A DNA stretch of 57,483 nucleotides, taken from contig CANOCU010000020.1 of assembly GCA_947564645.1 (NCBI GenBank), forward strand, positions 1-57,483, written 5' to 3'. Numbering within the stretch: the first letter of the stretch is position 1; each line of letters starts with the position of its first letter. Under the pieces are notes generated by a model. That model searched no databases. It had not been told where the DNA came from and saw only the letters and a program-made list of their open reading frames with translations. Source of the stretch: an uncultured Lachnospiraceae bacterium (GTDB taxonomy: Bacteria > Bacillota > Clostridia > Lachnospirales > Lachnospiraceae). The position numbers were made by a program, and so were the translations under genes. Of the stretch, positions 1-57,483 are shown piece after piece.

Positions 1-111
1 CCCCGTAGTTTGCATCGCTTATTGGCAGAGCATTCCAAAAGGGAAGGTATCAGTATGAATCAGTATTGTGTTTATCTTCTTTCTAGAAATGATGCTGTTT
101 ATTTAAAATAA
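1..111 (+). CDS. HicB-family antitoxin, 3' end only (partial)
   Basis: The frame is open from the first base and ends at TAA 109-111, leaving the last 36 residues of a protein that begins outside the window. The visible part contains LHRLLAEHSKREGISMNQY followed by CVYLLSR. This matches the C-terminal ribbon-helix-helix of HicB antitoxins, where a basic 'LH..LA..A..EG.S.NQY' segment binds DNA. An ATG at 55 lies in the same frame, but the family pattern begins before it, so it is internal. HicB normally neutralises the HicA mRNA interferase; whether a hicA gene lies upstream cannot be seen. The fragment is A+T-rich compared with the genes downstream, as is common for mobile toxin-antitoxin genes. 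Assignment rests on motif recognition only. Confidence 0.7.
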   Translation, partial: PRSLHRLLAEHSKREGISMNQYCVYLLSRNDAVYLK

Positions 112-187
112 ACTTAAACAAATACAGTTAGGAAAGATGATGAATACGCCGCGTTCGAGTGATGAAAATTTTTATACAGATTATTTA

Positions 188-220
188 TATAGCAGGCAAT
201 TTATGAGATTGCCTGCTATA
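188..220. terminator. 13-bp perfect hairpin between convergent genes
   Basis: Arms 188-200 and 208-220 are perfectly complementary around the 7-base loop TTATGAG. The hairpin lies between the HicB-like gene (+) and the first glycosyltransferase (-), where a bidirectional terminator is expected. Neither side has a strong T-tract, so termination efficiency is uncertain. The rest of 112-258 is A+T-rich and shows no gene. Confidence 0.6.
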
Positions 221-258
221 TTGTAAAAGGTAGATTTACTATTTACGAATGCACAAAG

Positions 259-1275
259 TCAATGCTGCAAAAGAAATCTGAACAGGGTAAACAAGCGATG
301 CTTTACGCAGAACGCATAAAGCTTGTTATGGGTACCGTTGATATCCCGGATTGCAACGCTGTGGAAGGCTTCACGGATCAGCGATACATCACATTCTTCA
401 AGGAAAATCTTCCTGAAAGACGAAGTATGTGTCATTTTCCCAAAGACCAGTTCATAGGTCAGCAGGCATTGGTATACGAAATAGTAATCCAACTGTTTCT
501 TCATGCAGGGATAAGCGGCGATATCGATGACATCGCACAGGGTTCGGAACATCTTGCGGTTCTCCAGAAGGCGTTCAACAGGGATCGTGCGTCTGCTCAT
601 GGAGTCGGCGTTGCTCCGGTAGTAATAGAGCGCATCCGGAAGGACATAAGCGGAGCCGGCATCCAGGATGCAGCTATAGGAAGCCAGGGCGTCTTCGCCG
701 ACGGCTATATCGTCAGGGACGTGCATAAGGTGCTTCTTTAGCAGATCCCGGCGGAATGCTTTATTCCAGAGGTTTGGCGAGATGCCATATTTGTAGAAAG
801 TACCGGAATAGAGCATGGAAGGATATACTTCCTCTTCTAATCGTGTTTTATCATAGAAACCGGGAGCAAAGGGCATCGTGCAGATTTCTTCCCGATCCTG
901 CATGGCAGCGATATGGTTGCAGAGAATAATATCTGCATGAGAATCCCGGATTGCCTGGCATAGTTTGCGGTACATATGAGGGGCGATCCAGTCGTCACTG
1001 TCTACGAAGGTGACGTATTCTCCCTTACTGGCCTCGTAGCCGCATTTTCGGGCGGATGTGTGGCCTCCGTTTGTTTTATGAATACAGCAAAAAGCAGGGT
1101 GGTCTGCAGCATATTCGTCACAAAGAACCCCGCTGTGATCCGTGGAACCATCATCCACAAGAATGACTTCATAATCCGTAAAATCCTGCGCGAGGATGCT
1201 GTCGAGACAATTGCGGAGATACTTTTCGACATTATATACAGGAATGATGACGCTTAACAGAGGGGAATTTTGCAT
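259..1275 (-). CDS. Glycosyltransferase family 2
   Basis: A 338-residue protein with a GT-A fold at its N-terminus. It opens with LSVIIPVYNVEKYLRNCLDS, the nucleotide-sugar binding strand. This is followed by LVDDGSTD around residues 39-46 and the metal-binding DSDDW at 92-96. The C-terminal third (about 210-338) is the variable acceptor region. It should transfer a sugar from a nucleotide sugar to a growing surface glycan on the cytoplasmic face; the sugar cannot be told from sequence. The ATG at 1275 is preceded by AAGGAG six bases upstream. It is transcribed away from the rest of the glycan cluster, so it forms a separate unit. Confidence 0.9.
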   Translation of the reverse strand: MQNSPLLSVIIPVYNVEKYLRNCLDSILAQDFTDYEVILVDDGSTDHSGVLCDEYAADHPAFCCIHKTNGGHTSARKCGYEASKGEYVTFVDSDDWIAPHMYRKLCQAIRDSHADIILCNHIAAMQDREEICTMPFAPGFYDKTRLEEEVYPSMLYSGTFYKYGISPNLWNKAFRRDLLKKHLMHVPDDIAVGEDALASYSCILDAGSAYVLPDALYYYRSNADSMSRRTIPVERLLENRKMFRTLCDVIDIAAYPCMKKQLDYYFVYQCLLTYELVFGKMTHTSSFRKIFLEECDVSLIREAFHSVAIRDINGTHNKLYAFCVKHRLFTLFRFLLQH

Positions 1276-1366
1276 GGCGGACTCCTTATGGTTTTCAATG
1301 GATTAACTGTAACATTCATAGTAACGTATCTTCACGGAAAGCGCAACAAGATGTAACGGCGACTGA

Positions 1367-1395
1367 TTGCATATTTTGCCAAAATAGGGTAAAAT
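1367..1395 (+). promoter_or_regulatory. Putative sigma-A promoter for the glycan cluster
   Basis: TTGCAT at 1367-1372 and TAAAAT at 1390-1395 are separated by 17 bases. The predicted start of transcription falls at about 1402, next to the ATG at 1403, which would leave almost no 5' leader. Confidence 0.5.
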
Positions 1396-1402
1396 TCAAA
1401 AT

Positions 1403-2158
1403 ATGTGGAAAGTATCTTTATTAGTGACAACGTATAATGTTAAAGAAAACCTAAAAAAAACGCTTGCCGATATAGAAGAGCAGGATTATCCCTCTCTCGA
1501 GGTAGTCATAGTGGATGGTGCATCCTGTGATGGTACACTGGATCTGATCAAAGAATTTGCAGCACGGCATGGAGATCCGGGCTCCTCGTGTCAGGTAGGA
1601 TGGATCTCAGAGCCGGACCGGGGGTTGTATGATGCCATGAATAAGGCTTATGCCATGAGCACCGGTGATATCGTAGCGGTATGCAATGACAGATTATGTA
1701 CGCCGGATGCGGTTACGAAGCTGGTGCGGGCGATCGAGCGGGGCGGTGAAGGCTGTATAGGAGCCCATGCCGATCTGGTGTATGTGGAAGGAGAGCATAT
1801 TGTCAGAACGTGGCATATGGGCGAGGGCAGACTGGCAGACGGCTGGCTGCCGGGCCATCCGACGATGTTTCTGAAGCGAGAGATCTATGAGCGGTACGGC
1901 GTGTATGATATCTCCTATCATTGTGCGGCGGATTATGAATTTATGGTGCGTTTTCTGAAAGAAGAGCAGAACCGGCTTGCCTATGTGCCGGAAGTGTTGG
2001 TAGCCATGTTTTATGGCGGCATCAGCAATGCAGGTCTGCGCAACTATATGGTTTCTTTCTGGGAAGGCTATCTGGCGCTTAAGCGTAACGGGGTCCGCAG
2101 GCCGATGCTGATCACGATCAAGAGAACCTTGCTTGTACTCAGACAGTTTCGGGGTTAA
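1403..2158 (+). CDS. Glycosyltransferase family 2 (WcaA-like)
   Basis: A 251-residue GT2 enzyme. It begins WKVSLLVTTYNVKENLKKTL and continues with VVIVDGASCDGTLDLI at about 34-49 and the subgroup signature SEPDRGLYDAMNKAY at about 69-83. This subgroup usually has an Asp-rich metal site near residue 95. Here the equivalent stretch reads VAVCNDRLCTPDA, so the metal motif is degenerate. The later PGHPTMF and YEFMVRFL segments are typical. The family start pattern requires the ATG at 1403 although no good ribosome site precedes it. It is followed two bases later by the membrane protein at 2161, which suggests translational coupling in one operon. Confidence 0.85.
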   Translation: MWKVSLLVTTYNVKENLKKTLADIEEQDYPSLEVVIVDGASCDGTLDLIKEFAARHGDPGSSCQVGWISEPDRGLYDAMNKAYAMSTGDIVAVCNDRLCTPDAVTKLVRAIERGGEGCIGAHADLVYVEGEHIVRTWHMGEGRLADGWLPGHPTMFLKREIYERYGVYDISYHCAADYEFMVRFLKEEQNRLAYVPEVLVAMFYGGISNAGLRNYMVSFWEGYLALKRNGVRRPMLITIKRTLLVLRQFRG

Positions 2159-2160
2159 TA

Positions 2161-4551
2161 ATGAATAAGACGATAAAACCAGAATCAATTCAAAAAGCTG
2201 TATATCCGGTCGTAAATACGGTGATCCGTGTTTTACTGATGCTGATCATAGGGGGACTTTTCCTGCAGAGCATGTTCAGTACAAGTTTTATCGGTCAGGT
2301 CGCCAGAGAAGATGGTAGCAGACAGGAGAGAACGTTAAATATCGCAGATGACCCGTGGTGGCATCTGGGTGTTTTTTTGCTGTTTACCATTCTTGGGGTA
2401 TTGATTTACCATATCCAGCATATGCTGCAGGCGCATATGCGGCGTGAGAATGCGCAGGAAACAATATTGGATTGTGCGGGAAACGGTGCAAAGTCGCAGA
2501 AGGAAGGCGTAGGACGTGCACTGCGGATCCTGAGTTGTTTTGTATTGTTATCCGGAACGGCATGGATTCTGCTTACGCAGCTTGTGCCGGGTTCCGATCC
2601 TGCCAAGGTATTTGCGATCGCCATGCAGTGGAGGCATGGTGATTTCTCCGCGTATGCCGAAGGCGGTTATCTGTTTCGATATCCGTTTCAGGCGGGAATC
2701 ATTCTCTTTTATTATTTCCTGTCGTTCCTGTTTGGCGTGGACAATTATGTGGGTCCCCAGTTTGTCAATGTACTTGCTCTGGCGGCGATCTATATTCTGC
2801 TGGTGAAACTGGCGGCATTTTTCTGGAAACGAGACAGGAAGATGCCGGTAATCATATATGCGGCGCTGATCCTGTGGGTTCCGTTGGCTTTCTATATTAC
2901 TTATCTGTATGGAATCCTTCCGGGTATGGCGTTGTCCCTGGGAGCAGTGTATTTTGCGGCGAAGTATATTGATACGAGAAAATACCGGTATATTGCGCCG
3001 GCTTGTATCTGTATGGGTCTGGCGACGGTGATCAAGACGAACTGCCTGATCTATCTGATTGCAATAGCGTGTTTTTTGCTCTATGACGCATTGGATATCG
3101 CGCTGCTTACCCGCAGGGAGCTCGGGAAGAAATGGATCGTTTCCCTGGGAATGATAGCGCTTATGGGGCTCAGCGTCGTAGGGTGCAACCGGGCCGCGGA
3201 GCGCTATGTGGAATATCTGTCCGGCTATGAGGCGGGTGACGGCGAGGCAATGCTCTCATGGATCGTTATGGGTCTGCAGGAAACACCGCTTGGACCGGGC
3301 GGATACAGTGGGTATATCGCGGAAGTTTTTCTCGAGCAGGAATATGATACGGAGAGGATCGTTGAAGCTTCGGCGGCGGAAATCAGAAAGATTCTGACAA
3401 GAATGTCAGAAAATATATTGGATGACGGAATCCCATTTTTTGCAAGGAAGAACGCATTTCAATGGAACGATCCTACCTTTATCAGTCTGGACCGGACGAG
3501 AAATCGGGCTTCGGCAGCAGACATACCGGCGTTCGCGGTCAGCCTGATCGAGGGCCGGGGAAGTGTTATGCTTTCAGTCTGGCTGAATTATGTACAGACG
3601 CTGTTGCTAATCGGCGTGCTTTTCTATCTGTTATTTTCGTGGAAGAGCGATAATCTGTATGAGCTGATGGGGGCGGTGGTCTTCCTGGGTGGTTATCTGT
3701 TTCACTTTGTTTGGGAGTCCAGTGCGTCCTACACAATCCCCTATTTTGTAGTAATCATTCCTTATGCGGCGAAAGGATTGACGGATTGGATCCGCTGTGC
3801 GGCAGGAATCCCGGAAGCTGTGCACGGTTACCAAAGCAGCGGGAAGAGATGTGGGGATATCTTGCGGAGATATAGAGCAGCCTTGGGCGGATGCATGATC
3901 ATGGGTATACTGCTTGTATTGTTTACCGGGACGAATCTTTTTAAGAGGACGATTGCATTGGATGACGGCGAAGAGGCGCGCGCCCAGTTCTATCAGCAGG
4001 GTATCGAAAGAAACGGTTTCCTGGAGAATGCGCGCAGTGCCGCATATGTGGCGGGTATCAGGGACGGTTATTATTACGTATCGCCTGCGGAAGAGCCTGT
4101 GCTTATTATCGTGGAGAAAGACGGAGAGGTGACAGTGGAGCCGGTTGCGGCGGACATTCCGAGTGCGATGACAGAGGCTTCCTATAATCAGGAAGCTGTT
4201 ATGATACCGGAAGTGGAAGACATAGAGCATAAGATCCTGCTGCATTCGGTAAAGAAGTCTGGCTTCGGTGAGGGAGCTGCAGGTATCGGGATGCGTTTTC
4301 GCAGTAATGAGCAGGTGCTGGCGGCGGTGATGCAGGAGGAGGGAATGTGCCCGATCGTCTATCTTGATGATGGCATGAATCTGTTCTATGAGCCTAATGC
4401 AGATGTTATTGTACAGTGGAGATTCCGGAAGGCGCAGGAGGGTGGCTATTATATTACCATCGATGATCTGGCGCTGACTTATCGTAACGGAGAAATAATG
4501 CTGGAGGAGTTTACGGAGGATAAGGAACAGAGATGGGTGCTGTGGCAATGA
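2161..4551 (+). CDS. Large multi-pass membrane protein, GT-C glycosyltransferase-like
   Basis: A 796-residue polytopic protein. Hydrophobic segments occur near residues 20-37 and 62-80, then about ten from 125 to 540. A soluble C-terminal domain (about 620-796) follows the last membrane helix and ends in a region rich in charged residues. The first long external loop holds GSDPAKVFAIAMQWRHGDFS. Acidic residues in this loop are the usual catalytic position in GT-C enzymes of the PMT/GT39 superfamily, which use polyprenyl-phosphate sugars outside the membrane. I recognise the architecture, not a named family. It sits between a GT2 gene and a second large membrane protein that it overlaps. Assignment as a GT-C enzyme is inference. 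Confidence 0.6.
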   Translation: MNKTIKPESIQKAVYPVVNTVIRVLLMLIIGGLFLQSMFSTSFIGQVAREDGSRQERTLNIADDPWWHLGVFLLFTILGVLIYHIQHMLQAHMRRENAQETILDCAGNGAKSQKEGVGRALRILSCFVLLSGTAWILLTQLVPGSDPAKVFAIAMQWRHGDFSAYAEGGYLFRYPFQAGIILFYYFLSFLFGVDNYVGPQFVNVLALAAIYILLVKLAAFFWKRDRKMPVIIYAALILWVPLAFYITYLYGILPGMALSLGAVYFAAKYIDTRKYRYIAPACICMGLATVIKTNCLIYLIAIACFLLYDALDIALLTRRELGKKWIVSLGMIALMGLSVVGCNRAAERYVEYLSGYEAGDGEAMLSWIVMGLQETPLGPGGYSGYIAEVFLEQEYDTERIVEASAAEIRKILTRMSENILDDGIPFFARKNAFQWNDPTFISLDRTRNRASAADIPAFAVSLIEGRGSVMLSVWLNYVQTLLLIGVLFYLLFSWKSDNLYELMGAVVFLGGYLFHFVWESSASYTIPYFVVIIPYAAKGLTDWIRCAAGIPEAVHGYQSSGKRCGDILRRYRAALGGCMIMGILLVLFTGTNLFKRTIALDDGEEARAQFYQQGIERNGFLENARSAAYVAGIRDGYYYVSPAEEPVLIIVEKDGEVTVEPVAADIPSAMTEASYNQEAVMIPEVEDIEHKILLHSVKKSGFGEGAAGIGMRFRSNEQVLAAVMQEEGMCPIVYLDDGMNLFYEPNADVIVQWRFRKAQEGGYYITIDDLALTYRNGEIMLEEFTEDKEQRWVLWQ

Positions 4552-6869
4552 AGACTGAGTTTGAATGGAAAGCGATAAGAGAAAGCACAGTTCTGGCAGC
4601 GGGTCTGTTATTGATTCTGCTTGTATTGTCACAATACATCGTTAATGGAGAGCCGGTAGATATCAGAAGTGATGTGGCAGAGAGTACGACCGGTTTACCG
4701 CTGTATGACGGGGTAAAGATAAGGCAGCCGTTGACGATCACAGAAGAGATGAACTGGCGGCAGGGATATTATGCGCTGCGCTTCGCAGTATGTGATGCGG
4801 ACAGTGAAGGATGGCTTGTCTGTACATTGGAGCAGGGGCAGACAGTGCGGTCGAGTATGATCAAGCTGAGTGAGATCAAAGCGGAAGAGTGGACAAGACT
4901 GGATTCGCTTGCTATGGGAGCTCTGGAGTGTGGAGAGGCAGCACTGTGTCTTAGTACGGCGGATGTGAAGGAAGGGGAGCTTGTTCTTCTGGCCGGAGAT
5001 GACTACTATGGATTTGGTCGTGTCAATTATAATGGGGCAGAGCGGGATTTGACGCTTGCTCAGGCTTATCATTACCATATAACGGGGACGGAATACAAGA
5101 TTCGGCTGTTATGTTACGGTATCGCAATGCTGTGTATGGCTGCGCTTGTGCTGCTTGTGTGTAGCAGGCGGATCGGAAGCAGGAGAAAGTGCCTGGCTGC
5201 TTTTGGCACTATGACGGTTCTCTTTATGGCAGTGCTCTATATTTTTGACAGTTCGATCTATCTGGAGCCCACTTATGCGGAGGCTGTGACAAATTTTCTG
5301 CATTATGCGAGAGAAGAGAGCTTTCTTTCTAATCTGTTGATCGCGGATGCTGGCTATCTGCCGCTTTTGCCGCGTCTGATCACATTGTTCTATGTAAAGG
5401 TGTTAAGGATCTCTTCCGCATATGCGCTGTATTTTATGCAGGCTACGGCGTGTCTGCTGTGCAGTATGGTGTGGTCTTTTTTTGCCCTGTATCCTTTTGA
5501 GAGGCTGTTGGGGCTGCCCTACAGGATACTCTGGTGCATTCTGGTTATGATGACATGTTTCTATGAGGAGACCTTATTTTTCACCAATCATGGATATTGG
5601 GGTATTTATTTGCTTCTGCTTCTTTTCCTTGCCGAGCTTGACGCTTTTCCGCGTCTGATCTATATCCTGTTGATGGCAGCCGGTGCGGTGATTTGTCTGA
5701 CTAAGGGAACTTATGCGGTCATGCTGCCGTTGATGTTTCTGTATCTGCTTTTCTTTCATAAGAGCATCGGCAGGAGAGACAAGGGGTTTGCCTGGGTGAC
5801 AGCGGCGGCAGCCTTTTTGCAGCTTATTTATTCATTTGGAGGTCAGGGAGACGGTGGCGGTTGGATCGATGCAGCGTCCATGGGACAGATCGGATACTGG
5901 ATCAGGCTGGGATGCAGGGTGTTTGTGGAATTTGCCGCGTATCTGCTAACGCCTTTTGGCAGGTACGCACAGAGCATATCGGGACTGGTTCTGGCACTGG
6001 CACTGGTGTCGGCAGTTTTTCTGGCAGTGCATTTTATAGTAACGATAACTGTTCCCCTGATGCGGGGTAAAAGGATAGACCGATGCAGGGTAGCATTGTA
6101 TATGGCGGTGTTTTTCCAACTGACTGTGTCGGCATTCTATCTGGTGACGGTCAAGTCGGTTCCGGCATCCTGGGAAGAAATGGGAGAGATTTCTTTCAGA
6201 GCCATGGGGCATAAGTATGAGATCTTTTCAGACATAGGGTTCTATGTATTGCTGCTTACGGGTAGCATACTGCTTATGCAAAAGGGCAGGGCAAAGACAG
6301 CACGGTCTGGTATTCTTATTCTGATCATGCTCTTCTGTCTGTCAAACCCGGTCATGCGGCTGCATGGATGGACGGATGCGGCGGTTTCGGATCAGCGTGT
6401 TTATGCCGGAGACATTAACGCAGGATGGTGGGACGGCAAGGAAATGATAACGGAAAATGCATTTTTTATTCCGGTTCGTGCGGATAACTGGGGATATAGC
6501 CGGAATGTTAACCTGTATCAGGTGGGAGCGGACACTTATTACGAGGAAGTGTCGAATATCAATCTGGAGGCGACGATTCCGGGGTATCACAGCGCTTATG
6601 AACTGTCGCCCGAAATGGTAAATGAGAATCTGATCGAGGTAATGATCGAGCGTCCCGCGCGGATCGACCGGCCTGTGTGCAGGGTACAGCTTCTGGATGG
6701 AGACGGTCAGGTGATCACAGAGGCAAAGCAGGCAGACAGCGGCAGGAATAAGAAGAGCCTTTTTAGGTTTGCGGAACCGATAAACGGGACCAGGACAATA
6801 CGGTTTCTGGATGCGGAGGGGAATCCGGTCTTTTTTAAAGATTATATAGCCTGGGTCTGTGCATGGTAG
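4533..6869 (+). CDS. Large membrane protein with extracytoplasmic N-terminal domain
   Basis: A 778-residue protein. One membrane helix near residues 16-34 is followed by a predicted extracytoplasmic, beta-rich domain (about 35-185). About ten hydrophobic segments follow (190-620), then a soluble C-terminal tail of roughly 150 residues. No family name is recognised. The topology resembles the preceding gene and GT-C-type enzymes of surface-glycan clusters. Two starts are possible: ATG 4533, with AAGGAA five bases upstream, and ATG 4548, which forms an ATGA overlap with the previous stop. Either way translation is coupled to the upstream gene. A role in polymer assembly or transfer of lipid-linked sugar is inferred from context only. 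Confidence 0.6.
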   Translation: MGAVAMKTEFEWKAIRESTVLAAGLLLILLVLSQYIVNGEPVDIRSDVAESTTGLPLYDGVKIRQPLTITEEMNWRQGYYALRFAVCDADSEGWLVCTLEQGQTVRSSMIKLSEIKAEEWTRLDSLAMGALECGEAALCLSTADVKEGELVLLAGDDYYGFGRVNYNGAERDLTLAQAYHYHITGTEYKIRLLCYGIAMLCMAALVLLVCSRRIGSRRKCLAAFGTMTVLFMAVLYIFDSSIYLEPTYAEAVTNFLHYAREESFLSNLLIADAGYLPLLPRLITLFYVKVLRISSAYALYFMQATACLLCSMVWSFFALYPFERLLGLPYRILWCILVMMTCFYEETLFFTNHGYWGIYLLLLLFLAELDAFPRLIYILLMAAGAVICLTKGTYAVMLPLMFLYLLFFHKSIGRRDKGFAWVTAAAAFLQLIYSFGGQGDGGGWIDAASMGQIGYWIRLGCRVFVEFAAYLLTPFGRYAQSISGLVLALALVSAVFLAVHFIVTITVPLMRGKRIDRCRVALYMAVFFQLTVSAFYLVTVKSVPASWEEMGEISFRAMGHKYEIFSDIGFYVLLLTGSILLMQKGRAKTARSGILILIMLFCLSNPVMRLHGWTDAAVSDQRVYAGDINAGWWDGKEMITENAFFIPVRADNWGYSRNVNLYQVGADTYYEEVSNINLEATIPGYHSAYELSPEMVNENLIEVMIERPARIDRPVCRVQLLDGDGQVITEAKQADSGRNKKSLFRFAEPINGTRTIRFLDAEGNPVFFKDYIAWVCAW

Positions 6870-6888
6870 AACTGCTTTTTAATTTTTA

Positions 6889-6917
6889 TCGCCATGGCAC
6901 GAATAATTTGCTATAAT
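6889..6917 (+). promoter_or_regulatory. Possible promoter before the GT8 gene
   Basis: A consensus TATAAT at 6912-6917 lies 17 bases after TCGCCA at 6889-6894, a four-of-six match to TTGACA. It lies in the 79-base gap ahead of the family 8 glycosyltransferase. Confidence 0.45.
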
Positions 6918-6948
6918 ATATTAGTTAGGGTATTTAGATAGAAATAGT

Positions 6949-7911
6949 ATGGAAGGGACAGGGAGTATTGCTGCCGATATGGACATCAATATAGCATTTT
7001 GTTTTGACCACAATTTAATCCGTCAGGTGCAGGTAGTTGTGGCCTCGCTGCTTGATCATGCCAGAGCGGAGTGGACACATTACCATATTTATTGTATCTG
7101 TACAAGGGAAGCGTCGTCAGTAGAAGAGAAGCTGCGCCGGATCATAGAGAGCCGGGACCGGAAGTCTGAACTGATCATGAAGGCGTTGGATAATCCGTTC
7201 CGAAATGCTTATGAAGTCAGAGGTATTTCGACGGGAACCTATCTCAGACTCGGACTGCCCGGTCTCTTACCGGATGTGGACCGGATCCTGTATACGGATG
7301 TGGACATCTTGTTTCGGGACAGCCTGGCAGAACTTTGGCAGACACCGATGGAAGGGAAATTCCTGGCGGCCGTGCGGGGCGGGGCCAATCTCTCAGAACA
7401 ATGGGAGATGAACAGCAGGCGTCCTTACTGGCATCATCTGGAGGGAATGAGAGGGAATTATATCAATGCGGGTGTTACACTGATGAATCTGGAGGAGATC
7501 AGAGCACAGGATCTGCAGAGCCGATGGCAGGAATGGACGAAGGAGAAGCTTTATTATCAGGATCAGGATATCCTGAATATTACCTGTCAGGGGAGGATCG
7601 CATATCTTCCTTTGAAGTATAACTGTCTTGCGTATATGACGGCAGAGGATTATGATAAGTGTATACAAGAAGGAGTTCATACTGCACAGGAGTGTGAGGA
7701 AGCAAGGCATAGTCCGGTGATCATACACTATGCCGGGGACAAGCCCTGGAAGCGGTATGACACCAATTTTGGAGAGGTGTGGTGGAGGTATGTAAATTCT
7801 CAGCCGGATCTTAACGGGCTTTTTGATGAGGAGACGGCGAGGCGGTATCATGGGCCCACACTTTGGGACAGAGGACTGCGAAAGATACGGAAAATATTGG
7901 AGAATCATTGA
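6949..7911 (+). CDS. Glycosyltransferase family 8 (LgtC/galactosyltransferase-like)
   Basis: A 320-residue retaining glycosyltransferase of the GT8 family. INIAFCFDHNLIRQVQVVVA (residues 13-32) is the nucleotide-binding start. TDVDILFRDSLAELW carries the metal-binding DVD at 117-119. YINAGVTLMNL and the late HYAGDKPW, which supplies a conserved His for the metal and donor phosphate, are further family hallmarks. GT8 members typically transfer galactose or glucose to lipid-anchored or polysaccharide acceptors. The ATG at 6949 has a poor ribosome site. The in-frame ATG at 6979, just before the first family motif, is an alternative start. Confidence 0.88.
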   Translation: MEGTGSIAADMDINIAFCFDHNLIRQVQVVVASLLDHARAEWTHYHIYCICTREASSVEEKLRRIIESRDRKSELIMKALDNPFRNAYEVRGISTGTYLRLGLPGLLPDVDRILYTDVDILFRDSLAELWQTPMEGKFLAAVRGGANLSEQWEMNSRRPYWHHLEGMRGNYINAGVTLMNLEEIRAQDLQSRWQEWTKEKLYYQDQDILNITCQGRIAYLPLKYNCLAYMTAEDYDKCIQEGVHTAQECEEARHSPVIIHYAGDKPWKRYDTNFGEVWWRYVNSQPDLNGLFDEETARRYHGPTLWDRGLRKIRKILENH

Positions 7912-7970
7912 AGAGGAGATTTTTCCTAAGAAGACAGTAAGATGATAGAGAAAGGCAGGAGAAGTAAGAG

Positions 7971-9281
7971 ATGAAGATAGCAGTTGCAGGAACGGGATAT
8001 GTAGGACTTGTAGCGGGTGTGTGCTTTGCAGAGAAAGGGCATGATGTCACCTGTGTGGATGTGGACGAGAAGAAAGTGAAACTGATGGAATCGGGAGTAT
8101 CCCCCATCTATGAGGAGGGATTGGAAGAACTGATGCGAAAGAATAATGCCACCGGCAGGCTGCATTATACTACCGATTACAGGAATGCCTATAAGGATGT
8201 GGATGCCATCTTTATAGGAGTGGGAACGCCGGAACAGCCGGATGGTTCCGCGAACTTAAGCTATATCGCGACGGTTTCAAGGCAGATCGCAGAATCTGTG
8301 GAGCGGGACTGTCTGGTGGTGGTAAAGTCCACGGTCCCGGTAGGAACGAATGATAAAGTAGAGCAGTTCATCCGGGATTTCCTGATTCGGGATGTCAGGG
8401 TGGAGGTTGCGTCCAATCCTGAATTTTTGGCGCAGGGATCGGCGGTTCATGATACGCTTCATGCGGCGAGGATCATCATTGGGACGCAGAGTAAAGAGGC
8501 AGAGGCAGTTTTGAAGAAGATTTATGAGCCGTTTGGCCTTCCGATCGTGTCGGTTAACAGGCGTTCCGCGGAAATGATCAAGTATGCGTGCAATGATTTC
8601 CTGGCGCTCAAGATCTCTTATATGAATGACATTGCAAATCTGTGTGAATTGGTTGGGGCAGATATTGACGCCGTAGCCGAAGGCATGAGCTATGATGCGC
8701 GGATCGGTTCCCGTTTCCTGAACGCCGGAGTCGGGTACGGTGGAAGTTGTTTCCCGAAGGATACGAAGGCATTGAAATATCTTGCCAGGCAGAATGGGTA
8801 TAAGCTGCGTACCGTTGAGGCAGCGGTAGCCGTGAATGCCGAACAGAAGACAAGACTGTTCCATAAGGCCAGCAATCGCATGATCACATTCCAGAATCTG
8901 AAGGTAGCCGTATTGGGGCTTGCTTTCAAGGCAGGAACGGATGATCTGCGGGAAGCGCCGTCTCTGGATAATGTGCAGCTTCTTCTGGAGAGCGGTGCGG
9001 ATATCTATGCGTATGATCCTGTGGCAGCAGATAATTTCAGGAAGCGGTTTCCGGAAGGAAAGAACGAGAGGGGAACGATCCAGTATGTGGCAACGCCTGA
9101 GGAAGCGCTGCAGGATGCCAATATCTGTTTTATCTTCACGGAATGGGGCGAGATCAAAGCAGTCACACCGGAGACTTTTAAGAGCAGGATGCGGATTCCG
9201 CTCGTGTATGACGGACGCAACCTGTATGATCTGAATGCCATGAAAGAAGCAGGTGTGGAGTATTACAGTATCGGGAGATAG
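7971..9281 (+). CDS. ugd: UDP-glucose 6-dehydrogenase
   Basis: A 436-residue enzyme that oxidises UDP-glucose to UDP-glucuronate with two NAD+. The NAD-binding GTGYVG lies at residues 7-12. The catalytic Cys260 sits in GYGGSCFPKD, and Lys204 in AEMIKYACNDF helps catalysis. The C-terminal UDP-binding domain follows residue 300 (LGLAFKAGTDDLREAPS). Length and motif order are normal for the UDP-glucose/GDP-mannose dehydrogenase family. GGCAGGAGAAG stands upstream of the ATG. It is followed immediately by a UDP-glucuronate 4-epimerase-like gene, so the pair would supply UDP-glucuronate and UDP-galacturonate to the glycan cluster. Confidence 0.95.
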   Translation: MKIAVAGTGYVGLVAGVCFAEKGHDVTCVDVDEKKVKLMESGVSPIYEEGLEELMRKNNATGRLHYTTDYRNAYKDVDAIFIGVGTPEQPDGSANLSYIATVSRQIAESVERDCLVVVKSTVPVGTNDKVEQFIRDFLIRDVRVEVASNPEFLAQGSAVHDTLHAARIIIGTQSKEAEAVLKKIYEPFGLPIVSVNRRSAEMIKYACNDFLALKISYMNDIANLCELVGADIDAVAEGMSYDARIGSRFLNAGVGYGGSCFPKDTKALKYLARQNGYKLRTVEAAVAVNAEQKTRLFHKASNRMITFQNLKVAVLGLAFKAGTDDLREAPSLDNVQLLLESGADIYAYDPVAADNFRKRFPEGKNERGTIQYVATPEEALQDANICFIFTEWGEIKAVTPETFKSRMRIPLVYDGRNLYDLNAMKEAGVEYYSIGR

Positions 9282-9310
9282 ATAAACAGCCGCCGGTTAG
9301 AGCCGCTCTT

Positions 9311-9352
9311 TATGGTTAATGACATTAGAAATTTGTTATGTCGTTTACGATA
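9311..9352. repeat. Palindromic dispersed repeat, copy 1 (42 bp)
   Basis: The left arm begins TATGGTTAATGACATTA and the right arm ends ATGTCGTTTACGATA. The arms are imperfect inverted repeats and match four other copies in this window (15990, 17689, 43189, 45692). This copy lies between ugd and the epimerase gene and happens to be open in the epimerase frame. Confidence 0.75.
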
Positions 9353-9402
9353 TGCGCATGACCGGAAAGCGTGCAGCGGGAAAGACATTCAGGCAGAAAG
9401 GT

Positions 9403-10425
9403 ATGAACAGTAATATGAATCCATTGGACAGAACAAAAATATATTTGGTAACAGGCGGTGCCGGTTTCATAGGCTTCCATTTATCCAGGAGCCTTCTGGA
9501 GCAGGGAGCACGGGTGATCGGTTTCGACAACCTGAATGATTATTATGATGTACAGCTGAAGAAGGACCGGCTTAATATCCTGAAGCAGTATGAGGACTAT
9601 ACTTTTATCAAAGGTGATCTTGGCGATAAGGGAGATGTATTCCGCCTGTTTCAGGAGTATACGCCGCAGGTGGTAGTGAATCTGGGGGCGCAGGCCGGTG
9701 TGCGGTACAGCATTGACAATCCGGATGCTTATATGCAGTCTAATATGATGGGATTTTTTCATATTTTGGAGGGATGCCGGTATTTTCCGGTGGAACATCT
9801 TGTCTATGCGTCTTCCAGTTCCGTCTATGGAGGGAACGAGAAGGTGCCTTTTTCCACGGAGGATAAGGTGGACGAGCCGGTGAGCCTGTATGCAGCGACT
9901 AAGAAGTCCAATGAGCTGTTGGCACATGCGTACAGCAAGCTGTACCATATTCCGGTGACCGGACTGCGGTTCTTTACGGTATATGGGCCTTATGGCAGGC
10001 CGGATATGGCTTATTTCAAATTCACGCAGAAGATCCTGGCGGGCAAGCCGATCCAGATCTATAACAATGGAGATATGTACAGAGACTTTACTTATATCGA
10101 CGATATCGTCAAAGGGATGGAAAATATTCTCTGTAATCCGCCAAAGCAGAATGACAAGGGTGTCAGTTATAAGCTGTATAATATCGGTAATAATAAGCCC
10201 GAGAAATTGATGGATTATATTGAGACGTTGGAGAAATGTCTGGGGAAGACGGCTGTCAAGGAATACCTGCCGATGCAGCCCGGAGATGTTTATCAGACCT
10301 ATGCGGATGTCACAGACCTGATGGAGGACTATGACTTTAAACCGGATACGACGATCGGGGAGGGCCTCGGGAAGTTTGTAGAATGGTACCGCGACTATTA
10401 TCATGTATCAGATCCGGAGATGTGA
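9403..10425 (+). CDS. NAD-dependent epimerase, probably UDP-glucuronate 4-epimerase
   Basis: A 340-residue short-chain dehydrogenase-type epimerase. GGAGFIG at residues 18-24 binds NAD. FDNLNDYYDVQLKKDRL (41-57) is characteristic of UDP-glucuronate 4-epimerases. The SSSSVYG and YAATKKS segments supply the Ser and Tyr-x3-Lys catalytic residues. It would convert UDP-glucuronate to UDP-galacturonate using the product of the adjacent dehydrogenase. The reading frame stays open upstream to 9319, but that extension runs through the palindromic repeat at 9311-9352 and has no family similarity. ATG 9403 is therefore preferred, with ATG 9415 as an alternative. Confidence 0.9.
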   Translation: MNSNMNPLDRTKIYLVTGGAGFIGFHLSRSLLEQGARVIGFDNLNDYYDVQLKKDRLNILKQYEDYTFIKGDLGDKGDVFRLFQEYTPQVVVNLGAQAGVRYSIDNPDAYMQSNMMGFFHILEGCRYFPVEHLVYASSSSVYGGNEKVPFSTEDKVDEPVSLYAATKKSNELLAHAYSKLYHIPVTGLRFFTVYGPYGRPDMAYFKFTQKILAGKPIQIYNNGDMYRDFTYIDDIVKGMENILCNPPKQNDKGVSYKLYNIGNNKPEKLMDYIETLEKCLGKTAVKEYLPMQPGDVYQTYADVTDLMEDYDFKPDTTIGEGLGKFVEWYRDYYHVSDPEM

Positions 10426-10431
10426 AAGGAT

Positions 10432-11442
10432 ATGGAAAGCAGCATGAATTTGAGAAGAGAAATACCGGTATTGTATCTGGTGGTTCCCTGCTATAATGAA
10501 GAAGAGGTCATAGAGAAATCCGCGCAGGTTCTGGGTGATAAGATACGGCGGCTGCGAAAGGCCGGGCGGATCGCTGCAGGCAGTAAAGTCATGTTTGTTA
10601 ATGACGGCAGCAAGGACGGTACTTTGCGTCTGCTGCATCAGGCGTCAGCGAGAGATACAATGTTTTCCGTGATCAGCCTGGCGGGAAACTATGGGCATCA
10701 GAGCGCTATCCTGGCAGGGATGATGACGGCAAGGAAGTATGCCGATGCAGTGGTGACCATTGATGCGGATCTGCAGCAGGATATAGAGGCTTTGGATAAA
10801 TTTATCGACAGCTATATGGCGGGCAGCGAAGTGGTGTATGGCGTGCGCAATGACAGGCATTCAGACGGATTCTTTAAGAAAGGGAGCGCAACGCTGTATT
10901 ACAATCTGATGCATCTTCTGGGGAGCAGAGTCATTACCAACCATGCGGATTATCGACTGATGTCCAGAAAGGCGTTGGATGCTTTATCGGAGTATCAGGA
11001 GACAAATCTGTTTTTGCGGGGATTGATACCGACTATGGGATTTCCTTCGGATGTAGTCTATTTTGACGTCAAGGCCAGAGAGGCGGGACATTCGAAGTAT
11101 ACTTTGAGCAAGATGATGACACTGGCGATGGATGGGATCACATCCATGAGTACCAGGCCGCTTAGAATGATCAGTGTTCTGGGGTTGAGTGTGTTTTTTT
11201 TCAGCTGTATCATGTTGGTCATCATACTGGCTGACTGGATACAGGGGAATAATGTGCCCGGTTATACTACTTCGATGACGGTCTCCCTGCTGATCGGAGG
11301 GATCACGATCCTTTCGCTGGGCATTATTGGGGAGTATATCGGGAAGATCTATATGGAGGCGAAACACAGGCCAAGATATATTATCGATACCTTTGTATGG
11401 AAAGAAGAAGGCGGCAGTACATGTGATGACAGGGACGAATAA
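10432..11442 (+). CDS. Polyprenyl-phosphate glycosyltransferase, GtrB/DPM1-like family 2
   Basis: A 336-residue GT2 protein. LYLVVPCYNEEEVIEKSAQV begins the catalytic domain, followed by FVNDGSKDGTL, the metal site IDADLQQD and the conserved RNDR and ADYRLMSRKALD segments. Two C-terminal membrane helices (about 238-262 and 275-300) give the GtrB topology. Enzymes of this kind move a sugar from a nucleotide donor to undecaprenyl phosphate on the inner face. The lipid-linked sugar is then flipped and used by a GT-C enzyme outside. The gene follows the epimerase after six bases. The membrane proteins at 2161, 4533, 18748 and 20595 are candidate partners. Confidence 0.88.
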   Translation: MESSMNLRREIPVLYLVVPCYNEEEVIEKSAQVLGDKIRRLRKAGRIAAGSKVMFVNDGSKDGTLRLLHQASARDTMFSVISLAGNYGHQSAILAGMMTARKYADAVVTIDADLQQDIEALDKFIDSYMAGSEVVYGVRNDRHSDGFFKKGSATLYYNLMHLLGSRVITNHADYRLMSRKALDALSEYQETNLFLRGLIPTMGFPSDVVYFDVKAREAGHSKYTLSKMMTLAMDGITSMSTRPLRMISVLGLSVFFFSCIMLVIILADWIQGNNVPGYTTSMTVSLLIGGITILSLGIIGEYIGKIYMEAKHRPRYIIDTFVWKEEGGSTCDDRDE

Positions 11443-11461
11443 CAGGAGGGATGGACAGAAA

Positions 11462-12403
11462 ATGATCAGGACAGATATACATGCGGACGATTATGCGTTG
11501 ACAGTCAATACTTCTATGGATATGTTGTCCTGTATGAAAAAGGGGCTGCTTGACAGCATCAGCATTGTGCCCAATATGTCCTGCTTTGATCAGTGCATGG
11601 AATTGCTATATGAGGCGATTCCGCAGCTGCCGTTTCTGCCGAAGATGTCCGTGCATTTGGATTTTGTGGAAGGGAAGTGTCTGACGGAGAAGTCTGCAGT
11701 GCCGCTTCTGGCGCGGGAGAAGGATGCTCTTATGGGATTATCCTGGGGAGGATTATTTACCTTATCTTATCTGCCAGGGAAGCGCAGCGTTGCGAAAGCA
11801 CAGCTCAGGAAGGAAATCAGGGCGCAGATCAGGAAGGTGAGTGCTGCAGCAGACCACGCCATGAGACTGGCAGAAGAATCTGGTGTCCGATGCAGTCAGA
11901 GGGGGTTGCGGATCGATTCCCATCAACATGCCCATATGATTCCGGTTGTCTGGGAGGCTCTGACGGAGGTGATCGACGAGGAAGATTATACGGTGGAATA
12001 TATACGAAATTCCAGGGAAATGCTGGGTGTTTTCCTAAGAGAATTTTCGCTTTGGAAGACTTACCGTCCGGTCAATTTTGTCAAGAACAGGCTGCTTTCG
12101 GTCTATTCGTATAAGGTTGACCGCTATGCGAAAGCACATCATATGGAGCAGATGTATCTGTGGGGACTGGTCATGAGCGGCCGTATGGACTATGACCGGA
12201 TCGTCAGATTGTATCCTAAGATCAGTAAGCAGGCTGAGAAACAGAATCGTGTATTGGAGATCCTGTTCCATCCCGGCGCCACGCTGCCGGAGGAAGTAAC
12301 GGCAGAGATTGGTAAAGAAGCCGCTGAAGACTTCTATCTGCGGGCGGACCGCCATGTGGAGATGGAGGCAGTCCGCCGGATACGGGAAGTGACAGGGACA
12401 TAG
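11462..12403 (+). CDS. YdjC/ChbG-family carbohydrate deacetylase
   Basis: A 313-residue protein. The opening IHADDYALTVNTSMDML contains the paired Asp residues that bind metal in the YdjC/ChbG/HpnK family. SVHLDFVEGK and RIDSHQHAHMIPVVW supply the metal-binding His residues. Family members remove N-acetyl groups from amino sugars in oligosaccharides or glycolipids. Here it would edit a lipid- or polymer-linked sugar. The start at 11462 has AGGAGG upstream and follows the GtrB-like gene by 19 bases. The frame is open further upstream inside the previous gene, but that part lacks a ribosome site and family similarity. The substrate is unknown. Confidence 0.85.
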   Translation: MIRTDIHADDYALTVNTSMDMLSCMKKGLLDSISIVPNMSCFDQCMELLYEAIPQLPFLPKMSVHLDFVEGKCLTEKSAVPLLAREKDALMGLSWGGLFTLSYLPGKRSVAKAQLRKEIRAQIRKVSAAADHAMRLAEESGVRCSQRGLRIDSHQHAHMIPVVWEALTEVIDEEDYTVEYIRNSREMLGVFLREFSLWKTYRPVNFVKNRLLSVYSYKVDRYAKAHHMEQMYLWGLVMSGRMDYDRIVRLYPKISKQAEKQNRVLEILFHPGATLPEEVTAEIGKEAAEDFYLRADRHVEMEAVRRIREVTGT

Positions 12404-12415
12404 AGATTCGATTGC

Positions 12416-13375
12416 TTATTGAAAAAGTTTCAATTCCTCTATTTCATTCCAGAGAATATTCATAAAGTATGCGGCGCCTGTTGCATTTAAATGATCAGAA
12501 TCAGAGAAGTATTCTAGATTCTCGCGAAATCTGCTGTCATTTGAATAGTCATAGTAGTTGGTTTGCGTATCAGCGGCTATTGTGGTGACAGTTTTTTTGA
12601 ACTTATCCAGGAAATCTTTTGATACCAGATCCGTGTAATATTTGGAAAACGGCGTAGTGATCAGCACTGGCGTGATCTGATGCTCATGGCAATACTCAAT
12701 AATGGCATACAGTTCTTCGATTCGTTCCGGTAAGAAATATTCGTCTTTATTATCGAAGTGTCTGCTATAGCGTTCCTGTGCTCTTTGTGCAAATTCCTCA
12801 ACATTAATACCGTCGTCAGCCGCATAGGCTATAAGGGTCGGATTGATATTGGGAAATAATTTCAGGATATCCTTGCCGGCAGAAAGAATGGGCAGCTTGT
12901 TTGTAATAATATCGACATATGGGTTATAGTCCGGAATATTCTCCGGTGACAAAAAGTGGTAGTAGCGCAGACTCATAGCTTCTTGTTCTTCCGCGTTAGT
13001 TACTTCATTATTGAAAGAAAAATAGGAAACAGGGATAAAGAGTACACTGCTGTTTTCCATGTATTGCCCAAACTCTTTCAAGATTGCATAGTCGTAATTA
13101 TAACTTTGACTGGTATTACCGAAATTAAAGCATGTAAATCCTTTGGCCATTATATCATCATAGACAAAGTCATATGCGCCATGGGAACTGCCAAGGTTAG
13201 CGATATGAATTTCCCAATATTCTCTTCCTAACATGTCGAATTTAGCAATGTCAAGATATTTTTGGGCATCAATTTTTTTATATGGTTTGTTTACCATATA
13301 GATTATAAGCATGGCAGTAGCCGGAATCAGGATGCATTTTATAATAAAACGTAGGAAATCAGATTTTTTTCTCAT
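12416..13375 (-). CDS. Membrane-anchored SGNH-like protein partnered with an MBOAT acyltransferase
   Basis: A 319-residue protein with one N-terminal membrane helix (about 9-28) and an extracytoplasmic SGNH-type domain. IANLGSSHGAYDF carries the presumed nucleophile Ser64. FGNTSQSYNYDY gives the Asn block, and DSDHLNATGAAYF near the end gives the Asp/His pair. Such proteins (AlgJ/AlgX- or DltD-like) work with MBOAT proteins to pass acyl groups to extracellular polysaccharide. The gene lies 56 bases downstream of an MBOAT gene on the same strand. AAAGGA precedes the ATG. It ends 12 bases from the convergent deacetylase gene. The region is visibly richer in A+T than its neighbours. Confidence 0.75.
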   Translation of the reverse strand: MRKKSDFLRFIIKCILIPATAMLIIYMVNKPYKKIDAQKYLDIAKFDMLGREYWEIHIANLGSSHGAYDFVYDDIMAKGFTCFNFGNTSQSYNYDYAILKEFGQYMENSSVLFIPVSYFSFNNEVTNAEEQEAMSLRYYHFLSPENIPDYNPYVDIITNKLPILSAGKDILKLFPNINPTLIAYAADDGINVEEFAQRAQERYSRHFDNKDEYFLPERIEELYAIIEYCHEHQITPVLITTPFSKYYTDLVSKDFLDKFKKTVTTIAADTQTNYYDYSNDSRFRENLEYFSDSDHLNATGAAYFMNILWNEIEELKLFQ

Positions 13376-13431
13376 ATAGATTTTCCTTTCTCTCTGTATT
13401 TATTGCAGTCATAAGTTTGCTTATGCAATTT

Positions 13432-14877
13432 TTAAAATTGAGAATAGATAAATTCTGTTGCTACGCCCTTAGGGGCAAACAATGCAATTATGATCAGGAA
13501 CAGCACATAGACTGGCCAGCGGATGAAAAACTTCTGCCTGGAAAATAGAGCGATCACATCGTATTTCAGACTGATCAGGTCATAAATTGCAAGCGTCAGA
13601 ACGGATAATCCCATGCCCATGGCGATGATCGGTGAGATGCCGAGGCATGTAAGACCGGTCTGCAGGTAATTGAGTGGCCGCTCGATATCCCAGAAAAGCC
13701 TGGAAATAATCCATACTGCATCCTGCATGGTATTGGCACGGAAGAAGATCCACGTAAAACATAGCAGGAGAAAGGTAATGGGAAGCTGCCACCAGTGTTT
13801 GCGGCGTTTCACTTCCACGCCTTTTCGCTTTTTCGGAAAGAGCAGTGTTTCGACGATCTGCAGTAAACCGTGGATGCCGCCCCAGAGGATGAAGGTCAGG
13901 CTGCTGCCGTGCCAGAATCCACTGACCAGAAAAGTAAGGAGCAGATTCAGGCAATGGCGCCATTTTGCAACTCTGTTGCCGCCTAAGGGAATGTAGACAT
14001 AGTCCCGGAACCATGTGGAAAGGGAAATGTGCCAGCGGCTCCAGAATTCCCTGATGGAAAAGGAAAGATAGGGACTCTTGAAATTTGTCATCAGGTCGAT
14101 GCCAAACAATTTGGCGCACCCGATGGCAATATCGGAATAACCGGAGAAATCACAATAGATCTCGATGGCGAACATCAGAGTAGCGATGATAAAGGCAAGT
14201 CCGACATAGGCCTGTGCATTGTTGTAGACGCTGTTTACTGTGACCGCAAAAACGTCAGCGATTACCAGCTTCTTGAAATAGCCCCAGACCATTAATTTCA
14301 GGCCATAAGTGACATTTTCGTAGACGAAAGGACGTTCCTTCCTGTATTGAGGCAGAAGACTGTCTGCCCTGCCGATCGGTCCGGCCAGAAGCTGCGGAAA
14401 GAAAGAAACGAACAGGGCGTAATAGCCGAAATGCCGTTCGGCTTTTATTTTTCCACGGTAGACATCGATCAGGTATCCCATGGACTGAAAGAAATAGAAT
14501 GAAACGCCGGCAGGAAGAAGAACAGTCAGGGTGATCGGCTGCAGAGAAAGGCTGCCTGCCTCGATCCTCTCGTTCAATTGAGCGATCAGCGGGTTGGCGG
14601 TTTTATATAGAAGCAGGATCAATACCAAGGGAAGAACGCCTCCCCAAAGGCATAATTTCTTACGGGATCCGGTGGGCGATGCCTCTAACAGACGAGCCAG
14701 TATATAAGTCAGAATGGTGGTGAACAACAGCAGCAGGCCGTATCCTATATGCAAATTCATATAGAAGACATAGCTTGCGCATAATAAGAAGGCCCAGCGA
14801 AATTTGTGGGGAACAAGATAGTATAAAATAAATACAACAGGTAAAAATATAGCAAATGTTATAGAATTGAACAACAT
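13432..14877 (-). CDS. MBOAT-family O-acyltransferase (AlgI/DltB-like)
   Basis: A 481-residue polytopic protein that opens MLFNSITFAIFLPVVFILYY, typical of AlgI-type MBOAT proteins. SFYFFQSMGYLIDVYRG and QLLAGPIGRADSLLPQ are further family blocks. RWHISLSTWFRDYVYIPLGG is followed by the catalytic His region LVSGFWHGSSLTFILWGGIH. MBOATs carry acyl groups across the membrane for O-acylation of exported polysaccharide. The ATG at 14877 has AAGGAG at good spacing; a GTG nine bases earlier is less likely. It lies between an acyltransferase-3 gene and an SGNH gene on the same strand, forming a compact acylation operon. Confidence 0.92.
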   Translation of the reverse strand: MLFNSITFAIFLPVVFILYYLVPHKFRWAFLLCASYVFYMNLHIGYGLLLLFTTILTYILARLLEASPTGSRKKLCLWGGVLPLVLILLLYKTANPLIAQLNERIEAGSLSLQPITLTVLLPAGVSFYFFQSMGYLIDVYRGKIKAERHFGYYALFVSFFPQLLAGPIGRADSLLPQYRKERPFVYENVTYGLKLMVWGYFKKLVIADVFAVTVNSVYNNAQAYVGLAFIIATLMFAIEIYCDFSGYSDIAIGCAKLFGIDLMTNFKSPYLSFSIREFWSRWHISLSTWFRDYVYIPLGGNRVAKWRHCLNLLLTFLVSGFWHGSSLTFILWGGIHGLLQIVETLLFPKKRKGVEVKRRKHWWQLPITFLLLCFTWIFFRANTMQDAVWIISRLFWDIERPLNYLQTGLTCLGISPIIAMGMGLSVLTLAIYDLISLKYDVIALFSRQKFFIRWPVYVLFLIIIALFAPKGVATEFIYSQF

Positions 14878-14972
14878 AGCAAACACTCCTTATACTATAA
14901 AAAATCTATACGGCTATATTCTACTGCATTTTTTTTCTATATACAATCATGTATTGCAATTCTATATAGAAT

Positions 14973-15959
14973 TTATAGCGTTGACCTTGATGAGGTAATC
15001 CGTATAATAAGACGATGATAGAAATATCCGCAGGTGACCATGATAATAAATATAAGTATCCACAGCAGACTAGATTTTATGTGCAGATAATCAAAAAGCA
15101 CGATGTGAATTAAGTAAATTTCCAAAGTACATTGTCCAACTTTTCCTAACATTTCACAGATTTTATGTCCGATAGAAATAGTGTCCATGAGAGATAACAA
15201 CCTGCATAGAAGGAATGTAACTGCAGGAGCAATAAAAATAAAGGGATACCAGTGCAGTCCATAAGGCCACATAAGAAGAGGAAAAGCCTCGCGGAGATGG
15301 TACATAACAAAGTAGCTGAAAATACCGAGGAGATATGTTAATATTTCAGCAGATAATTTAATCCGTCGGTTTTCCATAAAACATCGTCCAAGGATCATAC
15401 CAAGAACGAAAATAGTAAAGCGCGAAATGGCCACAATGACATAGTTTCCCAGAAAGCAGATATCAGCAAGGAAGGTTAGTGACAGCAGTAATATTTCTTT
15501 CCACGTTTTTCCTACAAATTTAAATAAAACAGGGGCCATCAGATAGAAGACAATTATGGCGGGCATATACCAGTTAAAGGAAGGCGGTTTTGACAGCCAG
15601 AATGCTGTTCCTGTAAGGTTATTAACAATAGTAGACAATCGCATTTTTGCAGGAACTTCAGGTAAATGCAGAAACAGCCATATAGCAAGAACCGGCAAAT
15701 AGGCAGGTACAATTCGAAGCAGACGTTTTTTATAAAAGTGGATAGGATCAGAGTTGTGAGAAAGCGATTGATATAAGCCGAAACCAGAGAGAAACATAAA
15801 AATGTCAACAGCCCCAAAACCAGTTGAACGGATATATGAGGCCAAAGGAGAGAGAACCGGAATATGAACGGGAAAAGAAATTCCGCTATGGTAGGTCATG
15901 ATCCAAAGAATAGCGCATCCCATAATGGCATTTCTGTATTTACTTATTTTTGCAATCAT
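14973..15959 (-). CDS. Acyltransferase family 3 membrane protein
   Basis: A 328-residue protein with about ten membrane helices. It begins with NAIMGCAILWIMTYHSGISF, where His of TYHSG is the family's essential residue. GFGAVDIFMFLSGFGLYQSL and KKRLLRIVPAYLPV follow, both diagnostic of acyltransferase family 3 (OafA/WecH-like). Such proteins O-acetylate sugars of surface glycans. AGGGAG lies upstream of the ATG. It is first in a minus-strand group with an MBOAT and an SGNH gene. The coding sequence is notably A+T-rich compared with flanking plus-strand genes, suggesting separate ancestry. The palindromic repeat at 15990-16024 lies in its upstream region. Confidence 0.9.
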   Translation of the reverse strand: MIAKISKYRNAIMGCAILWIMTYHSGISFPVHIPVLSPLASYIRSTGFGAVDIFMFLSGFGLYQSLSHNSDPIHFYKKRLLRIVPAYLPVLAIWLFLHLPEVPAKMRLSTIVNNLTGTAFWLSKPPSFNWYMPAIIVFYLMAPVLFKFVGKTWKEILLLSLTFLADICFLGNYVIVAISRFTIFVLGMILGRCFMENRRIKLSAEILTYLLGIFSYFVMYHLREAFPLLMWPYGLHWYPFIFIAPAVTFLLCRLLSLMDTISIGHKICEMLGKVGQCTLEIYLIHIVLFDYLHIKSSLLWILIFIIMVTCGYFYHRLIIRITSSRSTL

Positions 15960-15989
15960 AATTTATACTCCCTCTATGACTATGCTTTC

Positions 15990-16024
15990 TATAGTTAGCG
16001 ACATTAGCAATGTCGTTTACTATA
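15990..16024. repeat. Palindromic dispersed repeat, copy 2 (35 bp, minimal form)
   Basis: TATAGTTAGCGACATT and AATGTCGTTTACTATA pair across the three-base centre AGC. This is the shortest copy, consisting of little more than the two ends of the family. It lies in the divergent gap between the acyltransferase-3 gene and the second MBOAT gene. Confidence 0.85.
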
Positions 16025-16132
16025 AATTATAATGAATTGAACAGAAAAATACAACATGGGGCGGAAAAAGTAGAAAAAAAACAGGCTATATGATACTATT
16101 ATGATATTGCAGAGAAGAGGTTGGGAATCTGG

Positions 16133-17668
16133 ATGGGAATCACATCATTTTATTTTTTGTGTTTTTTTGCGGCAATGTTGATCTTATATTATATCATTCC
16201 GGGAAAGCTGCAGTGGATGTTTTTACTTGCGTGCAGCGTGGCATATTACCTTATGAGCGGAAACGGCCTTCTGATCGTGTACCCGGTAGTGTCGGTGACG
16301 GCATGTTATGTGGGGATCCGGTTGCTTTCGGCCTGCCCGGCGGAAGAAGCAAAGAAGCGCAGAGTGGTTTTAGCTATGACGATTCTGGTGAATATTGGGA
16401 TTCTGGTAGTCCTTAAATACGTGAACTTTGGTATTTATACGATCGACGGGATTGCCGGTTTGCTTGGCAGTTCGGAACCTTTGATCCGCAGCGTGGATTT
16501 TTTGATTCCGCTTGGCGTGTCATTCTATACGTTTTCGCTGCTTGGTTATGTGATCGACGTATATTACGGGATAGCGAAGCCGCAGAGGAATTATCTTAAG
16601 CTGATGCTTTATGGCATGTATTTTCCGGTGATTTTATCCGGTCCGATCCTGAAGTACCGGGAACACGGAGAACAGTTCTTTGTAGCACATCGGTTTGATT
16701 ATCTTAAGGTGACCCGCGGACTGCAGCGAATGCTGTGGGGATTCTTTAAGAAACTGGTGATCGCGGAACGGCTTGGCACGCTGGTGAATACCGTGTATGG
16801 CGGATATGAGAGCTATCCAGGCGCCTATATCTGGTTCGCCACGGTCTGTTATGCGTTTCAGCTTTATACGGACTTCTCAGGCTGTATGGACATCGTGCTG
16901 GGATTATCGGAGAGTCTGGGAATTGTACTTCCGGAGAACTTCCAGACCCCGTTTTTTGCCAAAAGTGTTGCGGAGTACTGGCGCAGATGGCATATTACCC
17001 TGGGTGTGTGGATGAAGGAGTATGTATTCTATCCGCTTTTGCGGACATCCTTTTTTACGAAGCTGAACAGGAAGTGGAGAGAACGGTTTGGTAAGAAGAG
17101 GGGAAAACAGTATGCTACGTTTGCGGCAATGTTCCTGCTTTGGCTGACGGTAGGTATCTGGCATGGGGGTGACTGGAAGTTTGTCATCGGATCCGGGCTG
17201 CTGCATTGGTTCTATATCGTGATGGAAGAACTGCTGGCGCCGCCATGCGGAAAGCTTTTGCAAAGATGGAGAATCGATCCTGAAGGAAGAGCAGTCAATC
17301 TGCTGCGGATCCTGAGGACTTTCCTGCTAGTGTGTATCGGAGATCTGTTTTTCCGGGCAGAGTCGGTGAAAGACGCATTTGCCATGCTTCGCGGAGCGGT
17401 GTCTGTGTGGAATCCGTCGGTTCTCTGGAACGGTTCTCTATTTGCGCTGGGGTTAGACTGGCTGGAGATGGCGATCGCGTTTCTTTCGCTTATGCTTTTG
17501 GGAGTGGTATCGTGGCTGCAGCAGAAAGGATCCGTGCGGGAGCGGGTCAGTGCCAGGGCACTGCCGGTCCGGTGGCTTTTGTGGTACGCACTGCTCTTTG
17601 GCGTGATCCTGTTTGGCTGTTACGGACCGGGATACAGCGCCACGGAATTTATCTATCAGGGATTTTAG
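16133..17668 (+). CDS. MBOAT-family O-acyltransferase (second copy)
   Basis: A 511-residue AlgI/DltB-like membrane protein. It starts GITSFYFLCFFAAMLILYYI. The PLGVSFYTFSLLGYVIDVYY block, LSGPILKYREH, RRWHITLGVWMKEYVFYPL and the catalytic-His stretch LTVGIWHGGDWKFVIGSGLLH are all present. It differs clearly in sequence from the MBOAT at 13432, so it is not a recent duplicate, and it has no adjacent SGNH gene. A TTG at 16121 is directly preceded by AGAAGAGG with no spacer, so the ATG at 16133 is preferred. It probably acylates a different sugar or position in the same glycan system. Confidence 0.9.
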   Translation: MGITSFYFLCFFAAMLILYYIIPGKLQWMFLLACSVAYYLMSGNGLLIVYPVVSVTACYVGIRLLSACPAEEAKKRRVVLAMTILVNIGILVVLKYVNFGIYTIDGIAGLLGSSEPLIRSVDFLIPLGVSFYTFSLLGYVIDVYYGIAKPQRNYLKLMLYGMYFPVILSGPILKYREHGEQFFVAHRFDYLKVTRGLQRMLWGFFKKLVIAERLGTLVNTVYGGYESYPGAYIWFATVCYAFQLYTDFSGCMDIVLGLSESLGIVLPENFQTPFFAKSVAEYWRRWHITLGVWMKEYVFYPLLRTSFFTKLNRKWRERFGKKRGKQYATFAAMFLLWLTVGIWHGGDWKFVIGSGLLHWFYIVMEELLAPPCGKLLQRWRIDPEGRAVNLLRILRTFLLVCIGDLFFRAESVKDAFAMLRGAVSVWNPSVLWNGSLFALGLDWLEMAIAFLSLMLLGVVSWLQQKGSVRERVSARALPVRWLLWYALLFGVILFGCYGPGYSATEFIYQGF

Positions 17669-17688
17669 AATCAGGAGAGTTGTATTTT

Positions 17689-17753
17689 TATAGTCAAGTA
17701 TATCATTGTATGATAAAATATAGGTAGCGGCAGTTCTAATGTCATTAACGATA
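17689..17753. repeat. Palindromic dispersed repeat, copy 3 (65 bp, one degenerate arm)
   Basis: The right arm CTAATGTCATTAACGATA is well conserved. The left end TATAGTCAAGTATATCA matches the family end at about 12 of 17 positions. It lies between the second MBOAT gene and the following GT2 gene. Confidence 0.6.
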
Positions 17754-17815
17754 GAAAGGTAACAAGATAAGATCTCTTGACAGTAAAGAGACAGGAAAGG
17801 TTGAGATGTAAGAAG

Positions 17816-18751
17816 ATGGATAAAATAGCAGTTCTGATTCCATGTTATAACGAGGAGAAGACGATCGCCAAGGTAGTGCGGGATGCGAAGGAAGCTCTCC
17901 CGGAGGCAGTGGTTTATGTATATGACAATAATTCCAGTGACCGGACGGTGGAATTGGCCAGAGAGGCCGGCGCCGTGATACGTTATGAATATATGCAGGG
18001 CAAGGGGAACGTGATTCGCCGTATGTTCCGGGAGATTGAAGCGGAGTGTTATATCATGGTAGACGGCGACGATACTTACCCGATGGAATATGCGGGAGAG
18101 ATGGTAGATAAGGTCTTACACCGCAATGCGGATATGGTAGTGGGAGACCGGCTCTCATCCACATATTTTACGGAAAACAAACGGCCGTTTCATAATTTCG
18201 GCAATACGATCGTGCGCAGCAGCATTAACCGGTTATTTAACTGTGAGATCAAGGATATCATGACCGGATACAGGGCCTTCAGTTATGGTTTTGTGAAGAC
18301 GTTTCCTGTGTTGTCCACCGGCTTTGAGATCGAGACGGAGATGACGATTCATGCAGTTTATAATCATATGCAGATCGAGAATGTGATCGTGGATTACCGG
18401 GACAGGCCGGAAGGAAGTGAATCCAAGCTTAACACGTTCTCCGACGGGTTTAAGGTCATCAGGACGATACTGAAGCTGTACAGGGACTATAAGCCGTTGG
18501 GGTTTTTTGGTGTGTGTGCTATAATCCTTACGCTGATTGCGGTGCTTATGTTTATTCCGATCCTGATCGCCTATGTTGAGACCGGACTGGTGCTACGATT
18601 TCCGACGCTGATCGTTTGCGGCTTTATCGGAATGGCGGCGCTGCAGTCTCTGTTTGCAGGGCTGATGCTGTCGAATATGGCATTGAAAAACCGCAGGGAT
18701 TTTGAGTACAGACTGACTCTTGTGACCCGCAGGGTACGACGTGAGGAATGA
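17816..18751 (+). CDS. Polyprenyl-phosphate glycosyltransferase family 2 with two C-terminal helices
   Basis: A 311-residue GT2 protein. MDKIAVLIPCYNEEKTIAKV is followed by VYVYDNNSSDRTVELA, the metal site VDGDDTYP and the DIMTGYRAFSYGFVKTFP block typical of DPM1-like enzymes. Two membrane helices lie near residues 234-258 and 268-292. It should load a sugar onto a polyprenyl phosphate. TTG 17777 is also in frame but lacks family similarity upstream, so ATG 17816 is chosen. Its stop overlaps the ATG of the DUF6020-like gene (ATGA), which suggests the two proteins act together as donor maker and donor user. Confidence 0.87.
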   Translation: MDKIAVLIPCYNEEKTIAKVVRDAKEALPEAVVYVYDNNSSDRTVELAREAGAVIRYEYMQGKGNVIRRMFREIEAECYIMVDGDDTYPMEYAGEMVDKVLHRNADMVVGDRLSSTYFTENKRPFHNFGNTIVRSSINRLFNCEIKDIMTGYRAFSYGFVKTFPVLSTGFEIETEMTIHAVYNHMQIENVIVDYRDRPEGSESKLNTFSDGFKVIRTILKLYRDYKPLGFFGVCAIILTLIAVLMFIPILIAYVETGLVLRFPTLIVCGFIGMAALQSLFAGLMLSNMALKNRRDFEYRLTLVTRRVRREE

Positions 18752-20622
18752 TGATGGAGAAAGAGAACGGTAGAGTACAGAACAGGATTGTGGCTGTGGC
18801 CCTGTTTGTCGCGATATTGGCGGTGGGACGTATTCTGTGGGTCTGCTATTGTGCAGGCACGCTGTATACGTTCGGTATATTTTACATGGCAGTGACAGTC
18901 GGGATGTGGTGTGTGTTCAGGAAGGCCTTGTTTTATCGGAAGGCCTTTTTCCCTGTCTGGGTGAGGTTTCTGTTAGCAGTGATCTTTACGACCTCCCAGG
19001 TACTGGGGCTGTATTACAGCATACCGGGAGTGGAAGCGTTCGTATATGGATGGGAGCTGCCGCTTTGGATCCTGGGCCTTGCGCCGCTTACATACGGTGC
19101 GCAGAATATGTTGTTTGCGTGGGTTAAGGAGCATAAGGAAAGAGCGGATGAGGGAAAAGTGGCAGATGCGGCTTTTTCTTCTGGTGTTAAAGGATTTTGG
19201 ACGGCCTTTATGGTGATTATGGCGGGATTTTTGATTCCTTTTGCCACGTATTATCCGGCGATCATGGCGTATGATGTGATACCGCAGTTGGATCAGATCA
19301 AAATCAGCGGTTATACAACGCATCATCCGCTGATCCATACGTTAATGCTGGCATTCTCTCTGAAAGTGGGGGAAATCCTTCCTTTTGTGCATAATGCGGA
19401 CCGGGCCGGACTGGCCGTCTACACAATCCTGCAGATGATAATCGTTGCCGGATGTTTTGCTTATGTCTATACATACCTGCGCCGGAAGGGCGTTTCCAAA
19501 TATGTGTGTTATTTCTTTGTGCTTTGCGCGGCTTTTTACCCGACACATGGTATGCTGGCGGTCTCGATCACAAAGGATACCATCTATGGAGCGCTTGTCA
19601 TGGTATTTACGGTCTTTGCCTGGGAACTGGTGATGGCGGCCGGGCAGCAGATACCGCGGAAGACATGGATGGCGGCATATCTTGGCGTGACGGTATTGCT
19701 GCTGTTGTTCCGCAACAACAGTATTTATGCGTGGATTTTGTATTTGATCGTGGTGAGTGCTTTCTTTTGCGGAAAATCTCGTCGGGCAGATAAGGCCTAT
19801 CAGGCATTCTACAGGAAGACCGGGTTGCTGCATGCGGCAGCTCTTATTCTGTATCTGTTCCTGAATATGGGGATGACGACTGCGGTACATGCTGCTAACA
19901 ATACCTATGCCCGGGAAATGTTGAGTGTACCGGCGCAGCAGACCGCCAGAGTCGTGGCATATCATGAGGAAGAACTGACTAAGACAGACAGGGAGCTGCT
20001 TGCCGCCGTGTGGGGAGAGGACACGCTGCCGGAGTATGTGCCGGCGATCGCAGACCGCAGTAAACGGGACATTTCGGGAGACAGGGAGGAACTGCGCGCA
20101 CTGAGGGAGGAATGGATTCGCCTGGGGTTACGATATCCGGGAGAATATGCGAAGGCTTTTATCTTAAAAAATAAAGGTATGTGGTATCTGGAGGACAGCT
20201 CTTATCTAAATGACATCTATTCATATGCCAAAGGTTATCTTCAGATCACCTATCCCAGCGACCAGCAGGAATATATGCAGGCGCTTGTGCCGGGTTACGC
20301 GCGGCATCAGAAGCTGCAGTTTCTGCAGGCAGCGTATCGGTATTTTGCGGGTGGAGATGCGTTGTGGAGATATCTGCCGCCGCTTGCGCTTGTCATGCAG
20401 CCGGCCTTCTATTGCTGGCTGCTGTTCTACTATATCATCTGCTGCATCGGGTTAAAGAAACGGGAGGCGCTGATACCCGCAGTTTATCTTGCGGCATTGG
20501 CAGGAACGGTCCTGCTTGGCCCCTGCGTTCTCGTTCGTTATCTGTATCCGGTCATGTTGGCGGTCACCGTACTGTTGATCCTGTCTTTGGCGGCTCACTG
20601 CCCGGATGAGACCTGCAGCTGA
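18748..20622 (+). CDS. DUF6020-like multi-pass membrane protein
   Basis: A 624-residue protein with about a dozen hydrophobic segments. The external loop holds YYPAIMAYDVIPQLDQIKIS followed by THHPLIHTLML, the block I associate with DUF6020 proteins. An extracytoplasmic stretch of about 140 residues (roughly 385-525) precedes the last three helices. The function of the family is not established. The acidic first loop and multi-helix topology resemble GT-C glycosyltransferases. Three ATG codons in a row begin the frame; 18754 has the best spacing from GAGGA. It overlaps the upstream GtrB-like gene by four bases, and its 3' end overlaps the convergent gene by 28 bases. Confidence 0.7.
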   Translation: MMMEKENGRVQNRIVAVALFVAILAVGRILWVCYCAGTLYTFGIFYMAVTVGMWCVFRKALFYRKAFFPVWVRFLLAVIFTTSQVLGLYYSIPGVEAFVYGWELPLWILGLAPLTYGAQNMLFAWVKEHKERADEGKVADAAFSSGVKGFWTAFMVIMAGFLIPFATYYPAIMAYDVIPQLDQIKISGYTTHHPLIHTLMLAFSLKVGEILPFVHNADRAGLAVYTILQMIIVAGCFAYVYTYLRRKGVSKYVCYFFVLCAAFYPTHGMLAVSITKDTIYGALVMVFTVFAWELVMAAGQQIPRKTWMAAYLGVTVLLLLFRNNSIYAWILYLIVVSAFFCGKSRRADKAYQAFYRKTGLLHAAALILYLFLNMGMTTAVHAANNTYAREMLSVPAQQTARVVAYHEEELTKTDRELLAAVWGEDTLPEYVPAIADRSKRDISGDREELRALREEWIRLGLRYPGEYAKAFILKNKGMWYLEDSSYLNDIYSYAKGYLQITYPSDQQEYMQALVPGYARHQKLQFLQAAYRYFAGGDALWRYLPPLALVMQPAFYCWLLFYYIICCIGLKKREALIPAVYLAALAGTVLLGPCVLVRYLYPVMLAVTVLLILSLAAHCPDETCS

Positions 20623-22427
20623 TAGACCATATAATCGGTGCCGCCGGCAGTAAAGGCATCCGCTACGGTACAGACCGCGCCATAAGTATGCCGGTAATAG
20701 AGGATGACGGGATGCTCTTCGTTGTAAGGGGCGTCCTGCAGGATGAAATATACATGGTCATTGCTGACAAGTCCCGGCCCGAAATCCTCGATGCCATGTG
20801 CCTTAAGCTTGATCCGGGTATTAGGATTCAGGATAACACCCCAGTTCGTATACAGGAAATTGTTATAGGTATCCAGAGTCAGGTCAAAAGGTGACTCGCA
20901 GTAATGCTCCAGTGTACCGGAGGCGTAGGTCCATATGTACAGGTTGTCAGGATGAGAATGACAGTAAGCTTTCAACTGTTCCCATGTCTCCTGGTGGGCG
21001 CGATAATTGGCCTCCACATTGTTCTTCGTTATGATCAGTGACATCATGCCGAGAGCGGCGATGACAGGCAGGATCAAAGTATAACGCCTTGACTTTTGCA
21101 GTTTGAGCAGATTAAAGGCTAACAGAATGCCAAACAAAACGGCATAATCTACCGTGATCAGCGGTTGTATGATGCGCTTCGGGAAACGGCCTTCATACAG
21201 GACATATCCCCAGCTGACCATGCGGCCGGCCATATAGAGCAGATAGACTTGCAAGGCGCTGTAATTGCGCTGCAGCAGGATCAGCGCGAAGGTGATTACG
21301 ATCAGAAAGGCTGCCAGCAGATTGGCAGGCTGCATACCGTCCTCATAAAGAAAGACAAACAGACCTCCTACTGCGATGTTTTTCATGCGGTCTGTAAGGC
21401 TTGTACGTTCAAGATAGCATTCTCTGGCAAGATCATGCATCTGCTTCCAGTCTTCCAAAGACATATCGTAGCCGATGTGCGGTGCACCGTTACGGCGGTA
21501 CAGGTATTCTTCTTCCGTGATGCCAAGCTGCGTCAGCGCTTCCGCACACTCTTCATATTCCGGCCAGGTATAGAAATCCCCGACCCGTTCTCTGTAATGA
21601 TTGATCTGTCTGAAATCCGACCAGGGTTCTTCGGCATAGGCAGCCGCATTGATGCCGTACAGAATCCCCATACCTGCAAAAAGGATGCAGGCGAAGCCGA
21701 GAAGCTTGCAGGCAATCTGCGTATAACCGCTTTTGTAGGAGTAGAGCCACTTGGCGATCCAGAGCATTCCGGCCATGGGCAGCATCAGATAGAGAATATT
21801 CTGCCGCATACTGTACGCGATCCAGGCGAAAAGGAAAACAGGCGTATTTTCCCAAAGATAAGAGGCGACCCGGTTATTGCTCCGCGTGGTCGTAAAACAA
21901 AACAGAGCAGCAGCGTCAGCCAGACCGGCGGTCGTAGTGTACTGCGCCTCGGAGAGCACATTCAGATCCACGATCAGAAAAAGGATACAGGCTGTTGTCA
22001 GAGCAGGCTTCCAGAAGACATCCGTATTGTTGTGCCGCTGCCATAGAAACATACTACGGTCATAGATCAGGTAAAGGGCGGCAATCTGCACGCCGTGCAG
22101 AAAGAGTCCGAACCAGGGGATAAAGCTGCACAGCTCATATAATTTGGAGAGAAGCCATGATAACGGATAAAGGAAAAACAGCACGTGTGCATCCGGATAT
22201 CCGAGATAAGCGCCGGACAGGGTGCTGTACATACCCCAGTCGTCGTTAATGCCGTCTACCGGTTTGATCCACAACAGTTCCACACAATAAAACAGGATCA
22301 AAAAAATGAGAAAAAAGAGCCTCCACATCCAGGGAGAAGATGTATGCGTGATATTTTTGTGCCATTGGCTGTCAATCGAAAAAGAGGATGATTCGGATGG
22401 CTGTGCTCCATGATTCACAAACGACAT
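20595..22427 (-). CDS. Large multi-pass membrane protein, GT-C-like, family not recognised
   Basis: A 610-residue protein. A cytoplasmic N-terminus of about 30 residues leads to a first helix and then KPVDGINDDWGMYSTLSGAY. This is an acidic external loop of the type used as catalytic site by GT-C glycosyltransferases. About eleven more hydrophobic segments follow up to residue 485. A C-terminal extracytoplasmic domain of roughly 125 residues follows, with NLYIWTYASGTLEHYCESPF. I cannot name the family. AAAGGAG precedes the ATG. It is a single gene convergent with the DUF6020-like gene and probably belongs to the surface glycan system. Confidence 0.6.
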   Translation of the reverse strand: MSFVNHGAQPSESSSFSIDSQWHKNITHTSSPWMWRLFFLIFLILFYCVELLWIKPVDGINDDWGMYSTLSGAYLGYPDAHVLFFLYPLSWLLSKLYELCSFIPWFGLFLHGVQIAALYLIYDRSMFLWQRHNNTDVFWKPALTTACILFLIVDLNVLSEAQYTTTAGLADAAALFCFTTTRSNNRVASYLWENTPVFLFAWIAYSMRQNILYLMLPMAGMLWIAKWLYSYKSGYTQIACKLLGFACILFAGMGILYGINAAAYAEEPWSDFRQINHYRERVGDFYTWPEYEECAEALTQLGITEEEYLYRRNGAPHIGYDMSLEDWKQMHDLARECYLERTSLTDRMKNIAVGGLFVFLYEDGMQPANLLAAFLIVITFALILLQRNYSALQVYLLYMAGRMVSWGYVLYEGRFPKRIIQPLITVDYAVLFGILLAFNLLKLQKSRRYTLILPVIAALGMMSLIITKNNVEANYRAHQETWEQLKAYCHSHPDNLYIWTYASGTLEHYCESPFDLTLDTYNNFLYTNWGVILNPNTRIKLKAHGIEDFGPGLVSNDHVYFILQDAPYNEEHPVILYYRHTYGAVCTVADAFTAGGTDYMVYQLQVSSGQ

Positions 22428-22644
22428 GGTAGGCGCTCCTTTCTTTTGCGGCGGTAAATGAAATGAATATTTCCAAGCTTTTATTATATACTATAACAGG
22501 GTACAGATACAAATAGAAATAGGATGTAATTCTTAAGATTTGCGGAAGGATTTGTTAATAAATAGCACAAGAACTACCCAAAAAGGATAAAAAGTGATAT
22601 GGTATTTACATAATGTCGGGGTCAAAGGAGGTATGATTACAGGT

Positions 22645-23775
22645 ATGAATCATAAAGAAAATCCAAGAAGGAGATATAACGGGAATCTGCTGCTGCTCAT
22701 CGTTATGATCGGTTTCTGTATCCTGGCGATCATTGAGATCATTTATGGTCAGGTGCAGATCAGGATGCAGAAGGAGAGACTCGCCCTGGAACAGGAGAAT
22801 CATCAGGCGGTTCAGGAACTGAAAGCGGAGTGGGATCAGTTAAAAGGCGGACCGACGGTAGGAACGGAGGTTCCGGCTGCGGCAGGAGAAGAACAAAGCA
22901 GCGTCAGTGAGCCCGATAAGACGCTGACCAGTTCGCAGCAGCAGAGCGTTTCAGAGCCGGTGGCAGCTGAGGATGGCATCGCGCAGAGCGTTTCTCAGAA
23001 CAGTGTGGATGATAAGCAGTACGATATGCAGATCGTCTTCATGGGAGACAGTATTCTGGACAATGAGCGTGAAGACCACGGGGTCGCATCGCTGATTTCG
23101 AATGCGTGCAACGCTAAGGTATATAACATGTCCATGGGAGGAACGACGGCAGCGCTTCTGCCGAATGAGCAGTATAATTTTGCCACCTGGGATTCCAGGA
23201 GTCTGCTCGGTGTGGTGAATGCGATCCTCGGCAATATCAATCCCAGTATCTTTGACGGCTTTACTGCCGGAGAGGTTCTGAAACAATGCGATTTCGAGAA
23301 GACAGACTATTTTGTCATTGAATACGGGATCAACGATTTTCTGACCAAGCAGATTCCCCAGAGCAGATATCTGGAGAACGGAGAGACCCTGGGGATCGAT
23401 GATATCCATACTTATTCGGGGGCTTTGACAACGGCGGTAGCTTTGCTGCGGGAGAGATTCCCCGACGCGAAGATCCTGTTGATCGCACCGCATTACTGTC
23501 AGGTTTATAATGGGAAGGCTTTCGTGGGAGATTCTTACAGTCTGAATTACGGATATGGCACGATGGTGGAATTTTCCAGGTGTACCGGCTATGTATACGA
23601 GCAGAATAAAGACAACAATGTGCTTTTCTATAACGCGATGGAAGAAAGCGGCATCGATTCCTATACTGCCGAGAAGTACCTCGAAGACGGAATCCATCTC
23701 TCAACGGAGGGGCGGATCCAGTATGCCGATTATGCGATTCGGCTGATCATGGGAGATTTTTATCCGGAAGAATAG
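22645..23775 (+). CDS. Membrane-anchored SGNH/GDSL hydrolase
   Basis: A 376-residue protein. It has a short basic cytoplasmic start, one membrane helix (about 14-34), a coiled coil (38-67) and a Ser/Glu/Gln-rich linker (70-125). An extracytoplasmic SGNH domain follows. VFMGDSILDNERE carries the nucleophile Ser136, VIEYGINDF the Asn block, and EDGIHLSTEG the Asp/His pair. It probably removes or moves acyl groups on cell-surface glycan. Starts at GTG 22594 and ATG 22633 are also open; ATG 22633 touches AAAGGAGG too closely, so 22645 is preferred with moderate certainty. It stands at the end of the glycan region. Confidence 0.8.
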   Translation: MNHKENPRRRYNGNLLLLIVMIGFCILAIIEIIYGQVQIRMQKERLALEQENHQAVQELKAEWDQLKGGPTVGTEVPAAAGEEQSSVSEPDKTLTSSQQQSVSEPVAAEDGIAQSVSQNSVDDKQYDMQIVFMGDSILDNEREDHGVASLISNACNAKVYNMSMGGTTAALLPNEQYNFATWDSRSLLGVVNAILGNINPSIFDGFTAGEVLKQCDFEKTDYFVIEYGINDFLTKQIPQSRYLENGETLGIDDIHTYSGALTTAVALLRERFPDAKILLIAPHYCQVYNGKAFVGDSYSLNYGYGTMVEFSRCTGYVYEQNKDNNVLFYNAMEESGIDSYTAEKYLEDGIHLSTEGRIQYADYAIRLIMGDFYPEE

Positions 23776-23793
23776 TGTGAAGTTTTACCCAGG

Positions 23794-25302
23794 TTAATGA
23801 GCCAGCCGGTTAAGCCGGCTGGCTTTGTTATGGTGTTCTTTCCAGACAGTCTTCTTGTAGGCGAACAGGTCTTTCCAGATAGTCGGATGGAACAGCAAAA
23901 GCAGCGGGAACAATTCCAAACGCCCGGCCAGCATGTCAAACATCAGGACATATTTGGAAAAGGGCGAGAAGAATCCGAAGTTCCCTGTAGGACCTACCAG
24001 TTCCAGACCGGGGCCGATATTGTTGATGGTGGCGGCCACGGCGGTAAAGGTGGTCACCAGATCCGTATCTTCGAAGGAGATCAGAAATACGGAGAGGACA
24101 AAAAGCACCATAAACGTGATCATATACACATTGATGGAACGGACCACATCATGATCGATCGGCTTACCGTCCATCTTGATCTTCTTGATACTCTTCGGAT
24201 GGATATAGGAGAAAAATTCCTTCCGCACCGTCTTAAACAGTACCACGAAACGGGATACCTTGATACCGCCGCCTGTACTGCCGGCGCAGGCGCCCACAAA
24301 CATCAAAAGCACCAGGATCACCTTGCTGCTCTCCGGCCACTGATGGAAGTCGGTGGTGGAGAAGCCGGTGGTGGTGATGATGGAAGCCACCTGGAAAGCC
24401 GCTTTGGTCACGGCATCGAAGAGGCCCGTACAGGTTTTGAGGATATTAACGGTAATGACCGCCACAGAGGCGAAAATGATAAGCAGGTAACAGCGCACTT
24501 CCTCCATATGAAGAAAATCTTTAATTTTCCGGAACAAAAGCAGGCAGTAGGCGTTGAAGTTGACCCCGAAGAGGATCATGAAGATGGTGACGACCCACTG
24601 CAGATACGGGGAATATCCGCCGATGCTGTCATTCTTGATGCCAAAACCGCCGGTTCCGGCCGTGCCCAGACTGGTGCAGAGTGCATCGAAAAGGGGCATC
24701 CTGCCTGCCACTAACAGAATGATCTCCGCGACGGTCAGCCCGGCATAGATCAGATACAGGATCCGCACGGTGTCTTTCATCTTCGGAACCAGTTTACCCA
24801 CGGAGGGGCCGGGGCTCTCCGCCCGCATCAGATTGATGTTGGAGCCGCCGCTCATGGGAATGATGGCGAGCAGAAATACCAGTACGCCCATGCCGCCGAT
24901 CCAGTGTGTGAAGCTGCGCCAGAACAGGGAACAGTGAGAGAGCGCTTCCACGTCACTTAAGATGCTGGCTCCGGTGGTGGTAAAGCCGGATACCGTCTCG
25001 AACAGTGCGTCCGTAAAGGACGGGATCTCACCGGTCAGGCAAAAAGGGATCGCGCCGAAAATGCACAGGAAGATCCAGCTGAGGGCGGTGGCGATACAGC
25101 CCTCTTTCAGATAGAAGACGCTGTTCTTTGGTTTTCGCAGGCTCATCAGCACACCAAGCAGCAGGCTGGCGGCTGCCACAGGCAGATACCAGAGTCCTTC
25201 CTTTTCCTGATAAATAACTGCAATAAGACAGGGCAGCAGCATCAGCGCCGCCTCTGTCTTTAAAATACATCCTAAAATATAACGAATAATTGAGCTGTTC
25301 AT
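23794..25302 (-). CDS. trkH: Trk potassium uptake channel subunit TrkH
   Basis: A 502-residue channel subunit with four selectivity-filter repeats. These are FETVSGFTTTGAS near residue 100, LGTAGTGGFGI near 220, SIITTTGFSTTDF near 315, and AATINNIGPGLELVGPTGNF near 430. The Gly of each filter coordinates K+. SYIHPKSIKKIKMDGKPID is the usual intracellular segment before the last repeat. It forms the membrane pore for K+ uptake, gated by the RCK protein TrkA. That gene lies 29 bases upstream on the same strand, so the two form an operon. Confidence 0.95.
   Translation of the reverse strand: MNSSIIRYILGCILKTEAALMLLPCLIAVIYQEKEGLWYLPVAAASLLLGVLMSLRKPKNSVFYLKEGCIATALSWIFLCIFGAIPFCLTGEIPSFTDALFETVSGFTTTGASILSDVEALSHCSLFWRSFTHWIGGMGVLVFLLAIIPMSGGSNINLMRAESPGPSVGKLVPKMKDTVRILYLIYAGLTVAEIILLVAGRMPLFDALCTSLGTAGTGGFGIKNDSIGGYSPYLQWVVTIFMILFGVNFNAYCLLLFRKIKDFLHMEEVRCYLLIIFASVAVITVNILKTCTGLFDAVTKAAFQVASIITTTGFSTTDFHQWPESSKVILVLLMFVGACAGSTGGGIKVSRFVVLFKTVRKEFFSYIHPKSIKKIKMDGKPIDHDVVRSINVYMITFMVLFVLSVFLISFEDTDLVTTFTAVAATINNIGPGLELVGPTGNFGFFSPFSKYVLMFDMLAGRLELFPLLLLFHPTIWKDLFAYKKTVWKEHHNKASRLNRLAH
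23800..23824. terminator. Bidirectional hairpin terminator inside the end of trkH
   Basis: AGCCAGCCGG and CCGGCTGGCT pair perfectly over ten bases with the loop TTAAG. The hairpin lies between the SGNH gene (+) and trkH (-) and overlaps the last codons of trkH, including SRLNRLAH. Confidence 0.75.
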
Positions 25303-25331
25303 GATTACCTCGTGTTTGTATGATACCCGGG

Positions 25332-26735
25332 TCAGGCCAGAATATCCTGCAGTACCTTGAATCCTGTATGTGTAGTCACGACCATCACAGTATCGCCGAC
25401 CTGGATGGAATCCTGACCGCTGGGAATGATGATCGTGCCTTTCCGGTTGATGAAGGAGATTAGCAGGCCCTTTTTCAGGGAAAGCTGCGCCAACGGGACG
25501 CCTGTCACGGGAGATTCGCTCTTTACACTAAACTCGATGGCCTCCACACGGAAGTCAAACATATGGTAAAGGGTCTCGATGTTGCTGCTGTTCATGGATG
25601 CCTTCTTCGCCCGGACATACGCAACGATCGCCTCGGAAGCGATATAGCGCGGGTAGATGACGCTGTCCATGTTCAGGCCGTTTAAAACGCCCTTATAGTT
25701 GGTGCGGTTGATCTTGGTGATGATCTTGGCATGGGAGACATGTCTGGCGTGGAGCGTCAGAAGGATGTTCTCCTCATCGATGCCGGTCAGGGGGACGAAG
25801 GATTCTACGTATTCGATGCCCTCTTCCCGCAGCAGTTCTTCGTTGGTGCCGTCGCCGTTGATGATCACGGCCTTGGGCAGCAGGATACTCAGCTCTTCGC
25901 AGCGTTTGGGGTTGCTGTCGATGATCTTGACCGAGATACCCATGTGAAGCAGCTGGGAGGCAAGATAATAGGAGGACTTACCGCCGCCGATGATCATCGT
26001 ATTCTTGACCGCGTGGGTCTTGAAGCCGATCTTTTCCAGGAAGGATTTCGCATCCCGTCTGGTGGAGACGAAAGAGATGCAGTCGCCCCGCAGAATCCGG
26101 AAATTACCGGAAGGGATGTAGATTTCACTGTCCCGCTCCACGGCGCAGATCAGCACATTGTCGGCGATATTCCTGCCCACGGTCTTACCAAGATCCGCTA
26201 CCATCATGCCGTCTAAGAGGTTGTCTTCCGGTACTTTGAACTTGATCATTTCCGCCTGTCCGTGGGCGAAGGTGTCCACTTCTAATGCGGTGGGAAGATA
26301 GAGGATACGCGCCATCTCGCGGGAAGCCTCCAACTCCGGGTTGATGATCATGGCAAGGCCCAGCCGTTCTCTTAAGTAATTGGCTTCCATACTGTAGTCC
26401 GGCGTGCGGACTCTGGCGATGGCGGAACAGTCGCCGACACGCTTGGCCACGGTGCAGCACAGCAGGTTCAGTTCGTCCGAGTCCGTGACCGCGATGATCA
26501 GATCCGTATGGTCTATATCAGCCTCTTTCTGGACGCTGAAGCTTGCGCCGTTGCCGACGACGCCCATCACGTCATAGAGGTTGGTCAATTCCTGTATTTT
26601 CTGTTGGTTCTTGTCGATCAGGGTGATGTTGTGCCCTTCCTTGATCAGCTGGGCGATCAGTGTCTGTCCGACCTTGCCGCAGCCGACGATGATGATCTGC
26701 AGACCCTGCTCGACAGGTTTCTTTTGCTTGAACAT
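25332..26735 (-). CDS. trkA: Trk potassium transporter regulatory subunit TrkA
   Basis: A 467-residue cytoplasmic protein with two RCK_N/RCK_C pairs. The first nucleotide-binding motif is IIIVGCGKVGQTLIAQL near residue 15, with Asp of LIDKNQQKI as ribose ligand. The second is TMIIGGGKSSYYLASQL near 240, with IDSNPKRCEEL. The end carries a TrkA_C domain (SPVTGVPLAQLSLKKG...). It binds NAD(H)/ATP and gates TrkH. The frame remains open 37 codons upstream without family similarity. ATG 26735 has GGAGAG at normal spacing and is chosen. The gap 26736-27082 holds its promoter, a direct repeat and no gene. Confidence 0.95.
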   Translation of the reverse strand: MFKQKKPVEQGLQIIIVGCGKVGQTLIAQLIKEGHNITLIDKNQQKIQELTNLYDVMGVVGNGASFSVQKEADIDHTDLIIAVTDSDELNLLCCTVAKRVGDCSAIARVRTPDYSMEANYLRERLGLAMIINPELEASREMARILYLPTALEVDTFAHGQAEMIKFKVPEDNLLDGMMVADLGKTVGRNIADNVLICAVERDSEIYIPSGNFRILRGDCISFVSTRRDAKSFLEKIGFKTHAVKNTMIIGGGKSSYYLASQLLHMGISVKIIDSNPKRCEELSILLPKAVIINGDGTNEELLREEGIEYVESFVPLTGIDEENILLTLHARHVSHAKIITKINRTNYKGVLNGLNMDSVIYPRYIASEAIVAYVRAKKASMNSSNIETLYHMFDFRVEAIEFSVKSESPVTGVPLAQLSLKKGLLISFINRKGTIIIPSGQDSIQVGDTVMVVTTHTGFKVLQDILA

Positions 26736-26849
26736 TTTCTCTCCATTCCGAAATACCCGGTCTGTATCGTTGGCGGGTGTTTCGTAAGCGCACAGGCCGC
26801 GTCCTGCACAGCCAATAAACTGGCATAACGGCACTGGCATACGCAAATA

Positions 26850-26878
26850 TATATAACACCTTGCAGGGAAAAAATCAA
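26850..26878 (-). promoter_or_regulatory. Putative promoter of trkAH
   Basis: Read on the minus strand, TTGATT (26878-26873) and TATATA (26855-26850) are separated by 17 bases, about 115 bases upstream of the trkA start. Confidence 0.5.
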
Positions 26879-27082
26879 TAGACTTTTCGTATATTTAAGG
26901 GTTTCTTAATGGATGGCCCATGCAGGCAGGAAATCACTGGTTTCGCAACCGGTATTTGCCGCTTTGACACCCGAAATAGGTCGCGCAACCGGGGCAGCCT
27001 CTTTATGATGGAAAACGAGGTACATCGGAGCCTGGCATGATTAGACGATGCAATAAAAAGAAAAAGAGAGGAAGATGCAAAG

Positions 27083-28345
27083 ATGGAAAAAACGGAAAAG
27101 GGAAAGAGCAGTTTATTCACAAAGGATTTTACGCTGGTGGTGATCGGGCAGATCATCTCTCTGTTCGGAAATGCGGTCGTACGGTTTGCACTGCCCTTGT
27201 ACTTACTAAACCAGACGGGCTCGTCTGCACTGTATGGTACGGTGATGGCATGTGCCTTTATACCGATGATTCTGCTGTCGCCAGTGGGCGGCATGATCGC
27301 TGACCGGATGAATAAGAGAAATATTATGGTAGCGCTGGATTTTACGACGGCAGGCCTGCTGCTTGGCTTTCTGCTGCTGCAGGGGAGAATGAATCTGGTC
27401 TTTCTGCTGACGCTGACCCTGATGCTGCTGTTCGGGATCGCGGGGGCTTATCAACCGACGGTGCAGGCGAGCATCCCGGCGCTGGTGGGACAGGAGCACT
27501 ATATGCAGGCCAATGCGGTCATCAACATTGTCAGCTCCTTTGCGGCGCTGCTGGGGCCGGTATTTGGCGGCGTTTTGTACAGTGTCTATGGTCTGATTCC
27601 CATTCTGGAGGTGGGGTTTTCCTGTTTCCTGCTGTCGGCAGTGATGGAACTTTTTATCAGGATTCCTTATGAAAAGCAGGAGGCGTCAGGCGGTATCTGG
27701 AAGATCATGAGACAGGATCTGGGGGAGAGCTTCCATTTTATCCGCAGGGAAAAGCCGATGATCGGCAAAGGGCTGATCGTGACATGCTGTGTCAATCTGT
27801 TTTTCTCGGCCCTGATCAATGTGGGGGTGCCATATCTGATCACGGAGGTTCTGCCCTTCTCGGACGCTCTGGCGAACAGGCTGTATGGGTATGCGGAGGG
27901 CGCGTTGGCAGCAGGCGGTATCGTGGGTGGTATCGGCGCCGGGATCCTGGCGTCGAAGCTGCAGGTCAAAAAGGCGGGTAACCTGCTGGCGGTCGCCGCA
28001 CTGTGTCTGTTTCCGGTAGGAGCTGCGCTGCTTTTGACGGAGTCGGAGCTGACCGTCTATCTGATTCTGACGGTCTGCTGCTTTGTGATCATGGTGATGG
28101 CCACCGTTTTCAGTGTGCAGATCATGGCCTTCGTGCAGACGGAAACGCCCAAACATCTGGTGGGGAAGGTGATCTCACTCTGTATGATGCTTTCCATGTG
28201 CGCACAGCCGCTCGGCAGTGCGATGTATGGTTTCCTGTTTGAACTGTTTGCAGGACGTGAGGCTGTGGTGGTGCTGGCGGCAGGCGCAGTGTCGCTTGTG
28301 GTGGCGGCCAGGGCGCGGAGCGTGTTTTCGATGGTAACGGATTAA
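27083..28345 (+). CDS. MFS transporter (MefA/enterobactin-exporter-like)
   Basis: A 420-residue, 12-helix major facilitator. FTLVVIGQIISLFGNAVVRF is the first helix. SPVGGMIADRMNKRNIMVAL is the conserved loop between helices 2 and 3 (G-x3-D-R-x2-R/K-R type). AYQPTVQASIPALVG and NAVINIVSSFAALLGPVFGG match the subgroup of macrolide and siderophore exporters. It probably exports a small hydrophobic compound using proton motive force; the substrate is unknown. AGAGAGGAAG lies ahead of the ATG at normal spacing. It stands alone, followed by a 137-base gap before the PAP2 gene. Confidence 0.88.
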   Translation: MEKTEKGKSSLFTKDFTLVVIGQIISLFGNAVVRFALPLYLLNQTGSSALYGTVMACAFIPMILLSPVGGMIADRMNKRNIMVALDFTTAGLLLGFLLLQGRMNLVFLLTLTLMLLFGIAGAYQPTVQASIPALVGQEHYMQANAVINIVSSFAALLGPVFGGVLYSVYGLIPILEVGFSCFLLSAVMELFIRIPYEKQEASGGIWKIMRQDLGESFHFIRREKPMIGKGLIVTCCVNLFFSALINVGVPYLITEVLPFSDALANRLYGYAEGALAAGGIVGGIGAGILASKLQVKKAGNLLAVAALCLFPVGAALLLTESELTVYLILTVCCFVIMVMATVFSVQIMAFVQTETPKHLVGKVISLCMMLSMCAQPLGSAMYGFLFELFAGREAVVVLAAGAVSLVVAARARSVFSMVTD

Positions 28346-28482
28346 TGAGAATGTGCAGATCCGGTTAAGCGGGAAGCTGCCTCGTTACTTTCGATGGCGT
28401 GATCGGATGATTTCAGGTGGGATTTACGGAGAGGATGTGATAGAATAAGGAAAGAGAAAAAGAAAGATGTAAGGGAAGTAAT

Positions 28483-29067
28483 ATGTTGGAGTTTTTATGC
28501 AATCTGGACGGTAATATCTTATTATTTCTGCAGGACAATGTGCGGAATCCGGTGCTGACGCCGATCTTACGGCTGATCACGACACTGGGGAACGGCGGGG
28601 CGGTCTGGATCGTATTGGCGGTTCTGCTGTTGTGTATCCCGAAGACGAGAAAAGTGGGCTGCATGGCGGTGATGGCGCTTCTTGGCACGCTGCTTGTCAA
28701 TAACATGATACTCAAGAATCTGGTGGCCCGAACCAGACCCTATGAGGTGATAGAGGGCTTGACCTATATTGTGATGAGGCCGACGGACTTCTCCTTTCCG
28801 TCCGGCCATGCAGGCTGTTCTTTCGCGGTGGCCTGTATCATGTTCCGCAGACTGCCGCGGCGGTATGGCATACCGGCGCTTGTCCTTGCGATCCTGATCT
28901 CACTGTCCAGATTGTATGTGGGCGTGCATTATCCCAGTGACGTGCTGTTCGGTGTGATCAGCGGCATTCTGATCAGCTACGGGGCGGAAATGCTCGTCAG
29001 CCGACTGTGGAAGAGAAGATACATAGAAGAGACGGAAGCGTCCGGGGCGGATTCCGGAGAAGAATGA
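28483..29067 (+). CDS. PAP2-family membrane phosphatase
   Basis: A 194-residue membrane protein with the full three-part phosphatase signature. KNLVARTRP is motif 1 (K-x6-RP), PSGHAGCSF is motif 2, and SRLYVGVHYPSD is motif 3 (SR-x5-H-x3-D). Five hydrophobic segments surround the motifs, placing the active site at the outer face. Close relatives dephosphorylate undecaprenyl pyrophosphate or phosphatidylglycerol phosphate. Given the glycan genes nearby, recycling of the polyprenyl carrier is plausible but unproven. A radical SAM gene follows 45 bases later on the same strand. Confidence 0.9.
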   Translation: MLEFLCNLDGNILLFLQDNVRNPVLTPILRLITTLGNGGAVWIVLAVLLLCIPKTRKVGCMAVMALLGTLLVNNMILKNLVARTRPYEVIEGLTYIVMRPTDFSFPSGHAGCSFAVACIMFRRLPRRYGIPALVLAILISLSRLYVGVHYPSDVLFGVISGILISYGAEMLVSRLWKRRYIEETEASGADSGEE

Positions 29068-29112
29068 AGCCGTGGGCCGGATGCGGTGTAGTAGAAGGGG
29101 AGGAATTGCGGG

Positions 29113-29982
29113 ATGCATTTTGTAGAGGCCAAGGGTATTTTATCTTCCCATAACGGCATGAACCTGTATCGGGGCTGTACCCATGGCTGTATTTACTGCG
29201 ACAGCCGCAGCGTCTGCTACCAGTTTACCCATGCCTTCGAGGATATCGAGGTAAAGCTGAACGCGCCGGAGCTGTTAGAGCGGGCGCTTTGTTCCAAACG
29301 GAAGAAGTGCATGATCGGGACAGGGGCCATGTGTGATCCGTATATGCATTGTGAGGAACAGCTTCGGCTGACCAGAAGATGTCTGGAACTGATCGACGCT
29401 TACGGCTTCGGGGTTGCCATTCAGACGAAATCGGACAGGATCCTGCGGGATCTGGATCTGCTTGCCAGTATCAACCGCAAAGCCAAATGTGTGGTGCAGA
29501 TGACGCTGACCACTTATGACGAGGCACTGTGCCGTATCGTGGAGCCGCATGTCTGCACGACGGCAAGACGCTTCGATGTGCTGAAGGTCATGCAGGAAAA
29601 TGGCATTCCCACGGTGGTCTGGCTGTCGCCGATCCTCCCTTACATCAACGACACGATGGAAAATATTCAGGGGATTCTGGAGTACTGTGCGCAGGCAGGC
29701 GTGTATGGGATCATCTGCTTTGGCATGGGGATGACGCTCAGACAGGGGGACAGAGAGTATTACTATGCTGCTCTGGACAGGCATTTTCCGGGATTACATG
29801 AGAAGTACCGCCGCCGGTACGGATATGACTATGAGATTCCCAGCGACAGGTCTCGAGAACTGATGTCGTATTTTCATGCCTTTTGCCGGAAGAATGGTAT
29901 TGTAGATAACTATGAGCGGGTATTCGAATATCTGCGCGAATTTCCGGAGAACAAAGGATATGAGCAGTTGTCGCTATTTTAA
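29113..29982 (+). CDS. Radical SAM protein, spore photoproduct lyase-like (SPL) family
   Basis: A 289-residue protein. GCTHGCIYCDSRS places the cluster-binding cysteines at 22, 26 and 29 (C-x3-C-x2-C). MIGTGAMCDPYMHCEEQLRLTR and VAIQTKSDRILRDLDLL are typical of the SPL/Rv2578c radical SAM group. The C-terminal half ends with KGYEQLSLF, a common tail in this group. It binds a [4Fe-4S] cluster and S-adenosylmethionine; the substrate is unknown. Widespread Clostridial copies of this subgroup are not true photoproduct lyases as far as known. GGGGAGG precedes the ATG and a strong terminator follows the stop. Confidence 0.85.
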   Translation: MHFVEAKGILSSHNGMNLYRGCTHGCIYCDSRSVCYQFTHAFEDIEVKLNAPELLERALCSKRKKCMIGTGAMCDPYMHCEEQLRLTRRCLELIDAYGFGVAIQTKSDRILRDLDLLASINRKAKCVVQMTLTTYDEALCRIVEPHVCTTARRFDVLKVMQENGIPTVVWLSPILPYINDTMENIQGILEYCAQAGVYGIICFGMGMTLRQGDREYYYAALDRHFPGLHEKYRRRYGYDYEIPSDRSRELMSYFHAFCRKNGIVDNYERVFEYLREFPENKGYEQLSLF

Positions 29983-30016
29983 GAAAACGCCGTAACTTTC
30001 GCTACGGCGTTTTCTT
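29981..30016 (+). terminator. Rho-independent terminator after the radical SAM gene
   Basis: Arms AAGAAAACGCCGTA (29981-29994) and TACGGCGTTTTCTT (30003-30016) pair perfectly over 14 bases around an 8-base loop. The A-rich 5' and T-rich 3' flanks of the stem would let it work in both directions, also serving the minus-strand gene at 30082. Confidence 0.9.
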
Positions 30017-30081
30017 CGTTACACATCCGTTACAACGGACTCTGTGGCAGATATTTACAGATCATGTAAAAGCTGCCGCGA

Positions 30082-30282
30082 TTACAGATCCAGCCTGGGC
30101 GGCACGTCGATCTCGTCGGAAACATATTTTCCGTTCTTCTTTCGCTGCCTTACGCATTCTGTAAGGAGATATTCAATCTGTCCGTTGACGGACCGGAAAT
30201 CGTCTTCTGCCCATGCGGCGATTGCATCATAAAGCCTGGCAGATAATCTGAGGGGCACCTGTTTCTTGCCTGTATCACCCAT
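30082..30282 (-). CDS. Small Arc-like ribbon-helix-helix protein
   Basis: A 66-residue protein. [20 protein letters not shown] forms the strand and first helix, and [19 protein letters not shown] the second helix, of a ribbon-helix-helix fold. This resembles Arc/MetJ repressors and some antitoxins. The C-terminal 15 residues are a short tail. ATG 30282 is chosen because GGAGGTTACT stands just upstream; the open frame before it shows no similarity. It lies 32 bases downstream of the SPFH gene on the same strand, so they are probably co-transcribed. Its role could be local transcription control or a membrane-complex partner. Confidence 0.75.
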
Positions 30283-30314
30283 AGTAACCTCCGTATTCGT
30301 TCTTTCACAGCGCC

Positions 30315-31364
30315 TTAGTACAGGCTGCCTGAGTTGACTACCGGCTGCGCATCGTGATTGCCGCACAGGACTACCAGAAGGTTGGAGACCATGGCCGCTT
30401 TGCGTTCCTCGTCCAGTTCAACGGTGTGATTCTCGTGCAGTCGTTCTAAAGCCATCTCCACCATGCCGACCGCACCGTCCACGATCATTTTCCGCGCGTC
30501 GATGATGGCGGATGCCTGCTGTCTCTGCAGCATTACGGCGGCAATTTCCGGCGCATAGGCGAGATAAGTGATCCGTGCCTCGATAACCTCGATCCCTGCT
30601 TCCCGGACTCGCTCCTGGATCTCATCCCGGATCCTGGCGGCTACCACTTCGCTGGAACCGCGCAGGCTGCCTTCATCCGCGATGCCGTCTCCGGTCGTAT
30701 CCACGCCCGGCGCCACGTCATAGGGATAGATGCGGACGATATTGCGCAGGGCGCTGTCGCACTGCAGGGAAAGGAACTCCTTATAGTTATCCACATTGAA
30801 TACGGCCTTGGCAGTGTTGGCGATGCGCCAGGTGACGGCGATGCCGATCTCCACCGGATTCCCGAGACAGTCGTTGATCTTCTGGCGGCTGTTGTTCAGG
30901 GTCATGATCTTCAGGGAAATCTTCTTGCTGGGCGTCTCCTGGGTGGTGACTGCCGTAGCGCCGGCACCGTTTACCTTGTTAACGTCCCCGCTCTGACCAA
31001 GCTTCGTGTGGGAAGCGGGATTGACGCTGGAACAGAACGGGTTGACGAAATAGAAACCGTCGTCCTTAAGGGTTCCGATATAGTTGCCGAACAGGGTAAG
31101 GACCAACGCTTCCTGGGGCCTTAACACCTTGAGTCCGCAGAAGAGGATCCATCCGAGAGCGATGACTAACATACCAAGTACCATGGTCAGCGTAAAGAAG
31201 ATCTCCAGGGGCAGGTAAGAAGAGCCGTCCAGATGATCGAGTGCGACGCCGCTGATCACGACACAGAGGATGGCCGCCGCGTACATCGCCAGGATGCCAA
31301 GCAGTGCGGGGAGTCCGTTTTTCTTTGTTTGAATGATTTTTTCTTCTACATGTTTCTCTTGCAT
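30315..31364 (-). CDS. SPFH/band 7 membrane protein
   Basis: A 349-residue protein. Two membrane helices (about 19-41 and 55-78) are followed by an SPFH (stomatin/prohibitin) domain starting [20 protein letters not shown] near residue 81. The domain runs past [21 protein letters not shown] and the [21 protein letters not shown] segment. The C-terminal helix region (about 275-335) includes [24 protein letters not shown] proteins form large oligomeric cages that organise membrane microdomains and proteases. The double N-terminal helix distinguishes this subgroup. ATG 31364 has GGAGG upstream. It is co-oriented with a ribbon-helix-helix gene. Confidence 0.9.
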
Positions 31365-31563
31365 AGTGATCCTCCATTCCTGATGACCCATGCTGAAGTC
31401 ATCTTTTGCATTTTCAATGCTTTGATTTGAAATTGATTTGATATCATCATGATATCATAATAAATATGAATGTCAAGCACATTCGTGAAAAAGAACCTGT
31501 TTTATTTTCCGGAAGGGTCGTTTATAATAGGAAAAGAAGAACAGGCAGGAAAAGAGGAAAGCT

Positions 31564-32676
31564 ATGTCAGTGACGATCTTTACAATGACCCATAAGAGAT
31601 TTAAGGAACCGGAGGATGCGATCTACGTGCCGCTGCATGTAGGCCGCGCCTGCAGCGAGGACTTTGGCTACGCGGGCGACAACACAGGTGACAACATATC
31701 GGTGAAAAACTGTTATTACGGAGAGCTGACGGGTGTCTACTGGGTGTGGAAAAACGTGCGTACTACGGACTATGTGGGTATCTGTCATTACAGACGCTAT
31801 TTCTGCACGGAGGAGGGCAGGATCTTCAGTGAGAAGGACTATCTGTCGATCCTGCAGGAATATGATATCATCACTTCGAAGAAATTAAAGCTGAATTATT
31901 CCTACTTTGACGGTTATGCCAGCGACTACAATATTTTTGATCTGGTGACGACGGGAGAGGTGATTCGTCAGAAATATCCGGCTTATTATGATGCGTTCGA
32001 GCGTCTGGTGCATGGGAACGGCACCTATTTTGGCAATATGATGGTGACGAGTAAAGCGCTGTACGATGAATATGCGGCCTGGCTTTTTTCCGTTTTTGCG
32101 GAAGTGGAGAAGAAGATCGACGCCTCGCAGTACGATGAATACCACAAGAGGGTTTTTGGCTTTATCTCGGAATTTCTTCTGTACGTCTGGGTGGAAGTGA
32201 AAGGGCTTAAGGTGTATGAGTGCAAGGTCGGTATGACGACGGAGAAATACGAGACGCGCAAGATGAAGCAGCGGCTGTCAGAATTTTTCCGGCAGGGGGA
32301 TCTGGCGGGGGCGAAGGCATATTTTCTGGGCGTTCTGGAGAAAAGGCCGGATGTGCTGATGGAGGCTTCCGATATTACCGGAGAGTTGAAACTGGCCATG
32401 CAGGTGATCGCGGTCTGTGAGCTGGAGCAGCAGGAATACGGGGAGAGTGTGCTTGACAGGATCAGGAACTTTGAGGATCTGATGCATTATTTTAACGGCA
32501 TCAACGAGGCGGTCAACGCCTGTAAGACGGGACGGATCGGTGAACAGGAGATTCGCTTTCTTAAGGAAAACCGCGTAAGCGAGATTGCGATCGAGGCTTC
32601 GGCCAGACTTTTTATTTCTGAGGAAAAAGAGCTGGCCGAGGTTATAGAAACCATCAAAAGCAAGAATGGAGAATGA
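31564..32676 (+). CDS. DUF4422 glycosyltransferase-like protein
   Basis: A 370-residue protein. SVTIFTMTHKRFKEPEDAIY starts the DUF4422 domain. YGELTGVYWVWKN and GICHYRRYF are its central hallmarks, and YDIITSKKLKLNYS follows. DUF4422 proteins occur in polysaccharide clusters and are treated as GT-A-like sugar transferases (relatives of GalT-type enzymes). The C-terminal 130 residues (about 240-370) are extra and mostly helical. A -10-like TATAAT lies at 31523-31528. The stop overlaps the start of the next GT4 gene by four bases, so three transferase genes form one operon. Confidence 0.85.
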   Translation: MSVTIFTMTHKRFKEPEDAIYVPLHVGRACSEDFGYAGDNTGDNISVKNCYYGELTGVYWVWKNVRTTDYVGICHYRRYFCTEEGRIFSEKDYLSILQEYDIITSKKLKLNYSYFDGYASDYNIFDLVTTGEVIRQKYPAYYDAFERLVHGNGTYFGNMMVTSKALYDEYAAWLFSVFAEVEKKIDASQYDEYHKRVFGFISEFLLYVWVEVKGLKVYECKVGMTTEKYETRKMKQRLSEFFRQGDLAGAKAYFLGVLEKRPDVLMEASDITGELKLAMQVIAVCELEQQEYGESVLDRIRNFEDLMHYFNGINEAVNACKTGRIGEQEIRFLKENRVSEIAIEASARLFISEEKELAEVIETIKSKNGE

Positions 32677-33800
32677 AAATGAAGATAATATTCATCATCC
32701 CGAATATGACAGGCGGCGGTACGGAACGCGTAATCTCACTTTTGTCAGATGAATATGTCAGGATGGGGTATGAAGTTGCGATCATGCAGTTTGCAGGCTA
32801 TGAACATGCCTATGAATTAAATACGGCAGTGGAAGATTTCAGTGTTGCTCGAAGATCGGGCGGTAACCCGGTGGTGATGTGGAAAAGACTGACGGCCATG
32901 CGGCGGTACTTTAAACAAAATCCTGGCAGTCGAATTTTTGCGTTCTGTGTTATGGGTGCGGTATTCTCAGCTATAACTACCTGGGGTATGGAACGACACA
33001 TACTGGTGGCGGAACGAAACAGCCCAGACAGCTGCAATGTCAGAAAATTGCGAAACTGGGCATACAGGAAGGCAGATCGGATTACGTTCCAGACTCCTGA
33101 CGGGATCGCTTATTTTCCGAAAAAGATCGCGGATAAGGCAGTAGTGATTCCCAATCCTATAGACGCTTCCGTGCCGGAGAGATATGAAGGAGTGAGGAGT
33201 CATAGAGTGGTAACGGCGGGAAGACTGCATAAACAGAAAAACCACATTTTGTTGTTGGATGCCTTTGCGGATTTTGTCGTGCAATATGATGATTATGAAT
33301 TACACATATATGGGGAGGGCGAGCTGGAGAGAGAGTTAAAGGCCCATGCCGGGAAGTTGGGAATTGCCGATAAGGTTGTGTGGCATGGTTTCTGTGCCAA
33401 TGTCAGAGAGGAAATCAGGGACGCGAGGATGTTCGTATTATCTTCGGATTTTGAAGGGATATCAAATTCCATGCTGGAGGCTTTGGCGATGGGACTGCCT
33501 ACGATTTCTACAGATTGTCCTATCGGAGGTGCAAAAGCTTATATCGAACCGGATAAAAGCGGTATTCTTGTTCCGGTGGGTGACAGGCAGGCACTCGCAC
33601 AGGCGATGGCCAGAGTCGCTATGGATGATGAATTGACGGAGAGGCTGTCAGTCAATGCTGCCCGAATAAAGGACAGGTATTCTGTGGAAAGTATTGCACG
33701 CCGGTTCCTTGCAGCAGCGGATATCAGGGAGGAAACGCAGAATACGGCTGCCACAGGTAAAGCGCAGACGGGAAGAGCGGAAGGAAAGGATGCTATATAA
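32673..33800 (+). CDS. Glycosyltransferase family 4
   Basis: A 375-residue GT-B fold enzyme. IIFIIPNMTGGGTERVISLL (4-23) carries the N-terminal glycine-rich loop. VIPNPIDASVPERY and VVTAGRLHKQKNHILLLDAF open the C-terminal donor-binding domain. SSDFEGISNSMLEALAMGLP holds the E-x7-E motif for the nucleotide sugar. The last 20 residues are a hydrophilic tail rich in Thr, Ala and Lys. It is a retaining transferase working on a cytoplasmic lipid-linked intermediate. It overlaps the DUF4422 gene upstream by four bases and the GT2 gene downstream by one base (TAATG). Confidence 0.92.
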   Translation: MKMKIIFIIPNMTGGGTERVISLLSDEYVRMGYEVAIMQFAGYEHAYELNTAVEDFSVARRSGGNPVVMWKRLTAMRRYFKQNPGSRIFAFCVMGAVFSAITTWGMERHILVAERNSPDSCNVRKLRNWAYRKADRITFQTPDGIAYFPKKIADKAVVIPNPIDASVPERYEGVRSHRVVTAGRLHKQKNHILLLDAFADFVVQYDDYELHIYGEGELERELKAHAGKLGIADKVVWHGFCANVREEIRDARMFVLSSDFEGISNSMLEALAMGLPTISTDCPIGGAKAYIEPDKSGILVPVGDRQALAQAMARVAMDDELTERLSVNAARIKDRYSVESIARRFLAAADIREETQNTAATGKAQTGRAEGKDAI

Positions 33801-34723
33801 TGGAAAACTTTTTGCAGGGGAAACAGAGCAGTATAACGATCATTACGCCCACGTATAACAGAGCGAATCTGCTGCCGCGGCTGTATGAAAGCCTTCTGCG
33901 GCAGAAATGCAGTGATTTTGAATGGCTTGTTGTCGATGATGGCAGCACGGATCATACGGAGAAGCTGATCGCTCAGTACTGTGCGTCAGGAATTATAAAA
34001 ATTCGTTATGAAAAACAAGAAAATGCCGGCAAGCATACAGCGCTCAACAGAGGTATTGCCATGATACAGTCGGAGCTGACTTTTATTGTGGATAGCGATG
34101 ATTATCTGACAGACGACAGTGTGGAAACGATCCTTGCATACCATGAGAAATATAAAGGGATGGAGGGCCTGTGTGGCTACAGCTTCCTGCGCTGTCATGG
34201 GGATGGGCGGGTCAATACGGCATATTTTCCGAAGGATGAACAGATATCCACTTATCTGGAGACAAGGATCAATGGGAATATTGGTGGAGACAAGGCAGAG
34301 ATTTTCTATACGGATCTGTTAAGGCAATACCCGTTTCCGCTGTTTGAAGGTGAGAAATATATGCCCGAGGATGTGGTATGGATGCAGATGTCCGGACCTT
34401 ATAAAATGGTTCATATAAATAAGAATGTTTATATCTGTGATTATTTGGAGGGAGGATTGACCAGAACCGGAAGAAAAATGAAGATCCATTCTCCCAAAGG
34501 TATGGTGCTGCGCTCACGTATTTATCTGCAGAATCCGAACACATGTCTGAAGGTAAAAGTCAAAATGATGCTTCTATATATCATTTATGGTCGTTTTGCG
34601 AAGTACGGTTCTAAAGAGCTGTATCTGAAATCTGCTAACAGGCTGCTTTGGTATATCTGCGTTATCCCTGCGAATTTTCTTTACAGGCGGTGGGCACGGA
34701 CTTTGAAAGACAATGTCGTGTGA
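33800..34723 (+). CDS. Glycosyltransferase family 2
   Basis: A 307-residue GT2 enzyme. SITIITPTYNRANLLPRLYE, WLVVDDGSTDHTEKLI and the metal site FIVDSDDYLTDD are all in place. GNIGGDKAEIFYTDLLRQYP and PEDVVWMQM match the subgroup that adds the next sugar in capsule or teichuronic-like chains. It is last in the three-gene cluster begun by DUF4422 and GT4 and starts inside the stop codon of the previous gene. The following 109-base gap has only a loose CAGGCAGA/TCTGCCTG inverted repeat (34737-34793), which may terminate transcription weakly. Confidence 0.9.
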   Translation: MENFLQGKQSSITIITPTYNRANLLPRLYESLLRQKCSDFEWLVVDDGSTDHTEKLIAQYCASGIIKIRYEKQENAGKHTALNRGIAMIQSELTFIVDSDDYLTDDSVETILAYHEKYKGMEGLCGYSFLRCHGDGRVNTAYFPKDEQISTYLETRINGNIGGDKAEIFYTDLLRQYPFPLFEGEKYMPEDVVWMQMSGPYKMVHINKNVYICDYLEGGLTRTGRKMKIHSPKGMVLRSRIYLQNPNTCLKVKVKMMLLYIIYGRFAKYGSKELYLKSANRLLWYICVIPANFLYRRWARTLKDNVV

Positions 34724-34832
34724 GGGATGAAAGAAGCAGGCAGAACTTGTCCGGCTAACACAGTGAGTGCGCCGGCCGGGCAGACTCTGCCTGATCACAG
34801 ATTACCGCCATAGTAAGTCCGGAAATGCGGCG

Positions 34833-36257
34833 CTAATTGCCTGATAATTCCGTGATCGTGACTAACGGATCTAAGGCATCACCCTTCGCTATGCCCAGAT
34901 AGAGCAGTCTGCCATCTTTCGTATAGCGGAAGAAATAGCTGCTGTAGACGAAGTTATCGTCTTCGCTTTCGCCTGAGAGCAGCACCAGTTCCGTGAAGCC
35001 GTCATCCACATTCAGATCGAACAACGAGATCTGATCCATCGGGTAACCGGTGGATACTTTCTGAAAGACGTCATTGCACTGGTCGGTGAAATCGACATCG
35101 TCAATGGAAAGGTGCAGCAGGGTCGTGTACGTATCATCTTCCTCTGCGACCGTTTCCGTGCCAAAGAGGATCGTCTCTTTCTCGCCGTCTCCGTTTAAGT
35201 CGAAGCTGTTTGCCGTGCCGGTCAGAAGCTTCATGGCTGTCCGGTCCGCATAGGTGTAGCTTTCATTGAAACCCATGCCTGCCAGATCCGTGTAAGGAAT
35301 GATAAATTCGATCGTTCCGGCAGCGTAAGGTCCCAGTGCGTAGGGATCGCTGATAAAAGTCAGGCCGGAGGTGGACAGATACCATGCGCCTTCGGCATAG
35401 AGCACGGTTTCCAGGGACACGCCCGCGAGCATGTCTTCGGAGAACATCCGCATCTGGTAGGCTTCCGTCTTAGCCAGGGCCTGGTTAAAGGCCAGCGTAT
35501 CTTCATGGAATGCATCGGCGTCATCGCTTAAGTCGGCAAAGGCGATCTGTTCTCCGGTCTTTGCATTGTAATTGACGCCCTGTGTGGTGTAGTTGCCATG
35601 TGCTCCGCCGGTGAAGCTGTAGAATGTGATGGTAAAGGAAATGACATTGCTGTCAGCTCTTTGCACGCCGAAGGTCATGTCATCATAGTAGCTGAGGAAG
35701 GGGTACTCGGATCCGTCTTCCAGATTGTATTCATACCCTTCTTTGGCCCATTCTTTCACTTCCGTGTTGGCCGTAAAAGAATCGATCCGGGAGCGGATGT
35801 CCGCATTGATCTTTCCGGCAGCGTCATCATTCCCCTCTATGGAAACAACCGGATAAGCGTAACTGGTGGTGCAAAGGATCGTGCCGTCATCGGCGGTGAG
35901 GTCTTCTTCTTCGCGCTGCATCTTAATCTGAATGTGGGAAGGAAATACGCTGACAGTCGTGTCGGTTTCCGGATCACTGTCCTGTGTACCGGTCTCTGTG
36001 TCTGCGCCGGCAGCATTGTTTTCGTCCGTGGCGTTTTCTGCATTTTGTCCGGTGCTTTGATTCGGTGCCGGATCCTGAGAGGTGTCCGGCGTCTGCCCGG
36101 AAGTATCGGTCTTAGTGGTGTTGTCCTGCGAGATATCTGTTTCGGAAGCATCGGGCGTATCCGTGCCGGCCCCACAGGCGCATACAGCGCAGGAAAGCGC
36201 GGTGCATAACAGGACCGTGCAGAGTTTATCGGGTATTGATCTTGTTTTCTTTTTCAT
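34833..36257 (-). CDS. Lipoprotein with RsiV-like (DUF4163/DUF3298) extracellular domain
   Basis: A 474-residue secreted lipoprotein. The signal peptide ends at a lipobox with Cys28 (AVCAC). A Thr/Asp-rich linker of about 85 residues follows. Residues about 115-330 resemble the PdaC/RsiV module (DUF4163 plus DUF3298), with SFTGGAHGNYTTQGVNYNAK and DPYALGPYAAGTIEFIIPY as hallmarks. The final 140 residues have DLNGDGEKETILFG and DLNVDDGFTELVLLS, resembling calcium-binding or FG-GAP-type repeats. In Bacillus, RsiV's matching domain binds lysozyme and controls SigV. Here the domain sits on a separate lipoprotein encoded divergently from an ECF sigma gene. ATG 36257 has GGAGGAG upstream. Confidence 0.75.
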   Translation of the reverse strand: MKKKTRSIPDKLCTVLLCTALSCAVCACGAGTDTPDASETDISQDNTTKTDTSGQTPDTSQDPAPNQSTGQNAENATDENNAAGADTETGTQDSDPETDTTVSVFPSHIQIKMQREEEDLTADDGTILCTTSYAYPVVSIEGNDDAAGKINADIRSRIDSFTANTEVKEWAKEGYEYNLEDGSEYPFLSYYDDMTFGVQRADSNVISFTITFYSFTGGAHGNYTTQGVNYNAKTGEQIAFADLSDDADAFHEDTLAFNQALAKTEAYQMRMFSEDMLAGVSLETVLYAEGAWYLSTSGLTFISDPYALGPYAAGTIEFIIPYTDLAGMGFNESYTYADRTAMKLLTGTANSFDLNGDGEKETILFGTETVAEEDDTYTTLLHLSIDDVDFTDQCNDVFQKVSTGYPMDQISLFDLNVDDGFTELVLLSGESEDDNFVYSSYFFRYTKDGRLLYLGIAKGDALDPLVTITELSGN

Positions 36258-36365
36258 AAGCTCCTCCTTGTTCACAAACATGACTCAGTATGACATGATA
36301 CCCCAAGAATAGCAAGACGTTAATGTCAAATGATGCAACAATGATGCAAGTTTATTTTATGACGG

Positions 36366-36393
36366 TGTAACCTTTTTCATACGCAGGCAGTCT
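36366..36393 (+). promoter_or_regulatory. Putative ECF-sigma autoregulated promoter
   Basis: TGTAACC at 36366-36372 and GTCT at 36390-36393 are 17 bases apart. This fits the AAC/GTC pattern of ECF-dependent promoters, about 60 bases before the sigma gene. It suggests the sigma factor activates its own operon. Confidence 0.5.
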
Positions 36394-36451
36394 AATCTAT
36401 GAAAACAAAACCGGTGCGCAACGGCAGACGAAAGGAAAGGGAAAGACGAAA

Positions 36452-36997
36452 GTGAAAGAGGATACGATCCGGCTTGTGAAAAAAGCCGTCAAAGGAAGCA
36501 AATCCGCTTATGGAGAGCTGATCGCCGAATATCAGGTTTACCTGTATAAGACCGCCTTTTTATATGTAAAGAATGAGGCGGATTCGCTGGATGCGGTGCA
36601 GGAATGTGTGACGAGAGGACTGCTGGCGATCGGAAAGCTAAAGGAACCGCAATATTTTAAGACATGGATCACAAGGATCCTGCTCAACTGTATCTGGCAG
36701 GATAAGAAGCAGACGCAGACGGTATCTTTAGATGAGTATCGGGAGAAGGGCGTGGAGAATTATCTGATCGAGGAGAAGGTGGATCTCTACGATGCCATCG
36801 ATTCCCTGAAGGAGCAGTATAAGACCGTAGTCATACTGTTCTATTTCCAGGAATTGAAGATCAGGGAGATCGCCCGGATTATGAACATTCCGGAAGGAAG
36901 CGTGAAGGTGTATCTGTACCGGGCCAAGAAACAGCTGCGCCGGCAGCTTGAGGGTGGACAGGAAGAAAATGAGGAGGAAAGACGCTATGCAAAATGA
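36452..36997 (+). CDS. ECF-type sigma-70 family RNA polymerase sigma factor
   Basis: A 181-residue sigma factor with region 2 (about 8-75: SAYGELIAEYQVYLYKTAFL, DSLDAVQECVTRGL) and region 4 (about 115-165). Region 4 contains LPL-type LKIREIARIMNIPEGSVKVY, the helix-turn-helix for the -35 element. It begins with GTG after AAAGGGAAAG. The stop overlaps the ATG of the DUF4179 gene by 11 bases, the usual arrangement of sigma and anti-sigma. Size and layout match the SigV/SigO-like ECF groups of Firmicutes responding to envelope stress. The signal is unknown, although an RsiV-like lipoprotein is encoded next to it. Confidence 0.92.
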   Translation: MKEDTIRLVKKAVKGSKSAYGELIAEYQVYLYKTAFLYVKNEADSLDAVQECVTRGLLAIGKLKEPQYFKTWITRILLNCIWQDKKQTQTVSLDEYREKGVENYLIEEKVDLYDAIDSLKEQYKTVVILFYFQELKIREIARIMNIPEGSVKVYLYRAKKQLRRQLEGGQEENEEERRYAK

Positions 36998-38267
36998 CAG
37001 ATTTGACGCAATCCCGATTCCGGGAGAACTTGGCAATGTGGTCAAGGCCGGTATCCGGGAGGGGATCCGGGAAGAGAGAAGGCTCCACAAAAATAAGTTT
37101 ATGCTGCGCTTTGGTGCGATTGCAGCTGCAGCCCTCGTGATCGTATGTGCCGGTGTGCTGTTTGTGTCGGATCCGGCGTATGCGGCCAGGCTGCCTCTGA
37201 TCGGAAGGATCTTTTCGATGGTGCAGGAGAAAGTGAGTTATAAGGGAGACTTTAGCGACGGTGCAAACGTCTATGTACAGGAAGGAGATTCCGAGGGGGC
37301 AGGAGATACGGCGCGAAGGTCAGAAGAAGGCGGCGCAGAACCTTCCGGGAAAAAGGCAGACAGCCGGTATGTACAGAGCTCTAATGGGCTGACAGTCACT
37401 GTCTCCGAGGCAAATTGTACCGGGCAGGCATTGTATCTGGCGCTCTGCATCGAAAATGAAGATGATTTTCCGGCAGATTTTATCAAGACGAAGAATATGG
37501 ATGGTTATGTGTTGGATTATGATATTTTGCATTTGACAACGGAAAGTTACTATGATGTGCCGGGGATGGGGAAAAAGGAGCGGGGGGCTGCCAATGGGTA
37601 TTCTACGCCTTATTATATAGAAGGAAATTTCGTGGACGCTCGTACTTTTACAGGGATCATCAGAGTTGCGCTGGAGGACGACCTGATGAGCAGCGGCCGG
37701 GCCGTGAACCGGGATACGGCAGAAAATGATGCGGACCTGATCTGGACCGACCGGGTGGAGGAACTGCCGGATCAGTTTACCTACTATTTGGAGATATCCG
37801 ATATTTACGGTGAACTTATGGAATATGAAGAGATGCAGGCCCGCGATCCGGAGACCGGAGAGATGATAACCGTACCGGATGTGGTGATGAAACATTACGA
37901 GGGTACATGGAACTTTGCCATCGAAGTCAGTAAGAACCGGGCAGATACGCAGACCGTGCAGGTGAATAAGACCAATGAAGACGGTGTCGGAATTGCTTCC
38001 GTGGAAAAAACGGCTTTCGAGATCAGCGCGAAGATCTTGCTGCCGGAAGGGGCAGAGGAGTATGATTACGTGATCGCGATCCTGGATGCAGACGGGAGAA
38101 GAATGGACAGTCAGGGGGAGAATGCGGAAGTATTTTCTACCTACGGCAGAAATACGGATACGGTGTATGTATATGTATGCGATTATATGCAGTTTATGGA
38201 TGAACTGAAAGGAGACAGCCAAAAGATCGCAGAGGGCGCGTTGTTTGGAACGGAAGTGCATTTCTAG
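36987..38267 (+). CDS. DUF4179 membrane protein, probable anti-sigma factor
   Basis: A 426-residue protein. The cytoplasmic N-terminus (1-38), which would hold the sigma factor, has PGELGNVVKAGIREGIREER. One membrane helix (about 40-60) follows, then DPAYAARLPLIGRIF, the DUF4179 start. The extracytoplasmic part is 360 residues long and has an Ig-like end (about 270-400). DUF4179 proteins are encoded right after ECF sigma genes in Firmicutes and are taken as their anti-sigma factors. GAGGAGG at 36971 sets the start at ATG 36987; the open frame upstream lies within the sigma gene. Confidence 0.85.
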   Translation: MQNDRFDAIPIPGELGNVVKAGIREGIREERRLHKNKFMLRFGAIAAAALVIVCAGVLFVSDPAYAARLPLIGRIFSMVQEKVSYKGDFSDGANVYVQEGDSEGAGDTARRSEEGGAEPSGKKADSRYVQSSNGLTVTVSEANCTGQALYLALCIENEDDFPADFIKTKNMDGYVLDYDILHLTTESYYDVPGMGKKERGAANGYSTPYYIEGNFVDARTFTGIIRVALEDDLMSSGRAVNRDTAENDADLIWTDRVEELPDQFTYYLEISDIYGELMEYEEMQARDPETGEMITVPDVVMKHYEGTWNFAIEVSKNRADTQTVQVNKTNEDGVGIASVEKTAFEISAKILLPEGAEEYDYVIAILDADGRRMDSQGENAEVFSTYGRNTDTVYVYVCDYMQFMDELKGDSQKIAEGALFGTEVHF

Positions 38268-38325
38268 CAAAGAGACGTATTGCAATGGTCACCCGGCATC
38301 ATTCATATTTAATTTATATTTATGC

Positions 38326-38362
38326 TTTTCAACCCGCATTGTTTGTGTTATAATGCGGGTTG
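38326..38362 (+). promoter_or_regulatory. Promoter overlapped by an 11-bp palindrome (operator or attenuator)
   Basis: TTTTCA (38326-38331) and a perfect TATAAT (38349-38354) are 17 bases apart. CAACCCGCATT (38330-38340) and AATGCGGGTTG (38352-38362) are exact inverted repeats spanning from the -35 box past the -10. A repressor bound here would block the amino-acid transporter operon. The same hairpin might also end transcription of the DUF4179 gene. Confidence 0.6.
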
Positions 38363-38420
38363 AGTTGTTTGGGGAAGTGTAGAGGAGATAGGGAGATAGG
38401 ATAGAAAGGACGAACAACAG

Positions 38421-39119
38421 ATGACAGGGATTCAACTATGGTTCGCTGAGTTCTGCGACTTGTTTCATCAGAGTTTTATCAGGGAGGACCGTTATAAGCT
38501 GTTGATCAGCGGCGTAGGCGTTACGGTCAAAGTTTCGCTGTTGGCGGTATTTATCGGTATTTTGATCGGTATGCTGGTGGCGATGTGCAATCTTTCTAAG
38601 CGTAAGCTGATCAGGGCGATCGGCGGGATCTACACGGATGTGATCCGCGGGACGCCTTCCGTTACGCAGCTGATGGTTATTTATTTTGTTATTTTCGCCA
38701 CGGTCGATCTGGATAAATGGATCATTGCGGCGATCGCCTTCGGCGTCAATTCGGGCGCCTATGTGTCGGAGATCATCCGGGGCGGCATCCTTTCGGTGGA
38801 TCATGGGCAGACCGAGGCGGGAAGATCGCTGGGACTTAACGCTTTTCAGACGATGACAAGGATCGTAATCCCGCAGGCAGTGAAAAATATTTTCCCGGCC
38901 CTGTGCAATGAGTTTATCGTGCTGATCAAGGAGACTGCCATTGTCGGCTATGTGGGTCTGATGGACATTCAGAAGGCGGGTGACTTCATCAAGAGCGCAA
39001 CCTATAAGGCGCCTATGCCGCTGTTTGGAACGGCGGTGATCTATTATGTGCTGATCAAGATCCTGACGCTGACGCTCCGCCAGGTTGAGAATCATCTGCG
39101 CAAGTCGGACGCACGGTAG
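38421..39119 (+). CDS. Polar amino-acid ABC transporter permease
   Basis: A 232-residue membrane subunit of the HisM/GlnP type with five helices. DVIRGTPSVTQLMVIYFVIF is the conserved loop after helix 2. EAGRSLGLNAFQTMTRIVIPQAVKNIFPAL is the EAA coupling region that contacts the ATPase; here it is quoted by position near residues 133-162 with its key Glu and Gly. It imports an amino acid captured by the lipoprotein at 40153. The ATPase gene follows after 63 bases. AAAGGACG lies upstream of the ATG. Confidence 0.93.
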   Translation: MTGIQLWFAEFCDLFHQSFIREDRYKLLISGVGVTVKVSLLAVFIGILIGMLVAMCNLSKRKLIRAIGGIYTDVIRGTPSVTQLMVIYFVIFATVDLDKWIIAAIAFGVNSGAYVSEIIRGGILSVDHGQTEAGRSLGLNAFQTMTRIVIPQAVKNIFPALCNEFIVLIKETAIVGYVGLMDIQKAGDFIKSATYKAPMPLFGTAVIYYVLIKILTLTLRQVENHLRKSDAR

Positions 39120-39182
39120 AGCGGATGTCTGCATTGACGGTGGATGCTGTCGGCAGAGATTGGATAAGAAGGAGAATATCTC

Positions 39183-39905
39183 ATGATCAAAGTTAAGAAT
39201 TTACATAAAAAGTTCGGAGACCTGATGGTCTTAAACGGCATCGACGAGCATATTTCTCAAGGAGAAGTGGTGGTTATCATCGGTCCGTCCGGATCGGGCA
39301 AGAGTACCTTTCTGCGCTGTCTGAATCTGTTAGAGGATGTGACGGAGGGTGAGATCTATGTGGATGATGAACTGATCAACACGCCGAAGGTCAATATCAA
39401 TGTGGTCAGACAGAAGATGGGGATGGTATTTCAGCAGTTTAATCTTTTTCCCCATCTGACGATCATGGACAATATCACGCTGGCACCGGTACTTCTCAAG
39501 AAGATGACTAAGGAAGAGGCGGTCAAGAAGGGGCAGGAGCTTTTAGAGCGGGTCAATCTGGCCGAGAAGGCGGATGCCTATCCGGCACAGCTTTCCGGCG
39601 GGCAGAAGCAGCGGGTGGCAATCGCCAGGGCGCTCGCCATGAACCCGGAGATCATGCTTTTTGACGAGCCCACATCGGCGCTGGATCCGGAGATGGTGGG
39701 CGAGGTGTTAGACGTTATGAAGGATCTTGCCAGATCCGGTATGACGATGGTCATTGTCACTCATGAGATGGGATTTGCGAGAGAAGTGGCATCTCGGGTG
39801 CTTTTCATTGACCAGGGGGTTGTCATGGAGAGCGGCACGCCGCAGGAAGTGTTCACCGATCCGAAGAATGAGAGGACGAAGCTGTTCTTAAGTAAAGTTC
39901 TGTAG
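39183..39905 (+). CDS. Polar amino-acid ABC transporter ATP-binding protein
   Basis: A 240-residue ATPase of the GlnQ/HisP family. Walker [10 protein letters not shown] is at 34-42, the Q-loop in [19 protein letters not shown], the signature in [15 protein letters not shown], and Walker B in [18 protein letters not shown]. The switch His lies in [12 protein letters not shown]. It energises import by the permease encoded just upstream. The ribosome site GAAGGAG is well placed. After its stop a 247-base leader (39906-40152) precedes the binding-protein gene; no known riboswitch is recognised there. Confidence 0.96.
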
Positions 39906-40152
39906 TGCGGCACATCGTGTCCGATCAGTGCTTTGGGCGGGATATTCGATTAAGTGATATCGGATCGGTCATCTGTTTGATCGTTGTGATTCATGGCTTA
40001 TGATCTCAGGCAAGCCGTTTACGGGAGCTTTTGCAGAGTGAAAAGCGAAAGAGTCAACACCGTTCATGAGAGAAACCGGTTTAGATATAGTGGACTGCGG
40101 AAATACTCTGCAGTTCGAGGCAACAACAAGTTTCAGACAGGAGGAGAGCATT

Positions 40153-41082
40153 ATGAAAAAAGCAACAAAGGCAGCAGCACTGGTACTGGCTATGGCCATG
40201 GCAGTATCCACACTTACAGCATGTGGAAGTGAGACGGAAGCGGCGGCAGATGCAGCCGGCACGGAGGCGGAGGCTTCTGAGGAAAACGGGACGGCGCAGG
40301 CAGATGAGGCGGCCGATCCGGAGGCAGCGGCAGACACGGAGGATGCGGCAGATGACACAGCGGATGCAGAGCAGGCCGGAACGGTGACAACGAAGACGGA
40401 AGGTGTTCTGACGTTCGGTACGAATGCGGAGTTCCCACCTTTTGAGTTTGTGGCAGGAACCGGCGTGATCGACCAGTATGACGGTATCGATATGGCGATC
40501 GCGAAACAGATTGCAGAGGATAACGGGATGACGGCGGTAGTGGAGAACATGGAGTTCGATTCGCTGTTGGTGGCACTGCAGAACGGCCAGATCGATGCGA
40601 CGATCGCTGCTATGACCGTGATAGATGAGCGTAAGGAAGCGGTTGATTTCTCCGTGCCTTACTACACGGCGACACAGGTTATGATCGTGAAGGAGGATTC
40701 CGATATCGCGTCGGCAGCGGACATGGCTGATAAGAAGATCTGTGTTATACAGGGATATACCGGCGAGACCTGTGTCAAGGATATGGGTTACCCGTATGAG
40801 GCCTTCAAGAAGGGAACCGAGGCAGTGATGGAGCTGGTTAACGGCAAGTGTGATGTGGTGGTAATCGATTCTGCTACCGCACAGAAATATGTAGATGATA
40901 ACGAAGGACTTAAGATTGTGGAGGACGCTTCTGCGTTTGAGTCTGAGGAATATGCCGTTGCAGTAAAGAAAGGCAATACCGCGCTGCTTGATATGATCAA
41001 CAAGACCATCGAGGCAAAACTGGCGGACGGTACGATCTCCGATCTCGGCGTACAGTATACGGAGGCAGTTACGGAGGAATAA
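40153..41082 (+). CDS. Amino-acid ABC transporter substrate-binding lipoprotein (canonical order)
   Basis: A 309-residue lipoprotein. The signal peptide ends at the lipobox LTAC with Cys24. An Ala/Glu/Asp-rich linker (25-80) tethers the binding domain. The family-3 solute-binding fold is in the usual order: VLTFGTNAEFPPFEF near 85 starts lobe 1, DATIAAMTVIDERKEAVDFS binds the amino-acid alpha groups, ICVIQGYTGETCV opens lobe 2, and SEEYAVAVKKGNTALLDMIN returns to lobe 1. It serves the permease and ATPase encoded upstream. AGGAGGAGA sets the ATG at 40153; the frame is open further upstream but without similarity. It is the useful normal comparison for the protein at 50353. Confidence 0.94.
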   Translation: MKKATKAAALVLAMAMAVSTLTACGSETEAAADAAGTEAEASEENGTAQADEAADPEAAADTEDAADDTADAEQAGTVTTKTEGVLTFGTNAEFPPFEFVAGTGVIDQYDGIDMAIAKQIAEDNGMTAVVENMEFDSLLVALQNGQIDATIAAMTVIDERKEAVDFSVPYYTATQVMIVKEDSDIASAADMADKKICVIQGYTGETCVKDMGYPYEAFKKGTEAVMELVNGKCDVVVIDSATAQKYVDDNEGLKIVEDASAFESEEYAVAVKKGNTALLDMINKTIEAKLADGTISDLGVQYTEAVTEE

Positions 41083-41120
41083 GCGCCAACAGCCTTATGA
41101 AAAAAGAATATGGGAAATGA

Positions 41121-41168
41121 AACCGATGCCGGCAGAGCATGATCAGCTCCTGCGGCATCGGTTTTTTG
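41121..41168 (+). terminator. Rho-independent terminator after the binding-protein gene
   Basis: AAACCGATGCCG (41121-41132) pairs with CGGCATCGGTTT (41154-41165), and the loop ends GCAG/CTGC lengthen the stem. A run of T at 41163-41168 follows. Confidence 0.92.
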
Positions 41169-41194
41169 CGGCCGGCGTAAAAGGCCCGCAGGGA

Positions 41195-42352
41195 CTAAAT
41201 ATCTGCCGGATCGTATCCGTGTTCCCTCATCCAGGTTTTCAGTTTGTCGATTTCTGCAGCCTGTGTTTCGATTTCTGCAGCCTGTGTTTCGATTTCTGCA
41301 GCCTGTGTTTCGATTTTTGCATATTGCGTTTCGATTTCTGCGGTCTGTGCTTCAATCTGATCGGTTTGTGCTTGGATCTCTGCAGTCTGTACGTTAAGAG
41401 TGGCAGCTTGTGTTTCGATTTCTGCGGCTTGTGCTTGGATCTCTTTGGTCTGTGCATCAAGAGTGGCAGCCTGTGCATCAATTTTTGCAGCCTGCGACTG
41501 GATTTCTTTGGTCTGCGCGTCAATCTCGGCGGCCTGTCGGTCCATCATCTTTTGGATTCCCAGCTGCGTGCGGTAATAATCCTCACGTGCTTCACATTCC
41601 ATGCGGACGCGTTCGTCCTGGCAAAGCCGGAAGACAGTATCGGCAGCTTCTTTGACATACTCATTATTTTGTGCAAGCATAGTAAGTTCCTCCCAGGTGG
41701 TGGCTTTAAAGAGGCTTGCCCAGGAGTCTAACTGACAGGACTTGTCCTCTTCTGTTGCGCGTTCTATCTGTGTTAAGTTTAACACGGAAATACGTAGTTT
41801 GTCACTATATAATGTATGATTTTTAACATTTAATAATTGATAAGTGGCATAGAATTCCGGTTGTTCGGGAAAAAGCGTAAAGTTCAGGATGCCAATCTGC
41901 AGCACCGGCCGGATGTCCTGATAGGTTTCTCCCGACTGGAGGCTGTCAAAGTTCCTGCATAGGTAGCTTAAGGAACGTTCTACCCAGTTATGCTGGTTGA
42001 TGACCTGCATTTCCAGATTCAGGACCGTTTGATCATTCAGGAGAACTTTGATATCCAGAATAAAGGTCTTGTCAGTGATGGAAGCGCCCAGTTCAATGGG
42101 GTTAGTGATCTCCGCGGTAGAAAGCTGCTTTGGCGACAGATGAAGAAGCGAACAGACAAGGCCTTTTAATACCTTGTTATTTCGCTGCAGAAGTGCGCGG
42201 AACAGATAATCATTGGTCATGGGGATCGGAAGCGGTCCGGAGGCAGGAAAGTTAAGGCCGGACATACCGGTATCCGGAAATGATGGCAGAATACGATCTG
42301 CGCCGTTTGATTGTGCATAAGATAATGGGGTGAGTGAATCGATCTGTTTCAT
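41195..42352 (-). CDS. Rpn-family PD-(D/E)XK nuclease (putative transposase) with repeat coiled-coil tail
   Basis: A 385-residue protein. MTNDYLFRALLQRNNKVLKG (45-64) opens the PD-(D/E)XK nuclease-family transposase domain. Asp100 in FILDIKV and Glu114-x-Gln116 in NLEMQV are the catalytic residues. The domain ends near 240. From about 272 to 370 the chain is a run of seven-residue units of the type A-E-I-E-T-Q-A, predicting a long coiled coil. The matching DNA is a 21-bp tandem repeat. Rpn proteins promote RecA-independent recombination, and some act in phage defence. AAAGGACA lies upstream of ATG 42352; the frame before it lacks similarity. Confidence 0.85.
   Translation of the reverse strand: MKQIDSLTPLSYAQSNGADRILPSFPDTGMSGLNFPASGPLPIPMTNDYLFRALLQRNNKVLKGLVCSLLHLSPKQLSTAEITNPIELGASITDKTFILDIKVLLNDQTVLNLEMQVINQHNWVERSLSYLCRNFDSLQSGETYQDIRPVLQIGILNFTLFPEQPEFYATYQLLNVKNHTLYSDKLRISVLNLTQIERATEEDKSCQLDSWASLFKATTWEELTMLAQNNEYVKEAADTVFRLCQDERVRMECEAREDYYRTQLGIQKMMDRQAAEIDAQTKEIQSQAAKIDAQAATLDAQTKEIQAQAAEIETQAATLNVQTAEIQAQTDQIEAQTAEIETQYAKIETQAAEIETQAAEIETQAAEIDKLKTWMREHGYDPADI
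41248..41541. repeat. 21-bp tandem repeat array inside the Rpn-like gene
   Basis: About fourteen 21-bp units run through the 3' part of the gene. The three units at 41248-41310 are identical and the next ones diverge gradually. Each unit encodes one seven-residue heptad, so gain or loss of a unit keeps the frame. Recent slippage expansion is likely at the identical end. Confidence 0.85.
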
Positions 42353-42641
42353 AGAAGTGTCCTTTCTTTTGTTTAGAATCGTTCCGCTCCGGAAAAGGGG
42401 CGGAAGTAACCGATGTTGCATATAGAAATGTATTTGTACTACAATTGTTTATAACACAGCTAAAGCCGGAGCACAATAGAAAATGGATGAGAGATTGTAG
42501 AAAAAACGAAGGATGATCGATGCATAGAAAAGATGCAGACAGAATATCTTGTATGAAAAACGCAGCTGCAGAGAAAGGGAACACGATATATTGTATTGTG
42601 CACTTTTGACAAGCAGGGAATTTGAGCGCTCTGGAATACAG

Positions 42642-42671
42642 TTTACAGCCTGTTCCTTAGAAGATTATAAT
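42642..42671 (+). promoter_or_regulatory. Putative promoter for the flavoprotein gene
   Basis: TTTACA at 42642-42647 and TATAAT at 42666-42671 are 18 bases apart. The transcript would begin with a leader in which CTCAGGCA (42690-42697) pairs with TGCCTGAG (42710-42717). The remaining part of the 42353-42757 gap shows no gene. Confidence 0.6.
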
Positions 42672-42757
42672 AGATAGGGTGAAGAAGTGCTCAGGCATTT
42701 GAAGAACACTGCCTGAGAGAACAAAAGCCTGCAGGCAGAAAGGAAGGCAGCTGCAAT

Positions 42758-43186
42758 ATGAGTGAGAAATTAACTCCTAAGACACGACAGATCATGGATG
42801 ACCGTTTCGGATGCGATACGCTGCTGGCGCTTGCCACAGTTGAGGATGGCAGGCCTTACGTGCGCACGGTGGACAGCTATTATGAAGACGGATCCTTCTA
42901 TGTCATAACTTATGCATTGTCCAATAAGATACGGCAGATCGCGAAGCACCCGGAGGTGGCGGTCTGCGGAGAGTGGTTTGTGGGCCATGGCAACGCAGAG
43001 AATATGGGGCATATCCTTAAGGAAGAGAACAGGGAGATTGCTGATAAACTCAGGGTCGTGTTTGCGGAATGGTATGACAATGGGCACACTGATGAGAGCG
43101 ATCCCAATACATGTATTCTCAGGATCGGGCTGACGGACGGTTCTCTCGCCGACCATGGGACATGGTATGAGATTGATTTCACCTGA
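42758..43186 (+). CDS. Pyridoxamine 5'-phosphate oxidase-like flavoprotein
   Basis: A 142-residue single-domain protein of the split-barrel FMN-binding class. LLALATVEDGRPYVRTVDSY is the first barrel strand pair, followed by FYVITYALSNKIRQIAKHPE, where Lys and Arg contact the flavin phosphate in relatives. ICVxG-type VAVCGEWFVGHG follows. The short length and lack of a C-terminal oxidase tail place it among general FMN-binding or heme-related members rather than PdxH. The substrate is unknown. GGAAGG lies upstream of the ATG. A palindromic repeat begins two bases after the stop codon. Confidence 0.85.
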   Translation: MSEKLTPKTRQIMDDRFGCDTLLALATVEDGRPYVRTVDSYYEDGSFYVITYALSNKIRQIAKHPEVAVCGEWFVGHGNAENMGHILKEENREIADKLRVVFAEWYDNGHTDESDPNTCILRIGLTDGSLADHGTWYEIDFT

Positions 43187-43188
43187 TC

Positions 43189-43269
43189 TATAGTGAACGA
43201 CATTAGCAAAGTTTCCATATATGACTTTGGCAGGAAACGAAGCAATAATTTGGTATGCCGTTTACTATA
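43189..43269. repeat. Palindromic dispersed repeat, copy 4 (81 bp)
   Basis: TATAGTGAACGACATTA at the left pairs with GTATGCCGTTTACTATA at the right. An inner GTTTCC/GGAAAC stem extends the fold. It lies immediately after the flavoprotein stop and before the carbonic anhydrase promoter. Confidence 0.85.
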
Positions 43270-43276
43270 TTTTGGA

Positions 43277-43305
43277 TTGCATCCATGGGGCGGGTGTTTT
43301 ATACT
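43277..43305 (+). promoter_or_regulatory. Putative promoter of the carbonic anhydrase gene
   Basis: TTGCAT (43277-43282) and TATACT (43300-43305) are 17 bases apart, with a leader of about 100 bases to the ATG at 43411. Confidence 0.55.
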
Positions 43306-43410
43306 ATAATTGACAGGGTATAGTACATACAATAAATCTAAAGAGGGGTAACTGTGCGGGTGGCGGTCTTACGCCGCGGGCCGGTACAGCGCCGGAAATG
43401 GAGGAGAATT

Positions 43411-43977
43411 ATGCAGACTCAGAAATTATCTGCCGCAGAAGCGCTAGACAAACTCAAGGAAGGAAACAAGCGTTATCTGGCTGCAGCATCAAACCCGGGG
43501 GATGTATCACCCCAGATCAGGCAGTATACCTGCGAGAACGGGCAAAGCCCTTATGCGACAGTGATCACCTGCTCGGATTCCAGAGTGATTCCGGAAGCGG
43601 TTTTTTCGGCAGGTATCGGCGAATTATTTACGATCCGCGTAGCAGGTAACGTGATGGATCACCATCAGCTGGGCAGTGTAGAGTATGCGGCGGACCATCT
43701 TGGAACGAAGCTTGTGGTAGTGCTTGGACATACCAACTGCGGTGCCGTAGGAGCGGCGGTACATCATGACCCGAGCGGGTTTGTAAAGTACATCACCGAT
43801 GAGATCCGCAGGGCGATCGGAGATGAGAAGGATGAGACCAAAGCAAGCTGCCTGAATGTGCAAAGAAGCGTATCCATTATCAGGGAAAGCCTGAAGGAAA
43901 TGGCAGACCGTGGAGACCTTACGGTGTGCGGCGCTCTCTACCATATCGACAGCGGAGAGGTAGAATTCCTGGATTGA
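43411..43977 (+). CDS. Beta-class carbonic anhydrase
   Basis: A 188-residue enzyme interconverting CO2 and bicarbonate. The zinc ligands are Cys54 in VITCSDSRVIPE, His107 and Cys110 in LGHTNCGAVGAA. Asp56 and Arg58 of CSDSR form the catalytic dyad. IRVAGNVMDHHQLGSVEYA is the conserved core. GGAGGAG upstream of ATG 43411 sets the start; the open frame before it (from 43354) is not similar to the family. It is a single gene between its own promoter and a strong terminator, likely supplying bicarbonate for carboxylations. Confidence 0.94.
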   Translation: MQTQKLSAAEALDKLKEGNKRYLAAASNPGDVSPQIRQYTCENGQSPYATVITCSDSRVIPEAVFSAGIGELFTIRVAGNVMDHHQLGSVEYAADHLGTKLVVVLGHTNCGAVGAAVHHDPSGFVKYITDEIRRAIGDEKDETKASCLNVQRSVSIIRESLKEMADRGDLTVCGALYHIDSGEVEFLD

Positions 43978-43990
43978 GAGTAGAAAAGTG

Positions 43991-44037
43991 AAGTGAGTCG
44001 GTTTGCGCATCGCAAATACCGGCTCACTTCTTTTTTT
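43991..44037 (+). terminator. Rho-independent terminator after carbonic anhydrase
   Basis: AAGTGAGTCGGTTTGCG pairs with CGCAAATACCGGCTCACTT with few mismatches, followed by seven T residues at 44031-44037. Confidence 0.92.
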
Positions 44038-44060
44038 AGTATCGTCATCTTTCCGTGAGG

Positions 44061-44096
44061 AATCTTTATCAAATCTTCAAAATTTCTCTCTATGCT
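44061..44096 (+). promoter_or_regulatory. Putative response-regulator site and promoter of the immunity operon
   Basis: AATCTT occurs at 44061-44066 and again at 44072-44077, exactly 11 bases apart, followed by a -10-like TATGCT at 44091-44096. No good -35 box is present, as expected for an OmpR-type activated promoter. On the other strand the repeats read AAGATT. Confidence 0.45.
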
Positions 44097-44131
44097 ATAG
44101 GAAACAACATAAAGGAGAGGAAGACATACAA

Positions 44132-44845
44132 ATGGACAAGGACAATATTCTGGAATTAAGAGATCTCACGAAGAAGTTTAAAAAGCAGAAAGCCGTCGAC
44201 CAGGTTTCCCTGCATGTTGCGCGAAATTCCGTATACGGACTGCTAGGGCCAAACGGTGCGGGCAAATCTACGGCGCTGAAGATGATCACCGGTATGCTGC
44301 AGCCAACTTCCGGCAGCATCTTTTTTCAGGGCCATGCGTGGCGAAGAGAAGATCTGCAGGAGATCGGGGCACTGATCGAGACACCGCCGCTCTACGATAA
44401 TCTGACGGCCAGAGAAAATCTTAAGGTCAGGACGATCCTGTTGGGGCTGCCGGAATCCCGGATCGACGAGGCGCTGCGGATGGTGGATCTGAGTGCAACA
44501 GGCAGGAAAAAGGCGGGACAGTTTTCCCTGGGCATGAGGCAGCGGCTGGGCATTGCGCTGGCGCTATTAAACAATCCTAAGCTGTTGATCCTGGATGAGC
44601 CCACGAACGGTCTGGATCCGCTTGGCATTCAGGAACTGCGGGAACTGATCCGGTCTTTTCCGCAGCAGGGCATCACGGTCATCCTGTCCAGTCATATTCT
44701 GAGTGAGGTGGAGCAGATTGCAGACCATATCGGCATCATCGCGGAGGGGCGTCTGGGGTACAGCGGCGTAATCGATCAGAAGGAGGATCTGGAGTCGCTT
44801 TTTATGAGAGTGATCAGGGAGTGCAGAAGGGAGGCGGTTTCATGA
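44132..44845 (+). CDS. Lantibiotic-protection ABC transporter ATP-binding subunit (LanF-like)
   Basis: A 237-residue ATPase. Walker A GPNGAGKST is at 39-47, the signature FSLGMRQR at 131-138, Walker B LLILDEP at 151-157 and the switch His188 in SSH. The position normally held by the Q-loop Gln is Glu83, in ALIETPPLYDN. This E-loop marks LanF/MutF/NisF/CprA-type immunity transporters. The complex would expel lantibiotics or related peptides from the membrane. AGGAGAGGAAG lies upstream of ATG 44132. The stop overlaps the first permease gene (ATGA). Two permeases and a two-component system follow. Confidence 0.9.
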   Translation: MDKDNILELRDLTKKFKKQKAVDQVSLHVARNSVYGLLGPNGAGKSTALKMITGMLQPTSGSIFFQGHAWRREDLQEIGALIETPPLYDNLTARENLKVRTILLGLPESRIDEALRMVDLSATGRKKAGQFSLGMRQRLGIALALLNNPKLLILDEPTNGLDPLGIQELRELIRSFPQQGITVILSSHILSEVEQIADHIGIIAEGRLGYSGVIDQKEDLESLFMRVIRECRREAVS

Positions 44846-45624
44846 CAGGGTTGGGAAATCGTATAAAAAGCCTGCCGACAGAAAGAGAAGGAAGCGCGGC
44901 TGCGGTGATCAGGGCAGTGCGTGCGGAGCATCTGAAAATGAAGCGCACGTTTGACAGGGTGCTTCCGGCAGTCTCCGCATTGCTGGCATTGTTGTCAGTG
45001 TTAAGTTTTTCCCGGGGAAAATATTTCGCCGTCAGCGCGTGGAACTGGTGGTATACGATGCTGCTGCCGGGGATGCTGTCGATCCTCTGCTATCTGGGCA
45101 TGAAGCGGGAAAAGAAGCTGCATTATGCCGGCCTGCTTACCCTGCCTTGGCGGCCGTCTGTCTGCCTGTCCGGTAAGATCTTGTATTATGCAGGGCATCT
45201 TTTCCTGGCGAATCTGCTCCTGATGGCCGGTACCTTTGCGGCAGCGGCGTTCTGGGGAAGCGATATCGCACCTTCGAACAGTCTGGCGGCGGTAATTTTG
45301 CTGAGTGTCTGCTATTTGTGGGAGATACCGTTCTTTATGATCATGGGTGCGCGCTTCGGTATCTTTGTAAGCCTTTTTTCCTGTATGACACTGACGCTCG
45401 GCGGTACGGCCGTCCTGGCCGCCTCTAAGCTCTGGTGGGTGTGTCCGTCGGCGGTTCCCATACGGCTGATGGGGCCTGTGCTGGGGATTTTGCCAAACGG
45501 ACTGATGGCGCCGCAGGACAGCCCGGTCCTGGATCCGGGCGTACTTCTCCCCGGGATCTGGATCTGCCTGATCTGGTTTGCCGGTTTGGCAGGCCTGGCG
45601 ATGCGGTGCTTTAAGGAAGCGTGA
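44842..45624 (+). CDS. Lantibiotic-immunity ABC transporter permease (MutE/EpiE-like)
   Basis: A 260-residue membrane protein with six hydrophobic segments and a soluble N-terminus of about 35 residues. AVRAEHLKMKRTFDRVLPAV is the amphipathic lead-in typical of MutE/EpiE permeases. NWWYTMLLPGMLSILCYLGM follows. It forms a pair with the LanF-like ATPase and the third gene. AGGGAGGC precedes ATG 44842, which overlaps the ATPase stop. A gap of 197 bases, containing a palindromic repeat, separates it from the second permease gene; in relatives the two permeases are usually adjacent. Confidence 0.85.
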   Translation: MTGLGNRIKSLPTEREGSAAAVIRAVRAEHLKMKRTFDRVLPAVSALLALLSVLSFSRGKYFAVSAWNWWYTMLLPGMLSILCYLGMKREKKLHYAGLLTLPWRPSVCLSGKILYYAGHLFLANLLLMAGTFAAAAFWGSDIAPSNSLAAVILLSVCYLWEIPFFMIMGARFGIFVSLFSCMTLTLGGTAVLAASKLWWVCPSAVPIRLMGPVLGILPNGLMAPQDSPVLDPGVLLPGIWICLIWFAGLAGLAMRCFKEA

Positions 45625-45691
45625 CGGACGGCTACAGTCGGGTGCGCAGAAGAAAGCCTCGGTTTACGGCAGAACAGCTGTGGCTTTATCT

Positions 45692-45794
45692 TATAGTAAA
45701 CGACATAACAAATTTCTGTTTCCGGCTCTTGCAGGAGCCATATACGGAAGCACCTGCAAGGCCGAAAATGAAATTTCTAATGTCGTTAACGATA
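45692..45794. repeat. Palindromic dispersed repeat, copy 5 (103 bp), inside an operon
   Basis: The ends TATAGTAAACGACATAACAA and TTCTAATGTCGTTAACGATA are long inverted repeats continuing through AAATTT on each side. The core carries an inner stem CTTGCAGG (45728-45735) with CCTGCAAG (45753-45760). The whole element could fold as one extended hairpin. It lies between the two permease genes of the immunity transporter. Confidence 0.9.
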
Positions 45795-45821
45795 CAATTC
45801 AGACAGGAGCGAGTTTGCGTT

Positions 45822-46571
45822 ATGAGAATGTTATTACGTTGTATCAGGTCAGATTTTCTGAAAATAAAGGCTACCCCGATCGCCGCCGCGCATCTGGGGA
45901 TCCCCGCCCTGATGGCGGGCGTATTTCTTCTCTATTATAAAGTATCCCCCTGGGACAGTTTCAGCAAGGTACAGGCGTTTTTTCAGGTCATGGGGATGGG
46001 ATACCCCTTCCTGATCGGTGTTTTTTGTGCCATAATAGCAGAGCAGGAACTGACCGCCGGCAGATATCAGGCGATGTTGGCCGTTACCGGCAGGCGAACG
46101 GCTTTTTGCAGTAAACTGCTGCTGTTGGTGCTGCTTGGCGCCTTTTCCGTTGTGCTCACGTCGGTGTTGTTCGGAACGGGCTATTTCTTCGGGATGGGGC
46201 AGCGGGTGGTGGAATATGGATTCTATTGGATCGCAGCGGCCGTGATGGCGGGCGGCAGTGTTTTTCTCTACATCCTGCACCTGTTCCTGGCGCTGCGGTT
46301 TAATAAGGGCGTGACCATCGGCCTGGGCGTGGTCGAAAGCCTGCTCTCCGCGGTTCTGATGACCGGGCTGGGAGAGGGCGTCTGGATCTTCGTTCCGGCA
46401 GTCTGGGCCAACAGACTGACAGGGTATGTGATGTTTGCCTACAGCACGGTGGAGGAGCCGACGGTCAGTCTCGACGGGGCGGTTGTCGTCTGCACCGTTA
46501 TGACAATTGTGTCATTTCTGGGATATCTGGTTTGGGCGTGCCGCTGGGACGGTGTGTGCGGAGAGGAGTAA
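45822..46571 (+). CDS. Lantibiotic-immunity ABC transporter permease (MutG-like)
   Basis: A 249-residue protein with six hydrophobic segments. RMLLRCIRSDFLKIKATPIA at the start is the amphipathic region typical of MutG/SpaG permeases, followed by HLGIPALMAGVFLLYY. IIAEQELTAGRYQAMLAVTG is the coupling loop. The frame is open upstream to 45621, but that part translates the palindromic repeat and shows no similarity. ATG 45822 follows AGACAGGAGCG, so the ribosome site lies just after the repeat. It is the second membrane half of the transporter energised by the LanF-like ATPase. Confidence 0.85.
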   Translation: MRMLLRCIRSDFLKIKATPIAAAHLGIPALMAGVFLLYYKVSPWDSFSKVQAFFQVMGMGYPFLIGVFCAIIAEQELTAGRYQAMLAVTGRRTAFCSKLLLLVLLGAFSVVLTSVLFGTGYFFGMGQRVVEYGFYWIAAAVMAGGSVFLYILHLFLALRFNKGVTIGLGVVESLLSAVLMTGLGEGVWIFVPAVWANRLTGYVMFAYSTVEEPTVSLDGAVVVCTVMTIVSFLGYLVWACRWDGVCGEE

Positions 46572-46624
46572 GATCATCGGGCGGACGCCGGATACAGGTA
46601 GCAAAGCGGCAATGGAAGAAACAG

Positions 46625-46652
46625 AGATGGCATAAAGATGGCAAAAAGATGG
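46625..46652. repeat. Three AGATGG direct repeats at exact 11-bp spacing
   Basis: AGATGG begins at 46625, 46636 and 46647, so the copies lie on the same face of the helix. They sit upstream of the response-regulator gene. OmpR-family regulators of lantibiotic systems bind short direct repeats with this spacing. Confidence 0.5.
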
Positions 46653-46713
46653 AACGGACAGATTTCGTGACAGAGGGGCCGAAGGCTGCACTGTTACAAG
46701 ACAGGAGGGAATC

Positions 46714-47376
46714 ATGGCTAATATTCTGGCAGTAGACGACGATGCGGCAATCCTTAAAATGATACGCAGAATCCTGGAAAAGGATGGGCATACGGTGACG
46801 CTGCAGGCCGATTCCGGGGCAGTGGAACAGCTACGCCTGGACAGATTCGATCTGATCCTGTTGGATGTGATGATGCCCGGGGAAGATGGGTTTGCGCTCT
46901 GTGAAAAGCTTCGGGGCCGCGTGGACTGCCCGATCCTGTTTCTCACTGCCAGATCTGAGGAGAGCAGCCTTGTACAGGGGTTGGAAAAAGGCGCCGATGA
47001 CTATATCTGCAAGCCCTTCGGTGCGGCGGAACTGCGTGCCCGGGTGGCGGCGCATCTGCGGAGGGAGCGGAGAGAACATTTTGTGGGGCTTACATTTGAC
47101 AAAGCCCGCTTTCAATTCTCTTCCAGACAGCTGTTTGTGGGGGAGAGGGAAGTGGCGCTGACGAAGGGGGAGTACGCGATCTGTGAGTTTTTGGCCCGCA
47201 ACCATGGACAGGTTTTTTCAAGAGAACAGATCTATGAGAAGGTGTTCGGGTTTGACGGGGAGAGCGACGAGGCGACGATCGCGACGCATGTCAAAAATAT
47301 CCGCAGTAAACTGGAGAAGTATGACTACATGCCGATTAAAACAGTATGGGGGATCGGATACAAATGGGACGCATAA
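46714..47376 (+). CDS. OmpR-family response regulator
   Basis: A 220-residue regulator. The receiver domain has the acidic pair in AVDDDAA (7-10), the phosphorylated Asp51 in LILLDVMMPGEDGF and the conserved Lys in YICKPFG. The C-terminal winged-helix domain (about 125-218) ends RSKLEKYDYMPIKTVWGIGY, the usual OmpR-type tail. It should control the LanFEG-type transporter encoded upstream and perhaps itself. AGGAGG precedes the ATG. The kinase gene starts inside its 3' end (13-base overlap). Confidence 0.93.
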   Translation: MANILAVDDDAAILKMIRRILEKDGHTVTLQADSGAVEQLRLDRFDLILLDVMMPGEDGFALCEKLRGRVDCPILFLTARSEESSLVQGLEKGADDYICKPFGAAELRARVAAHLRRERREHFVGLTFDKARFQFSSRQLFVGEREVALTKGEYAICEFLARNHGQVFSREQIYEKVFGFDGESDEATIATHVKNIRSKLEKYDYMPIKTVWGIGYKWDA

Positions 47377-48782
47377 ACGGTAAAAAAAGAACAAAACATG
47401 AAATTTCGCTCAGTCTTTTTTTCCTGAAATACTTCGGATATCTTCTTGCCGGCACCGCGCTGGTCATGATGGCAGTGACCGGGGCGTTCCTTGTCATGTG
47501 GTCGAGTAAGGGCGTCTACCCGGCGCGCTATGCGGAAGAGCAGGCAGAGAGCGCTGCACCGGCCATAGAGCAGGCGGAAACAGTCACAGGCGAGATGATC
47601 CCCGAGTTGTGCCGGTATGTGGTCTTCGATGAAGCGGGGACGGTACTGAGTGGAGATCTGCAGGGCAAAGAGGCCGAAAAAGCATGGGCTGCGGTGGAAG
47701 GGAAGCTGTCGAAGCCGGGCAGGCAGATCGGCGGACAGTATTATAAGATCATCAGAAGAGACGGCGAATACTGCGTACTGCGCTTCCGGATCATAATGCA
47801 GTATCAGTCCGAGGCACTGCGAAGCTGTCTGCCGCCGCCGGAATTGCTGATCCCGGGCGTGGCATTGCTTTTGCTGTTGGCGCTGATCCTGATGACGGCG
47901 TTTCGGTTCAGCCGCAGCATGCGGGAGAAGATGGCGCCACTGACCGCTGCGGCCGGCAGGATACAGAGGCAGGATCTGGATGCTGTGGTGGAAAGGGGCA
48001 AAGGCGGCATTCGCGAGATCAATGATATTCTGCAGGCGATGGAGGATATGCGGACAGCCCTCAAGCGTTCGTTGGAAGAACAGTGGCAGCAGGAGCAGCG
48101 CAGACAGGAGCAGATCTCGGCCCTGGCCCATGACCTGAAGACGCCGCTGACCCTTGTACGGGGCAATACCGAACTGCTTGGCGATACGCCGCTGACGGAG
48201 GAACAACAGGAGTATGTGGACTGTGTAGCGGAGAATGCCCTACAGATGCAGGATTATGTGCAGATGCTGATTGCGTTTACCAGATCGGCGCCAGCGGCAT
48301 CTGTCAGCAGGCGGGATACGGATCTTATCAAATGTCTTGCTGTGGTAAGAAAACAGGCGGAAAGACTCTGCCGTATCGGGCAGGCAGCACTTGTGTGGGA
48401 GTGTGGAGTGGAGCGGCGGGAAGTGTATATGGAGCCCGGACTTCTGACCAGGGCACTGCTGAATCTGCTGGAGAATGCGGTGGAACACACACCCCGGGGC
48501 GGAACGGTTTCTTTTCGCGCGGCAGAGGATGCACAATCCCTGCTCTTTACTGTCGCGGATACAGGACCGGGATTCTCGGAGAAGGCGCTCCTTCGCGGAA
48601 AGGAACAGTTCTATATGGACGATGAGAGCCGCACGTCCACAAAAGCACACTATGGCATGGGGCTGTATATCGTCGATACGATCGCGCGCCAGCATAACGG
48701 GGAACTGTACCTGGAAAACGATGCAGCCTCCCACGGGGCTTGTGTGACGCTGCGGATACCGAAAGAAATTCCTAAATCTTGA
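47364..48782 (+). CDS. Sensor histidine kinase (lantibiotic-system type)
   Basis: A 472-residue kinase. Two membrane helices (about 18-46 and 161-181) bracket an extracytoplasmic sensor of about 115 residues. A HAMP-like linker follows. The phospho-acceptor His256 lies in ALAHDLKTPLTLV. The ATPase domain shows the N box LLNLLENAVEHTP, G1 DTGPGFSE and G2 HYGMGLYIV. The sensor is larger than in bacitracin-type BceS kinases and fits the SpaK/CprK type. It probably senses an antimicrobial peptide and activates the response regulator. ATG 47364 overlaps the regulator gene. Its stop overlaps the convergent MATE gene by 11 bases. Confidence 0.92.
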   Translation: MGRINGKKRTKHEISLSLFFLKYFGYLLAGTALVMMAVTGAFLVMWSSKGVYPARYAEEQAESAAPAIEQAETVTGEMIPELCRYVVFDEAGTVLSGDLQGKEAEKAWAAVEGKLSKPGRQIGGQYYKIIRRDGEYCVLRFRIIMQYQSEALRSCLPPPELLIPGVALLLLLALILMTAFRFSRSMREKMAPLTAAAGRIQRQDLDAVVERGKGGIREINDILQAMEDMRTALKRSLEEQWQQEQRRQEQISALAHDLKTPLTLVRGNTELLGDTPLTEEQQEYVDCVAENALQMQDYVQMLIAFTRSAPAASVSRRDTDLIKCLAVVRKQAERLCRIGQAALVWECGVERREVYMEPGLLTRALLNLLENAVEHTPRGGTVSFRAAEDAQSLLFTVADTGPGFSEKALLRGKEQFYMDDESRTSTKAHYGMGLYIVDTIARQHNGELYLENDAASHGACVTLRIPKEIPKS

Positions 48783-50148
48783 TCTGTGTCCATTTCCCCT
48801 GCTTGAATCGTATGGAAGCAAAGAGGAAACGGGAGATCTGGTCGGTCAGGACGCCCAGCCAGATGCCGATGATGCCAAATCCGAACACATAACCGCCCAG
48901 CCAGGACGCCAGGGTGCGGATGAAGGTAACGCTGATGGTGGAGGCAACCGCCGTGTAGAGCGTGTCCCCCGCACCGCGCAGACAACCCATGTAGACCACC
49001 TGGCTGATCTGGAAGACGACCACGAAGATGATGACCCGCATGATGCCGACGCCGATGGCGACGATATGCGCTTCCGCAAAGAACAGGCCAAGCAGCGGCT
49101 TCGCACCGAAGAAGTAGAGCACGGCCAGGCAGGCGGAAATAACGGCGCCGAACAGCTTGCAGATGCTGCCAAATTCCTTGGCCATCTTCTCGTCGCCGGC
49201 GCCCAGGCTGCGCCCGATCAGGGCCACTGCGGCTGCCTGCAGGCCGTCGCCGAAGGAGAAGGACAGACCCATGATATTCATGCCTACCTGATGGGCGGCC
49301 ATGGCATCGGTGCCCTGGTTGGCAGCCATGATCGCGGTCATCATAAAGCCGATTCTCATCAGGATCTGTTCGAAGAAAACGCTGTAGCCTACGTGGATCA
49401 GGTTATGTAAGGTTCTGGCCGCCGGCCATACTTTGTTCTTCAGGATATAAGGCAGGCTGATAAACCCGTCGGGCTTCAGGATCGAGAGAATGCTCATAAT
49501 GCAGGCGACTACGGTGCCGAGGACCGTGGCCAGCGCCGCACCATGGATCCCCAGAGCCGGGAAGCCGAAGTGGCCGCCGATCAGCAGATAGTTGAAAATG
49601 ATATTGACCGTGTTGGAAGTCACGTTGGTGCGCATGGTGATCTTCGTATTGCCGGCGCCCCGCTGGGCGGAATTGATCCCCATCTGAATGCAGTTGAAGA
49701 TCATGCCGCCCATAATAATGCGGAAGTAGGCGACTGCGCTGTCATGGGTTTCCGGCGTGGAACCGCACAGATGGATGATGGGGCTTGCCAAGGTCACGAA
49801 CAGAATGCTTATGATCACCGCCGCAACGAGAATAAAAGCCAGCGCCGTGCTTAAGATCCGGTTGGCTTCTTCCGGCTTCTCTTCCCCGCGCCGTCTTGCG
49901 ACCAGGGCCGAGATCGCCACATTGACTGCAAAGAATAAGGATAATCCTACGAACTTGGGCTGGGTCGTGAGGCCCACGGCAGCCACCGCGTAGGAGCCAA
50001 GAGAGCTTACCATCAGAGAATCCACCAGGCCGGCAAAAGCCACGAAGAAGGATTCCACGATAGACGGCCATGCCATATTTAAAGTGATACGGATATTTTC
50101 CCGGCTGTGTTTCGGTTGTTTATGGGGTGGTTCGCTTAGCGTTGTCAT
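48772..50148 (-). CDS. MATE-family efflux transporter
   Basis: A 458-residue, 12-helix transporter. MAWPSIVESFFVAFAGLVDS, SLGSYAVAAVGLTTQP and the repeated half beginning FFEQILMRIGFMMTAIMAAN are typical of MATE proteins, as is MNIMGLSFSFGDGLQAAAVA. MATE proteins export cationic drugs or metabolites with H+ or Na+. The first 22 residues are a hydrophilic cytoplasmic leader. AAGGACAGG lies upstream of the ATG. It is a single gene; its neighbour, the histidine kinase, ends convergently with an 11-base overlap. The substrate is unknown. Confidence 0.93.
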   Translation of the reverse strand: MTTLSEPPHKQPKHSRENIRITLNMAWPSIVESFFVAFAGLVDSLMVSSLGSYAVAAVGLTTQPKFVGLSLFFAVNVAISALVARRRGEEKPEEANRILSTALAFILVAAVIISILFVTLASPIIHLCGSTPETHDSAVAYFRIIMGGMIFNCIQMGINSAQRGAGNTKITMRTNVTSNTVNIIFNYLLIGGHFGFPALGIHGAALATVLGTVVACIMSILSILKPDGFISLPYILKNKVWPAARTLHNLIHVGYSVFFEQILMRIGFMMTAIMAANQGTDAMAAHQVGMNIMGLSFSFGDGLQAAAVALIGRSLGAGDEKMAKEFGSICKLFGAVISACLAVLYFFGAKPLLGLFFAEAHIVAIGVGIMRVIIFVVVFQISQVVYMGCLRGAGDTLYTAVASTISVTFIRTLASWLGGYVFGFGIIGIWLGVLTDQISRFLFASIRFKQGKWTQIKI

Positions 50149-50278
50149 TGTGAGATACCTGTCCTTGAATTTCTTGATGTGAATGAGTACTTTATTTATT
50201 ATATTTCATAAAATTTCCTTTTTCAATACAAGATAAGGAGTTTCTGCCAATTTGTCCTTTTTTTATAAAATTTTCTTC

Positions 50279-50307
50279 TTTACTTTAGTGCACTACCATG
50301 ATAAAAT
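50279..50307 (+). promoter_or_regulatory. Putative promoter of the second amino-acid transporter operon
   Basis: TTTACT (50279-50284) and TAAAAT (50302-50307) are 17 bases apart, 45 bases ahead of the ATG at 50353. An A+T-rich stretch lies upstream. Confidence 0.6.
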
Positions 50308-50352
50308 ACAATTCGGATTTGCGAAATAAGGAATTGAGCGAGGAGGAGAATT

Positions 50353-51312
50353 ATGAAAAAGAAATTGGCACTTATGTTAGCGGTAACCATGGCAGTCGGT
50401 ACGGTATTGGCAGGATGCGGCAGCACGGCGGACGACGCGGCGCAGACGACGGCGGAAGCAGAGACACAGGTCGATGCGGATGAGGCTGCGCGGGCGGATG
50501 GATCGGCGGAGGCGGATAACGAAGGAAGCGAGAATGCAGAGGCGCCTGCAGACGCGGATGCTGCCGGGGCGGCGGAGGCAGGCACGGACAGTGCGGCTGC
50601 CCCGGACACGAATCTTGTATATGCAGTGGAAGCAGGTTCCGCAGGAGAGGCGGCGGCACAGGACAACGGCCTGCAGACGAATGTGGTGACTTCGCAGGCC
50701 GATGCACTGATGGAGGTTGCGGCTGGAACATCCGATGCGGCGATCATCGATCTGCTGATGGCCGGAGCCATGATCGGGGAAGGCACCAGTTATCCGGGTT
50801 TGACACATACGACGGAACTGACGACGGAAGAATACGGCGTGGGATGCCGTAAGGGTTCCGACCTGGCTTCCTATATCAATGCCGTATTCGGAGAAAGCTA
50901 CGCAGACGGCACCATGGAGGAGATGGCATCCGTTTACGGCGTGCAGGAAGCGCTGGTGGAGCAGCCGGCCTCCGAATTTGCAGCGTCCACAGAGGACAGC
51001 GACGTGGCTTATATTCAGGAGAAAGGCAGTCTGATCGTGGGTATCACAGAATTTGAACCGATGGACTTTAAAGACGAATCCGGAGAATGGGTCGGATTTG
51101 ATGCCGATATGGCCCGTCTCACCGCGGAAAAGCTGGGCGTAGAGGTACAGTTCGTGGTGATCGACTGGGATAATAAGATCATGGAGCTGGAGTCGAAAAC
51201 GATCGATGTGGTGTGGAACGGCATGACGCTGACCGATGAGACCACGTCGGCAATGGAATGTACCAATGCTTACTGCAATAACGCACAGGTGATCGTAGTG
51301 CCTGCACAGTAA
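50353..51312 (+). CDS. Amino-acid ABC transporter binding lipoprotein with circularly permuted domain order
   Basis: A 319-residue lipoprotein. Signal peptide and lipobox VLAGC (Cys22) are followed by an Ala/Glu/Asp-rich linker (23-87). The family-3 binding fold appears in swapped order. Residues 88-203 match the usual second part: LVYAVEAGSAGEAAAQDN is the lobe 2 entry strand, EEYGVGCRKGSDLASYINAV the return to lobe 1, and ADGTMEEMASVYG the normal C-terminus. A linker (204-224) then leads to residues 225-316, which match the usual first part: SLIVGITEFEPMDFKDESGE, WVGFDADMARLTAEKLGV and VVWNGMTLTDETTSAMECTN. All segments of one domain are present once. AGGAGGAG precedes the ATG. Permease and ATPase genes follow. 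Confidence 0.9.
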   Translation: MKKKLALMLAVTMAVGTVLAGCGSTADDAAQTTAEAETQVDADEAARADGSAEADNEGSENAEAPADADAAGAAEAGTDSAAAPDTNLVYAVEAGSAGEAAAQDNGLQTNVVTSQADALMEVAAGTSDAAIIDLLMAGAMIGEGTSYPGLTHTTELTTEEYGVGCRKGSDLASYINAVFGESYADGTMEEMASVYGVQEALVEQPASEFAASTEDSDVAYIQEKGSLIVGITEFEPMDFKDESGEWVGFDADMARLTAEKLGVEVQFVVIDWDNKIMELESKTIDVVWNGMTLTDETTSAMECTNAYCNNAQVIVVPAQ

Positions 51313-51333
51313 ACATTAAGGGAGAAGTTTTTT

Positions 51334-51990
51334 ATGTTTTGGAATGTGACACGAGCGCTGTTAGACGGTCTGCTGACGACGTTTCAGATCTTTCTTTTTA
51401 CATTGGTGTTCTCTCTGCCCTTTGGGCTGATCCTGGCGTTTGGCTCTATGAGCAGATGGCGGCCTCTGCGGTATCTGATCCAGGTGGTGGTGTGGATCAT
51501 CAGAGGTACGCCGCTGATGCTGCAGCTGATCATTATTTTCTATGGGCCGGGGCTGTGGCTGGGGCACAATATATGGAGCGGTAACGAGAGCGGGCGTATT
51601 ACGGCTACGGTGGTGGCGTTCAGCATTAACTATGCCTGCTATTTCTCGGTGATTTTCCGGGGCGGGATCGAGGGCGTTCCGGCGGGACAGCGGGAGGCCG
51701 GGGAAGTGCTGGGGATGACGAAGCGCCAGATCTTTTTCCGGGTCACGCTGCTGCAGATGGTCAAAAGGGTCGTGCCGCCGATGTCCAATGAGGTGATCAC
51801 GTTGGTCAAGGATACGTCTCTGGCGCGTATGATCGCGGCTTATGAGCTGACCTTCGCGGGTTATTCCTTTATGAAGAGCAACGGTCTGACGTGGCCGTTG
51901 TTCTACACCGGTGTGTTCTATCTGGTGTTTGTGGGGGTGCTGACGCTGCTGTTCAATTATATCGAGCGGAAGCTGGATTATTTCCGGTGA
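51334..51990 (+). CDS. Polar amino-acid ABC transporter permease (second system)
   Basis: A 218-residue membrane subunit of the HisM/GlnP type. VVVWIIRGTPLMLQLIIIFY is the conserved loop and helix. REAGEVLGMTKRQIFFRVTL is the EAA coupling region. DTSLARMIAAYELTFAGYSF is typical of cystine/glutamine-type permeases. It follows the permuted binding protein by 21 bases with AGGGAGAAG before the ATG, and the ATPase gene comes 75 bases later. The permease itself looks ordinary, which suggests that the altered binding protein still docks to a standard membrane unit. Confidence 0.93.
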   Translation: MFWNVTRALLDGLLTTFQIFLFTLVFSLPFGLILAFGSMSRWRPLRYLIQVVVWIIRGTPLMLQLIIIFYGPGLWLGHNIWSGNESGRITATVVAFSINYACYFSVIFRGGIEGVPAGQREAGEVLGMTKRQIFFRVTLLQMVKRVVPPMSNEVITLVKDTSLARMIAAYELTFAGYSFMKSNGLTWPLFYTGVFYLVFVGVLTLLFNYIERKLDYFR

Positions 51991-52065
51991 CAGACGTCCT
52001 GTCTGCAGGGGCAGGCGCGGCGTCGGGGAGTGGAAATTCCTATATTTTTGGAAGGATGAAGGATC

Positions 52066-52851
52066 ATGGCAATTTTGGAAGTGAGAAATATCGGGAAACA
52101 GTTTGACAATACGAAGGTGCTCGACGACGTCAGTTTTTCGCTGGAGGAGGGAAATGCGCTGGCCATTATCGGCTCCTCGGGTTCCGGGAAGACGACGCTT
52201 TTGCGGTGTCTGAATTTTCTGGAAACGCCGGACAGAGGTTCGATCACCGTGAAGGGAGAGACGCTTTTTGACGCTTCCATGCCGCGGCGGGAGCAGGAGA
52301 AGGGGCTTCGCACCAAACGCCTGCATTTTGGGATGGTATTTCAGTCTTTCAACTTGTTTCCTCAGTATACGGCTCTGGAAAATGTTACCCTCTCCGAGAA
52401 GCTTCTGGCGAAGGAACAGCCCGATTTCAAACAGAACAGGAAAGAGATCTGCGCACGGATAGAAGCGCATGGAAAGGCGCTGCTTGAACAGATGGGGCTA
52501 GCGGAGCGCATGTCCCATTATCCGCATCAGCTGTCCGGCGGGCAGCAGCAGCGCGTGGCGATCGCCAGGGCATTGGCGTTGCAGCCGGATATCCTGTGCT
52601 TTGACGAGCCCACATCCGCCCTGGATCCGGAACTGACGGGAGAAGTGCTGAAGGTCATCCGCGGCCTGGCGGACCAGAAGACGACCATGATCATCGTCAC
52701 TCACGAGATGGCTTTTGCCAGAGACGTGTCGGATCAGCTGATTTTCATGGATGAGGGCGTGATCGTAGAGCAGGGAGATCCCAGGCAGGTGATCGACCAT
52801 CCGCAGGAAGAGCGGACGAAGCAGTTTCTGACCAGATATGCACAGGGGTGA
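52066..52851 (+). CDS. Polar amino-acid ABC transporter ATP-binding protein (second system)
   Basis: A 261-residue ATPase of the GlnQ/HisP family. Walker A GSSGSGKTT is at 36-44, the Q-loop in FGMVFQSFNLFPQYTALEN, the signature [15 protein letters not shown], Walker [19 protein letters not shown], and the switch His in VTHEMAFARDVS. It is about 20 residues longer than the ATPase at 39183, with extra loops around residues 70-85 and 118-133. It completes the binding protein-permease-ATPase operon. The operon ends in a terminator that overlaps the last codons. Confidence 0.95.
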   Translation: MAILEVRNIGKQFDNTKVLDDVSFSLEEGNALAIIGSSGSGKTTLLRCLNFLETPDRGSITVKGETLFDASMPRREQEKGLRTKRLHFGMVFQSFNLFPQYTALENVTLSEKLLAKEQPDFKQNRKEICARIEAHGKALLEQMGLAERMSHYPHQLSGGQQQRVAIARALALQPDILCFDEPTSALDPELTGEVLKVIRGLADQKTTMIIVTHEMAFARDVSDQLIFMDEGVIVEQGDPRQVIDHPQEERTKQFLTRYAQG

Positions 52852-52876
52852 AGCGCTTTTGTACCCCTGTGCATAT
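52836..52876 (+). terminator. Rho-independent-like hairpin overlapping the operon's last codons
   Basis: ATATGCACAGGGGT (52836-52849) and ACCCCTGTGCATAT (52863-52876) pair perfectly over 14 bases, with a 13-base loop that contains the ATPase stop. The following TGTCTTTGAT is only moderately T-rich. Confidence 0.8.
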
Positions 52877-52905
52877 TGTCTTTGATACCTTTGACACAAA
52901 ATCTG

Positions 52906-53157
52906 TTATCCTTTCAGGCCTCTTGACTGACGGTCCATATCTTCTATCACGATATCGTAGATTTCTCCGATAGAAGCGCAGTATTCGAGTACTTTCCAGG
53001 GCTCGTTCGTATGGAAATGGATCTTGATCAGCTCATCATCCCCCACTGCAAGCAGGCAGTCGCCCTGAAAATGCTCCGTAAAGTATTCTGAGATCACATC
53101 CTCATCCAGATCTTCCCCTTCGATCAAAAGCTGGGTATCGTATTTGAATTCTAACAT
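52906..53157 (-). CDS. Small protein resembling the middle domain of FakA/YloV (DAK2-type) proteins
   Basis: An 83-residue protein. LEFKYDTQLLIEGEDLDEDV, GDCLLAVGDDELIKIHFHTN and EPWKVLEYCASIGEIYDIVI followed by EDMDRQS resemble the central domain of fatty-acid kinase FakA/YloV. That domain has the pattern 'GDSLVVVGDDDLIKVHVHT...PGKVLEYA...GEL..I.I.NM..Q'. The DhaL ATP-binding and C-terminal DegV-like parts are absent, so kinase activity is not expected. GGAGG touches ATG 53163 too closely; ATG 53157 has good spacing and is chosen. It is a single gene, 29 bases from the terminator of the convergent transporter operon. Its function is unknown. Confidence 0.65.
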   Translation of the reverse strand: MLEFKYDTQLLIEGEDLDEDVISEYFTEHFQGDCLLAVGDDELIKIHFHTNEPWKVLEYCASIGEIYDIVIEDMDRQSRGLKG

Positions 53158-53320
53158 TGGCATGTCCTCCGTTTGTTATGTCGTTTCCTGTAAGTGTAGC
53201 ATTAAGAGGCATTTTTTTCTACTGCTTTTTTGCGGCAGGACGCAGAAAGGCAGAGTTAATGTTACATTGTTATTCACGTCCAATGTCACTTTCATAAAGA
53301 GGTTAAAATGGAAAGCATGC

Positions 53321-53349
53321 TTGACATTTTGAGGAATAATCGCTATTAT
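53321..53349 (+). promoter_or_regulatory. Consensus sigma-A promoter of the XRE regulator operon
   Basis: A perfect TTGACA (53321-53326) and TATTAT (53344-53349) are separated by 17 bases. The remaining part of the 53158-53453 gap holds a half-match to the palindromic repeat (53172-53184) and the operator candidate at 53361. Confidence 0.85.
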
Positions 53350-53360
53350 GGACTTAAGAT

Positions 53361-53376
53361 GGAAAGTAAACTTTCC
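53361..53376. promoter_or_regulatory. Palindromic operator candidate at the transcription start
   Basis: GGAAAGT and ACTTTCC are exact inverted repeats with a two-base centre, just downstream of the predicted start at about 53356. A related half, TGGAAAGCATGCTT, lies at the -35 box (53309-53322). The pair would suit autorepression by the XRE protein encoded downstream. Confidence 0.5.
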
Positions 53377-53453
53377 AAAAAGAAACTTTTCAGCGTGGAA
53401 GGCAATACCGTTTTGACTGCTGATATGGGGAAGGGAGTGACAGGTTAGAAACT

Positions 53454-53657
53454 ATGAAGAACAATTTAGAGAAATTGCGCAGGGAGCGCGGCATTAATCA
53501 GGAAGAACTGGCCGCGGCGCTGGAAGTATCCCGGCAGACGATCGGCTCTCTGGAGAACGGCAGATATAATCCGTCCATTTTGCTGGCCTTTAAGATCGCG
53601 CGGTATTTTCGGATGAGCATCGAAGAAATTTTTATTTATGAGGAGGAGACGAAATGA
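53454..53657 (+). CDS. XRE-family helix-turn-helix regulator
   Basis: A 67-residue DNA-binding protein that is almost only a Cro/CI helix-turn-helix. LEKLRRERGINQEELAAALE forms helices 1-2 and VSRQTIGSLENGRYNPSILL the recognition helix and turn. KIARYFRMSIEEIFIYEEE closes the fold. Such short regulators are commonly paired with a small membrane protein gene, as here: its stop overlaps the next ATG by four bases. Autoregulation through the palindrome at 53361-53376 is inferred. The signal is unknown. Confidence 0.92.
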   Translation: MKNNLEKLRRERGINQEELAAALEVSRQTIGSLENGRYNPSILLAFKIARYFRMSIEEIFIYEEETK

Positions 53658-54076
53658 AACAGAACAAGGCGCTTGTGATAGAATTTGTGATCGGCATCCT
53701 ATTGGCCGGTGTCGGACTTGCAATGCAGATTGATTATTATTCGACGATGGTCTTTGCGATGGGATGCGGACTTGCCGGCGGCGCCGGACATAACCTGGTA
53801 CGCATTCTCTACTGGACCAGGCCGGAGCGCAGGGCGGATTACGAAGAGAGGAAACGGGAGGAACGCATCGACCGCCTGGATGAGCGGAAACAGTATATGC
53901 GGATGAAAGCAGGGCAGGTAAGCATGCAGATCATGTTGTGTGTGCTTCTGCTGCTGGATCTCGTCCTGGCCCTGTTTCGGGTGCAGACATGGGTGATCGG
54001 GATGATCGCTTTATTGTTTTTGCTGTTATGCACCAGTTACAATGCGGTATACCGCCTGCTGGAAAAGAGGATGTAG
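53654..54076 (+). CDS. Small four-helix membrane protein partnered with the XRE regulator
   Basis: A 140-residue protein. Two helices (about 6-23 and 28-48) are followed by a highly charged stretch rich in Arg and Glu (55-82), then two more helices (about 89-110 and 113-128). The charged central loop faces the cytoplasm by the positive-inside rule. I recognise the common gene pair (short XRE regulator plus DUF2178/DUF3796-like membrane protein) but not a proven function. It could hold the regulator at the membrane or be its target. It ends nine bases before the convergent dus gene. Confidence 0.75.
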   Translation: MKQNKALVIEFVIGILLAGVGLAMQIDYYSTMVFAMGCGLAGGAGHNLVRILYWTRPERRADYEERKREERIDRLDERKQYMRMKAGQVSMQIMLCVLLLLDLVLALFRVQTWVIGMIALLFLLLCTSYNAVYRLLEKRM

Positions 54077-54085
54077 CGGACGCTC

Positions 54086-55228
54086 TCAACAGACGCAGCA
54101 TTCCCGGAAAAGGGTGTCTACGGCAATCAGGTATTCCGGGATCCGTTCGGCCTTGCGTATCTTCTTCAGATATTTTGCGACAGACTGACGGTCTGGGTCG
54201 GGCTCTTCCGGAGAATGGGAGGGATCGGAAGGTGTAAAATTCATGATCATATAGGTCCAGAGATCTTTCATTTTGAACAAGACGGGCAGATCTCCGGACA
54301 TGATCTCCCGGTAACCGTCCAGAATCTCATCGTGGAAAGCGCGGAGGATCTCTGTATTTTTGGAGTGTGCCTGAGACTGCGCGGTCAGATCTGCAGCCGT
54401 GAGGGATGCAGTGCGTAACTGTGTGGCCAGGGCAGGATTACGCAGCAGGCCGCGGCCGATCATGACACGGTCGATCACGGGAGGGTGGGCGAAGGTAGCG
54501 TCTGTTTCGCCGCGGCTGTCATTTTCGTCATTTCTGCCGTATCTGTCGCAGCTGTCCGGATCGTCAATGCAGGCGGCGACTCTGGCCTGTATATTCGCAA
54601 GACTTTCCGCAGACAGGATATCCCCGTTATAACAGAGGGGAGTCCCTGCAGACCATGTCTGTTCCCTGTCCGCAGCGCGAAGCCGCCGTGCAGCCAGGGC
54701 ATAAGCTTCCGGATGCGTTGCGCCCGTGTAAAATTCCTGCAGCAGTCTCGTGTGGATGATCAGTTCCTGCAGCGGATATTTGGCATAGACGGACAGCAGA
54801 CGGTCCCATTCGTCCGGGTCCGAGATGCCGAGACGTGTCTTGACGGAAATCTTTAGCGGACACTTCTCATAAATCTCATAGAGAAAGGCATCTAACGCTT
54901 CCGGTTCGCTTAAGAATCCGGCGCCCCGTTTCCTGGCGGCGACGGTGCCGGAGGGACAGCCGAGATTCAGGTTGACCGTATCGTATCCGTAAGCGGCAAG
55001 CCTTCGCGCGATCTCCAGAAAGTCTCCGGCCTTGTTGGTCAGGATCTGGGGCACAAGAACAACCCCCTCATTGTTTTCCGGGAGAACGTCCCGCGTCTCC
55101 CGGGTAGTCATCTTCTTACCGGCAATGAAGGGGGTAAAGTATTTGTCGATGCCGCCGTAGAAACGTGCGTGCGCCCGGCGGTAGATATAGGTGGTGATGC
55201 CTTCCATCGGCGCTGCGTAGTATAACAT
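54086..55228 (-). CDS. dus: tRNA-dihydrouridine synthase
   Basis: A 380-residue flavoenzyme that reduces uridines in the tRNA D-loop. MLYYAAPMEGITTYIYRRAH is the FMN-binding start. Catalytic Cys91 lies in NLNLGCPSGTVAARKRGAGF. KISVKTRLG (126-134) binds the flavin, and VMIGRGLLRNPAL near 255 closes the barrel. Residues about 221-251 are an extra Asp/Asn/Ser-rich loop before the last barrel strand, not found in typical Dus. ATG 55228 is chosen because AGGAGGAAAGG and AGGAT precede it; the upstream open frame lies in the neighbouring gene's end. MATE and Dus genes are 40 bases apart on the same strand. Confidence 0.9.
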   Translation of the reverse strand: MLYYAAPMEGITTYIYRRAHARFYGGIDKYFTPFIAGKKMTTRETRDVLPENNEGVVLVPQILTNKAGDFLEIARRLAAYGYDTVNLNLGCPSGTVAARKRGAGFLSEPEALDAFLYEIYEKCPLKISVKTRLGISDPDEWDRLLSVYAKYPLQELIIHTRLLQEFYTGATHPEAYALAARRLRAADREQTWSAGTPLCYNGDILSAESLANIQARVAACIDDPDSCDRYGRNDENDSRGETDATFAHPPVIDRVMIGRGLLRNPALATQLRTASLTAADLTAQSQAHSKNTEILRAFHDEILDGYREIMSGDLPVLFKMKDLWTYMIMNFTPSDPSHSPEEPDPDRQSVAKYLKKIRKAERIPEYLIAVDTLFRECCVC

Positions 55229-55268
55229 ATCCTGAGTCCTTTCCTCCTGCGGGTTTTGGTTTACACTG

Positions 55269-56678
55269 TTATTGCTGCGATGCGGTTTTTTCGTTCTCTG
55301 TGGTAAAAAGGTCATCCCTTGTGAGGTTCTGCAGCCACTTACCGCTTCGATAACGCTTGATGACCCAGGGCCATTTCACAAATTCGTCGGTGCAGAGCAG
55401 GAAATAGACGACCAAAACCGGCAGCTTAAATACGAAAGCGGCAATAAAGCCGAGCGGCACCGCATAGCACCACATATCGATCGTATCGCAGATGAGGCCG
55501 AACCGCGTATCTCCTCCGGCCCGGAACACGCCGGCGATCAGCGTCGTATTGACGGCGGCTCCCATCACATAGTAGCTGTTGATAAAAAGCATATATTTCA
55601 GGTAGTGCATTGCCGTCTCTGTCAGGGCTGCAAAGTGCAGCACAAAGGGCGTGATCGCGAGGATGATGACGCCGCCGATGGCGCCGGTGAGGACGGTCAG
55701 ACGGATCAGCCTGGAGGCATATTCCTTCGTGCGCTCCATGTCATTTTCACCCATCACGTTGCCAAGCAGGATGCCGCCCGCGCTGGCGGTACCGAAGCAG
55801 AGTACGGTGCCGAAGTTGCGGACTACCACAACCAGGGAGTTGGCCGCCACCGCATCTGTGCCCAGATGTCCCAGGATCACGGAATACATGGAGAAAGCCA
55901 CGCTCCAGGAGATGTCATTGGCCAGAGCCGGCAGCGACAGGTGGATGAAATCTTTCAGCAGTACCTTGTTGCGGATAAACAGGTAAGCCAGGTTTAGCTT
56001 CAGCTCCTGGCTGAACATGGATACCAGGAAGCAGCCGATCAGCTCCACGATACGGGAGAGCGCGGTAGCGATGGCTACGCCGGTGGCCCCCAGCTTCGGC
56101 GCGCCGAACAGGCCGAAGATAAAAACGGCGTTCAGCAGGATATTCAGCGAAAAGGCGACGATATTTAAGGCCATGGATATGGTCACCTGCCCGATGCTGC
56201 GCAGGATGGAGAGATAGACTTCCACGATGGCCCAACAAAGGTAAGTGACGGACATTACCCGCAGATAGCCGGCGCCGATCCGGATCAACTCGGTATCCGT
56301 CGTAAAGAGCCGCATCATCTGGTCCGGCAGAAGCAGGGCGCAGGCGGAGAAAACCAGCGCGATCAGCAGGGAAAAGCGCAGCGCGATACCCTCGATCACC
56401 TGAATTGCCTGCAGATCCTTCTTACCCCAGTACTGTGCGCTTAATATGGTCGCACCCGTGCCAAGACCATAGAAGACCATAAAGAGAACGCTTGCGTAAT
56501 TGGATGCAAGCGATACGGCCGAGATCGAGGACTGTCCCACGTAGTTGAGCATGACGACATCCGCGGAATTGACGGCCGCACTCAGAAGATTCTGGATGAT
56601 GATCGGCACCACCAGCTTGAAGATCTGAGAATAGAATCTGCTGCTGTTCGAGAACATGGCTTTCTTTTTTGTATTCAT
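55269..56678 (-). CDS. MATE-family efflux transporter (second)
   Basis: A 469-residue, 12-helix transporter. FKLVVPIIIQNLLSAAVNSA, VVMLNYVGQSSISAVSLASN and GTGATILSAQYWGKKDLQAI are the opening MATE blocks. LSLPALANDISWSVAFSMYS starts the second half. Sequence is distant from the MATE protein at 48772, so they are not recent duplicates. GGAGGTTTTTG lies before ATG 56678; a TTG six bases earlier is less likely. A good promoter precedes it. Substrate unknown; co-transcription with dus is possible. Confidence 0.93.
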   Translation of the reverse strand: MNTKKKAMFSNSSRFYSQIFKLVVPIIIQNLLSAAVNSADVVMLNYVGQSSISAVSLASNYASVLFMVFYGLGTGATILSAQYWGKKDLQAIQVIEGIALRFSLLIALVFSACALLLPDQMMRLFTTDTELIRIGAGYLRVMSVTYLCWAIVEVYLSILRSIGQVTISMALNIVAFSLNILLNAVFIFGLFGAPKLGATGVAIATALSRIVELIGCFLVSMFSQELKLNLAYLFIRNKVLLKDFIHLSLPALANDISWSVAFSMYSVILGHLGTDAVAANSLVVVVRNFGTVLCFGTASAGGILLGNVMGENDMERTKEYASRLIRLTVLTGAIGGVIILAITPFVLHFAALTETAMHYLKYMLFINSYYVMGAAVNTTLIAGVFRAGGDTRFGLICDTIDMWCYAVPLGFIAAFVFKLPVLVVYFLLCTDEFVKWPWVIKRYRSGKWLQNLTRDDLFTTENEKTASQQ

Positions 56679-56715
56679 AAGCAAAAACCTCCGTGCTTTT
56701 GTGCAATGTTATATA

Positions 56716-56745
56716 AGAATACTCTCAGGCCGGGGATTTTGTCAA
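56716..56745 (-). promoter_or_regulatory. Promoter of the second MATE gene
   Basis: Read on the minus strand, a perfect TTGACA (56745-56740) is followed after 18 bases by TATTCT (56721-56716), about 40 bases upstream of the ATG. Confidence 0.7.
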
Positions 56746-56799
56746 TATAATGCAGAGAATCTATAGGTGTTTTTGGATAGTTGTGATATACTAAGACAT

Positions 56800-56841
56800 G
56801 GCGTTACACTAAGATACTCTTTGTTCAGGGAGGGTAACGCC
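56800..56841 (+). promoter_or_regulatory. Hairpin in the apt leader
   Basis: GGCGTTAC (56800-56807) and GTAACGCC (56834-56841) are exact inverted repeats about 30 bases ahead of the apt start, behind a -10-like TATACT at 56787-56792. It may be a leader hairpin or operator. It does not resemble a purine riboswitch. Confidence 0.4.
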
Positions 56842-56868
56842 GTATTTTGATTGAATGGGGGTTTACGA

Positions 56869-57402
56869 ATGAAGAGTGAGAAGAGAGTGGAAGAATATGT
56901 GCGCAGTATCCCGGATTTTCCGGAGAAGGGGATCATATTCCGGGATGTGACGAGCGTGCTGCAGGATCCGGAAGGGCTGGCACTGGCGATCGACTCCATG
57001 AAGAAGATGCTTGAGGGGATCGATTTCGACATGATCGTAGGGACGGAGTCAAGGGGTTTTATCTTCGGCGTTCCTATCGCCTACGCGTTACATAAAGGAT
57101 TCGTGCCGGTCCGCAAGAAGGGCAAGCTGCCTTTGGACGTTATCTCCAGGGAGTACGACCTGGAATATGGCAGTGCGGTGGTGGAGATGCACAGGGACTC
57201 CATCAAACCGGGGCAGAAGGTAGTGGTGGTAGACGACCTGATCGCCACGGGCGGTACGATAGAAGCGAGCATTCAGATGATCGAAGAGCTGGGCGGCGAA
57301 GTAGTCAAGGTGATCTTCCTGATGGAACTGGCGGGGCTTAAGGGAAGAGAGCGCCTGAAAGACTACGATGTCGACAGCGTCATCATCTATGAAGGCAAAT
57401 AG
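56869..57402 (+). CDS. apt: Adenine phosphoribosyltransferase
   Basis: A 177-residue purine salvage enzyme that joins adenine and PRPP to give AMP. IPDFPEKGIIFRDVTSVLQD is the adenine-binding start. ESRGFIFGVPIAYAL follows, then the PRPP loop VVVVDDLIATGGTIEASIQM near 120-140. Length is normal for bacterial Apt. A TTG 18 bases upstream is in frame, but ATG 56869 matches the family start. The next gene, 37 bases after the stop, begins like an NCS2 purine permease, so uptake and salvage are probably co-transcribed. Confidence 0.96.
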   Translation: MKSEKRVEEYVRSIPDFPEKGIIFRDVTSVLQDPEGLALAIDSMKKMLEGIDFDMIVGTESRGFIFGVPIAYALHKGFVPVRKKGKLPLDVISREYDLEYGSAVVEMHRDSIKPGQKVVVVDDLIATGGTIEASIQMIEELGGEVVKVIFLMELAGLKGRERLKDYDVDSVIIYEGK

Positions 57403-57439
57403 GGTATCATAAACCCACTTATGAGAAAAGGAGAAAGTG

Positions 57440-57483
57440 ATGTTAGAGAAATGGTTTAAACTCAAAGAAAACAACACGAACAT
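57440..57483 (+). CDS. NCS2-family purine permease, 5' end only (partial)
   Basis: The frame starts at ATG 57440 after AAAGGAGAAAG and runs off the window after 14 codons. The visible MLEKWFKLKENNTN matches the very conserved cytoplasmic start of AzgA-like NCS2 permeases ('MLEK.FKLKENGT'). Members import adenine, guanine or hypoxanthine with protons. The position directly behind apt supports the assignment. Confidence 0.75.
   Translation, partial: MLEKWFKLKENNTN

Follow-up and report, generated by a model that had tools for sequence, protein, structure and literature searches.

The gene at 50353-51312 (+) of the window, i.e. of the whole stretch of 57,483 nucleotides from an uncultured Lachnospiraceae bacterium that was analysed here, codes for a family-3 solute-binding protein (SBP) lipoprotein in which the two parts of the fold follow each other in swapped order. 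Judged by alignment with canonical homologues, this is a natural circular permutation. The product is very probably a functional SBP of an ABC importer, the chain of which has been permuted by joining the old termini and opening it past the first hinge strand.

The gene specifies 319 amino acids plus a stop codon (protein 50353-51309). It begins with a signal peptide (50353-50418), which, as read from the translation, ends in the lipobox LAGC (50407-50418, residues 19-22); according to the lipobox rule, Cys22 is predicted to carry the lipid. A low-complexity Ala/Asp/Glu linker (residues 23-87, 50419-50613), which varies between family members and is interrupted by gaps in their alignment, leads from the lipid anchor to lobe 2. 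Residues 88-206 (50614-50970) represent the canonical second part, which now comes first and comprises lobe 2, the return hinge strand and the lobe-1 C-terminal helices. After a linker that bridges the former C- and N-termini (residues 207-216, 50971-51000), the canonical first part, i.e. the N-terminal half of lobe 1 and the first hinge strand, completes the protein (residues 217-319, 51001-51309) and provides the new C-terminus QVIVVPAQ. Downstream lie an intact permease gene of the polar-amino-acid (HEQRo) type (51334-51990, +; BPD_transp_1; TIGR01726 with 65.6 bits versus a cut-off of 42.2) and the intact gene for the ATPase of the same importer (52066-52851, +; ABC_tran with 123 versus 25). 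A preliminary description of the locus had called signal peptide, lipobox, permease and ATPase ordinary, and this is what we see.

The swapped order, which that description had also proposed, is evident from two kinds of comparison. In a phmmer search against PDB sequences, residues 221-316 match positions 6-102 of 6svf_A (64.3 bits) and residues 90-187 match positions 121-218 (25.0 bits), so that the order is reversed relative to 6svf. Secondly, the local alignment score against the canonical ortholog L095 rises from 417 to 796 once the sequence is rotated to its best cut point, residue 209, compared with a maximum of 74 for 100 shuffled sequences in two rotations each. The other family-3 SBP of the window (P0002, 40153-41082, +), correctly anticipated to be canonical, gives the same picture at a lower level when taken as the reference, with a score of 111 for the sequence as is, 191 after rotation and 79 for shuffled sequences. 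After rotation the protein can be aligned over its whole length with canonical orthologs, and every segment occurs once, in agreement with the earlier reading. The boundaries proposed initially (residues 88-203 and 225-316, with a linker of about 20 residues) are accurate to within a few residues. Two points had to be refined: the segment termed lobe 2 is correctly delimited, but also contains the return hinge strand and the lobe-1 C-terminal helices, and the new termini do fall at the hinge, but the alignment places the cut directly behind the first hinge strand, and this strand stays as the new C-terminus. In this alignment, the window SBP lacks about 18 residues of the canonical hinge loop.

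The best of five AlphaFold2 models of the protein has a mean pLDDT of 92.9 (74.0 for the worst) and a pTM of 0.87. When order-dependent aligners were applied to it, canonical family-3 chains fitted closely only over the N-terminal half of lobe 1, e.g. 5t0w_B on 132-228 of the model with 1.5 Å, and most ArgBP and AncCDT-1 rows with 1.5-1.7 Å over the lobe-1 half; whole-chain fits were middling. For the model, such behaviour would be expected of a permutation. Among 81 sequence matches to solved structures, the best 60 were inspected by their best stretch, and none showed the permuted order. The sequence matches and close structural matches listed are type II family-3 chains, although lists of this kind do not exclude other families. 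The top VIA-align row of the fold search is Plasmodium PfVFT1 (chain 5jkq_B; 14% identity), which may itself be permuted because the alignment spans the old C-to-N junction of lobe 1; we regard it as a lead.

The Pfam model PF00497 (SBP_bac_3) recognises the window SBP with 90.1 bits (cut-off 26.4) but covers only profile positions 2-92 of 132; family profiles thus detect permuted SBPs only in part. Profile match, homology of both parts of the fold, export signal with lipobox and the HEQRo-type operon all place the protein in family 3. As it lacks the canonical order of parts, we class it as a permuted variant rather than an ordinary member. With canonical family-3 SBPs (PF00497; T. maritima ArgBP, 6svf; GlnBP, 1ggg) it shares the homology of both halves and the type of operon, but it differs from them in the order of the halves and in the positions of termini and tether. 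The best family-model matches of SBP, permease and ATPase are importers of cystine and other amino acids. Since all of these matches lie below every equivalog cut-off shown, we leave the ligand unnamed. A search for riboswitches or other RNAs upstream, as a clue to the ligand, gave no Rfam match at gathering thresholds in the window and 15 further loci. Near the operon, the window also encodes a response regulator with a histidine kinase (46714-48782, +) and two MATE-type exporters (48772-50148 and 55269-56684, -).

A search for homologues with the same order, which had been suggested as a check, was carried out, and the best 80 of 464 relatives were kept. All 80 loci, from other genomes, are collinear with the window SBP at 57-86% identity (L053 and L071 only over residues 120-319), and the same-order relatives include strain-titled records of Roseburia porci, 0.1xD8-71 and 1xD42-87. 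The body of the permuted SBP is strongly conserved in an alignment of 43 rows. Furthermore, dN/dS amounts to 0.023-0.085 in each half of five permuted pairs, for some of which dS exceeds 1. Of the rows with lobe 2 first, 100 of 109 have permease and ATPase downstream, as do 10 of 15 rows cut within lobe 2 and 52 of 69 canonical rows, counted without deduplication and with contig ends included. Together with the intact operon, the pocket residues shared with canonical orthologs (see below) and the confident AlphaFold2 model, the dN/dS values indirectly support the proposal, already made in the preliminary description, that the window SBP is a working protein. In ten loci (L015, L017, L020, L022, L023, L024, L026, L027, L031 and L045) the permuted gene is preceded, at a distance of about 30 bp to 2.4 kb, by the gene for a canonical family-3 SBP of another subfamily; its counterpart in the window is the canonical SBP at 40153-41082, about 9 kb upstream.

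It is important to note that close orthologs with canonical order exist. In a search of 150 genomes of the same bacterial family (E 1e-30), 28 gave a match: six permuted, 16 canonical with both halves strong, and six with one half, of which the three fetched (L111-L113) proved canonical. Identity between permuted and canonical proteins averages 67% (maximum 81%) in the first part and 59% (maximum 77%) in the second. Within the genus (77 genomes, E 1e-40), 50 genomes have the permuted form, 12 the canonical form, 15 no match and none both, an exclusivity with a Fisher p of 4.7e-7 if genomes are taken as independent. At E 1e-30, the permuted genomes G550, G560 and G563 have an additional, more distant canonical paralog. 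We also compared the binding pocket between 85 permuted rows and 30 canonical orthologs hand-chosen from the fetched loci. Apart from one gapped row, the letters are identical in both forms at W272, N289, G290, T292, S96, A97, G98 and D133. The arginine that binds the ligand α-carboxylate in other members (R77 in LAO numbering) is replaced by T297 in the window SBP. This position holds V or T in 85/85 permuted rows, V or I in 30/30 canonical orthologs and R in 80 of 103 other rows; on this alignment, the missing arginine is a trait of the ortholog group and not of the permutation. Three cysteines, C165 (50845-50847), C303 (51259-51261) and C308 (51274-51276), occur in 84, 85 and 85 of the 85 permuted rows (one gapped) and in 8, 24 and 22 of the 30 canonical orthologs. 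The simplest reading of the comparison is that permuted and canonical orthologs do the same job.

To estimate how common permuted SBPs are, the class was surveyed with PF00497 in 31 genomes including that of the window, which yielded 76 rows corresponding to 75 proteins. Forty-eight of them were fetched and scanned for pieces of the fold, only one piece being recognised in L225, L229 and L231. Of the remaining 27, a long collinear match led us to take 26 as canonical, and one at a contig end (G185:C44) was left without a judgement on its order. Eight of the 75 family-3 SBPs are permuted, in five genomes (the window, three in G166, two in G178 and one each in G159 and G155), or seven of 73 when the genome of the window is left out. 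A survey of 71 genomes of the phylum provided, among the matches listed, 13 odd ones that were fetched: L235, L236 and L240 are permuted, and the rest are canonical, fused or fragments. Cuts inside the lobe-1 N-terminal half may be missed in these searches because a recognisable lobe-1 N-terminal half is required. L240 (973-1764, -) encodes a permuted SBP of the window clade in a genome (G676) listed under another class of the phylum; either horizontal transfer or a binning error would account for its placement.

For the scan of open reading frames the fold had been split into three pieces, A (lobe-1 N-terminal half), B1 (first half of lobe 2) and B2 (the rest). After deduplication, 96 proteins have the order B1-B2-A, 68 the canonical order A-B1-B2 and 15 the order B2-A-B1, numbers that are not frequencies because most loci were fetched for their resemblance to the window SBP. 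The order B2-A-B1 represents a second type of cut, in which the chain is opened in the loop that follows B1. In L127 phmmer confirms it, with residues 99-266 on positions 3-172 of 6svf and, weakly (11.7 bits), 31-78 on 177-226. A third type, told apart by eye in L153-L156, is cut between the GSAGE motif and the remainder of lobe 2; it was counted with the first type because the second part mostly still precedes the first. L222, for which the scan returned B2-A-B1 with a B1 match overlapping A, was read from its sequence as cut at the hinge. Inspection by eye also indicates that the junctions of hinge-cut proteins differ between groups: the hinge loop is lost in the window clade, kept at the new N-terminus in L123, L125, L150, L158, L218 and L236, and kept at least partly at the new C-terminus in L134, L222 and L235. 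In L041 two permuted SBPs of different subfamilies (1448-2314 and 4001-4804, both +) have different cut sites, one in lobe 2 and one at the hinge, and a permease follows each. L138 and L216 (99-1106, -) are one gene of G166, encoding a lobe-2-cut permuted SBP. In place of a lipobox, the N-terminus of this protein has what looks like an uncleaved membrane helix, followed by a long charged linker.

A tree of 83 representatives, calculated from rotated sequences without the hinge columns, requires 15 changes of chain order, at least seven of them forced by starred branches. Without eight long rows (the permuted L061 among them) 14 changes are needed; these numbers are approximate because the trees are quick ones with many weak branches. 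A single clade was rejected for 17 permuted rows (p 1.9e-110), for 10 hinge-cut rows (2.6e-7) and for five lobe-2-cut rows (1.4e-58), p-values that are optimistic because the clades were named after the first tree had been seen and the trees are quick. From a phylogenetic perspective, it is thus well supported that the permuted order had more than one origin.

One lineage seems to have gone in the opposite direction. L163, from the same genus (genome G548, on a contig of 195,793 bases), has an SBP of canonical order that is 93% identical to the permuted L004 over the tree columns and is placed within the permuted clade (95/82). The permease and ATPase of L163 share 97% identity with their counterparts in the permuted L007 and nest in the permuted clade, within sets of 8, 14 and 54 rows with starred support values of 95, 97 and 100. 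A permuted clade without L163 was rejected on permease and ATPase (p 4.7e-15; 33 permuted and 13 canonical rows, hand-chosen); an AU test on the SBP alone did not reject it (p 0.087; 28 permuted and 12 canonical rows, hand-chosen). The dS of the L163/L007 pair is 1.2-1.5. On the DNA level, L163 aligns with L007 in three blocks: signal peptide and first linker with 3897-4133, the lobe-1 half with 4541-4854, and second linker plus lobe 2 with 4139-4529. The L163 hinge (DTADAAGAEF) therefore has its homologue in the lipoprotein linker at the N-terminus of permuted SBPs (DTADTANADL) and not in the hinge loop of canonical ones. This single genome thus appears to represent a reversion from permuted to canonical order.

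Permuted SBPs of other families are already known from TpMglB-2 and glycine-betaine-binding proteins. TpMglB-2 (Tp0684) of Treponema pallidum, assigned to 'Type Ic / Cluster Bc', is a type I SBP in which a natural permutation is described; Gram-positive gut bacteria are reported to have homologs, ligand binding and conformational change were shown, and fusion of half-genes was also considered (PMC4990184). Like TpMglB-2, the window SBP is a tethered binding protein of an ABC importer that has undergone circular permutation in nature. As described there, however, TpMglB-2 has a type I (cluster B) sugar-binding fold in which three strands of one lobe have moved, with 13% identity between the permuted parts, whereas the window group belongs to family 3 (type II), shares up to about 80% identity with its canonical orthologs, and shows more than one cut site as well as an apparent reversal. 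The CPSARST cases, i.e. glycine-betaine-binding proteins, molybdate-binding proteins and CysB, are structure-based, below 24% identity and between old families (PMC2395249); the window group, in contrast, was found by sequence and is recent and recurrent within one family. CIRPIN added many new permutations from AlphaFold models, and its main text does not mention transporter, periplasmic or solute (PMC12667903). The parts considered of PMC7683729, PMC2588589 and PMC2912341 contain no relevant permuted case. We found no report of a permuted family-3 SBP in our searches of open-licence PMC papers. The OpuA paper (PMC2861598), considered as a possible prior case, contains none of five terms for a permuted order.

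We propose that an ancestral canonical gene was duplicated in tandem, fused and truncated to give the permuted SBP. The short linker would thereby have joined the former C- and N-termini, which both lie on lobe 1. With the chain opened immediately behind the first hinge strand, signal peptide and lipid anchor would sit on lobe 2 instead of lobe 1. One hinge strand would then be the sole covalent link between the lobes, the other packing in place as a free C-terminal tail, and the protein may close like a Venus flytrap around the same ligand as its canonical orthologs and feed the permease at 51334-51990. An artefact of one genome assembly might be suspected, as the source is a draft genome of 140 contigs; the identical order in all 80 kept loci elsewhere, strain records included, rules out misassembly or a chimera for practical purposes, and purifying selection on both halves in the five permuted pairs argues against it as well. 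It is also highly improbable that two half-genes of different origin were fused. In principle the halves could derive from different SBPs, but both are close to one set of canonical orthologs by the mean and maximum identities given above, the rotated protein aligns with these from end to end, and permease and ATPase put the permuted clade among the same relatives.

Permutation by descent from a canonical SBP leaves the question of whether the new order was selected, lobe-2 anchoring improving closing or docking in Gram-positive cells. In all permutations identified here the opening lies at the first hinge or inside lobe 2, so that the N-terminal anchor has moved off lobe 1 each time, and an advantage of tethering was raised for TpMglB-2 by Brautigam et al. 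(PMC4990184). Yet the profiles are biased towards an intact lobe-1 N-terminal half, so that cuts there could escape; one lineage apparently reverted; permuted and canonical orthologs substitute for each other inside one genus; and linker lengths show no clear difference (medians of 19 and 18 residues). We thus consider selection for tether position possible but rather doubtful and favour, with moderate confidence, a near-neutral change of chain order. Similar events are seen several times among the relatives, in three cut regions and apparently once in reverse.

To our knowledge, the natural circular permutations known so far mostly go back to one old event each and link distant proteins. In the present case, the permuted and the canonical orthologs share up to about 80% identity in either half and serve like operons in one genus, and such natural pairs make the origin of a permutation, its effect on closing or docking and its reversibility testable. 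We lean slightly towards the view that family-3 SBPs of this phylum undergo a recurrent two-way change of topology, by duplication, fusion and truncation at several lobe-2 loops, with forms that are exchangeable in one operon and revertible as in L163. If this is true, chain order would be a drifting, nearly neutral character that tends to put the anchor on lobe 2.
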